60,000 nt of DNA from Rhizopus arrhizus (taxonomy: Eukaryota; Mucoromycota; Mucoromycetes; Mucorales; Rhizopodaceae): NCBI GenBank assembly GCA_024220505.1, contig JAKZZE010000032.1, positions 377,501 through 437,500 of the forward strand. Direction: 5' to 3'. Below are positions 1 through 60,000 of the stretch, one piece after another; position 1 is the stretch's first letter, and every line of letters begins with the position of its first letter. The notes beneath the pieces were generated by a model. The model was not told the DNA's origin and ran no database searches. It worked only from the letters and a program-made list of their open reading frames with translations. Made by a program: the position numbers and the translations under genes.

Positions 1-3000
1 TGAATATCATTGTTATAATAATATCTCATTCAGGATAAATGTTTCCATGATTAATGATCCGGTAAGTAATTGTCATTCCATACTCAACATGATCAATGAC
101 TTTGCTTCTTTTGATCGGAAGGAATCTTTTGGTTTTGTCTTTGGTTCTGCTGCTCATACTGCACTTTATCCAAAGGATTCTAAGAAGTATTGCAACTTCC
201 ACAAGACCACCAACCATAGCGACGATGAATGTCACGCTGTGAAGAAAGCATCCTCTTCTTCGGGTTCTACACGAGTTGATATTTCTTCTAGTTCTACTAC
301 CTGTTAGTGGAATCCAAGAAACTTACCTTCCGGTTTGGGAAGACCGTGCCGCTTTTGTGGTGCTGACAACTGGCATCCTAGTTACCCATGTAAAGGAAAA
401 TGTCGTTCAACTGGTTCTTCGGTTGACGATTCTGCTTTTGCTGGGTCTTCTCATATGTTTCGTGAAATGAGTCGATCCCTTGCTTCTTCCTTGTCTTCCA
501 TTGCTTCCTCTGATAATGGTACCCCTGTCTCTGTTGGTTCTTCTGCCAATCCTACTGCAGGTAATAGTGATGTCTCTTTTGATCGTAAGACTGATGCTGC
601 TGGTCCCGTTGTTCCTGTTTCCAATTCGTCGGATGATATGGTCACTGATGTTGTAGAAGCCTCCACTGTGACTGAAGTTGCTCAAACCTATAAGTATATT
701 ATACATCACATCTTTTCCAAAGCGCCTTCAAACACTATTATGCTTTATGTTCCTATTATTATAGAGCACATTAAAACATGGGTCATGATTGATATCGATT
801 TGTCTTTTTCGTGTGCGTCTCCTTCGTTCTGTTCGGCACTTGGTTTAATTCCAATACATAATCAAGGTTCGATCAAGTTAGGACATAATAGTTCAAGTAC
901 TGTAAGCCGATTAGGTATAACAAATCTTACTGTTCATCATAACATATCTTACTGTTCATTACAACCAAATCCGTTTGTCACATGAATTCAAAGTGTTTGA
1001 ATGTAGCAGTGATGTTCCCATTTATTTAGGACTTGGCATTTTACCTAAACTAAGAACAGGTTCAACAAGAGTAGCTACTTCCTGGTTAAGTTCTAATATT
1101 CCTAAAATACCTGATCCAATTAACCCTGATGACTATAAGCCAAATGAAGCTCCTGTTGGCACTATGTAGGATAGACATCATTTGATGAGCACTATTCAAC
1201 CTTTATTAGATGCCAATACAAGTATCCCTATGTCTTCTCATTGCAATTTACCTGGTGCTATCATCACTCTTGATACTGAGTCCAATGCCTTTGCTTACCG
1301 AGGATAACCTGGTATTGCTATTACTAATAGAAAGATCATGGAAGACCAAATTCAAACTTGGTTGGATGATTGTGTCATTGAGCCTACTCCTTCCAATACT
1401 CGCTTCAATAACCCTATTTTTCTTGTTGGAAAAAAGGATGTCAACGTATTATACACTAAGAAAAGAGCAGTTGTTGATAGAATGCCTTTACCTCTAATCA
1501 GTAATCTTCATCAACGTATGGGCTCTATTGCTATATTTACCACTTTTGACATACGAACATGCTTCCATCGTTTTCTTATCCAAGGATCTGATAGGTCTAA
1601 AACCACGTTTGCTCATCCAATTACTGGTGTGCAGTATCAACTTTGTCATTGTTCTTTTGGCTTAACAAGTACCAATAACGTTGTACAGTGTGTTCTTACA
1701 AATTTGTTAGCAGACCTTCCTTACATTGCACTCTATATTGATGATTTATGTGTCTTCAGCTCCGGTTATATGAGTCAGCGTGTTGAGTACGTTTGCAAAG
1801 CGTTGAAACGTCTTACTACTGAAGTTTTCGTAATATAAAGGACATCTTGGTGAATGCTCTGGTCATTCATATTCCTAACCTTAAGTACCCATTCTATGTT
1901 GCAACGAGTGCTAGTATTTATGGTATCCGTAGTGTCGTTTATCAAGCCATCAATCAAGAAATCAAATATAACGCCTTGTTGCAAGATCTCTTCCTCCTAT
2001 TAAACGTTACTATCATACCAACAAACAAGAGTTGTAAGCAACTGTATTCATATTTGAGAGATATAACAAATGTATATATAGCCGTCATTTTATCTTGACA
2101 ACTCGCACTTAGTCATTTATTTCTATATGACAATAAACTGGAGGGGGGTAATAATGTCAACAATGTTGCCATATACAATATCCGTGGTAAAAGAAAAGGA
2201 AACCAAATTTTAAAGTAAAATCTGTTATGAAATACAAATATATGCAGTCACTTCTGCAACACCATCATCATCATCATCAAAACCCTTATTGCATCGCGCT
2301 TTGCAATATGAAGATTATATCACACCTTCTCCTAAAGAAAGAAAAGATATAAGATTAAAGATACACTTATTAGGTCATTATGGAATTAAAGCCATAGAAC
2401 AAGCCATCATGGTGATAACCCCCATGTGACTAATTTATATCAAGATATTCAGAATGTCGTATCAAAGTGTCACGAATGCAAAATGTTTGGCATTGCCAAA
2501 ACAGGCTATCATCCCCCCTAGAAGTATCCTACCTGACGGATCTCTAGATCATTAGGATATGGACCTTGACACTTTTAATATAACATCTACGAGCGGAAAT
2601 AATTTCCTTTTTGTTATGGTTGATTTATTTTCTCGCTTTACTATCTTGAAAGCCATTCCTGATAAACAAGCTCTTACTATTGTCAAACAGCTTGTTGATA
2701 TCTTCAGTACTTTCGGCTGGTCTAGGGTCATTGCTAGCGATAATGGAAAAGAGTTTACTGCTACCATCGTTACTAAACTTACTATTTGCTAAAAAGACCA
2801 CCGTTAAACAGCTGCAAGGAAGAAAAGAAGATTGGGATTTATATGTACCTGCAACCCAACATGCTATGAATCTGTAGTATTCCAGACTTCATAAGAGTAG
2901 ATCATACACAGTAACCTTCAATGAAGTACCAAATGATATGAAAGACCGTTCTCATATTAAGTCCACTCTTAGAAGTGAAGCTATAGATTCTAGATTAATA

Positions 3001-3357
3001 GAAAACAGGTTTAAATATGCTACTGAAGTCATTATCTCTGCTTTGGCTAAACGAATTAAGGAAACTCAGGATGTAGATAACACATATTTTATCAAAACAA
3101 GCAATTATACAACACAAAGGAACTCCAGGTAACTACCAGTGTCTTGTTCATTGGAAAAGGTACGAGGATCCTACAGATTATACTTGAGAACCTATTTCTA
3201 ATTTTGATGATTAGTCTTCAATTGAAACATATTGGGCTCGTCGTCAAGCAGGAAATAATACTGCTGTCTCAAAGAAAGCAAGCTTATCTAAACGTACCGT
3301 TCCTACTCGTGATCATCACAGTGGAAGCAAGAGATCAAGGCGTTAAATTGTCTGAGT
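1..3357 (+). mobile_element. Decayed Ty3/gypsy chromovirus (gag-pol remnant), truncated by the window edge
   Basis: Pieces of one retrotransposon lie in the right order but in different frames with many stops. A gag-like Cys/His segment is at about 180-250 and a CxxC segment at about 340-400. A retropepsin-like stretch near 770-850 has lost the usual DTG/DSG (it reads DID). The reverse transcriptase at 1338-1838 keeps the YIDD catalytic box. An RNase H-like piece is at 1870-2060, then an H2C2-type zinc region around 2340-2480. The integrase core at 2552-2790 keeps MDLDTF and SDNGKEF. A chromodomain-like piece (YQCLVHWKRYEDP) near 3135-3200 is interrupted by stops. The C-terminal chromodomain places it among chromoviruses. 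No LTR was recognised, and the 5' end is outside the window. It is certainly inactive. Confidence 0.9.
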
Positions 3358-3360
3358 AGT

Positions 3361-5753
3361 TGACCATCTTTTTCCGTAAGATAATTCTTCCTCAGTTTTT
3401 ATGACAACTTACTACTACGATCCACCCTCAGTTATATTATGTCTATTTATCTATTGTATGGTCATTATCGCACTTATTGTGTATGGTCCGTACTCTTTCC
3501 TGAACCTTCACTTTTCCTTTTGCCGTTTGCTTCAAATTAGAAGGAGAAACGTTGTATTCACATAGATGACAAGTGAACATTCATGGATAAGCTTAGATAT
3601 CGTGGAACTATAGTCAAATTAGCTCTCTATTAATAAGTGTGGGACTTTTGCAATAGCCATTTTTGTCCTATTGCTCTTATAGGTATTCTAACTAGTGTAT
3701 CAGAGGCTGATTTCAGAAATGTCAGATCAATAGTTTATCCACTTCACTGTTTCTTGATTTGTCGAGAAGGCAGCGACTAACATTTATTCACTATCTTTCC
3801 TTTATCTTCCCATCCTTCACATATAATTACTTTTAACCGATCAATTGAAATAGCAGTAAATATCAAGACATTCAAAAAGCATAAATAGCTTCAATTGTTT
3901 TTTATTAATAAAGTCATATATACAGCTTTTAGTTTCACAACTATTGCCTTTTTTACTTTTAGTTTTTCAGATTTTGCATTTGGCAAAACAGAGTCATTAT
4001 CCAGCTGAGTGCATTGTTGGTAATATATTTGTATTATTTTATACAAGTCATACAGTTGATGCAACATACTTGGCGATTCAGTCTGTTTCACTAGTATATT
4101 AGTTTCATAGTTTTGTATAAGTATACAACTTGTTGAAAAATAAATTCATTCTAAAGAATGAAACGCTAGAATCTATATAAAAGTTGGTAAGGATGCTCAG
4201 GCGTATACAGAAAGAAAGAAAGAGAGTATTTTACTTGTGAAATAGAATAAGCTCTAACAAGCGACATAGTAAAGTTATACAAGTATATTCATGCTAATAT
4301 ATCCAGTTACTGTTAAAAATTTGACTTCATATATGTGTACCTTGTTAAAAAAAAAGTACAGTTTTATCAAATGCATTCAATTCTTATTAGTATACTCAGG
4401 CTTTCGTCATGTAACATTTTTCATAGACTCGACCAATTGGTAAATTTTGATTGCTCCAGCGCTAGACACACATCGCTTCTATTCAACTTTTCTGTAATAT
4501 TCATACAATGATAGTCATACTTGTCGGGTACAATGATGATATGATGTGATTGGTTCATACCAACAACACTTGAAAGATTTGAATTAGAAAATAAAATACA
4601 TGACAGTAATGATACTGCTCTAAGGGAACAATTTTGATGTTTCAATAAATGGAATAAATAAATTAAGCAACCGGATATGCTTCACAAATTGATTTAATAT
4701 TACGCTTGGGCTAGTAACGAATACCAAAAAAAAAAAAAAAAAAAAAAACAGATGGCATTGCCTTTACTGCTGTAATCATAGGTCTATCACGTCTTGATAC
4801 TTTGGATAGATGATGACACTTGAATCTAGTAATATAGACATTAATATCTTTACCCATTCTAGTTTTAGTGGTTTTCAATTTTTGTTGCAAATAGATGGAT
4901 GTAAGATAATACGATTTTTGTGTTGAACATCATCTTCATATTGACTATCTCTATAAAAAGTTATAAAGAAAAGACAGTTGTTTATTGGCAATAAATGCAA
5001 GTTTCCTTTTTAACAGTAACCATTCTAAATACATCGTAAGGGGTAGTTTGATTATTGAATGTGTAATGGCTTAATGCCTTTATGCATTACCCCTTTAAGA
5101 GCTCATGAGGGCATAAAAAGACAAAGTTTTGTACTTGTATGTTTCATGGCTAGAAGCAAATGCAATTGTTATTAATTGTGCTTTATCAGCCATTTTTCAA
5201 TAGATCTTTTCTCATTGCTAGTCTACAGATTGAATGGTGATTTTTTCTTACTATACTTGCATTATTAAATTCACAATATGCACCTCGTGTTTGCGATCAT
5301 TTGAGAATATCTCTTATCTCCATTGACTCCGAGACAGTAATCTATTCTTTCAGGATGTTTATCCGTTTTTTTAAGAACTATACAAGAAACAAAAGCTTCT
5401 CATAAGACGAATCAACAAGGCATAAGATAGAATGAGCTCGTTTGATAGAGTTCTTTGGTTTCAGACTTAAAGTCGACCGTATGAAATGAATAAAGACAAA
5501 TTACCATTTTATTTTGCTTATAATATTTCTTTATATCAAATATATAAATAAATTTTGTCTAGCATTCAGACATGGATTCATTTATCAATATTGAGAATGC
5601 CTAGAGTCAAATGCGATACATTGACAATTGAAAGGATACTAAAAAAAGAGAAAAGGCTCGCTCCCTACTGATTTCTAAACCCAGAAACTTTCTGTCCAAA
5701 ACTGACGTGCAAATTTTTTCCCCCTTTTTTTTTCTTTTTAAATAAAAAGAAAG
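3361..5753. other. Gene-free AT-rich stretch between the retroelement and CCT5
   Basis: No conserved coding segment was recognised on either strand. It contains a 23-nt A run near 4726-4748 and a weak inverted repeat (GTAATG/CATTAC arms) around 5060-5090. The last few hundred bases hold the CCT5 promoter, with T-rich tracts just before the start codon. The retroelement's missing 3' LTR, if it survives, would lie in the first part. Confidence 0.6.
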
Positions 5754-7570
5754 ATGGCAAATGCTAAAATTGATCCCAACTCTGCAGTCTATGCAACCGA
5801 TGAATATGGTAGACCTTTTATTATTGTTCGTGAAGGTCAACAGAAATCAAGATTACATGGTTTAGATGCTATTCGAGTAAGAGAGAAATAGAGACACGCG
5901 CTTCCATCTTTTTTTTTACACACTTTTTTAGTCTCACATTTTGGCTGCAAAAGCTGTTACAAGCATCATTAAATCATCACTGGGACCAAGAGGTTTAGAC
6001 AAAATCTTAATTTCTCCTGATGGTGATATCACAGTAACTAACGACGGTGCTACTATTTTGGATCAAATGTCTGTTGAACATCAGATTGCGAAATTATTAG
6101 TTCAACTTTCTAAAAGTCAAGATGATGAAATTGGAGATGGTACAACTGGTGTTGTTGGTAAAGAGCAAGAGAAAAAGAGGAGGGATGGGGAACAGTTGGA
6201 GATTAATATTCTTTTTATAGTGTTGGCTGGATCTCTTTTAGAACAATGTGAACAACTTTTAGACCGTGGTATTCATCCCATTCGTATTGCAGATGGTTTC
6301 GAACGTGCTTGTAATGTAGCTGTTCAACACTTGGATAAAATCTCGGATACAATTGAATTCAGTAAAGAACACTTGGATAACTTGAAAAAGACAGCAATGA
6401 CTAGTTTGGGCAGTAAAATGTAAGTTCTGAAAGCAAGAAAATAGAGCAGTAGCGTATTCATATTTCTTTTTTGTTAGTGTTTCCAAATGTCATGAACAAT
6501 TTGCTGATATTGCAGTGAACGCAGTCTTATCCGTTGCCGATTTAGAAAGAAAGGATGTTGATTTTGAATTGATCAAGGTAGACGGTAAATTGGGTGGATC
6601 ATTAGAGGATACTCTCTTGGTACATGGTGTGGTAGTTGACAAGGACATGTCTCACCCTCAGATGCCTCGTGAGGTCCACGATGCCAAGATTGCCATCTTG
6701 ACCTGTGCCTTTGAACCCCCTAGACCCAAGACAAAGCACAAGCTTGATATCACCAGCGTTGAGGAATACGAAAAGCTCAAAAGCTACGAAAAAGAAAAGT
6801 TTGAGACGATGATCAAGCAAGTCAAGGACTCTGGCGCTAACTTGGTTATTTGTCAATGGGGTTTTGATGATGAAGCCAACCACTTGCTGTTACAAAACAA
6901 GTTGCCTGCTGTTCGTTGGGTAGGTGGACCTGAGATTGAGTTGATTGCTATCGCCACCAACGGCCGTATCGTCCCTCGCTTTGAAGATCTTTCATCTGAA
7001 AAGTTAGGTCAGGCTGGTGTTGTTCGTGAATTGGCATTTGGTACAACCAAGGATAGAATGTTGGTGATTGAGGAATGTGCAAATACCCGTGCTGTCACTG
7101 TCTTTGTTCGTGGTGGTAATAAGATGATTATCGATGAAGCCAAGCGTTCCCTTCACGATGCCATGTGTGCTGTTAGAAACTTGGTGCGTGATAACCGTGT
7201 TGTCTATGGTGGTGGTGCTGCTGAAATCAGTTGTTCTTTGGCCATTTCCAAAGTGGCTGATGAGATCTCATCGATTGAACAATATGCTATGCGTGCCTTT
7301 GCTGATGCTCTGGATGCTACACCTTTGGCTCTTGCTGAAAACTCTGGTTTGCCACCTATTGAAACCTTGACTGAAGTCAAGGCCGAACAAGCTACGACAA
7401 ACAACCCTCAATTGGGTGTAGACTGTTTATATAGAGGATCCAACAACATGAAGGAACAGCACGTTTATGACCCTCTTATCTCAAAACGTCAACAATTTTT
7501 GTTGGCTACTCAATTGGTCAAGATGATCTTGAAGATTGACGATGTTATTACAACCACTGAGTCAATGTAA
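5754..7570 (+). CDS. CCT5: CCT epsilon subunit of the TRiC cytosolic chaperonin
   Basis: This subunit of the ATP-driven cytosolic TRiC ring folds actin, tubulin and other clients. Four exons (5754-5876, 5932-6157, 6221-6419, 6478-7570) join in phase to 546 codons, close to the usual length of about 540. The N-terminus reads [10 protein letters not shown], as in CCT5. Group II chaperonin signatures follow: SLGPRGLDK, the nucleotide-binding GDGTTGVV (split by intron 2), [11 protein letters not shown] in the apical domain and [12 protein letters not shown] near the C-terminus. Introns are 55-63 bp with GTAAG/GTAAA donors. All catalytic regions look intact. It converges with IMPDH, leaving 166 bp between the stops. 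The CCT5 assignment, as against other CCT paralogues, rests on near-continuous similarity to the epsilon family. Confidence 0.97.
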
Positions 7571-7736
7571 AATTGTATACTTATTTTTCATCAGTTTACC
7601 CCATTTTTGTGCTTTAATAAAGAGAAAGAGAGCTATAAAAAATATGTATATCAAATGCTTTATTTCTTTTTTCGTAATTTACAAATGATAAAAAGAGTCT
7701 ATATATATGTGTGTATCAATGAGTAATATTTATGAT

Positions 7737-9373
7737 TTAAGAAGAAAAGAGCTTCTTTTCAAAAGAGTGAAGACCGTGAACGCCACCCTCCATTTGAGCA
7801 GCAGCAGTTCTCTTTTCGAAACGGACTTGACCAGCATAAACACTGTTCTTCAAGTCAGTGACACTGCTACAGCCAATGTCTTGCAAGGAGTGTTGAACAC
7901 CAGTGATGAGATAAGTGATAAATTTACGAGCGGAACCCTTATCCAACACGTTACCAACAACACCCTGAGCGACCTTGACTGCATCACCTTCAGAGAAATA
8001 ACGCTTGGTGGCCGCATTACCGTCCTTACCAGTAGCAGATTTTTGGCTCATGGCATCAATAGAACCCATACCACGGTAACGCTTGAGACGTTGGCCTTCG
8101 TGATAAAAGTATTCACCTGGTGTTTCCTCTGTACCGGCCAAGAGACCACCCATCATAACAGCACTGGCGCCAAGGGCCAAAGCCTTGACAATATGACCGA
8201 CGTTTCCGACACCACCATCAGCAATGGTAGGAACACCAAACTTGCGAGCAAATTCAGAAACACGGTAAACAGCCGTGGCTTGAGGACGACCACAGGCCAT
8301 GACTTCTTGGGTGATACAGATCGAACCAGAACCCATACCGATACGAAGACCATCAGCACCAGCCTCGATCAAGTTGGCGGCTTGTTCACGGGTGACGACG
8401 TTACCGGCAATGACATCCAATTTGGGGAAGGTTTGCTTGATCCAGCGAATCATGTCGATTTGATAAACAGAGTTACCTTGACTGGAATCCAAGACGACAA
8501 CATCCAAACCGGCTTCGACTAAAAGAGCCAAACGTTCCTTATCATCGGGACGTGTACCGATAGCAGCACCGACCAAGAGTTGCTTGGATTGAGCACTCTT
8601 GCTAGCATAAGGATAGTTTTGGTTCTTGAGTAAATCGGAACGGGCCAAGAGAGCGACAAGAGCACCAGCGGCATCGACAATAGGGAGCTTACCCTTCTTG
8701 CTGGAACACAAGATTTCATTGGCTTCCTTCAAGGTAATGCCTTCTTGACCAACAACGAGTTCGGTTGTCATGATTTCTTTCAATGGAGTGCTATCATCAG
8801 CATGGAATTGAATGTCACGAGCGGTGACGATACCAAGCAATTTGCTGTGGAGCTTACCATTTTCTATAAACAGTCAGTTTCTCTCTCTCCTTTAATTTAC
8901 ATGCACTATCACTTACCAGTGATTGGGACACCACAGAAACCAGATCTTTCCTTGATGTTCTTGACATCAGCCACGGTGTGTTCAGGAGACAAGACGACAG
9001 GATCAGTAATGAAACCGTTTTCAAATTTCTTGACGGTACGAACCATCTTGGCTTGCTCTTCAGCAGAACAGTTGTGATGAATGATACCAATACCACCAGA
9101 CAAGGCCATGGAGATAGCCATCTCGGATTCAGTCACGGTATCCATAGGAGAAGACAAGAAGGGAGTCTTGAGAGAGATATTTTTGGTAATCTTGGATTCC
9201 AAAGAAGCCTTTTCGGCAGCAAAGTTAATGAAACCGGGCAAGATCAAGAAATCGTTGTAGGTCAACCCACCACTGAGTTGTTCATCCATCAGACCTTCAA
9301 CAGAAAGACCATCACGACGACCGTATTCTTTCAAGACATCATTGGCAGTAGAACAATCAAGAAATGAAGACAT
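7737..9373 (-). CDS. Inosine-5'-monophosphate dehydrogenase
   Basis: It oxidises IMP to XMP with NAD+, the rate-limiting step of guanine nucleotide synthesis, in the cytosol. Two exons (9373-8917 and 8863-7737) flank a 53-bp intron and give 527 codons, normal for the family. In order there are an N-terminal segment ([11 protein letters not shown]), a CBS/Bateman region at roughly residues 115-235, then the barrel with the catalytic loop [10 protein letters not shown] (Cys nucleophile), the phosphate-binding IADGG, the [13 protein letters not shown] segment and a mobile flap starting [10 protein letters not shown]. The C-terminus EGGVHGLHS also fits. The start was chosen because MSSFLDC begins directly downstream of a pyrimidine-rich leader. 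No damage is seen. Confidence 0.97.
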
Positions 9374-10033
9374 GTTTGTTTTTAAAGAAGGGTTTATTAG
9401 ATAAATAGAAGAAGAGGGGGATATTAATAATCCCCCCCTTCTAACAAGGATTGCAAAGTGAGCTTGGTATTTATAGTTTTCATCTTTAGCGTGACTTGCG
9501 AAAAAAAAATTTTGTGAAACTGATGTGACTCGTAGCCAAGTTGATGAATAAAGCATGAGAAGGATGACCAATGAAAAGTGGATGAAGATCTACAAATAAA
9601 GATGCAAAGCTGTGTTTGGGTTGATCTGTTTTGTGAGAAATGAACAAGTTGGATGATGACATTCCTTTTACTCTTTATGAATCACTGTCAATTTATACTG
9701 TTTGTCTTATTTTATGTTGGATTGTGTCAATCACACTACGAGCATTGATTCCTCCTTATCAACTCAGCTGTGTACTTTTTTTATTAGTCAGAAACGAACT
9801 GTTCACAATAAGAATGGGCACTGACAGCCAAAAGGTAAAAATAAATGAAACTTGTAATGAATTTAATGTCAATAAATAATCGCTCCTATCATCTTTTGTA
9901 TCTCCTCGTTTTAATAAACTATAATGACAGGTGATAATAATAACACACATGCACCACACATACACAACTCTTTAAATTTTTGGGCATTTTTTTGTTTTTT
10001 GTTTTTCCATTTTTTTTTAAAAAAAAAAACAAA
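9374..10033. other. Divergent promoter region of IMPDH and the small gene at 10034
   Basis: No credible coding sequence was found. Pyrimidine/purine-rich tracts lie next to the IMPDH start (about 9410-9440), and T/A homopolymers precede the + strand start at 10034. Regulatory sites could not be assigned. Confidence 0.5.
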
Positions 10034-10383
10034 ATGACTTCAAATAATAAAGTAAGCCAAGAGAAAAGAAGGACCTTCTTTATGAAATATTGACCCAGTA
10101 TAAAAAAGGAAACATGGAAATCACCTGGTTGTTGTAAAATACCCAATGTTTTAGGTAACAGCGCTTATTTGAAACCAGACCCACCCGCTTCACTTGATCT
10201 TCGCCCACTCGACCCTTCAAAGCATATATCCAAGGTATAGAACAAGAAAAGATGAAATATAACTAATTAAACAAGTAGAAGCCTTGGTGTTCAGCTAATC
10301 CATATGATGAAATACCCCCTTTAAAACCCTTATTAAACCATAAATTAGAAAATAAACCCCGTAAATTACGAAAAGAAGAATAG
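10034..10383 (+). CDS. Small three-exon hypothetical protein (about 82 aa)
   Basis: Not recognised. Three short exons give a continuous protein: 10034-10051, 10109-10234 and 10279-10383. The middle exon encodes a proline-rich stretch with SAYLKPDPPASLDLRPLDPS. The last exon encodes KPWCSANPYDEIPPLKP and a basic tail ending RKLRKEE. The second intron (GTATAG donor, CTAAT branch, AAGTAG acceptor) is convincing. The first intron's acceptor (AAAAAAG) is weak, so the N-terminus is uncertain. There is no signal peptide or membrane helix. The regular Pro/Leu pattern and in-phase exons argue for a real gene. It lies in the same orientation as, and 186 bp before, the methyltransferase-like gene. Confidence 0.55.
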
Positions 10384-10569
10384 AAAGTAAAAATCTATCC
10401 ATATCTGCTTTTTTTTTTTTTTTTTTTTTTTTTCTGTAAGGTAAAATCTTTTTCCCTTTCCTTGTATTACCTGTCAACCCAGAAAAATAAAAAACAAAAA
10501 AAAACAAGGAACCACTTTTCTTTTTTTCCCTCCTTTTTTTATATAATTTCTTTATATTAAAAAAGAAAC

Positions 10570-11645
10570 ATGGGAAATCAAACGAGTAGAGTGTTATCAC
10601 ACAAAAAGAAATATGAAGGTTCAAAATCCTCGAGTAATACTAGTAATGCTGGTAGCAGACGCGGATCTATTATAGATTGTTTTATAAAGCAAAATCAAAA
10701 TTCAGTCTCTATGAAAAAGGAAGAAGAAATAAAAGAAATGGATCGTTATCAGAGGATGGTAATGAACCCTTCTGTTTGTATTCATCTTTTTATTTACAAG
10801 TGTTGTAGCATTATATGTTGAAAATAGTCAATAAACGTAATATATTAACAACCTTCAATCAATCACCATCTATCATAGTAAAAAGTGGGCTTGATGATGG
10901 CATCTGGACAATAGAAGTAGCAACGGAATATCCAGATGCAAAGGTCATTGGGTTAGATACTAAGTTGCCTGATATTCAATTACCAAATCAAACCTATTAT
11001 CGTACTGACATCATACACACTTGGCCTATTCCTGCAAACACTGTCGATTTGTAATATGAGAGATAATCACAAGGAGAAGGGGAAACTAATATGTGCTTGA
11101 TAGCGTCTTTCAGAGGAACATGGGCACGAGGCTTCAAAAAGAGCATTGGCCTATTGTGCTAAGACAGATGTTTACAGTGTTGAAGAAGGGTGCGTGTATA
11201 GAATTAGTGGAACATGAGCTATTCAATTATCAACTGGGACCCTTTTCCACTGAACTACAGGAGCATTACAAAGATCAATGCAAACAACAGAACCTTGCTT
11301 TGGATTCACAGCAAATACCCATTTTATTAAACCAGATTGGATTTGAAGGAATCGAGTGTAAAGTGATTGATGTGCCACTTGGAGAATGGCCAGATGAGAC
11401 AGGTAATCGGGTGCTCATGCTTCATGGCTCATACTCACTGTCTGTTAGAATTAAAACATTTTGGATTCATGAATTTAGATATACAAAAAGCAAAATTTAA
11501 AAACAAAAAGAATGAATACATGTCCAACTGGGGTTTGACATCAACTGCATACGATCAATTGATGAGTCAAGCCGCTGAAGAAACAGAAAGATACCGGTCG
11601 TTCACACGATTTAATTGTTGGATGGCTAAAAAGCCTCTTTTATAA
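10570..11645 (+). CDS. Class I SAM-dependent methyltransferase-like protein with altered motif I
   Basis: Four exons (10570-10758, 10809-11050, 11104-11402, 11449-11645) join in phase to 308 codons. A Ser-rich N-terminal tail (about 60 residues, starting MGNQTSR, possibly N-myristoylated) leads into DRYQRM, typical of a fungal methyltransferase family. Motif I, normally DxGCGxGxW, here reads KSGLDDGIWTIEVATEYP, so the SAM-binding GxGxG is lost. Motif II (KVIGLD), the DFVFQR segment, VLKKGACIELVEHE and the C-terminal FTRFNCWMAKKP are retained. The frame is otherwise intact across all exons, so it may be an expressed but SAM-binding-impaired paralogue, or a recent pseudogene. Its stop is 17 bp from the stop of the convergent arrestin-like gene. 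Substrate unknown. Confidence 0.8.
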
Positions 11646-11662
11646 TAAATACCCTCTCTTCC

Positions 11663-12981
11663 TCACTCGGAAGGAATTTCAACCTTTTCAGAAGCAAAGC
11701 TCGCCACGTTCTGTATCGTGCTTGCTTCAGAACCCACAGAGGCCAAAGACAGATTCATCCAGCCCGTCAGACCGTGCTTTATCCTGCCCGACAGTGTCTT
11801 TTGCGTTATCGCCAGGGTGGGCGGCTGAGTCAAAAGCGAGGCATGAGTGGATGAAGGATGAATGGAGGATGCGGACATGGGGTGAACGAGCAGGATGGGT
11901 AGGTTAGCCACGAGTATCTCGCTACATCTTTTTTTTTTGTACATTAACACATTGTCCTACTGGTTTTCTTGCTTACTTTTGAAAACAGACAAAGACTTGG
12001 ACAAAGAACGAAACATTCAGTTCCTTTTGTTGATCAATCGAAAACTCATTTGGCTATTCATTCCATCCGTCAAAAAGAGCGCCCTTTTTTTTTTTTTTTT
12101 TTTCCTTACCGGTGGTTGAATGGTCATTATCAGCTCATCTTGTCCTCTGGGCATCAAAGGCTGCCACCATTCTCGACTTGAATTTGTAGCTATTATCTTT
12201 ATTCTGTTTCCTATCTGTCTTATTAGTTTCAATTTTACTTCATTTAGCTATTCAATCGTATTGTCAGATGGGACACACTCCAAGCATGTGACTTACATGC
12301 TGTCGAAGATGGTTGTTTTGGATGAACAGATGAATCGAAATCGCTGTATTATCTGATATCCATACTCTCTGCGGCAGACAGACATCAATCAATACTTGTC
12401 TGTCATTAAATAAAAAAGACAGAGCCTGCTCTTCACGTAACCAACGACTCACATTCGAATAGACCGTGATCGGTTTTTTTATCTTTACATATTCAATTTT
12501 ACCAAGTCGAATATACCACAGTTCGCTTATGTGAAATATCAATACATGCAATAGGATAAATACGAGATGGATTACCATTGAATATGATACTTAATCGACT
12601 TTCCCCCTCTTTGCTTTTTGTAGGTACCACTGAATAGATGGTGTAATCTGTATTGAAATGGTATGGTCCTCGTCGATCTCTTTTGCATATCCAACGAATC
12701 AATGCGAAGAATGGTGTCTTTTAGAAATATATGTTTATGTTGACACACTTTACAACGTTAGCAATAACTCATCGTCATACAACGCATGCCTGTGTACCTT
12801 CTTTACCAATCATGGTTACCGTGATACCAAACAGGTTGCTAGGATACTCTATCATTATCGTGCCTGAAAGTTCATTTCCAGCAATGATCGATGGTGTCTT
12901 TGTATAGATTCGAATTGTTGGATACCGTAAGGTAAGATAAAGAAAGGAAGTCCAATGTTTGTAATAGGAAACGAGTGACAT
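11663..12981 (-). CDS. Arrestin-like (alpha-arrestin fold) protein
   Basis: Probably an adaptor of the arrestin superfamily, which in fungi link membrane cargo to ubiquitin ligases and endocytosis. Exon 1 (12981-12784) has beta-strand motifs RIYTKTPSIIAGNELSG and LFGITVTMIGKE. Exon 2 starts at 12717 (TPFFALIRW; GPYHFNTDYTIYS). A third coding segment down to 12297 has KKPITVYSNVS and ISDNTAISIHL, typical of the arrestin C lobe. Exon 4 (12247-12110) encodes LNEVKLKLIRQIGNR, exon 5 is 12053-11977, and exon 6 (11927-11663) has LVANLPILLVHP. The junction between the second and third segments (about 12500-12560) is unresolved: the best in-phase intron is only 36 bp, so a frameshift is possible. No PY motif was seen. 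Confidence 0.7.
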
Positions 12982-13043
12982 GATGAAAAAAAAAAGGGGA
13001 GATCAATTTTATTCTATTTTTTTCTGGCATGCTGCCACATATT

Positions 13044-13508
13044 TTATATTTTTTCATCCAAAGACAATTCAATCTTTTTACGTTCCATACCCGTCACAAA
13101 CGCTTCGGTCAGAAACAAAAAGGCACAAATGTATTTCATACCATGCGTCAATCCAAACAGAGCGCTTTGACTCATCGTCTTGAGATCAAACGCGATCGAA
13201 AACAGCCAACTGGCCGATAATCCGAGTGGCATCAGCACCTGACAGACTCTTTCGGTCACTGAACTTTCCGTGCCAGGTTCGATCAGCATGACGAGCAGAG
13301 AGCAAAAGATGGACGCTTGTGAAGCTACCAAGGTCGAGATCAATCGACGGTCCAGGACGACTTGTGAGATCAGGATCACCGGGCTCCGTTCGTGTACAGA
13401 GACCGCTTCGGATGTCAGGCTGTAGTCGTAAAGAGAGAGAAGGACGAGGAGGATGGTGAGAGATAACGAGAGAAATCGATGCCAGATGAGGTATTCAGAA
13501 ACAGTCAT
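13044..13508 (-). CDS. Small four-helix membrane protein, unknown function
   Basis: A single exon of 154 codons has four hydrophobic segments: FLSLSLTILLVLLSLYDYSL (about residues 12-31), LISTLVASQASIFCSLLVML (about 56-75), a third around 90-110 with LMPLGLSASWLFSIAF, and a fourth around YICAFLFLTEAFV. The spacing resembles MARVEL-type four-span proteins, but no diagnostic motif is visible. The C-terminus is charged (RKKIELSLDEK). The start follows a GA/CT-rich tract (13560-13600) that could be its promoter. It lies in tandem with the arrestin-like gene. Confidence 0.6.
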   Translation of the reverse strand: MTVSEYLIWHRFLSLSLTILLVLLSLYDYSLTSEAVSVHERSPVILISQVVLDRRLISTLVASQASIFCSLLVMLIEPGTESSVTERVCQVLMPLGLSASWLFSIAFDLKTMSQSALFGLTHGMKYICAFLFLTEAFVTGMERKKIELSLDEKI

Positions 13509-13750
13509 TTGTGAAAGAGAAGGAAAGAAGAAGAAATGTGTGATTTATACACATTGTCGTCACTAGCAAGCCTCCCCCCCCTCTCTCTCTCTACTCTAAA
13601 CTCTTTTAATTCAAACCGTCTAAAAAAATCACTCATTTCTTCACTCAACTCTCCGCAGTGCTCTCTCCCCTGATTTCCACTTGTCAAACGTTCAAAAGAC
13701 TGCTAGAATTATGTTCTTATTGCAAATGGCCTGTTAAATTGTCTCTATTT

Positions 13751-14041
13751 TCAAATGAATAGAATATCTTTGAGATAGATCCATCTGGCGATAAACCACA
13801 CACAACAATCTGAAGAAATCAAAACCATGTCCAAAATGAGATAGATCTGTGTTACCAAGCCGACTTTTTTGACTAGAAACTGAAAATGCAGATTCCTCAC
13901 AAATACCATCACGATTTGCCCCTCTCGGCCCCCCTTGAACCGTCGTTTATAAAAAAATGATGATACAGGGTCGAGGACGACATGGATTGATATGGAGAGG
14001 GTCTTTGTATCACAGTGGTGAATGGATCTTGTTTCATTCAA
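13751..14041 (-). CDS. Doubtful open frame with one hydrophobic segment
   Basis: This 96-codon frame has a hydrophobic stretch (VGLVTQIYLILDMVLISSD) between basic regions. It could be an exon of a larger membrane protein gene or chance. No homologue was recognised and no splice partners were established. It sits 16 bp downstream of the APH-1 stop on the same strand. Confidence 0.22.
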   Translation of the reverse strand: MNETRSIHHCDTKTLSISIHVVLDPVSSFFYKRRFKGGREGQIVMVFVRNLHFQFLVKKVGLVTQIYLILDMVLISSDCCVWFIARWIYLKDILFI

Positions 14042-14056
14042 GGTTTATTGGGAGGG

Positions 14057-14920
14057 CTAATGCAAAAGTTTGAATTTTGATTTGAGTGAATAGATGATGA
14101 TGGATAAAGAGACGAGGATGATGAACAGGCAGATAAAGATGGAGGCGATACATCCATAGTTGATTGATGTGGATGAATTCAACGTTGTCTATACAAAGGA
14201 ATGGGTCAAATGATCTTTTGTTATTCAGTTCACTTACTGCAAAAGAAGCACCATAATGGCTCAAGATGACCCAGATGACCTTGAAATAACCCTTCTTCTG
14301 AGGTATCTCACTGTATCCTTCACAGGCAATCATCATCCAGCCTATGTGCAATAATGAAAATAAAGTGGTCGTGATGGCATAAATAAAATAAAGTGATGCC
14401 TGAGGGCAACTGGGACACATCATCACACCTGGTCCAATGGATTCGACAAGTAATGAAATATAACCAACTGAAGCATTCGTTAATGCATATCCATATCCAA
14501 AGACTACTCTATCATTTCAGAACAAACATTGTCAAAGAGTGTATGCCTACCAAATGAAAATACGTGTTTGTTTAAAGGTGAGTTTGGATTGGCTGATATA
14601 CTGTTGAGTCCTTTCTCTGCTTTATGTGTCATCAAGTAAAATCCCCATCTGCATATTTCTTGAATGGCAATACTATAAACAATACTAATGTAGTTGTTTG
14701 TCTTGCTAAAATACCAAATAACACTTGATATCAATAAAGCAATAAGACAAAAGAAGGCACTGTTTACAACTTAGTTTTTATCATAGTTTCTCTCTATCCT
14801 TTTTTACCTTGACACAGTCAACAAGACATATTGTGCATTGGGTGCAATGGACAACAGAAAGATGGACAGGATGGGTCCATAAGCAAATAACAAGCAACCA
14901 AAAAAAGTATAAAGTGTCAT
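14057..14920 (-). CDS. APH-1-like gamma-secretase subunit
   Basis: APH-1 is the polytopic scaffold of gamma-secretase, the presenilin intramembrane protease of the secretory and endosomal membranes. Four exons (14920-14808, 14759-14551, 14506-14238, 14188-14057) join in phase to 240 codons, close to animal APH-1 (about 250-265). The order of motifs matches the family: FFGCLLFAYGP in TM1, AFFCLIALLISSVIWY in TM2, IQEICRWGFYLM then KAEKGLNSIS, IGPGVMMCPSCPQASLYFIY, SLLHIGWMM with the first conserved histidine, and VILSHYGASF with the second. The GxxxGxxxG of TM4 is weakened to FGYGYA around the exon 2/3 junction. About seven membrane spans can be counted. Presenilin, nicastrin and PEN-2 are not in this window. 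Confidence 0.88.
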
Positions 14921-15253
14921 AAAACAATTCAATGTCAGTTTCAGGTTATTTAAAAGTGACTTTCAAAGGCACACTCTTGGTCTAAACATCTTGACCTCCT
15001 TTTTCTTATCAGATACCCTTTTTCAATATGAATAGCAACTAAAGTTTCACTTATAGGAAAATCAATAGGTCTTTTTTTTTTAATAACAATGATTTATAAA
15101 ATACAGAAGCATAAGTCTAATGGGACTTTTATTCTGTTTTGGCCCATGCCAGTCGTTGGTTTTCAGCAAAGGATAATCCAGAATTTGTGATATGCCACAG
15201 CAGCTCAGCATTTCTCGAGCCCCAGATCATCTTTAGGATCAAAAAGACCCAAC

Positions 15254-16483
15254 GTGTCGAGCGCACAAGGCATGAAACAGACGTGCATGGTGAAAAAAAA
15301 AAAGATACAATATGTCGAAACTAGTATTTTTAAAGATGGCAAGGGAAATATTTACGATGAGAATGGGAATGAAGCTATGGACATTGTAGACGAAAAATCG
15401 AACCCTTTTGCTATAAAGCAGTTGGTTAATCTCAACCCGTACCTTGAACCAAAAGTTAATACACTACCAGATCAAGGGTAGTCTGAAGAAAGAAAAGATA
15501 TTAATATGAAACTAAACTCGGGATCTTCAAATAAGTATATGGAATATACGTTTGCTTCAAGAGAACTTTTTTTTTTTCATTTCAAGATCCAACATGTAAT
15601 GTCAGTTGCTGCCGCTGCCCGAAAAGCTGGTGTCAAAGAAGGTACTGCGGGTACTTGATGAAAGAAACTACAAGAGAAGTCAGATACTTTTGAGTTATTT
15701 GTCGATAATGCAAATGCATACATCCAAGATGCTGTCGAGATACTCACAAGCAAGTTTAAAGGTCTCGAGATTAAAAAGTCCAGAGTGCACGAGTTCATGA
15801 GAGATGAGTGTAATCTTAGTATGAAGCAAACCACTTGCTGGTCTGAGACAAGAACAAGCAAAGAAAATGTTCAAAAACGCTACGAAGGAATCATCAAGCG
15901 GAGCAATACGGATATGGATTTTTCAAGAAACTGTATTTTTATTGATCAAACTGGTTTTGATATTAATATGAGGGCAAGCAGAGCATGGGCACCTAGAGGG
16001 CAAATGACAGTAACCACTGCCCCTACAACAAAAGCACCCTCACATATTATTCTCGACACTATATCATCTGTAGGAGTGGTAAACTTGAGTATTCGTGTAC
16101 CAAAGCAACCTCGAAAAGTTCAGGGAGGTAGAAAAAGGAAAGATCCTGAAGCTTCTAACGAAGAAGTTCCAAAAGGCACAATTGCTGGCCACTGTATGCG
16201 ATTCATTCAGGAAAATTTAAATATTTTAGATGATCAAATGAGAGGTTTCTATTTTATAATGGACAATGCGCCAATCCATAAGCAAATAGAAGATACACTC
16301 AATAAGACAAATAGAGATTACAAGTACGTCTTTCTTCAGCCGTATTCACCAGAAATCAGCCCTATTGAACAGTTCTGGGCATTGGTTAAGCGTAAAATTC
16401 GACATGAAAAGCTCCAAGGTAGTGAAACATGGCAAGATAGAATTATTGATGCTGCAAATGAAGTTCCTATTGAGCATCTTTGA
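15254..16483 (+). pseudogene. Broken DDE transposase (IS630/Tc1-mariner type)
   Basis: The N-terminal half (15254 to about 15656) encodes a helix-turn-helix-like region (SVAAAARKAGVKEGT near 15605-15650) but contains a stop at 15479-15481, another at about 15656 and then a frame change. From about 15690 to 16483 the frame is open and carries the catalytic core: FIDQTGFDIN (first Asp), FYFIMDNAPIH (second Asp) and LQPYSPEISPIEQFWALVKR (final Glu). A lysine-rich insert (KRKDPEASNEEVPKG) lies between the first and second Asp. Coding-like sequence continues a little past the TGA at 16481. The core is preserved while the N-terminus is broken, so it is a dead but fairly recent copy. No terminal inverted repeats were found. 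Confidence 0.85.
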
Positions 16484-16816
16484 AACATAATCCAACACTC
16501 AAAAACCCAATTTGATAACTGCTTAAACTACATACCAATCTAATATATGCATACTTTTTTATCTGTGAAATCAGTTGCTCGCAATTCACGAAATTAACTT
16601 CAACCAATGATTTTTTTGTAAAATCCTCATTTTGGCAGTGGAACGACTGTATTTCCCAAAAGTTCTATTTTCAAATGCAAATCACTGTAGCAGCCACATG
16701 TCCTAATTTAGTATAGACAAAAGGGGCCTACTTTGGACTGAAAATGACGTGAAGTTAAAAATAGAAAATTAAAAAAAAAGTATAAAAGACAATAAAAAAG
16801 CATTTTTATATAAAGC
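16484..16816 (+). other. Transposon flank and leader of the small gene at 16817
   Basis: The first 60 bases still resemble the transposase C-terminus after a stop. The remainder is AT-rich with no coding signal and ends in an A-rich leader just before the ATG at 16817. Confidence 0.4.
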
Positions 16817-17056
16817 ATGGATTCATTACCACCTTTATTACCACCACATCATCCTTCTACGTATTCAACCGATGAAGAAGATATCGCATCAGAAGAACAT
16901 CAATTTTGGCAGATCCCTTCTAGTATCTTAATTATCTCTCCTTCTTTTCAAAAGCCAAAATTGAATCTGGCAAGTCAAGTCAAGCAAATCTTGGGATGCA
17001 CTCTAGAGCAAGCAGATGAAGAGATTGAAAGAGAATGGTCAAATAGAGAAGGATGA
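16817..17056 (+). CDS. Small acidic protein, paralogue of the 17688-18137 gene
   Basis: A 79-codon single-exon frame of unknown function. The N-terminus is Pro-rich (PPLLPPHHPS) and the middle is acidic. The C-terminal helix VKQILGCTLEQADEEIEREW aligns with VHEILGSAVEEVDEEIDDDW of the oppositely oriented gene 0.6 kb away, with the same spacing of I-L-G, E, DEEI and W. Shared sequence between two neighbouring frames on opposite strands supports both being real. No membrane segment or known domain was seen. Confidence 0.6.
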   Translation: MDSLPPLLPPHHPSTYSTDEEDIASEEHQFWQIPSSILIISPSFQKPKLNLASQVKQILGCTLEQADEEIEREWSNREG

Positions 17057-17449
17057 TAAAAGAGAGCTGTCTGTTGTGTATATATTATTATGTGTATCTA
17101 TGTTTTCATCTTTTGTAATAAAGTCAAAGTCATTTAGTACTCAAAGCTCTTGGCAGACATGTTGACTTTAGTCCATTTTCACAGACTCAGCAGGGGATTT
17201 TACATTATTTCCTGACGTGTGTTGCGTCAAGGAGGAGGAACGAACTGTTTGTTTTCATCCAAAGTGAATTGTTTACTAAAAATAACGAGAACAGAGGGAT
17301 AAGGATGTAATCGATTCATCCACGTTTATCCTAATTTCTTACTCTTTAGAGCGGATCAATAATATAATGTGTCATCAACGCTTTTTGATTTATGTACTTG
17401 CCATGTAAAGGCACATCCCAAAGGCTATTCAAACACTCCTTTCACTGCC

Positions 17450-17482
<33 letters not shown>

Positions 17483-17687
17483 TCTTTTCGACTGGTTCTT
17501 TAACCAAAAGGACATTTTATTTTGAGAAACCCATCTATTCCCTGTACCTTCATCCTCTTTAATCTCATCTTTACCGCATTCTGTTTCTATTCCGACTGAC
17601 TTCCAAGGTTCATGTGGATCATCTGTACGCACTGATGTCCGAAAAAGATGGGGTGACACGAAACAAAAAGGGGTCTAGTTGTTATTG
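17057..17687. other. Spacer between the two convergent small paralogues
   Basis: No coding signal. AT-rich 3' flanks of both genes and an A run of about 28 nt at 17451-17478. Confidence 0.5.
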
Positions 17688-18137
17688 TTATTCAAAGGTA
17701 ATTGTCCAAGTCTTTTGATACAAAAGGCTTTGTTGTAGCCTATTTCTTCTTTGTTCCCAATCATCATCTATCTCTTCATCTACTTCTTCTACAGCAGATC
17801 CTAATATTTCATGAACGCGATAAGCTAAATCATATTTCACTTCTTTTTCAAATGACATCATAGAAGGTGTCGTGGGTGGTGTCGGTAAGACGGGTATTGG
17901 TTCCAATCGATCTTCATCTCCTTCACTCATCCTCTCTTCTTTCTCTAACGTCTTGCTCTTCCTTCTTAATCCTTTGAAACTTGTCATCACGGGTGAAGTC
18001 AGCAGAGAGGACACTCTTTGTTTAAATGAGTTGGGTGGTGTGATCTTTAGCGAACCATCTATGCTTTTACGAAATGAAAATAATGTTGAGTGATGACTTT
18101 GTTTTGTATTCATTTTAAACAGAAAGAAAGGATTCAA
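17688..18137 (-). CDS. Hypothetical protein with conserved DEEI-W helix
   Basis: A 149-codon single exon. The N-terminal half is Ser/Lys-rich and basic. A linker (LPTPPTTP) precedes the C-terminal helix VHEILGSAVEEVDEEIDDDW shared with the small protein at 16817-17056, followed by a Gln/Arg-rich tail. A second possible start lies 8 codons in (MNTKQSHH). The helix suggests a protein-binding module, but function is unknown. It faces its paralogue tail to tail. Confidence 0.6.
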   Translation of the reverse strand: MNPFFLFKMNTKQSHHSTLFSFRKSIDGSLKITPPNSFKQRVSSLLTSPVMTSFKGLRRKSKTLEKEERMSEGDEDRLEPIPVLPTPPTTPSMMSFEKEVKYDLAYRVHEILGSAVEEVDEEIDDDWEQRRNRLQQSLLYQKTWTITFE

Positions 18138-19836
18138 TGCATGATTCCAATTTTATTCTGCTTTTATTCCTACGTCAATGATCCTTTTCGCCGATTCAAT
18201 TTCTTTTTTTTTCCCAAAAAAATAAAAAAGGAAAAAAAGGGGGGAAAAAGGCGGAAGTAGGATGGTATGCTTGGGTTCAGTAGACAAAAATAAAAGTGCA
18301 TAACAACTATATTCTGTTTATTCTGCAATAAAAAAAAGAAAGAAAGAATGTAAAGCAGTCTTATTGAATCCAATGATTCCTGTACTGCTGGTGACAATCG
18401 ATACATACTATCCTCATCAATTTACTCAAGTCCCTCGCTTTCATTAACCGTGCTTCCTAATGAATGATTCACTTTGAAGCTAAGCCTATTTCTCTTTCCA
18501 TTCACACTGACTGACCAACACGTCTCTTGTTGAGCCACAGACGAAACCCATCTAAACCGATTCACACCAGTCCTTTGCAATTCCTAATCAATTCAAAGAT
18601 GCCACTTTTACATATTCTAGACTAAACAGAAAGTATTCATTCATGTCCCCCAGACAAATAAAAATGACAATAGATACTCTTTTACTGGATTCACCCCTTT
18701 TTTTTTATATTTTTTTCACTCGCTTGCTGTAATACTGTCAGATGAGTGAAATGTGAGCTTACCTTTTTTTTATTATTTTTCAATAGATCTGCCCTTATTT
18801 TATCAATGATACATTCAATAAAACTCACTGGACTGGATCATGGCTTTATTTCTTTATAGCATCCCTTTGACTTTCAACAGACATCAGCAACCATCTTGAA
18901 TACGATGAATAAAAACACGATTCAACACAAGCATGTGACACCAAGCAAAAGGGAATTCCCAAAGACAGTACTGATCATTGCTTGTGTTGATTCAATCCAT
19001 TCCTGAGTTCTGATGTAAAAAAAGAAAGAGCAGTTCAATATAAAACTGTACTCTAGGATTGCATCTTTATGCTTATCCAATATACTCTTCTGTAGAGTCC
19101 TGTTGAAATCATCCTGTACCAATAAGAGTGTCCCTTTTTTTCGTATCAGTAAAGTCCAATCAAATCATTTTTCTTTCATTCGGATTTACTTTTCCCTTCA
19201 ATTTTTTTTTTTTTGTGCATACATTTTGTGAAAAGAAGAAAGGTTTGTCTGTCTTTTGGGATAAACTGATCCAAGAATTTCTTTGGCCAATTCACATTGA
19301 TTCCATGATTGCTTCTATTTATTCTCTCAACTTTTCTTTGGTTCGACCCAACACAATCTATAAAGAAACACCTTCTACTGCCATCACTATTGCTCTATCT
19401 AAACTATAGAAATTTCATTAGAGATATCTATTTGACTCTCAGCCCTTTCATTCTGACACTATCCTTTCCAACACAAAATTTGGTAAAAGAATCAACAAAG
19501 ATTTCTCTTTTGATTCACTATTCACTCATTCGCCACTTTATATCTCTTATACTGATGCCTACATGTTTATATCTTTATTTTCATATAATCAATTGCTGAG
19601 TGTCGCACTATAAATACTTTTTTTTTTATAAAAGGTTTTTATTCAGATGTCACACTATAAATACGTGGAGCAACTTGAACTCACTATGACTCTTCCATCT
19701 TGCTGCGGCTATAGAGAAACTGAGATAAATCCTCCTTTTGATTCTCATCCATCAGCTCAAAAAAAAAAAAAAAAAAAAAAAAAAACTCAGTTATAAATAC
19801 CTTTTTTTCTTTTTTTTTCTTTTTTTCTCTTTAACC
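18138..19836. other. Gene-free 1.7-kb stretch upstream of the LOG gene
   Basis: Nothing recognised on either strand. It holds several T and A homopolymers (for example 19759-19785) and a near-duplicate short phrase, CACTATAAATAC, at about 19606 and 19651. The last part is the T-rich leader of the LOG gene. Confidence 0.5.
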
Positions 19837-20669
19837 ATGAACAATACACTTCCAAAATTAGATAAACCTTCTGCCAAGCCTACTACCATCAAGTCAGTCT
19901 GTGTCTATTGTGCTTCATCCATGGGCACAAGTCCTCTTTATGCTGAAGAAGCGACGAGTAAGTGTGAGGGAGGAAAGGAATGGATTCTGATGATTAATAG
20001 AACTTGGGAAACTTTTGGCGGAGAATGGTATTAAACTTGTCTATGGTAAGGCTCTTTTTTATATTTATTTCTCTTATTCACTATGAATCTTTAGGTGGTG
20101 GATCGGTTGGTCTGATGGGAACCATAGCCAAGGCTGTACTTGATAATGGAGGTCAAGCACTTAGTATAGTACCCGAACCGTTATTTAAACATGGCAGTAA
20201 ACAGCTATGTGAGACGATCATTGTCCCTGATATGCACAGCCGTAAGAAGCGTATGGCAGATGAGGTAATGAATGCTCTAATAAAGAATGAAACTAATCAG
20301 AACAGAGTGATGCCTTTATTGTACTCCCAGGTGGATTTGGTACCATGGAAGAAATGTTGGAAATGATCACTTGGTCACAACTCAATATTCATTCAAAGCC
20401 TATCATTTTACTCAACACCAAGAATTTTTTCGATCTTTATATTCAGTGGATTCAATTGGCTGCTAAAGGTAATTTGAGATGGATCACAGTAAGATTTATA
20501 AACAATTTTTGTAGAACAATTCATAGCAGAAAAGAATGTGAATATATTTGTTACCTGTGAAACAACAGAAAGTGTGTTGGATAAATTAATCAATTATATC
20601 GCTCCTGAATCAAGATATGGTCTTGACTGGACAAATGCTAATCATAGAGTGGCTGCTTTAACTGAATAA
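19837..20669 (+). CDS. LOG-family cytokinin riboside 5'-monophosphate phosphoribohydrolase-like protein
   Basis: LOG enzymes hydrolyse the N-glycosidic bond of (cytokinin) nucleoside 5'-monophosphates; in fungi the true substrate may be AMP-like nucleotides. Five exons (19837-19957, 20001-20045, 20095-20264, 20306-20468, 20515-20669) join in phase to 217 codons, the normal size. The Rossmann core starts SVCVYCASSMGTSPLY. VYGGGSVGLMG spans the exon 2/3 junction. The diagnostic MHSRKKRMADE and LPGGFGTMEEM are present, the latter in exon 4. Introns are 41-49 bp. All active-site motifs are intact. Its stop lies 16 bp from that of the convergent dioxygenase gene. Confidence 0.93.
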
Positions 20670-20685
20670 AAAAAGTTTATTATCT

Positions 20686-21820
20686 TTATTGATATGTTGG
20701 TAACTGAATATCTTTTGGTAAACCAAATCCATAACATGATCCACTCAATGTACCAAAATAATCAGTCAGCAATTTCTTTCCTTCATCATCACCCGCTGCT
20801 CCTACTGCAACATGAAAAGGAACAAGGTGCTGTTCATGTTAGTCAGAGTACATCCCATTCACTATTTACCTCTGCTGTAGGATGACATCTTCTGAAATCA
20901 GAATGTTGATTTAATTCATTTGCCTTCTTCTTACGTTCCTCACCCTATTTATGAATCAGTAGAGCCCATCTCAATCCCTGTTTACTTACAGTCAACCGAC
21001 AGGCCACCGTATCTAATTCTCTATCAAAATCAAGTACAAACTTGGGCGTCGGTTTATTGGCCGTCGACCATAACTCTCTCAGGTTGTGAACAGCACTTCC
21101 GCTGCCAACGATAAGCACCCCTTCATCTCTATATCGCATGAATAACCCATCATCATCCATCCCCTCTCAATCTTACCTCAGAGGTTCCAATGCTTCACCT
21201 ACTTTTGTATGCATCTCCATGTTTTCATGACCCAATGTGGATACCTCAACAACCGGAATATCACGATTGGATTCCATCGCACGTTTCAAAGGAACCCAGA
21301 CACCATGATCATTACCATTCTTTTCTCCTCTTGCTTCAAATCCAGCCTATCAATTCAATCAGTCCAAGCTTCTCTCAATGGATTGCTATCCTCTTGCCTT
21401 ATTTAATAGCTCAATCACACGACTTGCCATCTCTGGAGATCCCTGATGATCCCAAGTGTGTTCATAATATCTTTTAGGAAAACCATAAAAATCATAAATT
21501 AATTTAGGTTTCTCAGAAGTCTCCACTAGAAAAAAAAAAAAAAAAAAAAAAAAAAAACATTAGCCATCATTCTTTCCCCACCCCATTCTCACCTTACCTT
21601 TCATCCCACATTTTCCTTCTCCTTGCCAGTGTGCACTGATGATCACAATCGCCTTTGGTTTGAGTATCTCTTTGACATAATTTCCAAACCAACTATAGAA
21701 TGTCCCTGGCTTTTCTACATCCTCTAATAAATTGGGTCCTAGACACACAATTCAATAAGAGGGGAGATATCTCTAAATAAAATTACCTCCGTGAGAAATA
21801 TAAAATACAGGTGTTCGCAT
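20686..21820 (-). CDS. LigB/4,5-DOPA-type extradiol ring-cleavage dioxygenase
   Basis: Class III extradiol dioxygenase, probably Fe(II) or Zn-dependent, opening catecholic rings. Seven exons (21820-21787, 21738-21598, 21525-21398, 21346-21177, 21128-20990, 20944-20870, 20829-20686) join in phase to 276 codons, the usual length. Metal-ligand and substrate motifs of the family are present: FYISHGGPNLL (split by intron 1), VIISAHWQ, DHGVWVPLKR, GSGSAVHNLREL and the C-terminal HLVPFHVAVGAAGDDEG. The third intron begins with GC, not GT (AAGGCAAGAG), and ends in TAG. The physiological substrate cannot be read from the sequence. Confidence 0.92.
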
Positions 21821-22093
21821 CGTACGATGAACTGTCAGCATTTTTTAAAAAAATAAATAAATAAATGAAGCATCGGATATTTTTATCTTTACCAGATGAC
21901 AAAACATTAGTAAAAAATTAATAATGCAATCCTCTCGGCTAATTATTCTTGTTCCTATCACTTTTTTTTTTTATTGAATTATTAGACAGAAAGAGGAGAG
22001 ATGGTTGCTGATCCCATCATCTTTTCTCTTTCGCTCTGTTTTAGAATAAAATAGAGATTAAAACCATTCTGTTTATTAAATTTACAATTACAC

Positions 22094-22645
22094 TTATTCC
22101 TTTACAAATCTATTATTTCTTAATTCTAATTGTCCATGTTCCAGAAAGGAAGGCCATTCTTTTTCTCCCTTTAATTCCATCCACTGAGGTTGTTCCCAAA
22201 GTGCCAATAATTTTCCTTGTTGTCTCTTGGCACCGACACTTTCGAGAGCATCACGCAGTGAAAGAACTGAGCTTTCGACCATGTTCATCTCATCCACTAC
22301 TCTCAATCGTCTGGGTCTTGCTATATGATCAGCACTGACCTTTAATTCTTTTTGACATGTCTGAGATCGTTCGAGTAGAGCATCCGAAAGAGCTTGTGCT
22401 GATTGAGGTGTGTCAAAGCCGGTCAAGGCAACCAACGGACGCCATAAATCTTTTCTTAATCGAATCGGTCTGTGGATCGTTCCTAACTGATTTAAAGTTT
22501 TATTCTATTATTGCAAACAAGATCAATATCAGTTAGTGACAAATTTTTCTTTTTCAAAAACCTTCATATTCTGCTTCAAACTGACCAAAACTTGGTTTGT
22601 TTGAACATGTCTAAAGAGATAGACACCATGATGCACAGCTGTCAT
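22094..22645 (-). CDS. MHR1/mL67-type mitochondrial protein
   Basis: Matches the fungal MHR1 family (mitochondrial recombination protein and mitoribosomal large-subunit protein mL67). Two exons (22645-22562 and 22504-22094) flank a 57-bp intron whose donor is the unusual GTTTTT, and give 164 codons, shorter than the yeast protein of about 226. Exon 1 reads GVYLFRHVQTNQVLVSLKQN. Exon 2 has the family hallmark LRKDLWRPLVALTGF followed by a helical, charged C-terminus. No obvious presequence. The family is assigned from these two blocks only. Confidence 0.75.
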
Positions 22646-22792
22646 GATCAACAATAACAGAAAAAGAAAAAAAAAAAAAAAAAAGTTTCAATAGCCGACT
22701 ACGCACGTCATCCTAATATATGAAGAGAATTAAGAATTTTTTATATACGACTTTTTTTTTTATATATATCTACATCATCTATATCTTTTTAC

Positions 22793-24022
22793 ATGTTTCG
22801 TCCTAATACTACTACTACAGCAACAACACCAGCAGCAGACTTGAATGAGTTTCCTGTGCTTGGAACACCACCACCTTCCATGAATAATAGACTTCCTAAT
22901 CGACTTGCAAGTTATGCTTCTACAGCTGGCAATATTCAAGACATGGACGATTTTAGCAAGTTGGGCTCATTTAGAAATATTCAGACAGATCAACGAAACC
23001 TTGCAGCACCGAGATCTTTTTCAATGGATGAGTTCCCAGCATTACGCAGTGCTCAATCACCTTTTGATAGTTCGATAGGTAGAGAATCTGGAAAACCAGA
23101 ACAATGGTTAGACTATGCTAATTTAAGGGAACAACAAGGTAAATTATAGTTAAAAGGGAGATTATGATTTATTCATCCCTTTTTTTTTTTTTTTAAAAAA
23201 AAGGTGGAAAATCATTTCCAGAAAAAAGTGAATTATCAGATACTTGGGTACAATGTTATTTTGTTGTTGACAATAGAGAAAACTCACTTTTTTTTTTTTT
23301 TTTTTTTAAAAAAAAAAGTCTCAGGCAAGGAAACAAGAGGAATCATCAACAAGTAATGGGAAGCCAACAGATCCCTATGGATTACTAGGACTTTTAGGTG
23401 TGATTCGAATGACGGATCCTGATCGTAGCATGTTGGCACTCGGCAGCGATTTAACTACACTCGGTTTAGACTTGAACACAGCAGAGTAAATAAGATTGAA
23501 CGCGTCTGTCTTGTAGCTAACGACTCTCTAGTTCAATTTATTCAACATTCATATCTCCTTGGTCAGATACACAGACTTTACCAGGCCTTAATATCGAACC
23601 AGGTTATTATTTACCTGCATGCTATCGTCAAGTGCAAGCAACACCACCTGCGCATCAACGCATGAGAACCTTTTCGGATGAAATCTTATTTTACGTCTTT
23701 TATTGTATGCCAAAAGATATCGCCCAGGAGGCAGCAGCACAAGAATTGTAAGCAAGACGTCATTCTTATCCTATTGACTAAAGAATATCATAGATATGTG
23801 CGTAATTGGCGTTATCATAAAGAACTGGGGTTGTGGTTAACAAAAGAAACAGACGAAAACGGCCGACCTGTACAGAACTTTCGAAGGACATCTTCCAATG
23901 GGCTGGATCGTGGCGTCTATGTGTTTTTTGATCCAACCACTTGGCAAAAAGTGAAAAGAGAATGGACTCTATCTTGGGATGCACTTGAGGAAAGAGCAAG
24001 TACGAATAGAGTGTTGATGTAA
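22793..24022 (+). CDS. NOT2: NOT2/CNOT2 subunit of the CCR4-NOT complex
   Basis: CCR4-NOT controls mRNA deadenylation and transcription; NOT2 pairs with NOT3/5 through its C-terminal NOT box. Five exons (22793-23138, 23204-23247, 23325-23485, 23532-23747, 23794-24022) give 331 codons in phase. The N-terminus is low complexity with two short motifs (DLNEFPVL and MDEFPAL). Exon 3 carries GLLGLLGVIRMTDPDRSM and ALGSDLTTLGLDL, the family signature. Exons 4-5 hold the NOT box: FSDEILFYVFYCMP, ELYVRNWRYHKELGLWLT and GVYVFFDPTTWQKV. It is shorter than animal CNOT2 because of a short N-terminal region. The stop is 16 bp from the convergent Uds1 gene. Confidence 0.95.
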
Positions 24023-24038
24023 ACGCCGCTAAATAAAA

Positions 24039-25866
24039 TTAAGGAATGAAAAGAGGGGTTTGTACACCTTTATTGATACGTTCATATCTAGACATTTCTC
24101 TCTCATGCTTCAAATCTTTTAATTGTTTTTCCAGCTTTTTCTTTTCCTGTGCTTCTGTTTCTAATGCACGTTGATGTTCGATTTGGATATCACTAATCAT
24201 CTTTTTGAATTCTTTACGCAGTGAGGCAGTGGTCGTATTGTCCTTTGTTTTCCCTAGACGCACATTCTTTGCTCTTTCTTCCAACAGACGGCCTTCCAGC
24301 TGCTTGACCTCCCTTGTCAGGAGCTCGATCCGTCTTTCATAATTGGCCCTATCATTTTCAAACTCCATCGCGGTCCCCGTCAGCCTATCGAATTCTTTCA
24401 GGATGCCTTCAAAGTTGGCCTCCATCGCTGCACTTTGCTCAATCCAGGCGGCCTCTCGTTCATAAAACTCGGCACCGGGACGGATCCGTTGCTGAAGCTC
24501 GGCCTCCAACTGGCTGATGTGGGCCTCACGCGCCTCGAGTGCCCTCGACTTATCCTTCACGAGCCACTCGAGGTCGCGGCAGGTCGACAGCAGCTTGTCA
24601 TGCTCCTGCCTCATCCTTTCGTACTCACGATCGGTCTTGTCCAGCAAGGCCGCTTGCTCCTGCTGTGCCTCCCCTCTGTCGTCCAACGGTTGGTTTCGGA
24701 GCATGAGCACCTCCTCACGGCATCGATTGATCTCGTCCTTGAGGGCCACTTCTTGTCTTTCAAATTCCGCGGCTTGTGCCTGAATCTGCTTGAGCTGGGT
24801 CTCCATGCTGGCCACCAGCGCTCTCAGCCGAGCCACCTCGGCCTCTGGGTCCTCGGACGGGTGTGATGGAGGCCCGGAGGGCGGCTGCCTCAGGTGCTGT
24901 TCAAGGCTGGCTAGTAAACTCAGGGTATCGGTGGTCGTGCTGTGATGCACATTGTGTTTCTTGAGGATGGAGAGTAGCGTCTGTGTGATGTCTTCTAGAT
25001 CGGATCGCATCTGCGGTGATGTGCTGGATCGCTTTTCGAGTTGCTCTAGTCCATGACAGAGCACGCCTGCGGTGTGTTCCAGTATCCTGTATTGTGTCTG
25101 AATCTCTTCTGTCTTTAGCTCTTTTAGTTGTCTCGTCAGTTCCTCTACCTTCCTATCCGCCTCCTGAGCTTCGTCTCGAGTCAAGAGCACAGATTGTCGG
25201 TTGGATGCGAGTTGGGAGAGTGAGTGGGACGTCTCTTGAATTTTTTTATCCAATTCCAGTTTGGATGCCGAATTTCTTACTTTTATCTTCAATTTATCAC
25301 GACGCTGTGTGGAACATGAGCAAGTCATAAAAAGATGGGCTCATCGATTCGTACCTCTTTTAAATCTTCAATTTCTTCAAATGACATCACTTTATATTCG
25401 CGAGCGTCAATCATGGCTTGAGAGACAAGCAACTGTAAAAATAAATCTTGTTGATGAACCTCCGACTTGATATGTTTTGTGGGTGACCTTATTTTCCACA
25501 TATTCTCAAGTTCTTGAGAAAGATCGTCGTCTAATGTGGTGATGGAAGAAGTAGAAGAAGATAAAGAAGAATGATAAATATTGGGTTCTTCTACTTTAGC
25601 TATAATACATAAGAAAACTCTTTCTTTCATAAAAAATAAGTAGTACCTTGCTGAGAGCTTTTGCGTGCAGACGCTTGAGAATCTCGAATGCGGAAAGGAG
25701 ATCGAGCAGGTAATGTAGGTGAAGCGGATGATCGAACAGATTGTCTATCGTCTTCTTTAACAGGTGAGGATTTTAAAGGTTCTTTCTTTTGAAAATTGAA
25801 AAAGTTGGTTCGAGCTAATTTCAAACCCATGGGTCTATTGTCATCATCAGTTGTCTGTCTGGGCAT
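24039..25866 (-). CDS. Uds1 (up-regulated during septation)-domain coiled-coil protein
   Basis: Exons 25866-25647, 25599-25355 and 25304-24039 join in phase to 576 codons. An unstructured Ser/Arg N-terminus is followed by the Uds1-type block: DLFLQLLVSQAMIDAREYKV, MSFEEIEDLKE, then RRDKLKIKVRNSASKLELDK. The remaining 400 or so residues are long heptad-type coiled coils rich in E, Q, R and L, with a Pro/Ser break near the SGPPSHPSEDPE segment. It probably acts at septa or in polarised growth, by family. An upstream ATG at 25936-25934 followed directly by a 58-bp intron would add four residues and may be the true start. The coiled-coil exon is noticeably GC-richer than its neighbours. Confidence 0.85.
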
Positions 25867-26276
25867 AATTGGAATCTGATAGAACAAGAGTTAAAAAAAA
25901 AAGAGCTTTAAAACATCAAAAGTAGATGATTACCATTGTATTTTAATGTATATAAAAAAAAAGGAAAGAAAAAAATAAAATAAAATTTAAAAATGTGTTA
26001 CAATTTTACAAGTGTGGCATAATAATGTGATTTGTCACATAGTGTTTCATCATTAGATCCCTTACATATTCTCTTGCATTCTTTTCGCTTCCGTACGATG
26101 CAATTGACTTTTTTTACAATGGATTTTGGATCTTAAAAAAAAAAAATGCTTCTTTACAAGTTGATAAAAAGTAACTATATTTAGAAAAAGTAAAAGGAGG
26201 AAAAGCACCTTATTACTACTGGGATGAATTTTATGCGAAATTTTTTTTTTGTAAATTTTTTTTTTTTTACTTGTAA

Positions 26277-26774
26277 ATGTCAGAATACGAACAAGTATCA
26301 TTCGCACCTGATCCAGAATATTCAGGCTCCAATAATAACAGCAAAAAACCACTCAAAGCACTTCGATGTCGTAAATGTCGACGTTTACTTGTTGGAGGTG
26401 AAAATGTGATTGACCATGAACCTGGAAAAGGACAAATGTCATTTTCTTACCATAAACGTAATGCGGACATCAACACCACCACAGCAACCACAACAACCTC
26501 AGAACCTGTAGAAGCCAACAAGGCACTTAATCCTCTGCTTGCTTCCTTGGCTGCCAAAAACAATACCTGTTCTTCTCATTTTATAGAACCCATGCAGTGG
26601 CTGGAGGGCTTTGTTGAGGATCTTCAGGGACGTATTGACTGTCCAAAGTGTCAGTGCAAGATTGGATCCTACAACTGGTCTGGAGATCAGTGTTCGTGCG
26701 GTCGATGGATCACACCTTCTTTTATGCTTCATAGTAATAAAGTAGATGAAGTGAAAAATGTTGTATTCAAATAA
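26277..26774 (+). CDS. Stand-alone YVH1/DUSP12-type zinc-binding domain protein
   Basis: A single exon of 165 codons matches only the C-terminal zinc domain of YVH1/DUSP12. It starts at LRCRKCRRLL, then VIDHEPG, CSSHFIEPMQWL, RIDCPKCQCKIGSYNW, QCSCGRWITPSFMLH and the final KVDEV. All expected Cys/His ligands are present. There is no dual-specificity phosphatase domain: the upstream sequence is the Uds1 promoter region. In yeast the YVH1 zinc domain alone suffices to release Mrt4 from pre-60S ribosomes (established knowledge), so a phosphatase-free version could still serve in 60S maturation. Confidence 0.9.
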   Translation: MSEYEQVSFAPDPEYSGSNNNSKKPLKALRCRKCRRLLVGGENVIDHEPGKGQMSFSYHKRNADINTTTATTTTSEPVEANKALNPLLASLAAKNNTCSSHFIEPMQWLEGFVEDLQGRIDCPKCQCKIGSYNWSGDQCSCGRWITPSFMLHSNKVDEVKNVVFK

Positions 26775-26873
26775 CAATAAAAACAATGAAGAGGCTGTAT
26801 ATTCCTTGATTGCTTCAACCAGAGACATGACGACACTTTTTTAATAGAGGAAACGGCTTTTGTCTTGAATGAT

Positions 26874-27070
26874 TCATTCAGTTTGCTTTAAAGATTCTGT
26901 ATTAGTGGGTGCTTTCTTATAGTATGCTCTTGAAAGAAAGAAACTGAGAGAAGCATTGAAAACCTTTGCCTGATCCAAAATATCCATCTTAACTGTAACG
27001 ATGCTATGATCTGGTTTACTCGAATAACAAACCATGGTATGGTTAGCCTTAAAGCTGATTTTCTTGGTGT
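26874..27070 (-). CDS. Possible terminal exon of an unrecognised small gene
   Basis: Reads ISFKANHTMVCYSS, IVTVKMDILDQAKVFNA and SLSFFLSRAYYKKAPT before a stop. Composition and strand pattern look coding, and a plausible acceptor precedes it. No upstream exon was established and the family was not recognised. It converges on the YVH1-type gene. Confidence 0.3.
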
Positions 27071-27192
27071 AAACAAACTGTATCCTTTCTCTTTTTAATA
27101 ATAACAATATCCTGCAGTTTTTATTTTGTTTTGCCTCAATCCCAAAGGTCTTTTTTTTTATTCGGCTCATGCACAGCAACAATGCAAGCAAA

Positions 27193-28211
27193 ATTTTATA
27201 AAAAACGAGATCGAAATGATGTAAAAGGATGGATTACTTTTATACAAATATATAGTACAACTGGATCGTTTACAGATTAAGGTTGTTTATCAGGCATTCA
27301 TGAAGACTACATAGTCAATAGAGTTATATCCGAATAAAGACATGTGCTTGTAAGGGGCGAATACTTTTCATCAGGATTAAAGGGCTCACTGTGCCATGCT
27401 GTCATACGTAATGTACATTCAGGGAGAAACAAGGAATATTACCTTTTTTTTCTTCTTCTTTTGACTTGGCGTATTTTTCTCAATAAATTCAACATTACAA
27501 TCTGGATGAGAGTCTGAGTATTTGGCCTTTGAAAATGATTCGCAAAATACTATTCAATTTAAAAGCTTTGAATAATTTAATCAATTGTTGATGGACCGAA
27601 ACATTATTATTATCTTTTATCAAGAGACAGTGCCAAGCAAAATTTCTTCAGTGCCTTTTATTGTCAAAGCTTTGTATTCCAATTCCAAGATCTTCAGTCT
27701 CAAAGTTTGCAAAGCAAGATAGGATGCGATTTTACAAAGATTGATGATCACAAGTCAACCAATCTCTTGAGTTTACTCCAATCATTTTTATTTTTTGTTT
27801 GAAGAAAAAACTAATTTCTTCCTAAGAGCTGGATAACTCCCTGCCTCTGATCTTAATGAAAAATCCAATATTTATTAGACGCTCAGATATCCTGAAGAAC
27901 ACTGTCGAAAAATGAATAATGTGCTGTTTAAAACAGAATGCTTGTAAGACAAAGTCTCTTTATAAACATGCCTACACGATAATCCAGATTGATCATAGCA
28001 ATTTGTTGTATCTCTGGTTTTTGCTTGTGATTTACACTGGATTTTATAAGCTATGAACGATCCGTTGACTGTAGGCCATACTGTCACTTTTGGGTTCTAA
28101 ATTGTCGAGATAAAAAAAATCTGGTTGGCTGACCCGAATTTTAACCCTCCACCCCCTTCCTTCCCTCTGTGACAGAAAATTTTTTCTTTTTTTCTTGAAC
28201 TTTTATAAATT
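27193..28211. other. Gene-free stretch upstream of prohibitin
   Basis: No coding segment recognised. The last 100 bases are pyrimidine-rich (CCCTCCACCCCC and a T tract) and act as the likely PHB2 promoter and leader. Confidence 0.5.
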
Positions 28212-29202
28212 ATGGCACAGCAAGCAAAGCAAGCAGCTCAAAGATTAGGAGGCATGTTCCCCAAGGGATCCGGTAAAGGCATTGGTGGCGCCATCGGTGC
28301 CCTTGCCGTTCTTGGTGGTGTTGGCTATGGTGTGAATGCGTCTCTTTTCAACGGTAAAGAGGAATTCAGGGACCCTTGAATAAAAACTGATTTGTTTCAT
28401 ATAGTCGATGGTGGTCACCGTGCTATCAAGTACACTCGTCTTTTTGGTGTTCAAGATACCGTTTATGCTGAAGGAACCCACATTATGATTCCTTGGTTTG
28501 AAACCCCCGTCGTTTACGATGTCCGTGCAAAGCCTCGTAACGTTGCTTCCTTGACTGGTACCAAAGGTAACGCTGGAGGACAAGAAAAAAATAAGAGAGA
28601 GAGAATTAAATAGGACATGTTTGATAGATTTACAAATGGTCAACATCACCTGTCGTGTACTTTCAAAGCCTCGTGTTGATCAACTCGCCACAGTCTACCG
28701 TACATTGGGTCAAGACTATGACGAACGTATCTTGCCTTCGATTGTCAATGAAGTTCTTAAATCTGTTGTTGCCCAATTCACTGCCTCTCAATTGATTACC
28801 CAGCGTGAACGTGTCTCACGTCTTGTCCGTGAAAACCTTGTTCGTCGTGCTCTTCGTTTCAACATCATCCTTGACGATGTCTCTATCACCCATGTTGGAT
28901 TCTCACCCGTGTTTGAAAGTGCAGTCGAAGCCAAGCAAATCGCTCAACAAGACGCTCAACGTGCTGCTTTCATTGTCGACCGTGCTCGTCAAGAGAAGCA
29001 ATCGATCATTGTCCGTGCTCAAGGTGAGGCCAAGTCTGCTGAACTGATCGGTGAGGCCATCAAGAATAAGCCTGGATTCCTTGAGTTGAAGCGTATTGAA
29101 GCCGCTCGTGAAGTTGCCGGTGTGATTTCAAGATCTGGAAACAAGGTCATGCTCGACTCTGACACTTTATTATTGAACATCAACACACCCAAGCAAGCTT
29201 AA
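28212..29202 (+). CDS. PHB2: Prohibitin 2, mitochondrial inner membrane scaffold
   Basis: PHB1/PHB2 form ring complexes in the inner membrane that stabilise proteases and respiratory proteins. Three exons (28212-28353, 28405-28566, 28628-29202) join in phase to 292 codons. An N-terminal Gly-rich membrane segment (GGAIGALAVLGGVGYGVNAS) precedes the PHB domain: DGGHRAIKYTRLFGV, EGTHIMIPWFETPVVYDVR, GTKDLQMVNITCRVLSKP. The C-terminal coiled coil includes ERVSRLVRENLVRRA and ARQEKQSIIVRAQGEAKSAE. The N-terminal hydrophobic anchor and the PRNVASLTGTKD block favour PHB2 over PHB1. Codon use is strongly biased, as expected for a highly expressed gene. Confidence 0.95.
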
Positions 29203-29700
29203 AAAAGTAGATGAGAAGAAGAAAAAGGAGAGCGAGGATATAACACATAATAAAAATAGAAGTTTTCTTTTTATATAGTTTTTTTATTTGTTTGTGTATT
29301 TAAAATGAACTATCGCATTCATCTAGATTATATGCAGAGTAAAATATAAATGTAAAATGGAAAGAAAAAGGATACATTGAGTTTACATTTATTAAACGTA
29401 ACACATAAACAGAGTAAGCTATAGTAAAACTTTGGTTTGAGTATTGGTAAATGTAGATTGGCGTGGACAGCATGCAAACAAACCAGATCCTGGTGTATGT
29501 GTGTTGATGGTACTGAGACAAGCCAGGTATCGTTTGTATCTTTATGAGTCGTTCAACTCGTACCAAGGAGGAGTAAGGCACTTTCCTTGCTTATTTATTA
29601 TTATTCAAAGAAGTTGTTTTACAACATTTACGGTCATTTTATGATTATTCAAAAAAGAAATGCTTTTCAAAACAGATATTGTATTCATACATAAAAATAA
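29203..29700. other. Spacer between convergent PHB2 and kelch genes
   Basis: Contains the 3' ends of both genes, AT-rich, with AATAAA-like signals near 29250. No coding signal. Confidence 0.5.
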
Positions 29701-31517
29701 TTAAGATACAGTAGTAAATGGCTTGATGATCGTAATGGTTGCATTGTCTGTAGCTGAGGGTGACTGAGCAATGATGGATTCATGCGTTGCTTCATCCGGC
29801 TTTTCATGCAGTGTAACCGAATCATTTTGATTGTTGGGTGTGCATGTGTATTCTTGATAAAGTGTAGGTAAATCCTTACTGAAATGAAGTGAATTCCGTC
29901 TTTTATTTCTTCTTTTTTTGTACACAAATACCTAACAACAGGATTATTTTTCTTGTCTATAAATTTTGTTTCTTTTTGCCTTACCACAACGGATAGAATG
30001 AGAATAGTGGCAAAAGATAAACCAATTGAAAGACCAATGATGGCTGGTGTTGTTAGTTTTTCGTCTGTCGAATTGAATGAATCCAGCCAAGTGTAATTAT
30101 TATTAAGCGATAAAAAACGGACATCGTTTGTAAGAATTCCTTTTTGATTTACACCAAAAAGAACAATTAAGGTATTTTTGTAAAGTACAGCTAATAACAT
30201 TCGTTATAGTTCACATAGAAGCATTCTTTGTTATTGTCACCTTCATGCCCATATCTCGGTCCACCACTGAAATATAAACCTTGATCTTGTATCTTTGAAT
30301 ATTCTAATGACTTTGTATCAAACAAATATAAATAATCTGGTACAGCGACAGCAGCTCCTATATACAATGTGAAAGTAAGGACGGATTGTTTGTTTAGTGA
30401 TATTTTTACTTACGTCTTGAGAATCGCATGGCACCACCATATATCAGAATCTTGCTAGAAAAAGGTACTTGCATGCATCGTTCAATTAGGATAAGGTGTT
30501 ATAAGAATTTCATGGCGAACTTACATGCAGTAGCAGTATGATGGTACCGATCGGAGATATTAAGTGAAGTATTGACTTGGTTTAATACCCAACTACCATC
30601 CAAAGTATTGTAAAATAAGACATCCTTCATGGATGAAATGTTACCTTGCCCTGGTGGCCCTATCATACCGCCAATATAAACAATATTTATGCCATCCGTA
30701 TCGAGTGTGGCTGTATGACCGTTCCTTGAGAATGCATTAGGTGGCAATGCAGCTGCATTTACTGACCAAGTCTTTATTTGTTGATGAGTACATACAAAAG
30801 CAGAGCAAAACAAAAAAAAAAGTCTTTATTTTACCATGAGTTGAATGTTTAAAATGGTGGTATTCACAACAGGATCTCCTGTGTAATTATCACTAACCGA
30901 TGTTAATTCTTTGATTTCTCTTATTATCATCACTTACTATAGTCCTCCCCAATAATACACCAGACCTTGTTTTGGTACACTCACCGCTGTTCCCGAAAAT
31001 CTATTTTCCATGCTTGTAAGCAACACTTTCTTTTTTTTATATTGTATGTATCCTTTACATGCTTGCTTCAGAATCACATCTATTTGGGATTGTCTTCCAC
31101 TGGTTATTTTGTTTATCATAGGTTTTTGTCACATTCGTGATCATATTACCCCCACTATAGCCTCCGTCTAGCACAAAGCTGGTATTAGATATCAGTGCTA
31201 TACTACTGCTCATCGAGGGTTCTGTCTGGTAATTGGCTGGAGACGGTACACAACTCCATTGATCTGTGTTTACTGGGAGTGTTTGTGTTAAATCCAAAAA
31301 ATGAAATTCATCCACTGTACTGTGTTGCCAAATACTTCCAATGGCGACATAACCACCTGAATAGCAGTAAATGCTATCCTGTATCAACACACAGGCTAAT
31401 TAAAATATAAAAGTCGTTACTATTACATTCATTTTCCATTTTCTCTTCTTTACATGATTGATAATTAGGAGTAACAGTTGCACAATGAACAACTGATATC
31501 AGTAATAATATTAACAT
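29701..31517 (-). CDS. Kelch-repeat type I membrane protein
   Basis: Nine exons join in phase to 471 codons: 31517-31427, 31395-31059, 31012-30938, 30892-30835, 30771-30525, 30467-30414, 30357-30241, 30190-29932, 29878-29701. A signal peptide (MLILLLISVVHC) starts the protein. An ectodomain of kelch-like blades follows: DSIYCYSGGYVA, SFVLDGGYSGGN, GLVYYWGG, NIVYIGGMIGPP, KILIYGGAMRFSR and TLIVLFGVNQKG. One membrane span (PAIIGLSIGLSFATILILSV) leads to a basic stop-transfer and a cytoplasmic tail of about 80 residues. Several exons are very short (54-75 bp). Such proteins are plausible cell-surface or polarity factors; the ligand is unknown. A start 27 codons upstream (31598) is possible. Confidence 0.85.
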
Positions 31518-31633
31518 TATAAAAAGAAAAAAGCACAAAAAAAAAGGGAAAAGCTGATCAACAATGATTGATTCAAAAGGAGGCAAATAATACTGCACCT
31601 CCTCATTATTTTAAAAGCCATTGTATACGTTTA

Positions 31634-33762
31634 TTATTCTACTTCCATGTCGGAATCTTGATTGGTTATCTGCTCTGTGCTTTGAGCTTGTTTACTTGCA
31701 TTTTTTAATCGAACACTTTTACTTAGTAATTTGGATCGAAGCTCTTGCAAGTTGATATGTGATCGACGCACAAAGGCAGGTACAGGTATATGTCGATAAT
31801 CTACAGTCTCTCTCTGCCAGCTGTTCAATTCTCTCCAATCGAGATCTTTACATAGCACATTTAATTCAAATGTATGTGAAGACATCTTTTGTGCACTTAT
31901 ATCAACTACTCGCTTATTCTATATACAATAATCATGAATTCATAAATTCGCTTGATAATCTGTTTTTGTACCAGTGCTTGAATTCTTTGATTGCTATCCT
32001 TTTCCCTTTTTTTCATCATTTTTTCACGAAATTCTCTACGTTTCGCCATCTGCTCTTCATATCTCTTTCTTTCTCTTTCTCTTCTCACCCGTTCTTCTCT
32101 CTCACGCCTTTCTCTCTCTTCACGCAGCTTTCAATTATGTCAGTACAGACAAAGCAATTTTTGATAGTGGTCATACCTGCTGCTGTCTTGCTTTCTTTTC
32201 ATCATTAATCTTGTTATACAGCTCACCAATATCAAACACTGGCGTCTTGGGTGATTCAGACAAAGGCCTTGCATCATTTACTTTATTAGATTGTTGCTGT
32301 TCAAAGGCTCGCTGTTTTGCTTGTGCGAGCCATTTATCTTGATTTTGTAATACAATAGGTGGTCGTTGCTCCTTTTTCTCTAATTGAGGTGGAGGAGGTT
32401 GATGATCAAGTGCTAATTTAGGTGTTGATGAAGGTGGTGGATCCTTTGAAAGCGCTAATCCAGGTATTTTTACAACAGGCTTTGATGGAGGAGGCTAAAT
32501 AGATGAGGTGCATAAAATGTAAATATTGCACTGATTTTTTTTTAAAAAAAATACCTTTGCTTCCTCTGTTGCAGGTTTTTTTATATTTAATTTGATTCTC
32601 AAGACATTGCGTCCGTCTACATACAATAAGTTTTCTGTTATCCGATAAGAATGTGTATTTACCATTTGCTGTTGAACTGTTCGTTTGTGAAGTATTATTA
32701 TTAACTATATTTGTATCATGGTTAATTGGTGTATCATTCTTAATGGAAGGCGGAGTGATGTTCACATCTATATTCTAAAGTCAAATATGTACATTCAACA
32801 TCTTTACAGACATACTTACTTTGTTCTACATGCGGTTTTTTCACCGTATTTGATCCTCCATGAATCTTATTCCAATACTTGTCAAAGGCAGCTTCAAATT
32901 TCTTTCCGAGTAGATGAACTTCATGGTGAGGTGGATTGTACTTGTAACAATTTTCAAATATAAGCTTATAATCATTGTAAAATTCATCCTCATTCGCATA
33001 TTTTGATTGCTTCCATTTTTCTTCAATTGTCGCCATATCCATAGGCTGTTTAATAATATCATAATAATCTGCTGCACCCCAAGCCGCTGCATCCACAGGC
33101 CTTTCAAACGGCCACGTTAAATGAGCATGTTTTGGTTTCTTGAATTCCTTAATAACTGATCCAACATGCTTATGCTCTTCTTCAGATATATCAGTTCGTT
33201 CTTCCGTTGTCTTTTTCTCTGCCTAAATATATTTTAGAGGATCTATTGAGTCTATGTACATTTATAAAGCAAAACAAAATTTACAGGTGGAGTAGCTCTT
33301 AGTTTGATTAATTGTTTTTTAAACACCTTTTCAAATTCTCTTGCTGTGTCACAAACTGGATCCGTTGGATTATTGTACAAATAACAATTATTTAGCATTA
33401 ATTCAACATCTGCAATGAATTCTTCCTTGGAGTGATAATCGTCTAGCTTTTTTTGAATTGTGCTCAAGTCCATGGGATGTTTAATGATGTCAAAGTAGTC
33501 TGGAATGTTAAAATAAACAGGATCTACAGGTTGAAGGAAGGGAGTTGCAAAAGGACAATTCCATAATTTTTTGAATATTCCTGTAACAAGTCGTTTATCT
33601 TGAAGAGACATGGGTTCACTATAAATAAAAAAAAAAGCGTAAAAACACGTTGTAATTCCTTCCCCTTTCTAAATGTCATTACGGTGCTCGATCCTTGGGT
33701 GGTTCACTTTCTTCAGCTGCAATAGTGGCATAGGGTCTCTTTTGAGCAATGCCGGATATCAT
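31634..33762 (-). CDS. Double-bromodomain (BET-like) chromatin protein without an evident ET domain
   Basis: Eight exons (33762-33683, 33618-33285, 33222-32830, 32774-32663, 32616-32555, 32494-32177, 32127-31972, 31918-31634) join in phase to 579 codons. Bromodomain 1 reads ATPFLQPVDPVYFNIPDYFD, IIKHPMDLSTIQKKL and NNCYLYNNPTDPV. Bromodomain 2 reads WPFERPVDAAAWGAADYYDI, IKQPMDMATIEEKW and ENCYKYNPPHHEV. Both keep the acetyl-lysine-binding Asn. After a Pro-rich linker comes a highly charged Arg/Glu coiled coil (REERERREREERVRRERERK) and a C-terminal block (LDWRELNSWQRETVDYRHIP) that is not a typical ET domain. The donor of exon 3 was chosen at 32830 because it alone keeps phase. Confidence 0.87.
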
Positions 33763-34570
33763 TGTAGTGTAAAAGAAGAACAAGAAAAAAAAAATATTGT
33801 AAAGGTGTGACGTATCAGAAGCATTTAAAAGACCGAATAAACAATGGATTAAAATTGTGCTACTTTTTTTTTTTTTTTACAAACTTACTGTTGTCAACAG
33901 AAAATGATAATGATATAGATAAAGGACGATGTCATATTAACATTATATACTGCTTTGGAAAAAAGAATTGAATGATATTCCTATTGAAAAGTATCGTAGA
34001 AGCATTTGCACCTACACAAAGTATAAGTCTACCTCTTTAAGTTAATACTTTTGTAGACACCACTTTATACATGCTCTTCAAAAGACCTTTCTAATATACA
34101 AGATGCTTCTTTAGTGTGGTAGATAGCCTATCTCTATCAAATGAAGTACTTTATTCTCACTAATTCAGTGGGAAACATCCTCACATATGTGTTTCTCCTT
34201 CATTGCAAATAGGCTACTTTTTCTTTTCATTGTCTATAGATCGAATGTTGATTTTGAAAGTCACAACATATTCATTATATACATGTTTATTGCACAGAGA
34301 ATGTATTGATTGATTCTTCTCAATGATATACTTTTTTTAACATCTTAGCTACCCTTGATTGTCGCATTGATGATTAACAAGTTAACCCACAGGACTATTT
34401 ACCAAGATAGTTTACTTGGTTGAATCAAACAGCAAATCGAGCGACCTTCATTGAAGACGCTTCTCGACACCAAAGAAGCTTTTCTATTGCTTGTCATTTG
34501 AGTGGTTGAAGCTAGTTCTTTATAATAACTTGCTATTTTGATGTGCTTCGATAGACAAATGATACTAGTT

Positions 34571-34614
<44 letters not shown>

Positions 34615-35041
34615 TGATTAGCTAGTAGCAATTTCATAACCAAAATGATTATTAATGATGATCTTAACATGAAACATTCTCTTTACTCTAATAGAATTAC
34701 AAGAAATCGAAATCGTTTTATTACAAAGTGGTCAGCCAATAAAAGGGGCTTGCAATAAACAAATAAGAAAAAAAAAGGAGAATATCCTTTTTAGAATATA
34801 AAGAGAGCAACGATATATGAAATCACAAACTTATGGCATCTGATTCACAGAATGTTACTTTTGATCAATAATCTAAGGCTTACAGAGCATAGGGTAAGTA
34901 GAAAAGAACATGGTATATTTATTGACAACTATATTAAAAAAAGAAAGAATAAAAGAAAGTAACATAATAATATTAAAAATGATCAGTTTAAATACACAAA
35001 AGAAATAATACAAAAAAAAACATAAAAGAAGCATACACATA
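33763..35041. other. Gene-free stretch
   Basis: No coding signal. Contains a T run of about 31 nt followed by A12 at 34571-34613 and the divergent upstream region of the bromodomain gene. Confidence 0.5.
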
Positions 35042-35500
35042 TTATAATTGATTTCTCAATTGACTCTGTTTACCCCACACGAATTCATCACTTCTCTTTT
35101 TTATGACTCTACAAAATGCGACAGGCGTACGAGATTCATTGGCAGCAGCTATTAATCTAAGTTGATTTGGGTTTGATCTTGTATTTCGAATGTATTTATG
35201 TGTTATAAAAGCAGTAGGACATTGTGAATTGAGACATTCTTTTGGTGTACTAGATTCCTTCCAATGTATTTGCTCATGAATAATTGGTTTTGATGAAATA
35301 ATATCTTTAGTTATAGTTTTTGGTGGTGGAGAAGAGGGCGTGACAGGCTTTTTGGGCTTTACTGTAATGACTTTAGTTGAAGTTAACTTGACTGTGTGGT
35401 TAGTGGTTGTATTCCTTGATATTAGGTTGACTAGTGTCTTTTTCAGTGATTTTTTGATTTTTTCATTTGAGTGATGATTATTTAGAAAGAGTAAACGCAT
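35042..35500 (-). CDS. Basic hypothetical protein (152 aa)
   Basis: A single-exon frame of unknown function. The N-terminal half is Lys/Thr-rich (KPKKPVTPSSPPPKT) and the C-terminal half has a conserved-looking block, SQCPTAFITHKYIRNTRSNP followed by LRLIAAANESRTPVAFCRVI. There is no membrane span. The high net positive charge suggests nucleic-acid or organelle association, but this is only inference. Confidence 0.5.
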   Translation of the reverse strand: MRLLFLNNHHSNEKIKKSLKKTLVNLISRNTTTNHTVKLTSTKVITVKPKKPVTPSSPPPKTITKDIISSKPIIHEQIHWKESSTPKECLNSQCPTAFITHKYIRNTRSNPNQLRLIAAANESRTPVAFCRVIKKRSDEFVWGKQSQLRNQL

Positions 35501-35734
35501 GATGAAAGAAAAGAAAGTATAAAGATATTATGTAACTTTATATACTTTTGTTTGTTTATATTGACAGCTTATTCTTAAATTTCTAGACCTTCCTTCAATG
35601 CAAGATGTTAAAAATATATCAAGGTGCTTAATTCTCAGATTTGTTTATTTTCTCTTTTGTTACATTGACAAATGTACCTTATTTGAAACTAATGTAGGGG
35701 GAGAGAAGGTTCTGAGCTTTCTAAAATAAATACT

Positions 35735-36914
35735 TTATTTCTCTTCTGAGCCATAATTGACCATCATAGACATGACCTCATATATCAAGTCAGCTGCCAA
35801 AAACGTCGTCAATTGTGCTTGTGTATCGTACGCTGGTGCAACTTCCACCACATCTAATCCTATAATGTTATAGCCATCCAAACCACGCAAAATATATTTT
35901 AACTCTCTTGACAAGAGACCTCCTGCTTCTGGTGTCCCTGTAGCGGGCGCCATGGATGGATCGATGACATCGATGTCAATGGAAAGATAAACAGGCGTAT
36001 GCTTATCTTCTCCCAGAATCTGCCTCATTCGATCCACGATACCGCTCAAACCCAACGTAAAGATATCATTTGCTTTAATCACTTGGAATCCTAGCGCTTG
36101 ATCTCTTGCCATATCATCCTTGTCGTACAATGTTGAACGGATACCAACGTGCATCGACGTCCCATTGGCCGTCAATCCTTCCTTGGCAGCGTGATACAAA
36201 GGGTTGCCATGGTTGTACTTGCTCTGTTTGGCCTTAACGTTGTAAATTTCAGGCGCCCATGTATCTAGGTGCGAATCGAAATGAATCACAGATATCGGCC
36301 GACCGTGCGATTCTCTCATGGCTCTCAAGACGGGTAACAAAATCGTGTGGTCACCACCCAAGGTCACTAGTCGTGGAATCGTTGTACGTCCAGAGAAGGG
36401 TCGAGACAAGATATATTTGGTGTGAGATTCAATTTGAGTCATGGCATGTTCACTATCAAAGGGTTCAAATGGAATATCACCGCAATCAACTACTTTAGCC
36501 CATGATTGAAAAGGATGAACATCTAGTTCGTTATTGTATCCCTTTATCTCGTTTAGCTTTTTTTTATTTTTCACTTGTGTCGTCATTTTAACTCATTTTG
36601 TTTACCTTGATTCGCTTTGATCCTTCTCGAATACCTGATGGTCCAAATCTAGCGCCTGTTCTAAAAGTGACGCCAATATCGTAAGGTGCACCAATGACAG
36701 CAATATCATAATCTTCGATTGCACTTTCATCCCAACATTGAAGATAAGGTAAATGTGCAAACGTAGAAATACCAGCAAAGGAAGGCATGTAACTATCTTT
36801 TTCAAGAATAGGTCTTGATGGAAAGATATCTTGCGAGTTTAGAGGCACTTGATCAAAATGACTATGCGCTAAATTTCCACCAACAAGTAACAGTAAAGGT
36901 AGATTCCATAACAT
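35735..36914 (-). CDS. Agmatinase-like ureohydrolase with signal peptide
   Basis: Binuclear Mn2+ hydrolase of the arginase/agmatinase family. Two exons (36914-36606 and 36541-35735) join in phase to 371 codons. A hydrophobic signal peptide ([18 protein letters not shown]) suggests secretion or vacuolar targeting. Family blocks are [60 protein letters not shown] (the usual Ala of DAH is Ser here) and [20 protein letters not shown]. Every metal-binding His/Asp position expected in these motifs is present. Agmatine is the likely substrate by similarity, but guanidino-acid hydrolases share these motifs. Confidence 0.93.
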
Positions 36915-38017
36915 TTTTCAATAATAAAAAGATGGAAACTAAGAGAATAGTTTTAATTGATTTTTGTTCTTTTTTTTTTTCTCCATTTTTCTCACAATTT
37001 CTTAAAATGTTCAATGGATTTGTCAAATATCAAATTACGGCTCTTCTTTTCTCCGTTGATAATATTTCTTAGATATAATCTTGATTACTGCATGTGTTAC
37101 GACTCTATCACTTTTTGTTATCAAGTGAAAAAAAAAAGGCAAAAGAAAAAGAAGGTTATCATTTTATTTATAATCATAATTACGTGCTATTTTTTATATT
37201 TGTACATTGCAAGAATGCTTTGTGATTTACTTTGCAAAACACTTGATTATGATTAAAGGTATAACTGTTGAGATGAAATATACAAGAATGTGATACAGAA
37301 TCAGCAAATATTACAGATGATTGTAGTATAAAAAAAATGTATTGACAATTTTGTTTATAAAAGTAAGAAATGAGATTTGCTTAATTTCACTATAAGCTTG
37401 AATACAAATGTATTGAAATAAAATAAAAAAAAAAGAGATCCGAACTATTAGCAATTGTGTTTCTTTACTAATACCGACTGATGACTATGAGAAATTAACT
37501 GATTCAATTGATACTTAAATCCGATTAATGACTCTGAATAAGTTTGGTTATCTCGTACATGCTTAAATCAACTTGAATTGATTATGAAAAGTAAATATTG
37601 GAAAAATTAATGTGCCTTGCCCTCTTTATTTCCATACTGATTGCCTTGATGTCTCGATAAAGGTTACACGGTGAAACTGAGATTAGGAATGAAATAAATT
37701 ATGAAGACTGCTTAAGGCGGATCAAAAAGAGGAATCTGAAGAAGACTATATACCTTAATTTCTTATTCTTTGAAGCTTCAAGGATTACATGTAAAGCAAG
37801 AGCAAATACAAAAATCTGTCAACTTTGTTTCCTGCTTGTCTTGTTTATTATAAGCTGTTTATACTTTTAATGAGGCGTAATGCATTTCCAGCCAATTTGA
37901 TCTTGACTTATTGTATGTTTAGCATCGATTGTAATATTATATCCATCAGATTTTGTCCCAACCAACTGAGCTATTCAAATTAGATGTTATGGGAATGTCG
38001 ACATGGGATTTGACTAC
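36915..38017. other. Gene-free stretch between agmatinase and aconitase remnant
   Basis: AT-rich with no recognisable gene. Part of 37880-38010 may be further decayed aconitase sequence, but the similarity is too weak to claim. Confidence 0.4.
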
Positions 38018-38540
38018 TTATAGGTTAATTTCAGCTATATGGTATCTTTCAGTGACTCTCAAATATTCACTTAGATTGCTTGTGTAAAGCAAGACGGAGA
38101 TTATGGCACTAATTTTAGCACCTATGTTACAAATAATGGCCGTATCAGTACATAACAAGTTTTCTATACCTTCACAAAAGTATCCAATAACGTAAGCAAT
38201 ACCTTCACGCACTGTAAGCTTTCTAACAAGTCTCAAGATGATATCTATATGATTAGCCTAGGAATCTAAGCTATCTATTAATTTAGTACTAGCCATGCAG
38301 GATGTCTTGAATCCTCAAGGAATGTTGGTCCTATTATCAGTAGCATCAGCACCTTCTACACCAATAGTCATCATACTCAAACCACCTACAAACAATATTG
38401 AATATATAGACTTAGAGCATTTTTTTTTAAAAAAAAATCAAATTACTTGCCAACATTAGGAATATGCCGTTCTGTACCCAACATAAGGCCACTACGGGAT
38501 GCATTGTTTTTCGAAACGATTTGATGAATGATACTACTTA
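38018..38540 (-). pseudogene. Aconitase pseudogene fragment retaining an intron
   Basis: Read on the minus strand, degraded aconitase blocks appear in the right order: IIHQIVSKNNASRSG then LMLGTERHIPNVG near 38460-38535, an intron-like gap (about 38389-38446, acceptor TTTGTAG), GGLSMMTIGVEGADATD near 38350-38388, a stop at about 38315, and finally VRKLTVREGIAYVIGYFCEG, TAIICNIGAKISAIISVL and YLRVTERYHIAEINL at 38018-38236. These match the region of aconitase from the HTPNAGG loop through the CNMGAE cysteine block. The iron-sulphur Cys of CNMGAE is kept, but TDSHTPN is damaged. A retained intron points to DNA duplication, not a retrocopy. Confidence 0.75.
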
Positions 38541-38559
38541 GTCTATATCACGTTTGGAC

Positions 38560-39466
38560 CGTATATTTCTGCCACATTCACCTATTGCTCAAGAGAAATT
38601 CGATATAAACTTGAGTTTAAGCAGAAGTACTGACTAGTAAAAAAATATATATAATACTATCCTTTACTACAGTTAAAAGATGGTGTCCTTTTATATAGTT
38701 CATGAATGAGTATTTTTATCAGAATATAATAAACTATATGTATGATTAAATTAAGATTATCTGTATAGAATGAATAGGTAAAAATTGCACATTGGATAGT
38801 TAGGAACCAATATGTAATTACTAGTCAAATATACTTACGATGAATGAAATCACCTAACACATAAAAAAAAGGCTAATATGAAGCCTATTTTACCCAATTC
38901 ATCTTTTTTTGGGACTAATGCAAGATTGACTACCTGATAACTTTAGTTCTGTCATCTTTACGGACGCAATTAAAAAGCTATGATTTTTTGTAGTTTATGG
39001 CTGAGTTCGTTAAAAACTGTAGAATAGAAGCTTTTGTAAGCATTTGTAGTTTTTCAATGAACTGACATGCGACAAATTTGGGTAAACTGTATCGACAGCC
39101 TTAGCCATGCAAAAAGAATATGGTTTTATACATTTCAAGAAGCCAACTCTCTATCTTTTGGATGGTTTAGTATTTATACGATTAAAGTGAAAGTGTCCCC
39201 CTTCCCTTTTTTCAAGGCAAATATAAATTTGCTATATCCAGCTGTTTACCAATCAAGATTTCTTAACTTGAAGAGACATTTCTCATGATTTTATTATTTG
39301 CATTCTCAATCGAACTTTGATGTTTTTCTTATTTTCAAATGCTCAAATTTTCATTTATTCAGAAGTTTTTCTAGAATTTTTTTTATGCAGTATTTATGTT
39401 AATTTGTCGAGATGGTCTTTTATCTATTACCTGACAAAGAAGACATCAGAGGTAAAGTGTAATATT
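38560..39466. other. Gene-free stretch before the CDK gene's 3' end
   Basis: AT-rich; one 73-codon frame at 39067-39288 (+) has no recognisable features. Nothing else seen. Confidence 0.45.
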
Positions 39467-41562
39467 TTATTTTAATTTATTGCTGCTGTTTAAGGCTTTT
39501 TGACGTTTACGTTGCTTGGATTCAAAATCATGCCAATCACCTTGAACATCTAATAAACTATACAAAAAAGGTTTAAAACAAATAAACATGTGCTTTTTTT
39601 CCCTTGATTACTTTGCTGGCATCACAGGCTCTGGTAATTCAGTTTTAAAATAAGCAAATTCTAAAGCTTCAGCTGCTGTTGGTCTCTTTTGTGGATCCAT
39701 AGACAATAATGCTTCTGAAAGCTCTAACGCTCCGGGTGATAACAACCTACTAAAAATTGGTATCGATTCTATACTACACAAACCCAATACTTACGATCCA
39801 TATAATTCTTTAAACCGTGAAGCATACACTTCTGTTGGACGTACTAATTCGTACCAAGGCAAACTAGTAAAGGTGGGCCATGTATCTACAGTAGGTGTTC
39901 CCATCACTTTATATATCGAGCCTAATTGTGATATTTCGTCTGTTCCGTTAAATATTGCTTTTCCAGTGAAAAATTCTAACATAATACAACTATAGATATG
40001 CTTAGTACCACTATATCAATACGATTTTCAACTTTACCCAACACTCCAAATATCCACAGCAGGCCCATAAGCTGTTGCTCCTAGCAATAACTCTGGTGGT
40101 CTATACCATAATGTAATTACCCTATTCGTATAATCTTGTGCTTGGTTCTTTTCAAAAACTCTCGCTAATCCAAAATCTGCAATCTTGAGTTCACCTTTAT
40201 TGTTGATCAACAGGTTGGATCCTTTAATATCTCGATGAAGAATGCCCATATGATGAAGATAGGCCAAACCTTCCAACATTTGTTTGACGAGTGATTTGGC
40301 ATGAGAAGGCTGAAAGGTAAAATTAGGATGTCCCAAGATACCAGATAAATCGTGATCCATGTATTCCAACACCATATATACACTCCCTCTAGATACCATG
40401 ATTTGTTGTAGTTCAACAATCTTCTCATGCTTTAACTTCTGTAACAATTTGATTTCTCTTACTGCTGTAATAGGAAACTATAATTAGTGTCAGTCTTGTG
40501 TCAATTATCCTTTTCTATTGACTTTTTACCCCATCTTTTTCTGTTTTCATTCGAATTCGCTTTAATGCCATCAGCTTACCTGTTTTACCATTTCGTGCTT
40601 TGTATACTTTGCTATAATGAATTATTAGATTTCTACCCCTCACTCTCACTTTTCCTTTTTTATATAATTTACCCATAAGTTCCTTCTCCAACTTGTCCAA
40701 TTTTTTCAAACAAAATGGACGGGTCTTCATTCGTTTTAAATGGATATCCTAATTCGTTGGACGTTTCCTCGGGCGTATCCTCTTTCATAGCCTCTTCATT
40801 TACTGATTGTATAACATAAGGCGAGGATGGTACATTATTAGCTATGGTTGTGTCAATAGTAGTAGGTGGTGGAGGTGGAGGCGGTGGTTCTATTGCAGAT
40901 GAAGAAGATGGAGGTGGTGGAGGCGGTATTTCTTGTTGCTGCTGTTGCATTTGAAGATGATGATAATAATTTTGGTCATAATAAGCATAATAGTATTCAG
41001 CATACTGTTGGTATTGTTCTGCCGTATATTCCGTTGTTTGATGATAATTACTGTAATCTGGCCATCCATAATATCCCCATGCCTGTTGTTGTTGCTGTTG
41101 TTGCTCCTGCTGCTGCTGCTGCTGTTGCTGCTGTTGCTGCTGCTGCTGTTGTTGTTGTTGTTGTTGTTGTTGTTGAGGATCATGATAATAAGCAGTAGTA
41201 TTTATTGTAGTTGCAGGTAAGGTATCTGCTTTGGGTCCTGTAGGTATCACACTACTCTTATTATTACTTGTTTCGTCTCTTCTGTGATAGGTTCTTTCTT
41301 TCCGGCCGCTACGCTCTTTACTTGACCTTCTTGAAGACCAAGAAGACCTCTCTCGGCTTCGTTCACGATAATCCCTTGATCGACCACTTCTACTTTCATC
41401 TCCATAATTTCGTCGCTTGTCTCGATGGCTGCTACTACTATGGTAACGGTGCTCATTGCTATAATATTCATCCCTACTTCTCTTCTCTGCATTGCTTTTT
41501 CTATCTGGGCTGTATCGATCCAGCGATCTGTCTTTTGATTTTGAATATTCACGACTTTCCAT
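39467..41562 (-). CDS. CDK12/CTK1-type cyclin-dependent kinase
   Basis: CTK1/CDK12 kinases phosphorylate Ser2 of the RNA polymerase II C-terminal domain with a cyclin K-like partner. Six exons (41562-40673, 40611-40530, 40477-40038, 39989-39795, 39749-39612, 39557-39467) join in phase to 611 codons. The first about 280 residues are disordered: an RS-rich part (RSRDYRERSRERSSWSSRRS), a long polyQ tract, Tyr-rich repeats and Pro runs. The kinase domain follows: GQVGEGTYGKVYKA, LMALKRIRMK, a PITAVRE helix, LHRDIKGSNLLI, KIADFGLARVF and a T-loop DYTNRVITLWYRPPELLLG. The cyclin-contact helix is PITAVRE where most CDK12 proteins have PITAIRE. The tail is basic. Confidence 0.95.
41086..41177 (-). 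repeat. CAG/CAA microsatellite encoding polyglutamine in the CDK gene
   Basis: About 30 consecutive Gln codons (one Glu interruption) at residues of about 130-160 of the kinase, mixed CAA and CAG. It is in frame and likely length-variable between strains. Confidence 0.9.
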
Positions 41563-43489
41563 AATATGGCTGTGTACACTGTTTTCTTCCCTTATTTACT
41601 GCTTCTTAAAGTATTGTTTTGTTTTGTTTTGTTTTTTTAAGCAGTGAATGAAAATTAAAGTAACGCGTAATTATAAAAGAAAACCAGTTTGGAGAAAAAA
41701 AAAAAAAAAAAAAAAAAAGCAGATAATGTTTGGAGTGAAAAGAGGGAAAAAAAAAAGTGACGGTGAAAACCAACCTTGTTTAGCTTTTTTTTTTGCATAA
41801 GTTGTAAAGAAAATCTCTATAAATTAGATGAAAGAGTAGTTACCAGTTTTACGTGTAATTATGCTGCAAAATTTCTTGCTTAAAAATAGAATGATAGTAA
41901 AAACTAAGAAAGAAAGGAAAAAAAAAGTACACAGAGAGGCATTGATTTGTTTAACAATCATTGTCCTTTACTGAACAAGCAGACTCTGGAAAATAATACA
42001 GCATATTGTACATTTTACTACACCACTACTTCAAAACAATATTTGATTACTAGAAATGTGCAGGAGCGAAACTGCATTCATTTGTATTTCTATGCTTCAC
42101 TAACACAACAATTCAAATAATCGGCTTCTTTTTTGCAGTGATATTATAGCATAGATCTCTTTTATAATCTCTTCTTTTTTATTTCAGCTTTTAATTTAAG
42201 AAACCTGCTAGCCCAATGGCATGTTATCATGAAGGACTTTAGTTTTTTCAAACATCCTTTTTACTATGGTTATTTTGTGTTTTCAAGTATTCTTTTTTGT
42301 TTATGTCAAGATGTTTTTTATCGTTTTGCTACGTGCTTAAAATAAACATACTAGGTTTCTAATTGAATAGTATATTATGCTGTGTTAAAATCTATAATTA
42401 AAAAGTTAGGTAAATAACATAGCTACTAACTTCGTGGCCAAAGATCATCTTCAATAGTCTAACAAGGCTAAAGGGCAAGTTAGTACGGTAATAACTTAAG
42501 TTTGTTTCATTGGAGACGCAGAATTTATTTAAATATAACTATAAAATCAATAAATATTTTTCTGTGATATACTCCAGTTGTATGAAAAAATGTAAAGAAT
42601 GAAACCTCCATAAAGATTTATGTATTAAATTTAACAATAACATGATAACACAAATCCGGCAGAAGTATAATGTACCAGAAATGTCGTTAAGTGAACTTGG
42701 TACTTTATGTAATCTATTTTATTTATAACTCTGAGCACAAGAGCTTTGTGTGGGTTATTTTTATTTGTACAACAAAGAACGTACTTGAACATTTACGCAT
42801 GTACTACTCCCTTAAGGGGAGTCAGTCCTCAGTGAATACCCTGTTTACCTAATAGAGATATTCAGTAAGCGGAGAAAATGAAATACCTCTTTATTTAGGT
42901 CAGAAAAGACTCGCTCAAAAGTAGAATGGCATTTATAAACGTCGAAGTAATGTAAGAGATCTTCTTTATTTGGTGATAATTATTGTTACACATTTGCCTT
43001 TTCCAGAATTTCCTTATTTGTTCCTTCTCTCTCTCTCTCTCTTTCTTTCCCCCCTTTCTTATTGTCTTTGTTTCTTTGTACTTCATTTCAGCGTTGCGAT
43101 CAGTCATAATTACAAAATGAAAAAAGAAAGGTCAAAAAGACAATTGCTAGTATGACAATATTCTTAATGACTTGTCAGAGTTCATTCTAAATCTAATTCG
43201 AACTAATGATTGAACAACAAAACGAAATGGATCGTTAGTCTTTCAAGTATGTTTATAAAGTACAACCAGTCAGCTGTATGTCTTTATTTAATAGCAGCAA
43301 CAAGCAGAACACAGAGTAATAATAATTTTCATACTTGTTGACAATCACAATTAATCTTGATCTACTTTATAGAATCTCTTTGAAGAATCGTCACAACAAT
43401 CATAAACATGAAAAAGAAACAAAGTCAAAAGAAAAGAATCACGTTAAAACTTTATCATATTTTTATTTAAAATATAAAAGTCGCAATGA
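41563..43489. other. Start of the gene desert
   Basis: The CDK promoter (A runs at 41697-41718) is followed by AT-rich DNA with a (CT)n tract at 43026-43045. No coding segment was recognised on either strand. Confidence 0.55.
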
Positions 43490-43492
43490 AGA

Positions 43493-43572
43493 AAAAGTTT
43501 ATTTAAAAAAAGTTTATTTAAAAAAAAAGTTTATTTAAAAAAAAAGTTTATTTAAAAAAGTTTATTAAAAAA
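43493..43572. repeat. AT-rich tandem repeat (AGTTTATTTAAAAAA-like unit)
   Basis: Five imperfect copies of a unit of about 14-17 bp differing in A-run length, lying just beyond the ribozyme end of cassette 1. Confidence 0.85.
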
Positions 43573-43637
43573 AATTAAAAAGAAAAAGACCGGAAAGAAA
43601 AAGACTGGAAAGAAAAAAAGACAAGACACTCAGTTAC

Positions 43638-43719
43638 GACATTGTTAGCCATACTTTCAAAACCATAAAAGATATGTTTCCAGATACCGCCACGTGGAGG
43701 CCATGTCGAATAGGTATCC
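43638..43719 (-). ncRNA. HDV-like self-cleaving ribozyme, copy 1
   Basis: Read on the minus strand. P1 is GGATACC (43719-43713) paired with GGTATCT (43688-43682), with a G-U wobble at the predicted cleavage site as in HDV. P2 is GACAT (43707-43703) with ATGTC (43642-43638). P3 is GCC/GGC enclosing the loop TCCACGT; its CC can pair with the GG after P1 (P1.1). P4 pairs CATATCTTT (43676-43668) with AAAGTATG (43657-43650), with one bulged U. J4/2 is GGCTAAC, with the catalytic C complementary to 43648. Predicted cleavage is just 5' of position 43719. No activity has been shown; the call rests on the complete fold and on covariation with copies 2 and 3. Confidence 0.88.
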
Positions 43720-44159
43720 TTCTACCTTCTTTTTTTTTCACGCAGGGAGAAGCAGCCAGCGATGGGGATATTTGCGACCTATTGTAAACCTACGCTACCA
43801 GAAACCCTCCTGTTCACATGGTTTAGCTTATAGAGGTCGCTGGAAAGTCAACCCGTTGAGCGCCCCGTCCTTAAGGACAACCCAAGCAGCCAGTTGCAAT
43901 CCTACTCTACAGTAATGCAGCATGAGACGTTTGCGGAGAGCCCCACGCGATCAGGCCGCCCAACCAACTGTGATGTCGTGGAAGGACGTTCACCTTCGAC
44001 TGGAGAGCCCGAGTCGAGGCTGATCTGATCACCCATCGAACACACGACTACTAGACCAGCTAGAATCGTACGTGCATAACCGGAGAACCCACGAAAACTA
44101 ATAGTACAACATGATCACCCACCCCCACACCCCACACCCCACTCCTCACTACCCGTTAC

Positions 44160-44455
44160 CCGTTACCCATTACCAAGCACCAAGCATCGAACACCAAGCA
44201 CCAAGCATCAAACACCAAGCATCGAACACCAAATGTCAATCAATAAACAAGAGCAATAAACCAAGAAGCAAGAGCGATGAAACAATAAACCAATAAACCA
44301 ATAAACCAATGAACCAATGAACCAATGAACCAATGAACCAAGAAGCAAGAAGCAAGAAGCAAGAAGCAAGAGCAATAAACCAATGAACCAATGAACCAAT
44401 GAACCAAGAAGCAAGAAGCAAGAAGCAAGAGCAATAAACCAATGAATAACGAACA
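44160..44455. repeat. Nested short tandem repeats inside cassette 1
   Basis: Repeats of ACCAAGCA/ATCGAACA-like units (44170-44232) are followed by runs of AACCAATG (8 bp) and AAGAAGC (7 bp), with the whole block partly duplicated (about 44280-44375 and 44376-44455). Confidence 0.9.
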
Positions 44456-44533
44456 AGAAACAAGAATAATGAACCAGTTGCAGAAAGTTGAGAGCAGAGA
44501 ACCAGAAGGCAATAGATAGCAAAAGTATGAATG

Positions 44534-44569
<36 letters not shown>

Positions 44570-44582
44570 ACGATACGGTGCC

Positions 44583-44589
44583 TTATATA
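44583..44589 (-). promoter_or_regulatory. TATA-like element of cassette 1
   Basis: TATATAA on the minus strand inside a block (A run, GTATATAAGGCACCG) that aligns with TATA blocks of copies 2 and 3. It lies 865 bp upstream of the predicted ribozyme cut. Confidence 0.55.
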
Positions 44590-44599
44590 CTTTTTTTTT

Positions 44600-47007
44600 T
44601 GTATTCACTCCTTATCAAATTGTTACATTCTGTGACTGAATGAGAAGTTTTGAGGTAAATATTATCAATTCCAACTTTAGTTTAGTACATACCATCAAAA
44701 TCATGTGGTATTCTTGTTATTCTTACCTAACCTCACCTTATTAAGCCAATTAATATCTTTGGCTTGTCAATTTACTTCTGAAAGAAAGAAAAGAAAATAG
44801 AATAAGACACGGTTTCATTTAATAGAATAATTAATAAAGGAAGGTAGCAAATGAATAAAAACTAATGGTAGTGTAGCGTTCTTTATATCGTAAAAGCTGT
44901 ATCAAGTTTATATTTTATTGCATTTTTGTTTTTGTTTTGTGTTGTTTTACGTTTCGTGTTGCTTTTACATCATATTCTTCTTTCAATTGCCTATCCAAAC
45001 GCAAACCATATAATATATTCCAAAAGAAAAAATAGAAGAGTGAAAGAACGTTAAATTTTAAAGAGAACCATCAAACAAAACTTAAATGAATGTCAATTAA
45101 TCGTAACAAAGCAATATACAAAAGAGAAGAGTGGTTGATGCTTTATATAAATAAACAGCTGATATAAAATACAGATTGTATCCTTTTATGATCGAATAAA
45201 TAGTATAGATGCTCTACCCTTTATCTATTACAATTTTCAAAAAAAGGGAGAGAAAAAAAATACACAGAATTCTGGAATGGTTAAAAATGAGCTAAATTTG
45301 ATTAGTTCACTATAATCTATAACAAAAATCAACTTGACTTTTCCTTTCAACATTCTTCAAAAACCAACTTTGTGCTGACATGCATTCTACTTTGCATTGC
45401 ACATTATTTCATGGCTTTTATGGCTATTTTAATACAGCATGAGTTGTGAACAACGGTATCATGCCTATACAGCTTAGTGTTGAGATTGCAAATGTATTTT
45501 CATGCAACATATGATAACATGTAACACTATATAGCAAGTTCTGACAAGTTTGCTCTAATCTGACTTCAGAATGTGTGGGTTGTTTTGTTTCATAAAATCG
45601 TTATTTTTTTTTTTACTCAGCCTTTGTTTATTTATCAACAAAACAATTGCGTAAGGAAAAAAAAAAAGGATTATTAATTTCAAAAATTGTTTAGACATTC
45701 AAACTAGCAACAGCAATCGATTAATTTTGCTCAATTGCATGTTATTATTTTAAACTATTATCATGACAGAATATAAACTATAACTGACGGAAGTAGATAT
45801 TAAAACAACGGTTACCATAAAAACAAATCAATCCTTTTTAAGCTCAAGTTTTACAAATAAACACATGACTTTAAGGAGTAATTTAATTTATTGAGTTTTG
45901 CTGATAAGGGGTTTTTTATGTTAAGAAAAGCAAAAGTGATATATTTTATATATATTTTTTTATCAAAAATAATGGTCGGATAAAACTAGTTCTTATCCTA
46001 TAAGAAATAAAAATTTGGGAAAAAGTATCTACTTTTAAAAGATAGCATCGGCGAAAAAAAAAAAAAAAAGGAGGATTTGCAAGCATTATAAAGTCAGTCA
46101 TGAGGATCCAAAGTTTTAGTAACGGTTCAAAGAATAAAGAACCCAAGATTATTAAGTATGCATGCGATAAAATGTTATTATTTATATTGAACTCGAGTAC
46201 GTGTGTATCTATTATATATGCTTTAGTATTCTAGTATTAAAAAAAAGTATTCTCTTCATTTTCTTGCAATTTTTTTCTCAGTCATTTTTATATGCATTGT
46301 TTATCCAAAAGTACATTCAACTAACCTATAAAGGATACCCTTGTGAACGGCAAAGGTTGTAAAGAAAAAGTTCAAGAAAGTTATCGAGTTTCTGATGTCA
46401 AGCAAAAACATGGAATTGAAGATGGGAATCAAAAGAGACTTGACATCTAGTATATGCTCTCTCTGTTCTCCACTATATAACCAGTTCTGTATAGTGTTGT
46501 TATGATTTAACCGGTATTTTTCATCTTTTCTTTTGTTTTTTTGAGGCTTTTTTTTTTGAGTTAAAGGCACAAGACTAATAATTCGGGTTAGCATTATTCC
46601 GATACACTCTAGCCAATCATATGCCAGAATGACCACCTATCGCTGTAATCGCATTTTTCACTAATGATCATACTATTGCACAAGACACTCGAAATAATAT
46701 TGCAGTATATGATTCTATAGGCTGTCAGACTGAAGAGTACTATGAGTTAGTCTAGCTGTTAAACACTACACTATATGGCATATGGCATATGTTATGGTGT
46801 GTATATAGGACGGAGTTACAACCAATCCCACCTCTTTAGCAGGGCTTCCATTTTTATTTTTATTTCTTTTCTGTTTATAATTCACAGCAACCTCAAACGC
46901 AGTTTAACATTAATGAAACAAATGGCCAACTGTAACAGAACAACTGAAGAAAAAAGAAGGATCTACACAACAAAATATGGTTTAATTTAGTAATTAGAAG
47001 AACAACA
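44600..47007. other. Gene-free AT-rich DNA
   Basis: No coding signal; A/T homopolymers and scattered short repeats only. Confidence 0.55.
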
Positions 47008-47890
47008 AAAAAAAAGAAGAAAGAGGAATGATTAACAAAGCTGTTTGACCAAACTCTAAAGTTGTGATACTCTCTACATAATAGCTTCAAAACAGACAGT
47101 CTAAGCGGAAGTAGTAGTAACAGTATCAATAGTAGTAGCAGAAAAAGGAGAGAAAAAAGAAAAGCAGGACAAGTGTTCATCACCACAAACCTTATTGTCA
47201 ACCCTATGATGACCGTTTACTTTTACTTCAGTTGCAATATTGTATAGGATGTATGGCCTATGCTAGTAGATAGATCGAACAATGTGCACGTACTTATATA
47301 AAAAGAAAAGGAAAAAGAAAAAGAAAAAGAAAAAAAAGAAAGAGCAATGGTTATAGACAATGGAAGACAAAGAATGAATATAAAGAGGAAATAAGGTCAT
47401 GACAGCATCAATTCTTTATCTATCGAAACAAAAACAAAAGCGATAGCTAAAGGAATCTCTATAAGAGAAGTATGTCTGGTAGTTGACTATGCAACAATGA
47501 ACAGTGATGCTCAGGAGATGAATATGTGTAGAGTAGGTCAAGTCAAGGTAAGTGACACAAGATGATGAAAATGGGAAAAGACAGTTGTAAATGTTTAGTC
47601 ATTGTATGTACATGACTTGATACAAGACGATGCTTTAAACAAACGATCTATTAACAAATAAATAAAAGAAAAGAGAAGAGAAGAGGAAGAGGAAGAAGAA
47701 GAGGAAGAGACTTTGTATTTATTGGATTACCTTTGATGTTGAAATGATGGAGTTGCACAAAGATGGCTTAGTAATACATCTTTATTTGCTCCTTCTTCCT
47801 TTTCTCTTTCTCTCTTTTTTCTTCTTTACCTTTCATGTTTATCCCATGTCTTTTTATACAAGCAAAAGGCTTACTTTACAGCAAAGACAT
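47008..47890. repeat. Segmental duplication, copy A
   Basis: Aligns in direct orientation with 54452-55236 over most of its length at high identity by eye (for example CTTCAAAACAGACAGTCTAA and ACATGACTTGATACAAGACG in both). Copy A has about 62 extra bases around 47137-47198 that B lacks. There is no open frame in common. Purine-rich (GAAAAA)n and (GAAGAG)n tracts are inside. Confidence 0.9.
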
Positions 47891-50288
47891 AAACAGTCAA
47901 GTGTAGTCATAGACATCTCTAAAGGATCTTCTTTCCATTAATCTGTCAACAGTTGAAAACAAGCAAACAATCGATGAAAGCAAGTCTATGAAAGATGCTA
48001 CCAGACCTATTCTTCCTATACGAAAAGCGGTTTAGAGCAGCTCAACAAACAGACTAGTAACTACACATCAAGCAAAGAGGAATGAGAAGGAAAAAGAAAG
48101 AGGAGCGATAGAAAAGCCTTAGTTCAGGAATACAGACGCTTGTCTACTGAAATCACCACACAATTTGAAGTAAACAAAAATCAGGAAATAAAAATAGAAA
48201 TAGAAATAGAAGTATAGAGAACAGAGAGATAGCAGTAGACAATACTTTAAGCATAATGCAATCTCAGTCAATAAAAATAGGAAATGGGATAATAGTGAAT
48301 AGAAAGGAAATAGTATGAATGGATAACGCTATGAAGAAGAAAGAGAAGAAGAAAAAGAAAAAGATGATGATGATGATGAAAGTATATGCTATATCATTAT
48401 AAACAAAGAAATAGTCATGGATCATAGATAGAATTCTGTATGCTTTTGAATCCAAGTAGAGTAAAGGACAAACTATCTAAGAAAGAAAGAGAGCAGAGAT
48501 AAGAAAAACAAGAGCAAGAAGACAGCAAAAGAATGGTTTATTTCGAAGAAAGGGAAGAAAGGGAAGAGAGAGGACTGTGCTTGTGAAAGTGATTGTGTGA
48601 TAGATCAACCATGGGTGTATATATATATGGATCTAGTCAAGATCCACTTACTATGGCAATACTATGAAATTAGGAGAGATACAAGACTATGTGTACATGA
48701 TTTCACCATGACAACCAGTTACTCACAATTCAACATCAATGCTGATCATCCAATGGCAAGTTTACATGACAAGATATGATACAGTAATAGACAAAAGTCA
48801 TCGTGTAGAGCTTATCCTCTATTGCCTATAATGGACATAGCCATGCTATACATGCTTATTATTCATGTATGTCAAACAAGGTAAGAAGTGATGGAACAAG
48901 TAATAAGACAGTGGGGTCAGTTACTATGAGACTGTTCAGTGACAATCTTAAGGTCTTACACTTGATCAATCTATATCTTTTTTAATAAATCCCCATTTAC
49001 AAAGACATTCCTTGTACTATTTCTCTATGTTATTTCTCTATATTATTTCTCTATATTATTTCTCTATGTTATTTCTCTATGTTATTTCTATATGCTATTT
49101 CTATATGCTGCTTAGTTGCTTTTCATGTACACAAAAGGCTGTTTGAGAGGGATTTTTATAAGATACTGTAAAGCTTTATCATTAGTGAATCAAGCATTCC
49201 GATGTAAACTAATTAGTCTATAAAAAAAAAGCGAAAACACAAACAAAGCCATGTTCTCCATTCTACACTATTCTGGCACAGTGACTAGAGGATGTGAAGA
49301 AAAGTGTCTTTGTAACCTAAAGAATGACCAAGAAAAGGGAGGAAAATAAGGATACCCCATAAATGGAAATAAGGTCAAGTACGGTCATGGATAAACTAAT
49401 GTCCGACAAGGTCAGTATCCTTCACGTGATCTTGTCTGTCATTGACGGACAATGAAATCAATTAAGGCACATTGTTGTCGATCCTATTTCTTTGTTCTCT
49501 CTTTTTCTTCTTTCCTTTTTCTCTCTCTCTCTCTTTCCCTTTCTCTTTCCCTTTCTTTTCTATTCACTTCGTAAGTACTTGTCAAATATATATACTTTTG
49601 CGTTACAAAGTGGAATTGCTTGTCCTAATGTCGTCCAGATCTACTTCCTGTGAAGGAAAAAGTTGAATAGATGGGTCAATCTAGAAGGAATGGACAACAT
49701 AATGTAAGTCATTCTGACAACATATTCTATTACTTTACTAATATCTCTAAGAGAATAAGGGAGCTTCTTTCATGGTTTATTTGAATACTTTTCGTTCATC
49801 AGCAGAGAATATTGGCTGGCATATGTTTTTTTTTTTGTACACTCACAAGAACACTCTCTTTCTCTGCTGACAACATCATTGCTAAAACAAGTAATAAACA
49901 AATAATAAATGAATGGTGAATGAACAATGAACAATGAAAGCTCAAGCAAGAAAGAATAGCAAAGTATACTTTAGATCAACAGTTATGATCATACTATTTG
50001 TAAAAGGTAATAGGACCGAGGCTATACAGGGTATATGGTTGGTACTTTGTCTCAATATTTACATAGTATTAAAGCCTTGGCTTGTAGATATAAGGCAAAG
50101 AAGGCATGGTATTATACAAATCTATTTCAGCTCTCTTCCTTTGTATACTAAGGATGATGGTCGATATACATGAAAGAAGCCAAAGAATATAATAAACAAT
50201 GTAAGTAACATGAGAAAGAGAGACAGAGAGAAAGACAAAGTATGATTTTATTACATAGGATATATATAAAAGTACATGTACTAAAGTC
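47891..50288. other. Gene-free DNA with simple repeats
   Basis: GA-rich and GAT-repeat tracts (for example 48340-48380) and a CT-rich block at 49498-49560. No coding signal. Confidence 0.5.
49018..49110. repeat. 13-bp tandem repeat (TTATTTCTCTATG)
   Basis: Seven head-to-tail copies of a 13-bp unit with one or two substitutions each; the last copies read CTATTTCTATATG. Confidence 0.9.
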
Positions 50289-50366
50289 GACATTGTTAGC
50301 CATGTCTTTACTGTAAAGACATGTTTCCAGGCACCGCCACGTGGAGGCCATGTCGAATAGGTGCCC
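50289..50366 (-). ncRNA. HDV-like self-cleaving ribozyme, copy 2
   Basis: Read on the minus strand. P1 is GGGCACC (50366-50360) with GGTGCCT (50335-50329), again with G-U at the cut. P2 is GACAT (50354-50350) with ATGTC (50293-50289). P3 is GCC/GGC with loop TCCACGT. P4 is a perfect 10-bp hairpin (50323-50314 with 50310-50301, loop of 3 nt). J4/2 is GGCTAAC, with the catalytic C complementary to 50299. Relative to copy 1, P1 positions 3 and 4 change A-U to G-C and U-A to C-G, that is, both partners change together. Confidence 0.9.
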
Positions 50367-50480
50367 TTCTACGTTCTTTTTTCCAAAAAGGGGAGAATCA
50401 GATAAAGCGTAAGCAATAAATCGAAGAACCCCTGCTGAGCTGGTAAAAGTGTAGAGTTGTATTGCTGTAACTCTCTCAGT

Positions 50481-50560
50481 GTTGCTGATCTGCTATATTT
50501 CTGATCTACTATATTGCTGATCTACTGTATTGCTGATCTACTGTGTTGTTGGTGCGTTGT
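50481..50560. repeat. 16-bp tandem repeat in cassette 2
   Basis: About four and a half copies of a unit like ATTGCTGATCTACTGT, degenerating at both ends. Confidence 0.85.
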
Positions 50561-50624
50561 GTTGCTGACTTACTGTGCTGTCGTGATTGGTAGAGAAAGA
50601 AAAAAGACATCGGATCTGGCTCCC

Positions 50625-50631
50625 TTTTATA
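50625..50631 (-). promoter_or_regulatory. TATA-box of cassette 2
   Basis: TATAAAA on the minus strand, followed by GGGAGCCAGA. Copy 3 has TATAAAAAGAGGAGCCAAA in the matching place, so the block is shared. It is 265 bp before the predicted cut. Confidence 0.6.
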
Positions 50632-50639
50632 CATTTTTT

Positions 50640-52750
50640 GATCTTATCAAAGTTTAGTCTGTGTTGGTATGACGCGATGACAAGAAATTAACAAAAAAAA
50701 AAAAAAAAAAAAAAAAAAGCTCCTGCAAAATAGTCCGTTTGTTACATTTTTGACCATGAGAATCCGTCTTTCTCTCACTCTTCAAGCTTTTATCATGTCA
50801 TTCATCAGTCAAAATCTAAAAGAAACCAACATCTTCAATCATCTTCTACCCTTTATCGTCATAATATTGAAACATAACCAGTAAGTAACTATGCGATAAA
50901 GCTTGTTGTTATACTAAATTAGTCAATTCGTCCTTAGAACCAATGAAGCACAAGTCCTAGGGTTTTACATGATCATTCTACTTTGACCTAGTCATCACTC
51001 TCAGTCGACAAGGAAGCATATAAAAATATTTAGAATCACAAGGTCTCCGAAAAGTGTAATAATGCTCTATAGATCCAGAATTAATATCCTAGGATTCAGT
51101 GTTGCATAATGATGATGCTACAGTCTTTTATAGAATGTAAGTCAAGTCTACTTCATATGTCACTTTATTACTAGAAATAACCAACGCCTTTTATTTTCCC
51201 TAGCATGAATCACGTCAAATACAATAAAGAAGAAGGAATGGAATAAAATGATGACTTTTGCCAAAAAGACATCAAATCAAAGAGAGTTATCTTGTCCTTT
51301 ATCTACTCATTCCTTTGTATGAAATTGGATATGAAGAAGCATCAAGTGATACTTTGTGAACATATCATATCTCGTTGTTCTTTCTATGCTTTGTTCTCTT
51401 CTGCTGTTCTTTGATCGCTTGGTGACAAATCTAGTTCATTTGATGTATATCTAATTTACTCCTTTTGTTATTATCACGTTTCTTGAAATAGGTTGAGCTG
51501 TAGTCTTAGTCAATTGTGAAACAAGACTGTTTAGCAATAAAATGTTTGGAAGAGGGGTTTATGAGTGAAGGATTTGTAGTTTCTTCCTGTATGCTTTTGA
51601 TATTCTCTGATATTTGCCTACATGATTACAACTGACCTCTTGTTAATGCTCCACAAACCACACAAATATAGGAAAAAACTACTGTATAATAAAGAAGAGC
51701 ACGATGGTATTCCGGTAAGGAACCAAATGAACAAATCACAAAGGAATAAATTTATTGTTTTATTACATATCCTTTACTGTTGATACTATGGCTGCTGGGA
51801 ATAGCTGTTTTTGGTGTTTGTTAGTAAAGGGTATATCGTATGGCTAGAATGTCATAATGTTTTATAACTCACGAAGAAAAAAAAATAATCAGGATTTCTC
51901 TATATGCTTTGTTCGGTGTACTGAATGAATAGTAGTAGAATGGAACATAAAATGTTGTGAGGATACCAATTAAAAGCCACATTTGATTATAGTGAGTGTT
52001 ATTGAACTCTGAATACTGTGTGCTTAATATTGGTAGGTTATATGGACGTGCAAAATATGAGCTAAGCAACAAAGTCATATTATGCTTTAACAGTCATAAA
52101 TATCCCCATTCATTGTTACATGAATTTGATCATCGTTATTGTATTGTTGGTTATAAGATTTATATGCTTAATTTTGTAGTCGTAGCTTCATGTCATAATT
52201 TTTAGGTTTAAAAATACATTAAAAATTAGATATAAAGCTTTGTCGTAATAAAATATATCTAATTGTTTTAGAAAAGAATAATTTTATATCTGCTCATAAT
52301 ATGCTTTGAATTAAGATTTATGTTATTGCTGCTAGGTAAATATCTAATGTTTGTATTTATTAAAGAATGCTTTTATTGTATAATGAAATATATTGAACCG
52401 TTTATATCATATTGTCTACAAAAAGCTATAAATTCTATCATCCGAAGCCATCTCAGACGAATTTTATCGAATAAGATCCGTGGCTTCAGCTATCAGTCCA
52501 AAAGCTGTCTTATTTTTGTACGGAGCGCCGCATTAAGTGAATGGAAAGGAGTATTAATACGGACTATGCTGTTGGATTATTTAGAACAAGGAGCAATATT
52601 TAATTTTGAACAAGGAATGAAGGAAAAGAAAATTACTGAATTAGTACTCGTATGTAACCAAAGGAACAAATGAAATCCTTTTGCTGCAAGTGACTTTTGT
52701 TTGACTGTTAAGAAAGTGACCTCTTTTCAAATAATTTTTCTGAAGAAAAA
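50640..52750. other. Gene-free DNA between divergent cassettes 2 and 3
   Basis: A 27-nt A run near 50692-50718. One 117-codon frame (52320-52673, +) has no recognisable motif. Nothing else seen. Confidence 0.45.
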
Positions 52751-52753
52751 AAG

Positions 52754-52760
52754 TATAAAA
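52754..52760 (+). promoter_or_regulatory. TATA-box of cassette 3
   Basis: GTATAAAAAGAGGAGCCAA aligns with the TATA block of cassette 2 with one short gap. It is 160 bp upstream of the predicted cut. Confidence 0.6.
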
Positions 52761-52913
52761 AGAGGAGCCAAATTACAAAATCATTTTCTTCTTTACAACT
52801 GTTGACTGTGTTCATTGTTCATGACGGCTTCCTGGGCAAGGTAGAGCGGCTGACCCCAGATAAGCGGCCACAAATGTCGACTTCCTCTGCAGTATAACTA
52901 TGACGAAATCGAA

Positions 52914-52990
52914 GGGCACTTAAAGACATGGCCTCCACGTGGCGGTGCCCGGAAACATATTTTCATTTTGAAAATATGGCTAACAATGTC
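52914..52990 (+). ncRNA. HDV-like self-cleaving ribozyme, copy 3
   Basis: P1 is 52914-52920 (GGGCACT) with 52944-52950 (GGTGCCC). P2 is 52925-52929 (GACAT) with 52986-52990 (ATGTC). P3 is 52931-52933 with 52941-52943 around the loop TCCACGT. P1.1 pairs CC (52935-52936) with GG (52951-52952). P4 is a perfect 9-bp hairpin, 52956-52964 with 52970-52978, loop ATTTT. J4/2 starts GGCTAAC with the catalytic C at 52980. Here the first P1 pair is G-C and the last is U-G, the reverse of the wobble position in copies 1 and 2. Predicted cut between 52913 and 52914. Confidence 0.9.
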
Positions 52991-52999
52991 AGCTTTTTT

Positions 53000-54451
53000 T
53001 TTATATTAAATAAAAATGAAAAATCACTTTTGAAAAAAAAAAATTCCTAAATATTGCTCTTGTCTTTTACCTTTCGCTTTTGGTCTAAACCGCTTATTTG
53101 TTTTTAAACCACTTGTTATACTAAGCATTTCTCTAATACTATCTCTACTCTTTTAATTGAAAAGTCAAGTTGTGTAATAAAGTAAGCATAAGACCAGGTA
53201 TTATATGATTACTAAATCAAAGAAAAAGAAAAGCAAAAAGAAAGAAGCTGGTGGTAAAGTTGAGATTCCTTAGTCAACATTCCCAAAAGGAATCTAATGA
53301 GTGGTGAGCCAAGTCTCTTATTTTATTTTGTTATTCAGTCAGTATGTATGCTAAGTACTCAGTATATTAATAGTATGCCTTGTCTATTTTCCTTTTTTTT
53401 CTTTTATTTTAGAAAGCTTCTTTTGTTTTTTGTTTTCCACATGCAGGTTTGCATTCAGATGAAGACAAGAGATGAAAAAGTAACTACTACTATTCTTTTG
53501 TTTGGCTGTTTCCTTTTTTTTTCTGCTTTTTATATGTCTAAAGTTATTTGGTTAAGAAAGAGTATGTTTGTAGGAATGATGGAGAATAAGGAGGGATGAG
53601 TAAAGAAGCTAAAGGCAAGCAAGTAAGCTAGACTAATAAGGCGCATCGTGTAACCATAACTACCCCGACTTCCCCCTTTTCACCTTCCTTTTAAGGAAAT
53701 TGGTGATGTATCGCTTACTTGCTTATAAGCATAGATGATAGCATGTAACAAATGGATGTTGTAGCGAATAAAAGATTGTTTTGTTTTTATTTGCATATCG
53801 ATGAAATAAAGAAATAGAATGGGTTTTTTTCTCTCTTTTTATATAATGATTATAAATACAATTGAGAAAATGACAAACAGACATCAGCATATATGGAAAA
53901 GTAAGCAAGTAGGTCGTGTCTTTGCAGACTGACTGTGTACGAGATGACCAAATTCAGAAAAGGGTAAAAGAGAAACGGATTCTAAAGCGGGTATATCAAG
54001 AACAACTGCTCTGGTGTCACTATTGTTGCACAAGATGCTTGTGTTTAGAGTTATAAATAAAATGTGTTACATAAGCACAAAGTTTATTTGAACAACGATT
54101 TCTCTTTTTCTTCTCGTTTGTAAACACTATGAATCTTGTTAAAGCAGCATTACAACTCTCTGAAGTAAATACCAACAAAACAAAAAAGATAGCTGTCTCC
54201 CTTTTTCAACATAAAAAAAACATCAACTCAAAGCGCAACGTTAGTAATTACAACATGCTCTTTAATTCGACACATTTCTTTAGAAGAAACTCCCTTCCCC
54301 CTCCCCCCTTATATACCTTTGTAACTAACAACATACCAAAAATAATGCATAACAAGAATAACAAAAGGATAAATAACAATATTTCGTCAGCTAAAAGAGA
54401 GGGGTTGTCACCACGAGATGCAAGTCTGCCAAATTAACTGTGTATAGCAAA
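53000..54451. other. Gene-free DNA
   Basis: No convincing coding signal; a 102-codon frame at 54129-54437 is Asn/Lys-rich and looks like chance. Confidence 0.45.
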
Positions 54452-55236
54452 AAAAAAAGAAGAGGAATAATTAACAAAGCTGTTTGACCACACTCTATAG
54501 TTAGGACACTCTTTACATAATAGCTTCAAAACAGACAGTCTAAACGGAAGCAGTAATAACAGTATCAATAGTCAACCCTATGATGACCCTTTACTTTTGC
54601 TTCAGTTGCAATATTGTATAGGATGTATGGCCTATGCTAGAAGATATATCGAACAATGTGCACACACTTATATAAAAAGAAAAGGAAAAAGAAAAAGAAA
54701 AAAAAAGAAAGAGCAATGGTTATAGACAATGGAAGACAAATAATGAATATAAAGAGGAAATGAGGTCATGACAGCACCAATTCTTTATCTATCGAAACAA
54801 AACAAAAGCGATAGCTAAAGGGAGGTCTATAAGAGAAGTATATCTGGTAGTTGACTATGCAAGAATGAACAGTGATACTCAGTACATGAATATGTGTAGA
54901 GTAGGTCAAGTCGAGGTAAGTGACACAAGATGATGAAAATGGGAAAAGACAGTTGTAAATGTTTAGTCATTGTATGTACATGACTTGATACAAGACGATG
55001 CTTTAAACAAACGATCTATTAATAAATGAATAAAAGAGGAGAGAAGAGGAAGAGAAAGAAAAAGAGAGAAAGAGACTTTGTGTTTACTTGGTTACCTTTG
55101 ATGTTGAGTTGATGGAGTGACACATTATCTCTTTTTTCTTCCCTTTCTCTTTCCCTTTTTTTATTTTTTATTCTTTTCTTTTTGTGTTTATCTCATGTTC
55201 TTTTATGTATACACAGGATTTTATTTTACAACCGAG
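54452..55236. repeat. Segmental duplication, copy B
   Basis: Direct-orientation partner of 47008-47890, about 7.4 kb apart. It lacks the 62-base segment of copy A. Identity falls off in the CT-rich tail after about 55130 but is still traceable (TTTATCTCATGTTCTTTTAT). Confidence 0.9.
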
Positions 55237-55239
55237 ATT

Positions 55240-58200
55240 AGCTTAGGAGTGTTTGAAACAGTTTCTTGTATCGGCTATAAATAATGAGTAAGCAATCTTT
55301 AATCTTTAAAAAAAAAAGAATGGCGCTATATAAGCTGTGATATCCTCAAATTCGTTTTCTCATAGCAAAGCAAGCTTGGAAATAATTCAACAACCAGAAC
55401 TAGGAATGCACATTAAACAGACAAAAAAGAAGAAGAAGCATAAATCAAAAGTCTTACCGTTAGAGTTTACCAACTTTTTCCTATTCAGATCCATCATAAA
55501 GTTAAAAGAAATACAGAAAAAGATATAGCACGACATATACTGCTACTATACATTATTCTAACCAAATTACTTAAAACAATAATCTGTACTTATGATATGA
55601 TGAATATAATATACTGTCAAACATGTTCCAAAAGAAGAATAGAGTAGCAAAGAAAGAAAGATGCTAGTAGCTTGTAATCCAACCAAAACACAAATGTACT
55701 TAAGGGAAGTGAGACATGGTTTGGTAAAAGAAAGATAAGGCGAACAAATAACATATGATGATGATAAAATGTATGCGTAATCATAGGAAAGGGTATGCGA
55801 AGGATAGTCAAGGGCCAGGGTATCAACACGGAATGTCATTGATAATAGATTGTAAATGAGCCGAAACACACCTCTTGATACAGTTTGATGATCACCAACG
55901 AAAGCATACACAGAGACCAGCCTTGAATGTCATTAAGCACGTCATCATCCTTTCATGTAAACCATGTAATGGCTAGGTCATATTCAAGCTTAGGGAACGA
56001 ATAATGGCAGCGATCAGACGATAGGAGAGCAAGAGAGTATACCTTTGACAGTCAAGACTCATCCAATTAGATTAAGCCATAGCCTCCAAGATACTTGCAA
56101 AGCCAGAGGTGTCTTCTCTATTGAATTACAAACTGAGATAAACAGGTCCATCCACAGAGGAAATACCAACGTCATAAAGATGCACTTATAGAAAGCGAAT
56201 TAATGATGGAACGTGTGAGTTAAGCAGAGCATAATTTGGAGAACTCTACTTGTAGTCAAGAATCAAGAATTAGTATATGTACTATCAACAGCATACAACA
56301 GGATATTAATGGGAATGGGCAAAGGATATGAGAAAAATAAAGAGGAAGGCAAAGGAGAAGACTAAAGAAAATCAGAGCATTACGATCAGAAGAACCAGAC
56401 GAACCAGAAGGAGGCAAAGATAATGCTTAGTTCATACTGACTGAAAAAGCAGAGCGAAGCAAAGTAGGTAGTGCATTGATGTTGATAGAACACAGATGAA
56501 GAATTGGGATAGACAAATGTACTTTGAGTACCTTTTTTTTTCTTTTTTTAGAAATTCTGCTCAAGCTATATGCTTAAACAAATGCAAATACCTTACTAAA
56601 GACACAGTTGCTGCTTTAATTGCCTAGGGCATTTTTTCTACTTCTTTACTTTTATTTTCTCTTGCAATCATATGTATATTATATATCATGAGCAGAGGTG
56701 TAAAAAAATTAAAGTATTGTAAAATAAAGCATCTTTTCTTTTTTAAAGAATACCCAAGTTACTACATTATATAGTTTACTAGTGATTTTTCTTCTCTCTC
56801 TCTCTCCTTCTCTCTCTCTCTCTCCTTCTCTTCCGTATTATCATACACATAATCTACTATAACAAACCTCGACCTTTCAATCCCTCTCTTTCTTTCTTTT
56901 TGTGATCATTACTTTCTATTAGCTGTCTTTTCCTATGTATTGCTTACTACATGTTTGAACATACATTTGATCTTCAATATACTTACACGATCTCCTTTCA
57001 TTCATATCTTTACTCACTATAAATGTAAAAGATACAAGACTCATTATGTTTGACCCATTTTCTATAAGAATTAATCCACAAAGACAAAACGCTCATCACT
57101 TTACTGCTTTTTTTCACTCCTCTATCTTGGTTGATATTCTTACACTATCTATAAACAGAGAGATCCTTTCTCCTTTTTTCTTTTTTTCGAGGTATGCAAG
57201 CAGGTCGACTTGAGGCTACTTTTCCAAGTTCTATATAAAAAAGAAAGTATTGAATAAAATAAATGTGTGCAGTAAATGTGTGGACAGTAGAATTCTAGTT
57301 CCAAATGCTGCAACTTGCAGTTTTTCTATTCTTGTTGTTACTGTTGTGATTCTTCAAGCTTAGAAAGAACTCTGTTTCTCGGTTTAGTCAGTTTATCGAG
57401 GAATATGTATGCTGTTTTCTTCTTTTTTTTGAACCGCCAAGTTCAGTAATGAACAATGGTGATTTTCTCTTTTTGGGATTAAAAAAAGAAAAGAAGAGAA
57501 AAGGCTTGAGTTTTCTTTTTCTTTTTCTTTCTCCCCCCCCCCGAGAATAGAATTGTACACTCAGTAACTGTGAAATGGATCTATTAATATCTTACAAGGG
57601 TTGTATTACTTTGTTTATATACTATAGTGATACAATGTAACGACATATAAAAAGATATTTGAATTGTCTGTCTGTTTTTTATATAAAGACCTTCAAAGAG
57701 AAGTTCGTACGCAGCTGGCTTGCAAAGCTAATTTAGTACATTCCATAAAAGTTCATGTCTCTTGCTTTCCTTATAGCTCAACGTGTAAAGACCCAAAGAT
57801 TACATTAAAGACAAGAATCAATCCCTTTATTTAAATTATAATAATAATAATGACAGTAGAAATAGTACTGGTAACTATAAAATGAATGAAAACAAGTAAA
57901 ATAAAAAAGAATGGTTCATCTAATTGTGTTTATGACTCAATTGCTCTTCAGGCTCATAAGAAAGTGTATGACGTCATGACAATTTATGACTGTGAAACAT
58001 GATTGGGAGGAAGAAAATGTTACACGATTTGCCTAATTAATCTTATTTTGTTGTCCTTACCTTCTTTTTCCCTTCATTCACATATTCTACTTTTTCTTTC
58101 CCTTACTCAACCACTCATAATAAAAGAATGTCGCTTAGAAGAAGAATAACGCTTAACAGAGAGAAGTGGCTACTACTTTAACTTTTTTATACGCGCAATT

Positions 58201-59180
58201 CAACCATAATTAACTTTCTAAACGAATGAATAACAGTAATAAAAAAGGTAAACCGGAACAAAAACCAAACAGAACAGAGTAAATAATAAAAGCTTGCCAA
58301 ATAGACAATCCTTATAATAACTGTTGGGTTTACAAATAGAAAAGTAATCAAGAAAACAGAAATGTCGGGGACACTACAGATTAGAAGAATGTTGTTAATG
58401 TCGACTGCTTAATCTCAACCGTACTTCATTTTCTCTCTCCTTTCCTTTATTGTCTGTTCCTTTTATAGCATCTTCTTTTGTCCTCTTTGATATGTAATAT
58501 TAGAAAAAAATCCAACAAGTCTATGTTTGAATGTGCTTTTATACATATAAAAACTGACTCTGATAATAAGAAGAGCCGACAACTCAGCTCCATAGGAAGG
58601 TAATAAAGAACATAGAAATAAAGATATACATCAAGTCTCTAAACTCATGACTCGATTCTTTTTAGATAATCAAGATCTTGACTATTATTTATGCTGCTTA
58701 CAAAATATGTATTTATTCTTTCATTAAAAAGAGTGTTTGGTCCATTCTAAACCAAAAAGTTGGTTTTTTCTAGGTAATAGTATAATTGTTTCTTTTTTTT
58801 TAAAAAAGTATAGATTTTTAAATCTCCACAAAATATTGACTGAATATATTATACCAGCCATAGGGTCTTCAGCCAGAAATTTTGGATTGTATCGGCTGTT
58901 GAGCCCTAGTCTTGGGGGAAATTTTGACCAGAGCTGCAGCAATAATCGGAGAATGAAGTTAATTCCCAGATTCACAACTTCAACTATTAATAACTACATG
59001 AAAACTAAAGAGAACGATAAACCAAATACACCAAAAGATTCAGCGATTTTTTTGCTACTAGGAACCATATTGTTCGTTGCCAAATATCAAAATGGGGGTG
59101 AGTTATTTTAAAAAAACATGGTTTTTTCTGTGTTTTTTTAAATAATTTTTGGACGGCTGATTTTACTCCAAAATACATAA
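55240..59180. other. Gene-free DNA with simple repeats
   Basis: Includes (CT)n at 56793-56830 and C/T tracts near 57505-57542. A 124-codon frame at 58737-59111 (+) has no recognisable domain. No conserved gene was found. Confidence 0.5.
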
Positions 59181-59184
59181 TATA

Positions 59185-59708
59185 TATTCGGCGAGGCCCT
59201 ATTGGGCCTTATAGAGGGCGGAGCAAGTGAAAATTTAGTACCCCCTCTAAGCGGCGACGGTTTTGAAATCTTTACCAGCGACCCTTCAAATGATGACAAC
59301 AGAGACTATGCACTTTGGCATACCTGATGAAGGGTTCATGAGGGGCGAAGGTGTATTATATATTCGGCAAGACCCTATTGGGCCATATAGAGGGCGGAGC
59401 AAGTGAAAATTTGGTACCCCCTCTAAGCGGCGATGGTTTTGGAATCTTTACCAACAACCCCTCAAATGATGACAACAGAGACTATGCACTTTGGCATACC
59501 TGATGAAGGGTTCATGAGGGGCGAAGGTGTATTATATATTCGGCAAGACCCTATTAGGCCATATAGAGGGCGGAGCAAGTGAAAATTTAGTACCTCCTCT
59601 AAGCGGCGATGGCTTTGAAATCTTTACCAGCAACCCCTCAAATGATGATAACAGAGTCTATGCACTTTGGCATACCTGATGAAGGGTTCATGAGGGGCGA
59701 AAGTATAG
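59185..59708. repeat. 176-bp tandem repeat, three copies
   Basis: Units start at about 59185, 59361 and 59537 (TATTCGGCRAGRCCCTATTG), with period 176 and the last unit complete to GGGGCGAAAGT. Each holds short inverted arms, TAGAGGG with CCCTCTA about 30 bases apart and GGCCC-TATT-GGGCC. The units are richer in GC than the surroundings. Confidence 0.95.
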
Positions 59709-60000
59709 TATGATGCTTTTCTTCAAAGGGATAAAGGATAAACAGTAAATATATATTGCGATGTGGGATACTCCTTAGAAATGCAGATACAGAACATTGC
59801 CCAATATGTAGTTTCTCTTTTACCAAGGGTATATCGAATCCCTTAAGAGCTAGGATATGTAACAATCATGGGTCTACGTAGATGGCTTTGGGTAATAATA
59901 GACACACGATGCCATAGTGACGAGGGAATAAAAGTTGCACATGCTCTATACTGATGAAATAGAGAGGCTATGGCCTTTTGGGAAGATGGTTCGGACATGT
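59709..60000. other. Window end, possible transposon remnant
   Basis: A weak coding-like phrase (ADTEHCPICSF) at about 59783-59815 recalls the zinc-knuckle end of non-LTR retrotransposon ORFs, but stops surround it. Not firm. Confidence 0.2.

Follow-up and report, generated by a model that had tools for sequence, protein, structure and literature searches.

HDV-class ribozyme motifs in Rhizopus arrhizus: probable 3' modules of repeated, short noncoding RNA genes

Three HDV-class ribozyme motifs were found in the 60,000-nt stretch of the Rhizopus arrhizus genome analysed here (hereafter the window), and they are likely the 3'-terminal parts of short noncoding RNA genes that make up a repeated family; each gene would have, in this order, a TATA promoter, a payload, the ribozyme itself and a poly(A) signal. 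Judged from the sequence, we give this reading a probability of about 0.6. The gene architecture around the motifs is the new point: an earlier note on this DNA had described dispersed ribozymes, of which the ribozyme motif stands, while the description preferred here is that each copy is the 3' module of an RNA gene that occurs repeatedly. The three motifs are:

52914..52992, plus strand: copy 3, type 3 HDV-class ribozyme motif (predicted cut before 52914; general-acid C 52980)
50287..50366, minus strand: copy 2, type 2 HDV-class ribozyme motif (predicted cut before 50366; general-acid C 50299)
43636..43719, minus strand: copy 1, type 1 HDV-class ribozyme motif (predicted cut before 43719; general-acid C 43648)

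All three segments that the earlier note had recognised by their common blocks were located, two of them on the minus strand, which it had left unstated, and exact matches to the blocks GCCTCCACGTGGC and GGCTAACAATGTC occur within the window only at these sites. The structure-descriptor check that it had proposed, run with a descriptor light in sequence (P1 of 7 bp, P3, P1.1, J4/2 and P2), gave exactly three matches in the window, one at each motif, and 0 in 100 dinucleotide shuffles of it. The parts of the HDV fold are present as had been claimed, with a nested double pseudoknot made of a 7-bp P1, P2, a 3-bp P3, P1.1 (CC/GG) and P4, and with NAA after the active-site C of J4/2 (GGCUAA in the window copies). 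Among the 12 distinct rows of the alignment, J4/2 reads GGCUAA in 9 plus type 4 and GGCCAA in the remaining 2, and P1 opens with G-U in 10 rows and with G-C in 2. P2 of the window copies has 5 bp, plus a G-C pair past a bulged A; this pair involves the single G between P2 and P3, which can pair with a C across the bulged A in 9 of the 12 rows. The differences between the window copies are also as first described: at position 3 of P1 copy 1 has A-U where copies 2 and 3 have G-C, with U-A against C-G at position 4, and P4 has three different sequences, each of them a hairpin. In the alignment P4 is a continuous plain hairpin with one bulge in type 1, where copy 1 requires a bulged U and the columns show an unpaired cell.

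A protein encoded in the window has 98% identity with one of Rhizopus arrhizus, and the 50-Mb host genome contains 32 copies of the motif, of four types and on four contigs, 29 of them outside the window. Thirty were matched by a whole-genome motif pattern (0 matches with a reversed control pattern) and BLAST added the other 2. The additional copies strengthen the assignment to the HDV class, in that 12 of the 27 base pairs vary on both sides and 98.5% of the cells are paired among 12 distinct copies. Compared with 500 shuffles, the covariation was never equalled on four of five measures (0/500), and on the fifth, the number of pair types, 9 of 500 shuffles were as high. When the structure was slid along the alignment, 0–2 pairs changed on both sides. 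Pair counts were made on 9 and on 12 distinct copies. For types 1–3 alone, 5 of the 27 pairs change on both sides, a number reached by 5 of 500 shuffles, and P2, P3 and P1.1 are invariant; the two-sided changes seen in P2 and P3 come mostly from one divergent sequence, type 4, which is found four times. Some copies depart from the consensus: the first L3 base is changed in two type-2 copies on C25, three type-3 copies lack the terminal G-C pair of P2, and J4/2 is altered in three type-3 copies. Taken together, architecture and covariation support placing the window segments in the HDV-like ribozyme class, with cleavage as a prediction.

With the rest of this class (HDV, CPEB3 and the drz series) the Rhizopus motifs have in common the nested double pseudoknot, a 7-bp P1 starting from G, a 3-bp P3, a 2-bp P1.1, the P4 hairpin and the C in GGCUAA; they differ from it in the G-C pair past the bulged A that ends P2, and in their location in repeated nuclear units with TATA and AATAAA sequences, which are predicted to be transcribed. 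In a scan with the Rfam HDV models, also proposed earlier as a check, HDV-F-prausnitzii (RF02682) was the nearest and no family reached its threshold, the best scores against the gathering thresholds being 35.7/44 bits for RF02682, 28.7/50 for RF00094 and 23.1/37 for RF01787. RF02682, which is bacterial by name, has a similar L3 and the same GGCUAA, and it scores 30.7, 28.2 and 26.1 bits in the window and 35.7 for type 4, all under 44. For fungal HDV variants a C-G cut-site pair, a loop E in P4 and an extra base between P2 and P3 are reported (PMC5640933). The Rhizopus motifs resemble them in the fungal host and perhaps in the extra base, since the single G found at that place is pairable in 9 of 12 rows, but their cut-site pair is not C-G in any of the 12 rows and their P4 is a plain hairpin with no loop E. 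The theta ribozymes of gut phages are likewise HDV-like and have been proposed to make the 3' ends of small RNAs as tRNA trailers (PMC10879173). The proposed 3'-end formation is the likeness to them; the Rhizopus sites differ in having no adjoining tRNA, ARAGORN finding none in the window or in four further genomic pieces (L022, L023, L029 and L037), so that a tRNA-like payload was rejected, and in lying in a nuclear fungal genome. BLAST of copy 3 against phages gave matches only at E values of 0.4 or worse, and the 0 matches in bacterial and archaeal genomes, obtained with a pattern narrower than the viral one, carry little weight. No HDV-like ribozyme in Rhizopus was found in a literature search that included Rhizopus and Mucorales, although older surveys and supplements, e.g. 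Webb 2009, may have an entry.

The units that surround the motifs in the window consist of the following features:

52753..52769, plus strand: unit 3 TATA box GTATAAAAAGAGGAGCC, predicted promoter (GTATAWAAR scan)
52783..52913, plus strand: unit 3 payload, a noncoding RNA predicted to be tailless; start estimated (GC-rich island; copy identity)
53005..53014, plus strand: unit 3 ATTAAA / AATAAA, predicted poly(A) signal (sequence, offsets)
50618..50632, minus strand: unit 2 TATA box GTATAAAAGGGAGCC, predicted promoter (GTATAWAAR scan)
50367..50602, minus strand: unit 2 payload, predicted noncoding RNA in which short repeats vary in number; start estimated (alignment of 7 units)
50247..50252, minus strand: unit 2 AATAAA, predicted poly(A) signal (sequence, offsets)
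44580..44590, minus strand: unit 1 TATA box GTATATAAGGC, predicted promoter (GTATAWAAR scan)
43720..44560, minus strand: unit 1 payload, predicted noncoding RNA (copy comparison, GC content)
43561..43566, minus strand: unit 1 AATAAA, first of several, predicted poly(A) signal (sequence, offsets)

The flanks were read for 31 of the 32 genomic copies, 27 of them of types 1–3. All 27 of the latter have a sense-strand GTATAWAAR upstream, at 871–900 nt (type 1), 206–314 nt (type 2) and 155–161 nt (type 3) from the ribozyme, and AATAAA is present 3' of it in 31 of 31, at 71, 34–36, 17–19 and 54–57 nt for types 1–4, both signals having been picked post hoc, after the sequence was viewed, and both being common in AT-rich DNA. 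At random positions in the blocks AATAAA occurs within 40 nt in 7.7% of cases and within 75 nt in 13.2%. The 15.5-kb block of the window has 5 GTATAWAAR sites on both strands, 3 of them 5' of the three ribozymes, while in other blocks the ribozyme units own just 2 of 6 (C24a) and 2 of 5 (C22a). In type 4 the 900 nt upstream contain no GTATAWAAR, only TATAAATA near –230. Thirteen of the 14 GC-richest 100-nt windows between 42 and 58 kb fall inside ribozyme units, in surrounding DNA of 33% GC; the ribozyme, itself GC-rich, contributes to these islands, and the type 2 island is mainly ribozyme. Since AATAAA follows 31 of 31 copies read and a strong TATA box precedes 27 of 31, the prediction is that the ribozymes trim short noncoding RNAs at their 3' ends.

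Transcription by RNA polymerase II would begin about 30 nt past the TATA box and continue across payload and ribozyme. While still being made, the RNA would adopt the nested double-pseudoknot fold and cleave itself immediately 5' of P1, the general acid being the C of GGCUAA. The payload RNA would thereby be released tailless, with a 2',3'-cyclic phosphate end, and the ribozyme would remain on a short uncapped 3' fragment that receives the poly(A). Transcription and cleavage are here predictions, as are the fate and the function of the payload RNA.

Along the units, conservation differs between the types. In type 3 the mean identity between copies is 0.969 for promoter plus ribozyme and 0.835 for the payload, whereas the payloads of types 1, 2 and 4 (0.984, 0.944 and 0.963) diverge no faster than their own promoters (0.980, 0.955 and 0.972). 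The 441 nt at the 3' end of the unit 1 payload (43720–44160) are GC-rich and hardly differ between the four genomic copies. The payloads of types 1 and 3 are not copies of another gene, as the former matches solely its own four copies and the latter type-3 units only, two C25 units being too diverged to appear among the matches. Stable payload folds were also rejected, with dinucleotide-shuffle z of 0.97, –0.14 and –3.52 for three type-3 haplotypes and a shuffle z of –1.4 for the 3' part of type 1; no general claim of structured RNA is made for the payloads, because their folds are not generally more stable than shuffles. For each of the three type-3 haplotypes the best-pairing combination of hairpin arms was the native one, by a small margin in two. 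A hairpin directly before the cut site was no better than shuffled sequence, and the MIR408 and MIR2118 matches at 47654–47834, below gathering scores and in purine/pyrimidine runs, are taken as chance.

The ribozyme could instead strip a capped leader and set the 5' end of a longer noncoding RNA or gene transcript lying downstream, which we consider unlikely. The HDV fold does remain on the downstream piece, and a role for the downstream RNA is possible because about 800 nt 3' of the type-3 unit are well conserved (86–100% in the compared windows). However, AATAAA lies only 17–71 nt past the ribozyme in every copy read, types 1 and 2 diverge immediately 3' of it, and, among the frames listed for 43.5 to 56 kb, all 11 that span 100 aa or more from stop to stop lack a Pfam match over the cut-off.

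A retroelement role, in which the motifs would mark 5' ends of non-LTR elements of the kind of R2 and L1Tc/ingi, or of non-autonomous relatives, and the repeated blocks would be old insertions, is improbable and less likely than the 3'-end role in RNA genes. Among eukaryotic repeats it is the role for which HDV-like ribozymes are best known (PMC4035085, PMC3774820), and with R2 and L1Tc/ingi the Rhizopus motifs have in common an HDV-like fold in repeated eukaryotic DNA. The ribozyme-bearing blocks are multicopy, and C22b carries gag, reverse transcriptase-RNase H and integrase ORFs about 2.5 kb 3' of a type-3 copy on the same strand. This set of ORFs, however, resembles that of an LTR retrotransposon; no such ORFs are present in the homologous flanks compared from other blocks. 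The 19 window ORFs scanned contain no match to reverse transcriptase, non-LTR or other, and each unit has an upstream TATA box of its own. Moreover, the sequence that types 1 and 2 have in common is not found from the ribozyme onward, as in a retroelement 5' end, but upstream: copies 1 and 2 are alike up to 16 nt before the cut site and differ after the ribozyme. The argument from upstream homology is confined to types 1 and 2, because copies 2 and 3 have little in common beyond the ribozyme.

That the motifs are relics of formerly active ribozymes, spread by segmental duplication and now out of use, is very improbable, for although all copies read sit in duplicated blocks (83–99.9% identical in aligned pieces of at least 500 nt) and L3 or J4/2 is changed in the copies named above, the pairing of P1, P2, P3 and P4 is maintained with paired changes, every part is kept in four types far apart in sequence, and the type 3 promoter and ribozyme outlast the payload.

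To our knowledge, few genomic HDV-class ribozymes have a known job outside mobile elements. The theta-ribozyme paper says the same of most (PMC10879173). With 32 copies in defined units, the preferred reading of the Rhizopus motifs as 3' ends of RNA genes offers a directly testable job, the formation of nuclear noncoding RNA 3' ends with no poly(A) tail. We tentatively propose that the family may be a natural counterpart of the engineered cassette of promoter, RNA, HDV ribozyme and poly(A) signal, in the form of a repeated nuclear family with tailless cyclic-phosphate RNAs and with one payload evolving far faster than promoter and ribozyme. If this is true, Rhizopus would employ the same design as guide-RNA constructs built in laboratories, and a ready natural series of variants for structure and kinetics would be available in its copies.

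The three HDV-like segments described in the earlier note are present in the window at the following positions:

52914-52992, plus strand, ribozyme motif copy 3 (type 3), from sequence and descriptor
50287-50366, minus strand, ribozyme motif copy 2 (type 2), from sequence and descriptor
43636-43719, minus strand, ribozyme motif copy 1 (type 1), from sequence and descriptor

Each has a 7-bp P1 helix whose first base is G. J1/2 spans 4-5 nt, P2 has 5 bp and a further G-C pair past a bulged A, and P3 is 3 bp long with UCCACGU as its loop; CC and GG pair as P1.1, P4 is a hairpin, and the J4/2 strand reads GGCUAA. A sequence-light structure descriptor built for this analysis recovered these three motifs and no other match in the window, with 0 matches in 100 dinucleotide shuffles. 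The Rfam HDV models, to which the earlier note had also pointed, gave no match in the window at gathering thresholds; under permissive settings all three sites matched RF02682 (HDV-F-prausnitzii; 30.7, 28.2 and 26.1 bits, cut-off 44) and copy 3 matched RF01787 (23.1 bits, cut-off 37). The best whole-genome scores, 35.7 bits for RF02682 and 28.7 bits for RF00094 (cut-off 50), both belong to type 4, a divergent type outside the window; the permissive genome searches with these two models also gave matches among 14 control genomes (in 8 and 4 of them, respectively), all below cut-off. Judged by sequence and covariation, the motifs are almost certainly of the HDV class, with predicted activity.

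The host genome comprises 50.3 Mb in 41 contigs, the window lying within C26, and the product encoded at 24042-25337 shares 98% identity with a protein named as Rhizopus arrhizus, which makes this species or a close one the most likely host. The motif pattern matched 30 copies genome-wide (contigs C22, C24, C25 and C26) against 0 for the reversed pattern, and BLAST found two extra type-2 copies on C25 with a changed base in the P3 loop (L3). The resulting count of 32 (4 of type 1, 13 of type 2, 11 of type 3 and 4 of type 4) rests on pattern and BLAST and may miss more divergent copies; a covariance model run on the fetched pieces gave no additional full-length copy. All but the type-1 copy at C26:482006 were read with their flanks, and these 31 represent 13 distinct sequences. 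The copies read lie in repeated DNA. C25:235657-240883 and C25:247461-252687 form an inverted repeat that is almost perfect (99.9% across 5.2 kb); one type-2 and one type-3 unit sit in each arm, and arm pairs also occur on C22 and C24. The unit 2 / unit 3 pair of the window is flanked by direct repeats about 0.7 kb long, at 47010-47759 and 54449-55124 (85-95% identity, 7.4 kb apart). One ribozyme block adjoins an LTR-type retrotransposon with gag, reverse transcriptase-RNase H and integrase domains (C22:300998-305391). Elsewhere in the window, a TCP-1/cpn60 chaperonin exon (6434-7567) has a second, 99% identical copy on C22, and C22 and C26 may be duplicated or homologous stretches; a 176-nt unit is repeated three times in tandem at 59178-59711 (92-95% identity), and the frame at 15665-16480, which matches the DDE superfamily endonuclease (DDE_3), is likely a transposase.

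The covariation claimed in the earlier note was upheld on alignments from which identical copies were excluded. With type 4 included, the alignment holds 12 distinct copies; 98.5% of its cells are paired, and both partners have changed in 12 pairs (4 in P1, 2 in P2, 1 in P3 and 5 in P4), the P2 and P3 changes resting mostly on a single type-4 sequence and one P2 change hinging on the alignment around the bulge. None of 500 shuffles scored as high on four measures, and 9 did on the number of pair types; slid structures gave only 0-2 double-sided pairs. With types 1-3 alone (nine distinct copies), 99.2% of cells are paired and 5 of 27 pairs show double-sided changes, matched by 5 of 500 shuffles; here P2, P3 and P1.1 are invariant, and pair types are no more numerous than in the shuffles. 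Because the structure was drawn from the same sequences, percent paired is favoured, and the double-sided changes are the stronger sign.

The motifs probably form part of units consisting of a predicted TATA promoter, a payload (a predicted noncoding RNA), the ribozyme and a predicted poly(A) signal. Each of the 27 type 1, 2 or 3 copies that were read has a GTATAWAAR upstream on its own strand, 871-900 nt away in type 1, 206-314 nt in type 2 and 155-161 nt in type 3; for type 4 only TATAAATA was found, near -230. Sites of ribozyme units make up three of the five GTATAWAAR sites on both strands of the window's 15.5-kb block, two of six in block C24a and two of five in C22a. AATAAA follows the ribozyme after 71 nt (type 1), 34-36 nt (type 2), 17-19 nt (type 3) or 54-57 nt (type 4), compared with 7.7% of random block positions having it within 40 nt and 13.2% within 75 nt; since both signals were picked after the sequence was seen, such odds are a guide only. 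The region has a GC content of 33%, and the ribozyme units hold 13 of the 14 most GC-rich 100-nt windows between 42 and 58 kb. All 19 ribozymes within range in the seven blocks examined coincide with an island whose GC content reaches 46% or more, the ribozyme itself being GC-rich and the type-2 island being mainly the ribozyme. The repeated blocks C22a, C22b, C24a and C24b each have four further islands without a ribozyme, one of which corresponds to a reading frame of 94 aa that has a GTATAAAA box of its own and is 99-100% identical among the four:

C22:180028-180312, 94-aa reading frame
C22:313488-313772, 94-aa reading frame
C24:448700-448984, 94-aa reading frame
C24:488036-488320, 94-aa reading frame

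It has no Pfam family and only two relatives in the protein database, both unnamed proteins (94% and 81%). Another ribozyme-free island looks like a two-exon protein gene. As islands occur both at ribozyme units and at protein-coding frames, they would mark genes of both kinds.

In an alignment of 7 of 13 units, the promoter and ribozyme of type 3 are kept, while the payload falls to 60-71% identity to the window copy in a 100-column window in four of the six copies compared. Mean identities over all 11 type-3 copies are 0.969 (promoter), 0.835 (payload), 0.969 (ribozyme) and 0.947 (downstream). No such payload divergence was seen in types 1, 2 and 4 (payload identities 0.984, 0.944 and 0.963); type-2 payloads differ mainly in short-repeat number, and 441 nt of the type-1 payload are nearly unchanged across its four copies, beyond which this payload has no match in the rest of the genome. 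Payload folding tests gave weak results.

The repeat linking copies 1 and 2 spans from within P4 to a point 16 nt beyond the cut site on its upstream side, and the sequences 3' of the two ribozymes differ; the shared module is thus the payload end plus the ribozyme. This argument is limited to types 1 and 2, since copies 2 and 3 have little in common outside the ribozyme, and with some 800 nt also conserved beyond the type-3 unit, the downstream sequence may have a role as well. A ribozyme at the 5' end of a retroelement should have its downstream side in common, whereas copies 1 and 2 share the upstream side.

PMC5640933 describes 230 fungal HDV-like ribozymes from 26 species: their cut site carries a C-G pair, their P4 contains a loop E, and an additional base separates P2 from P3. 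According to the same paper, 11 fungal examples known earlier match the general HDV consensus, and cleavage products were demonstrated for fungal relatives. The Rhizopus family differs from the variant as described there in having neither the C-G pair nor loop E. Theta ribozymes of phages, proposed in PMC10879173 to make tRNA 3' ends, offer a precedent for a 3'-end role. The core pattern CCTCCACGYGG..GGNAAC..GGCTAA also matched 25 loci in viral contigs (L041-L065), many with short P4 segments; these share L3, P1.1 and J4/2 by construction of the pattern and may be HDV-like phage ribozymes.

The best reading, to which we assign a probability of about 0.6, is that the ribozymes are the 3' ends of repeated noncoding RNA genes. 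Pol II transcription would likely start from the TATA box, and the RNA would probably be cut 5' of P1 during transcription, a chemistry proposed because the motifs are of the HDV class. The cut would then likely free the payload RNA, tailless and ending in a cyclic phosphate, the short 3' fragment probably keeping the ribozyme and poly(A); in yeast, ribozyme-ended transcripts tend toward nuclear retention.
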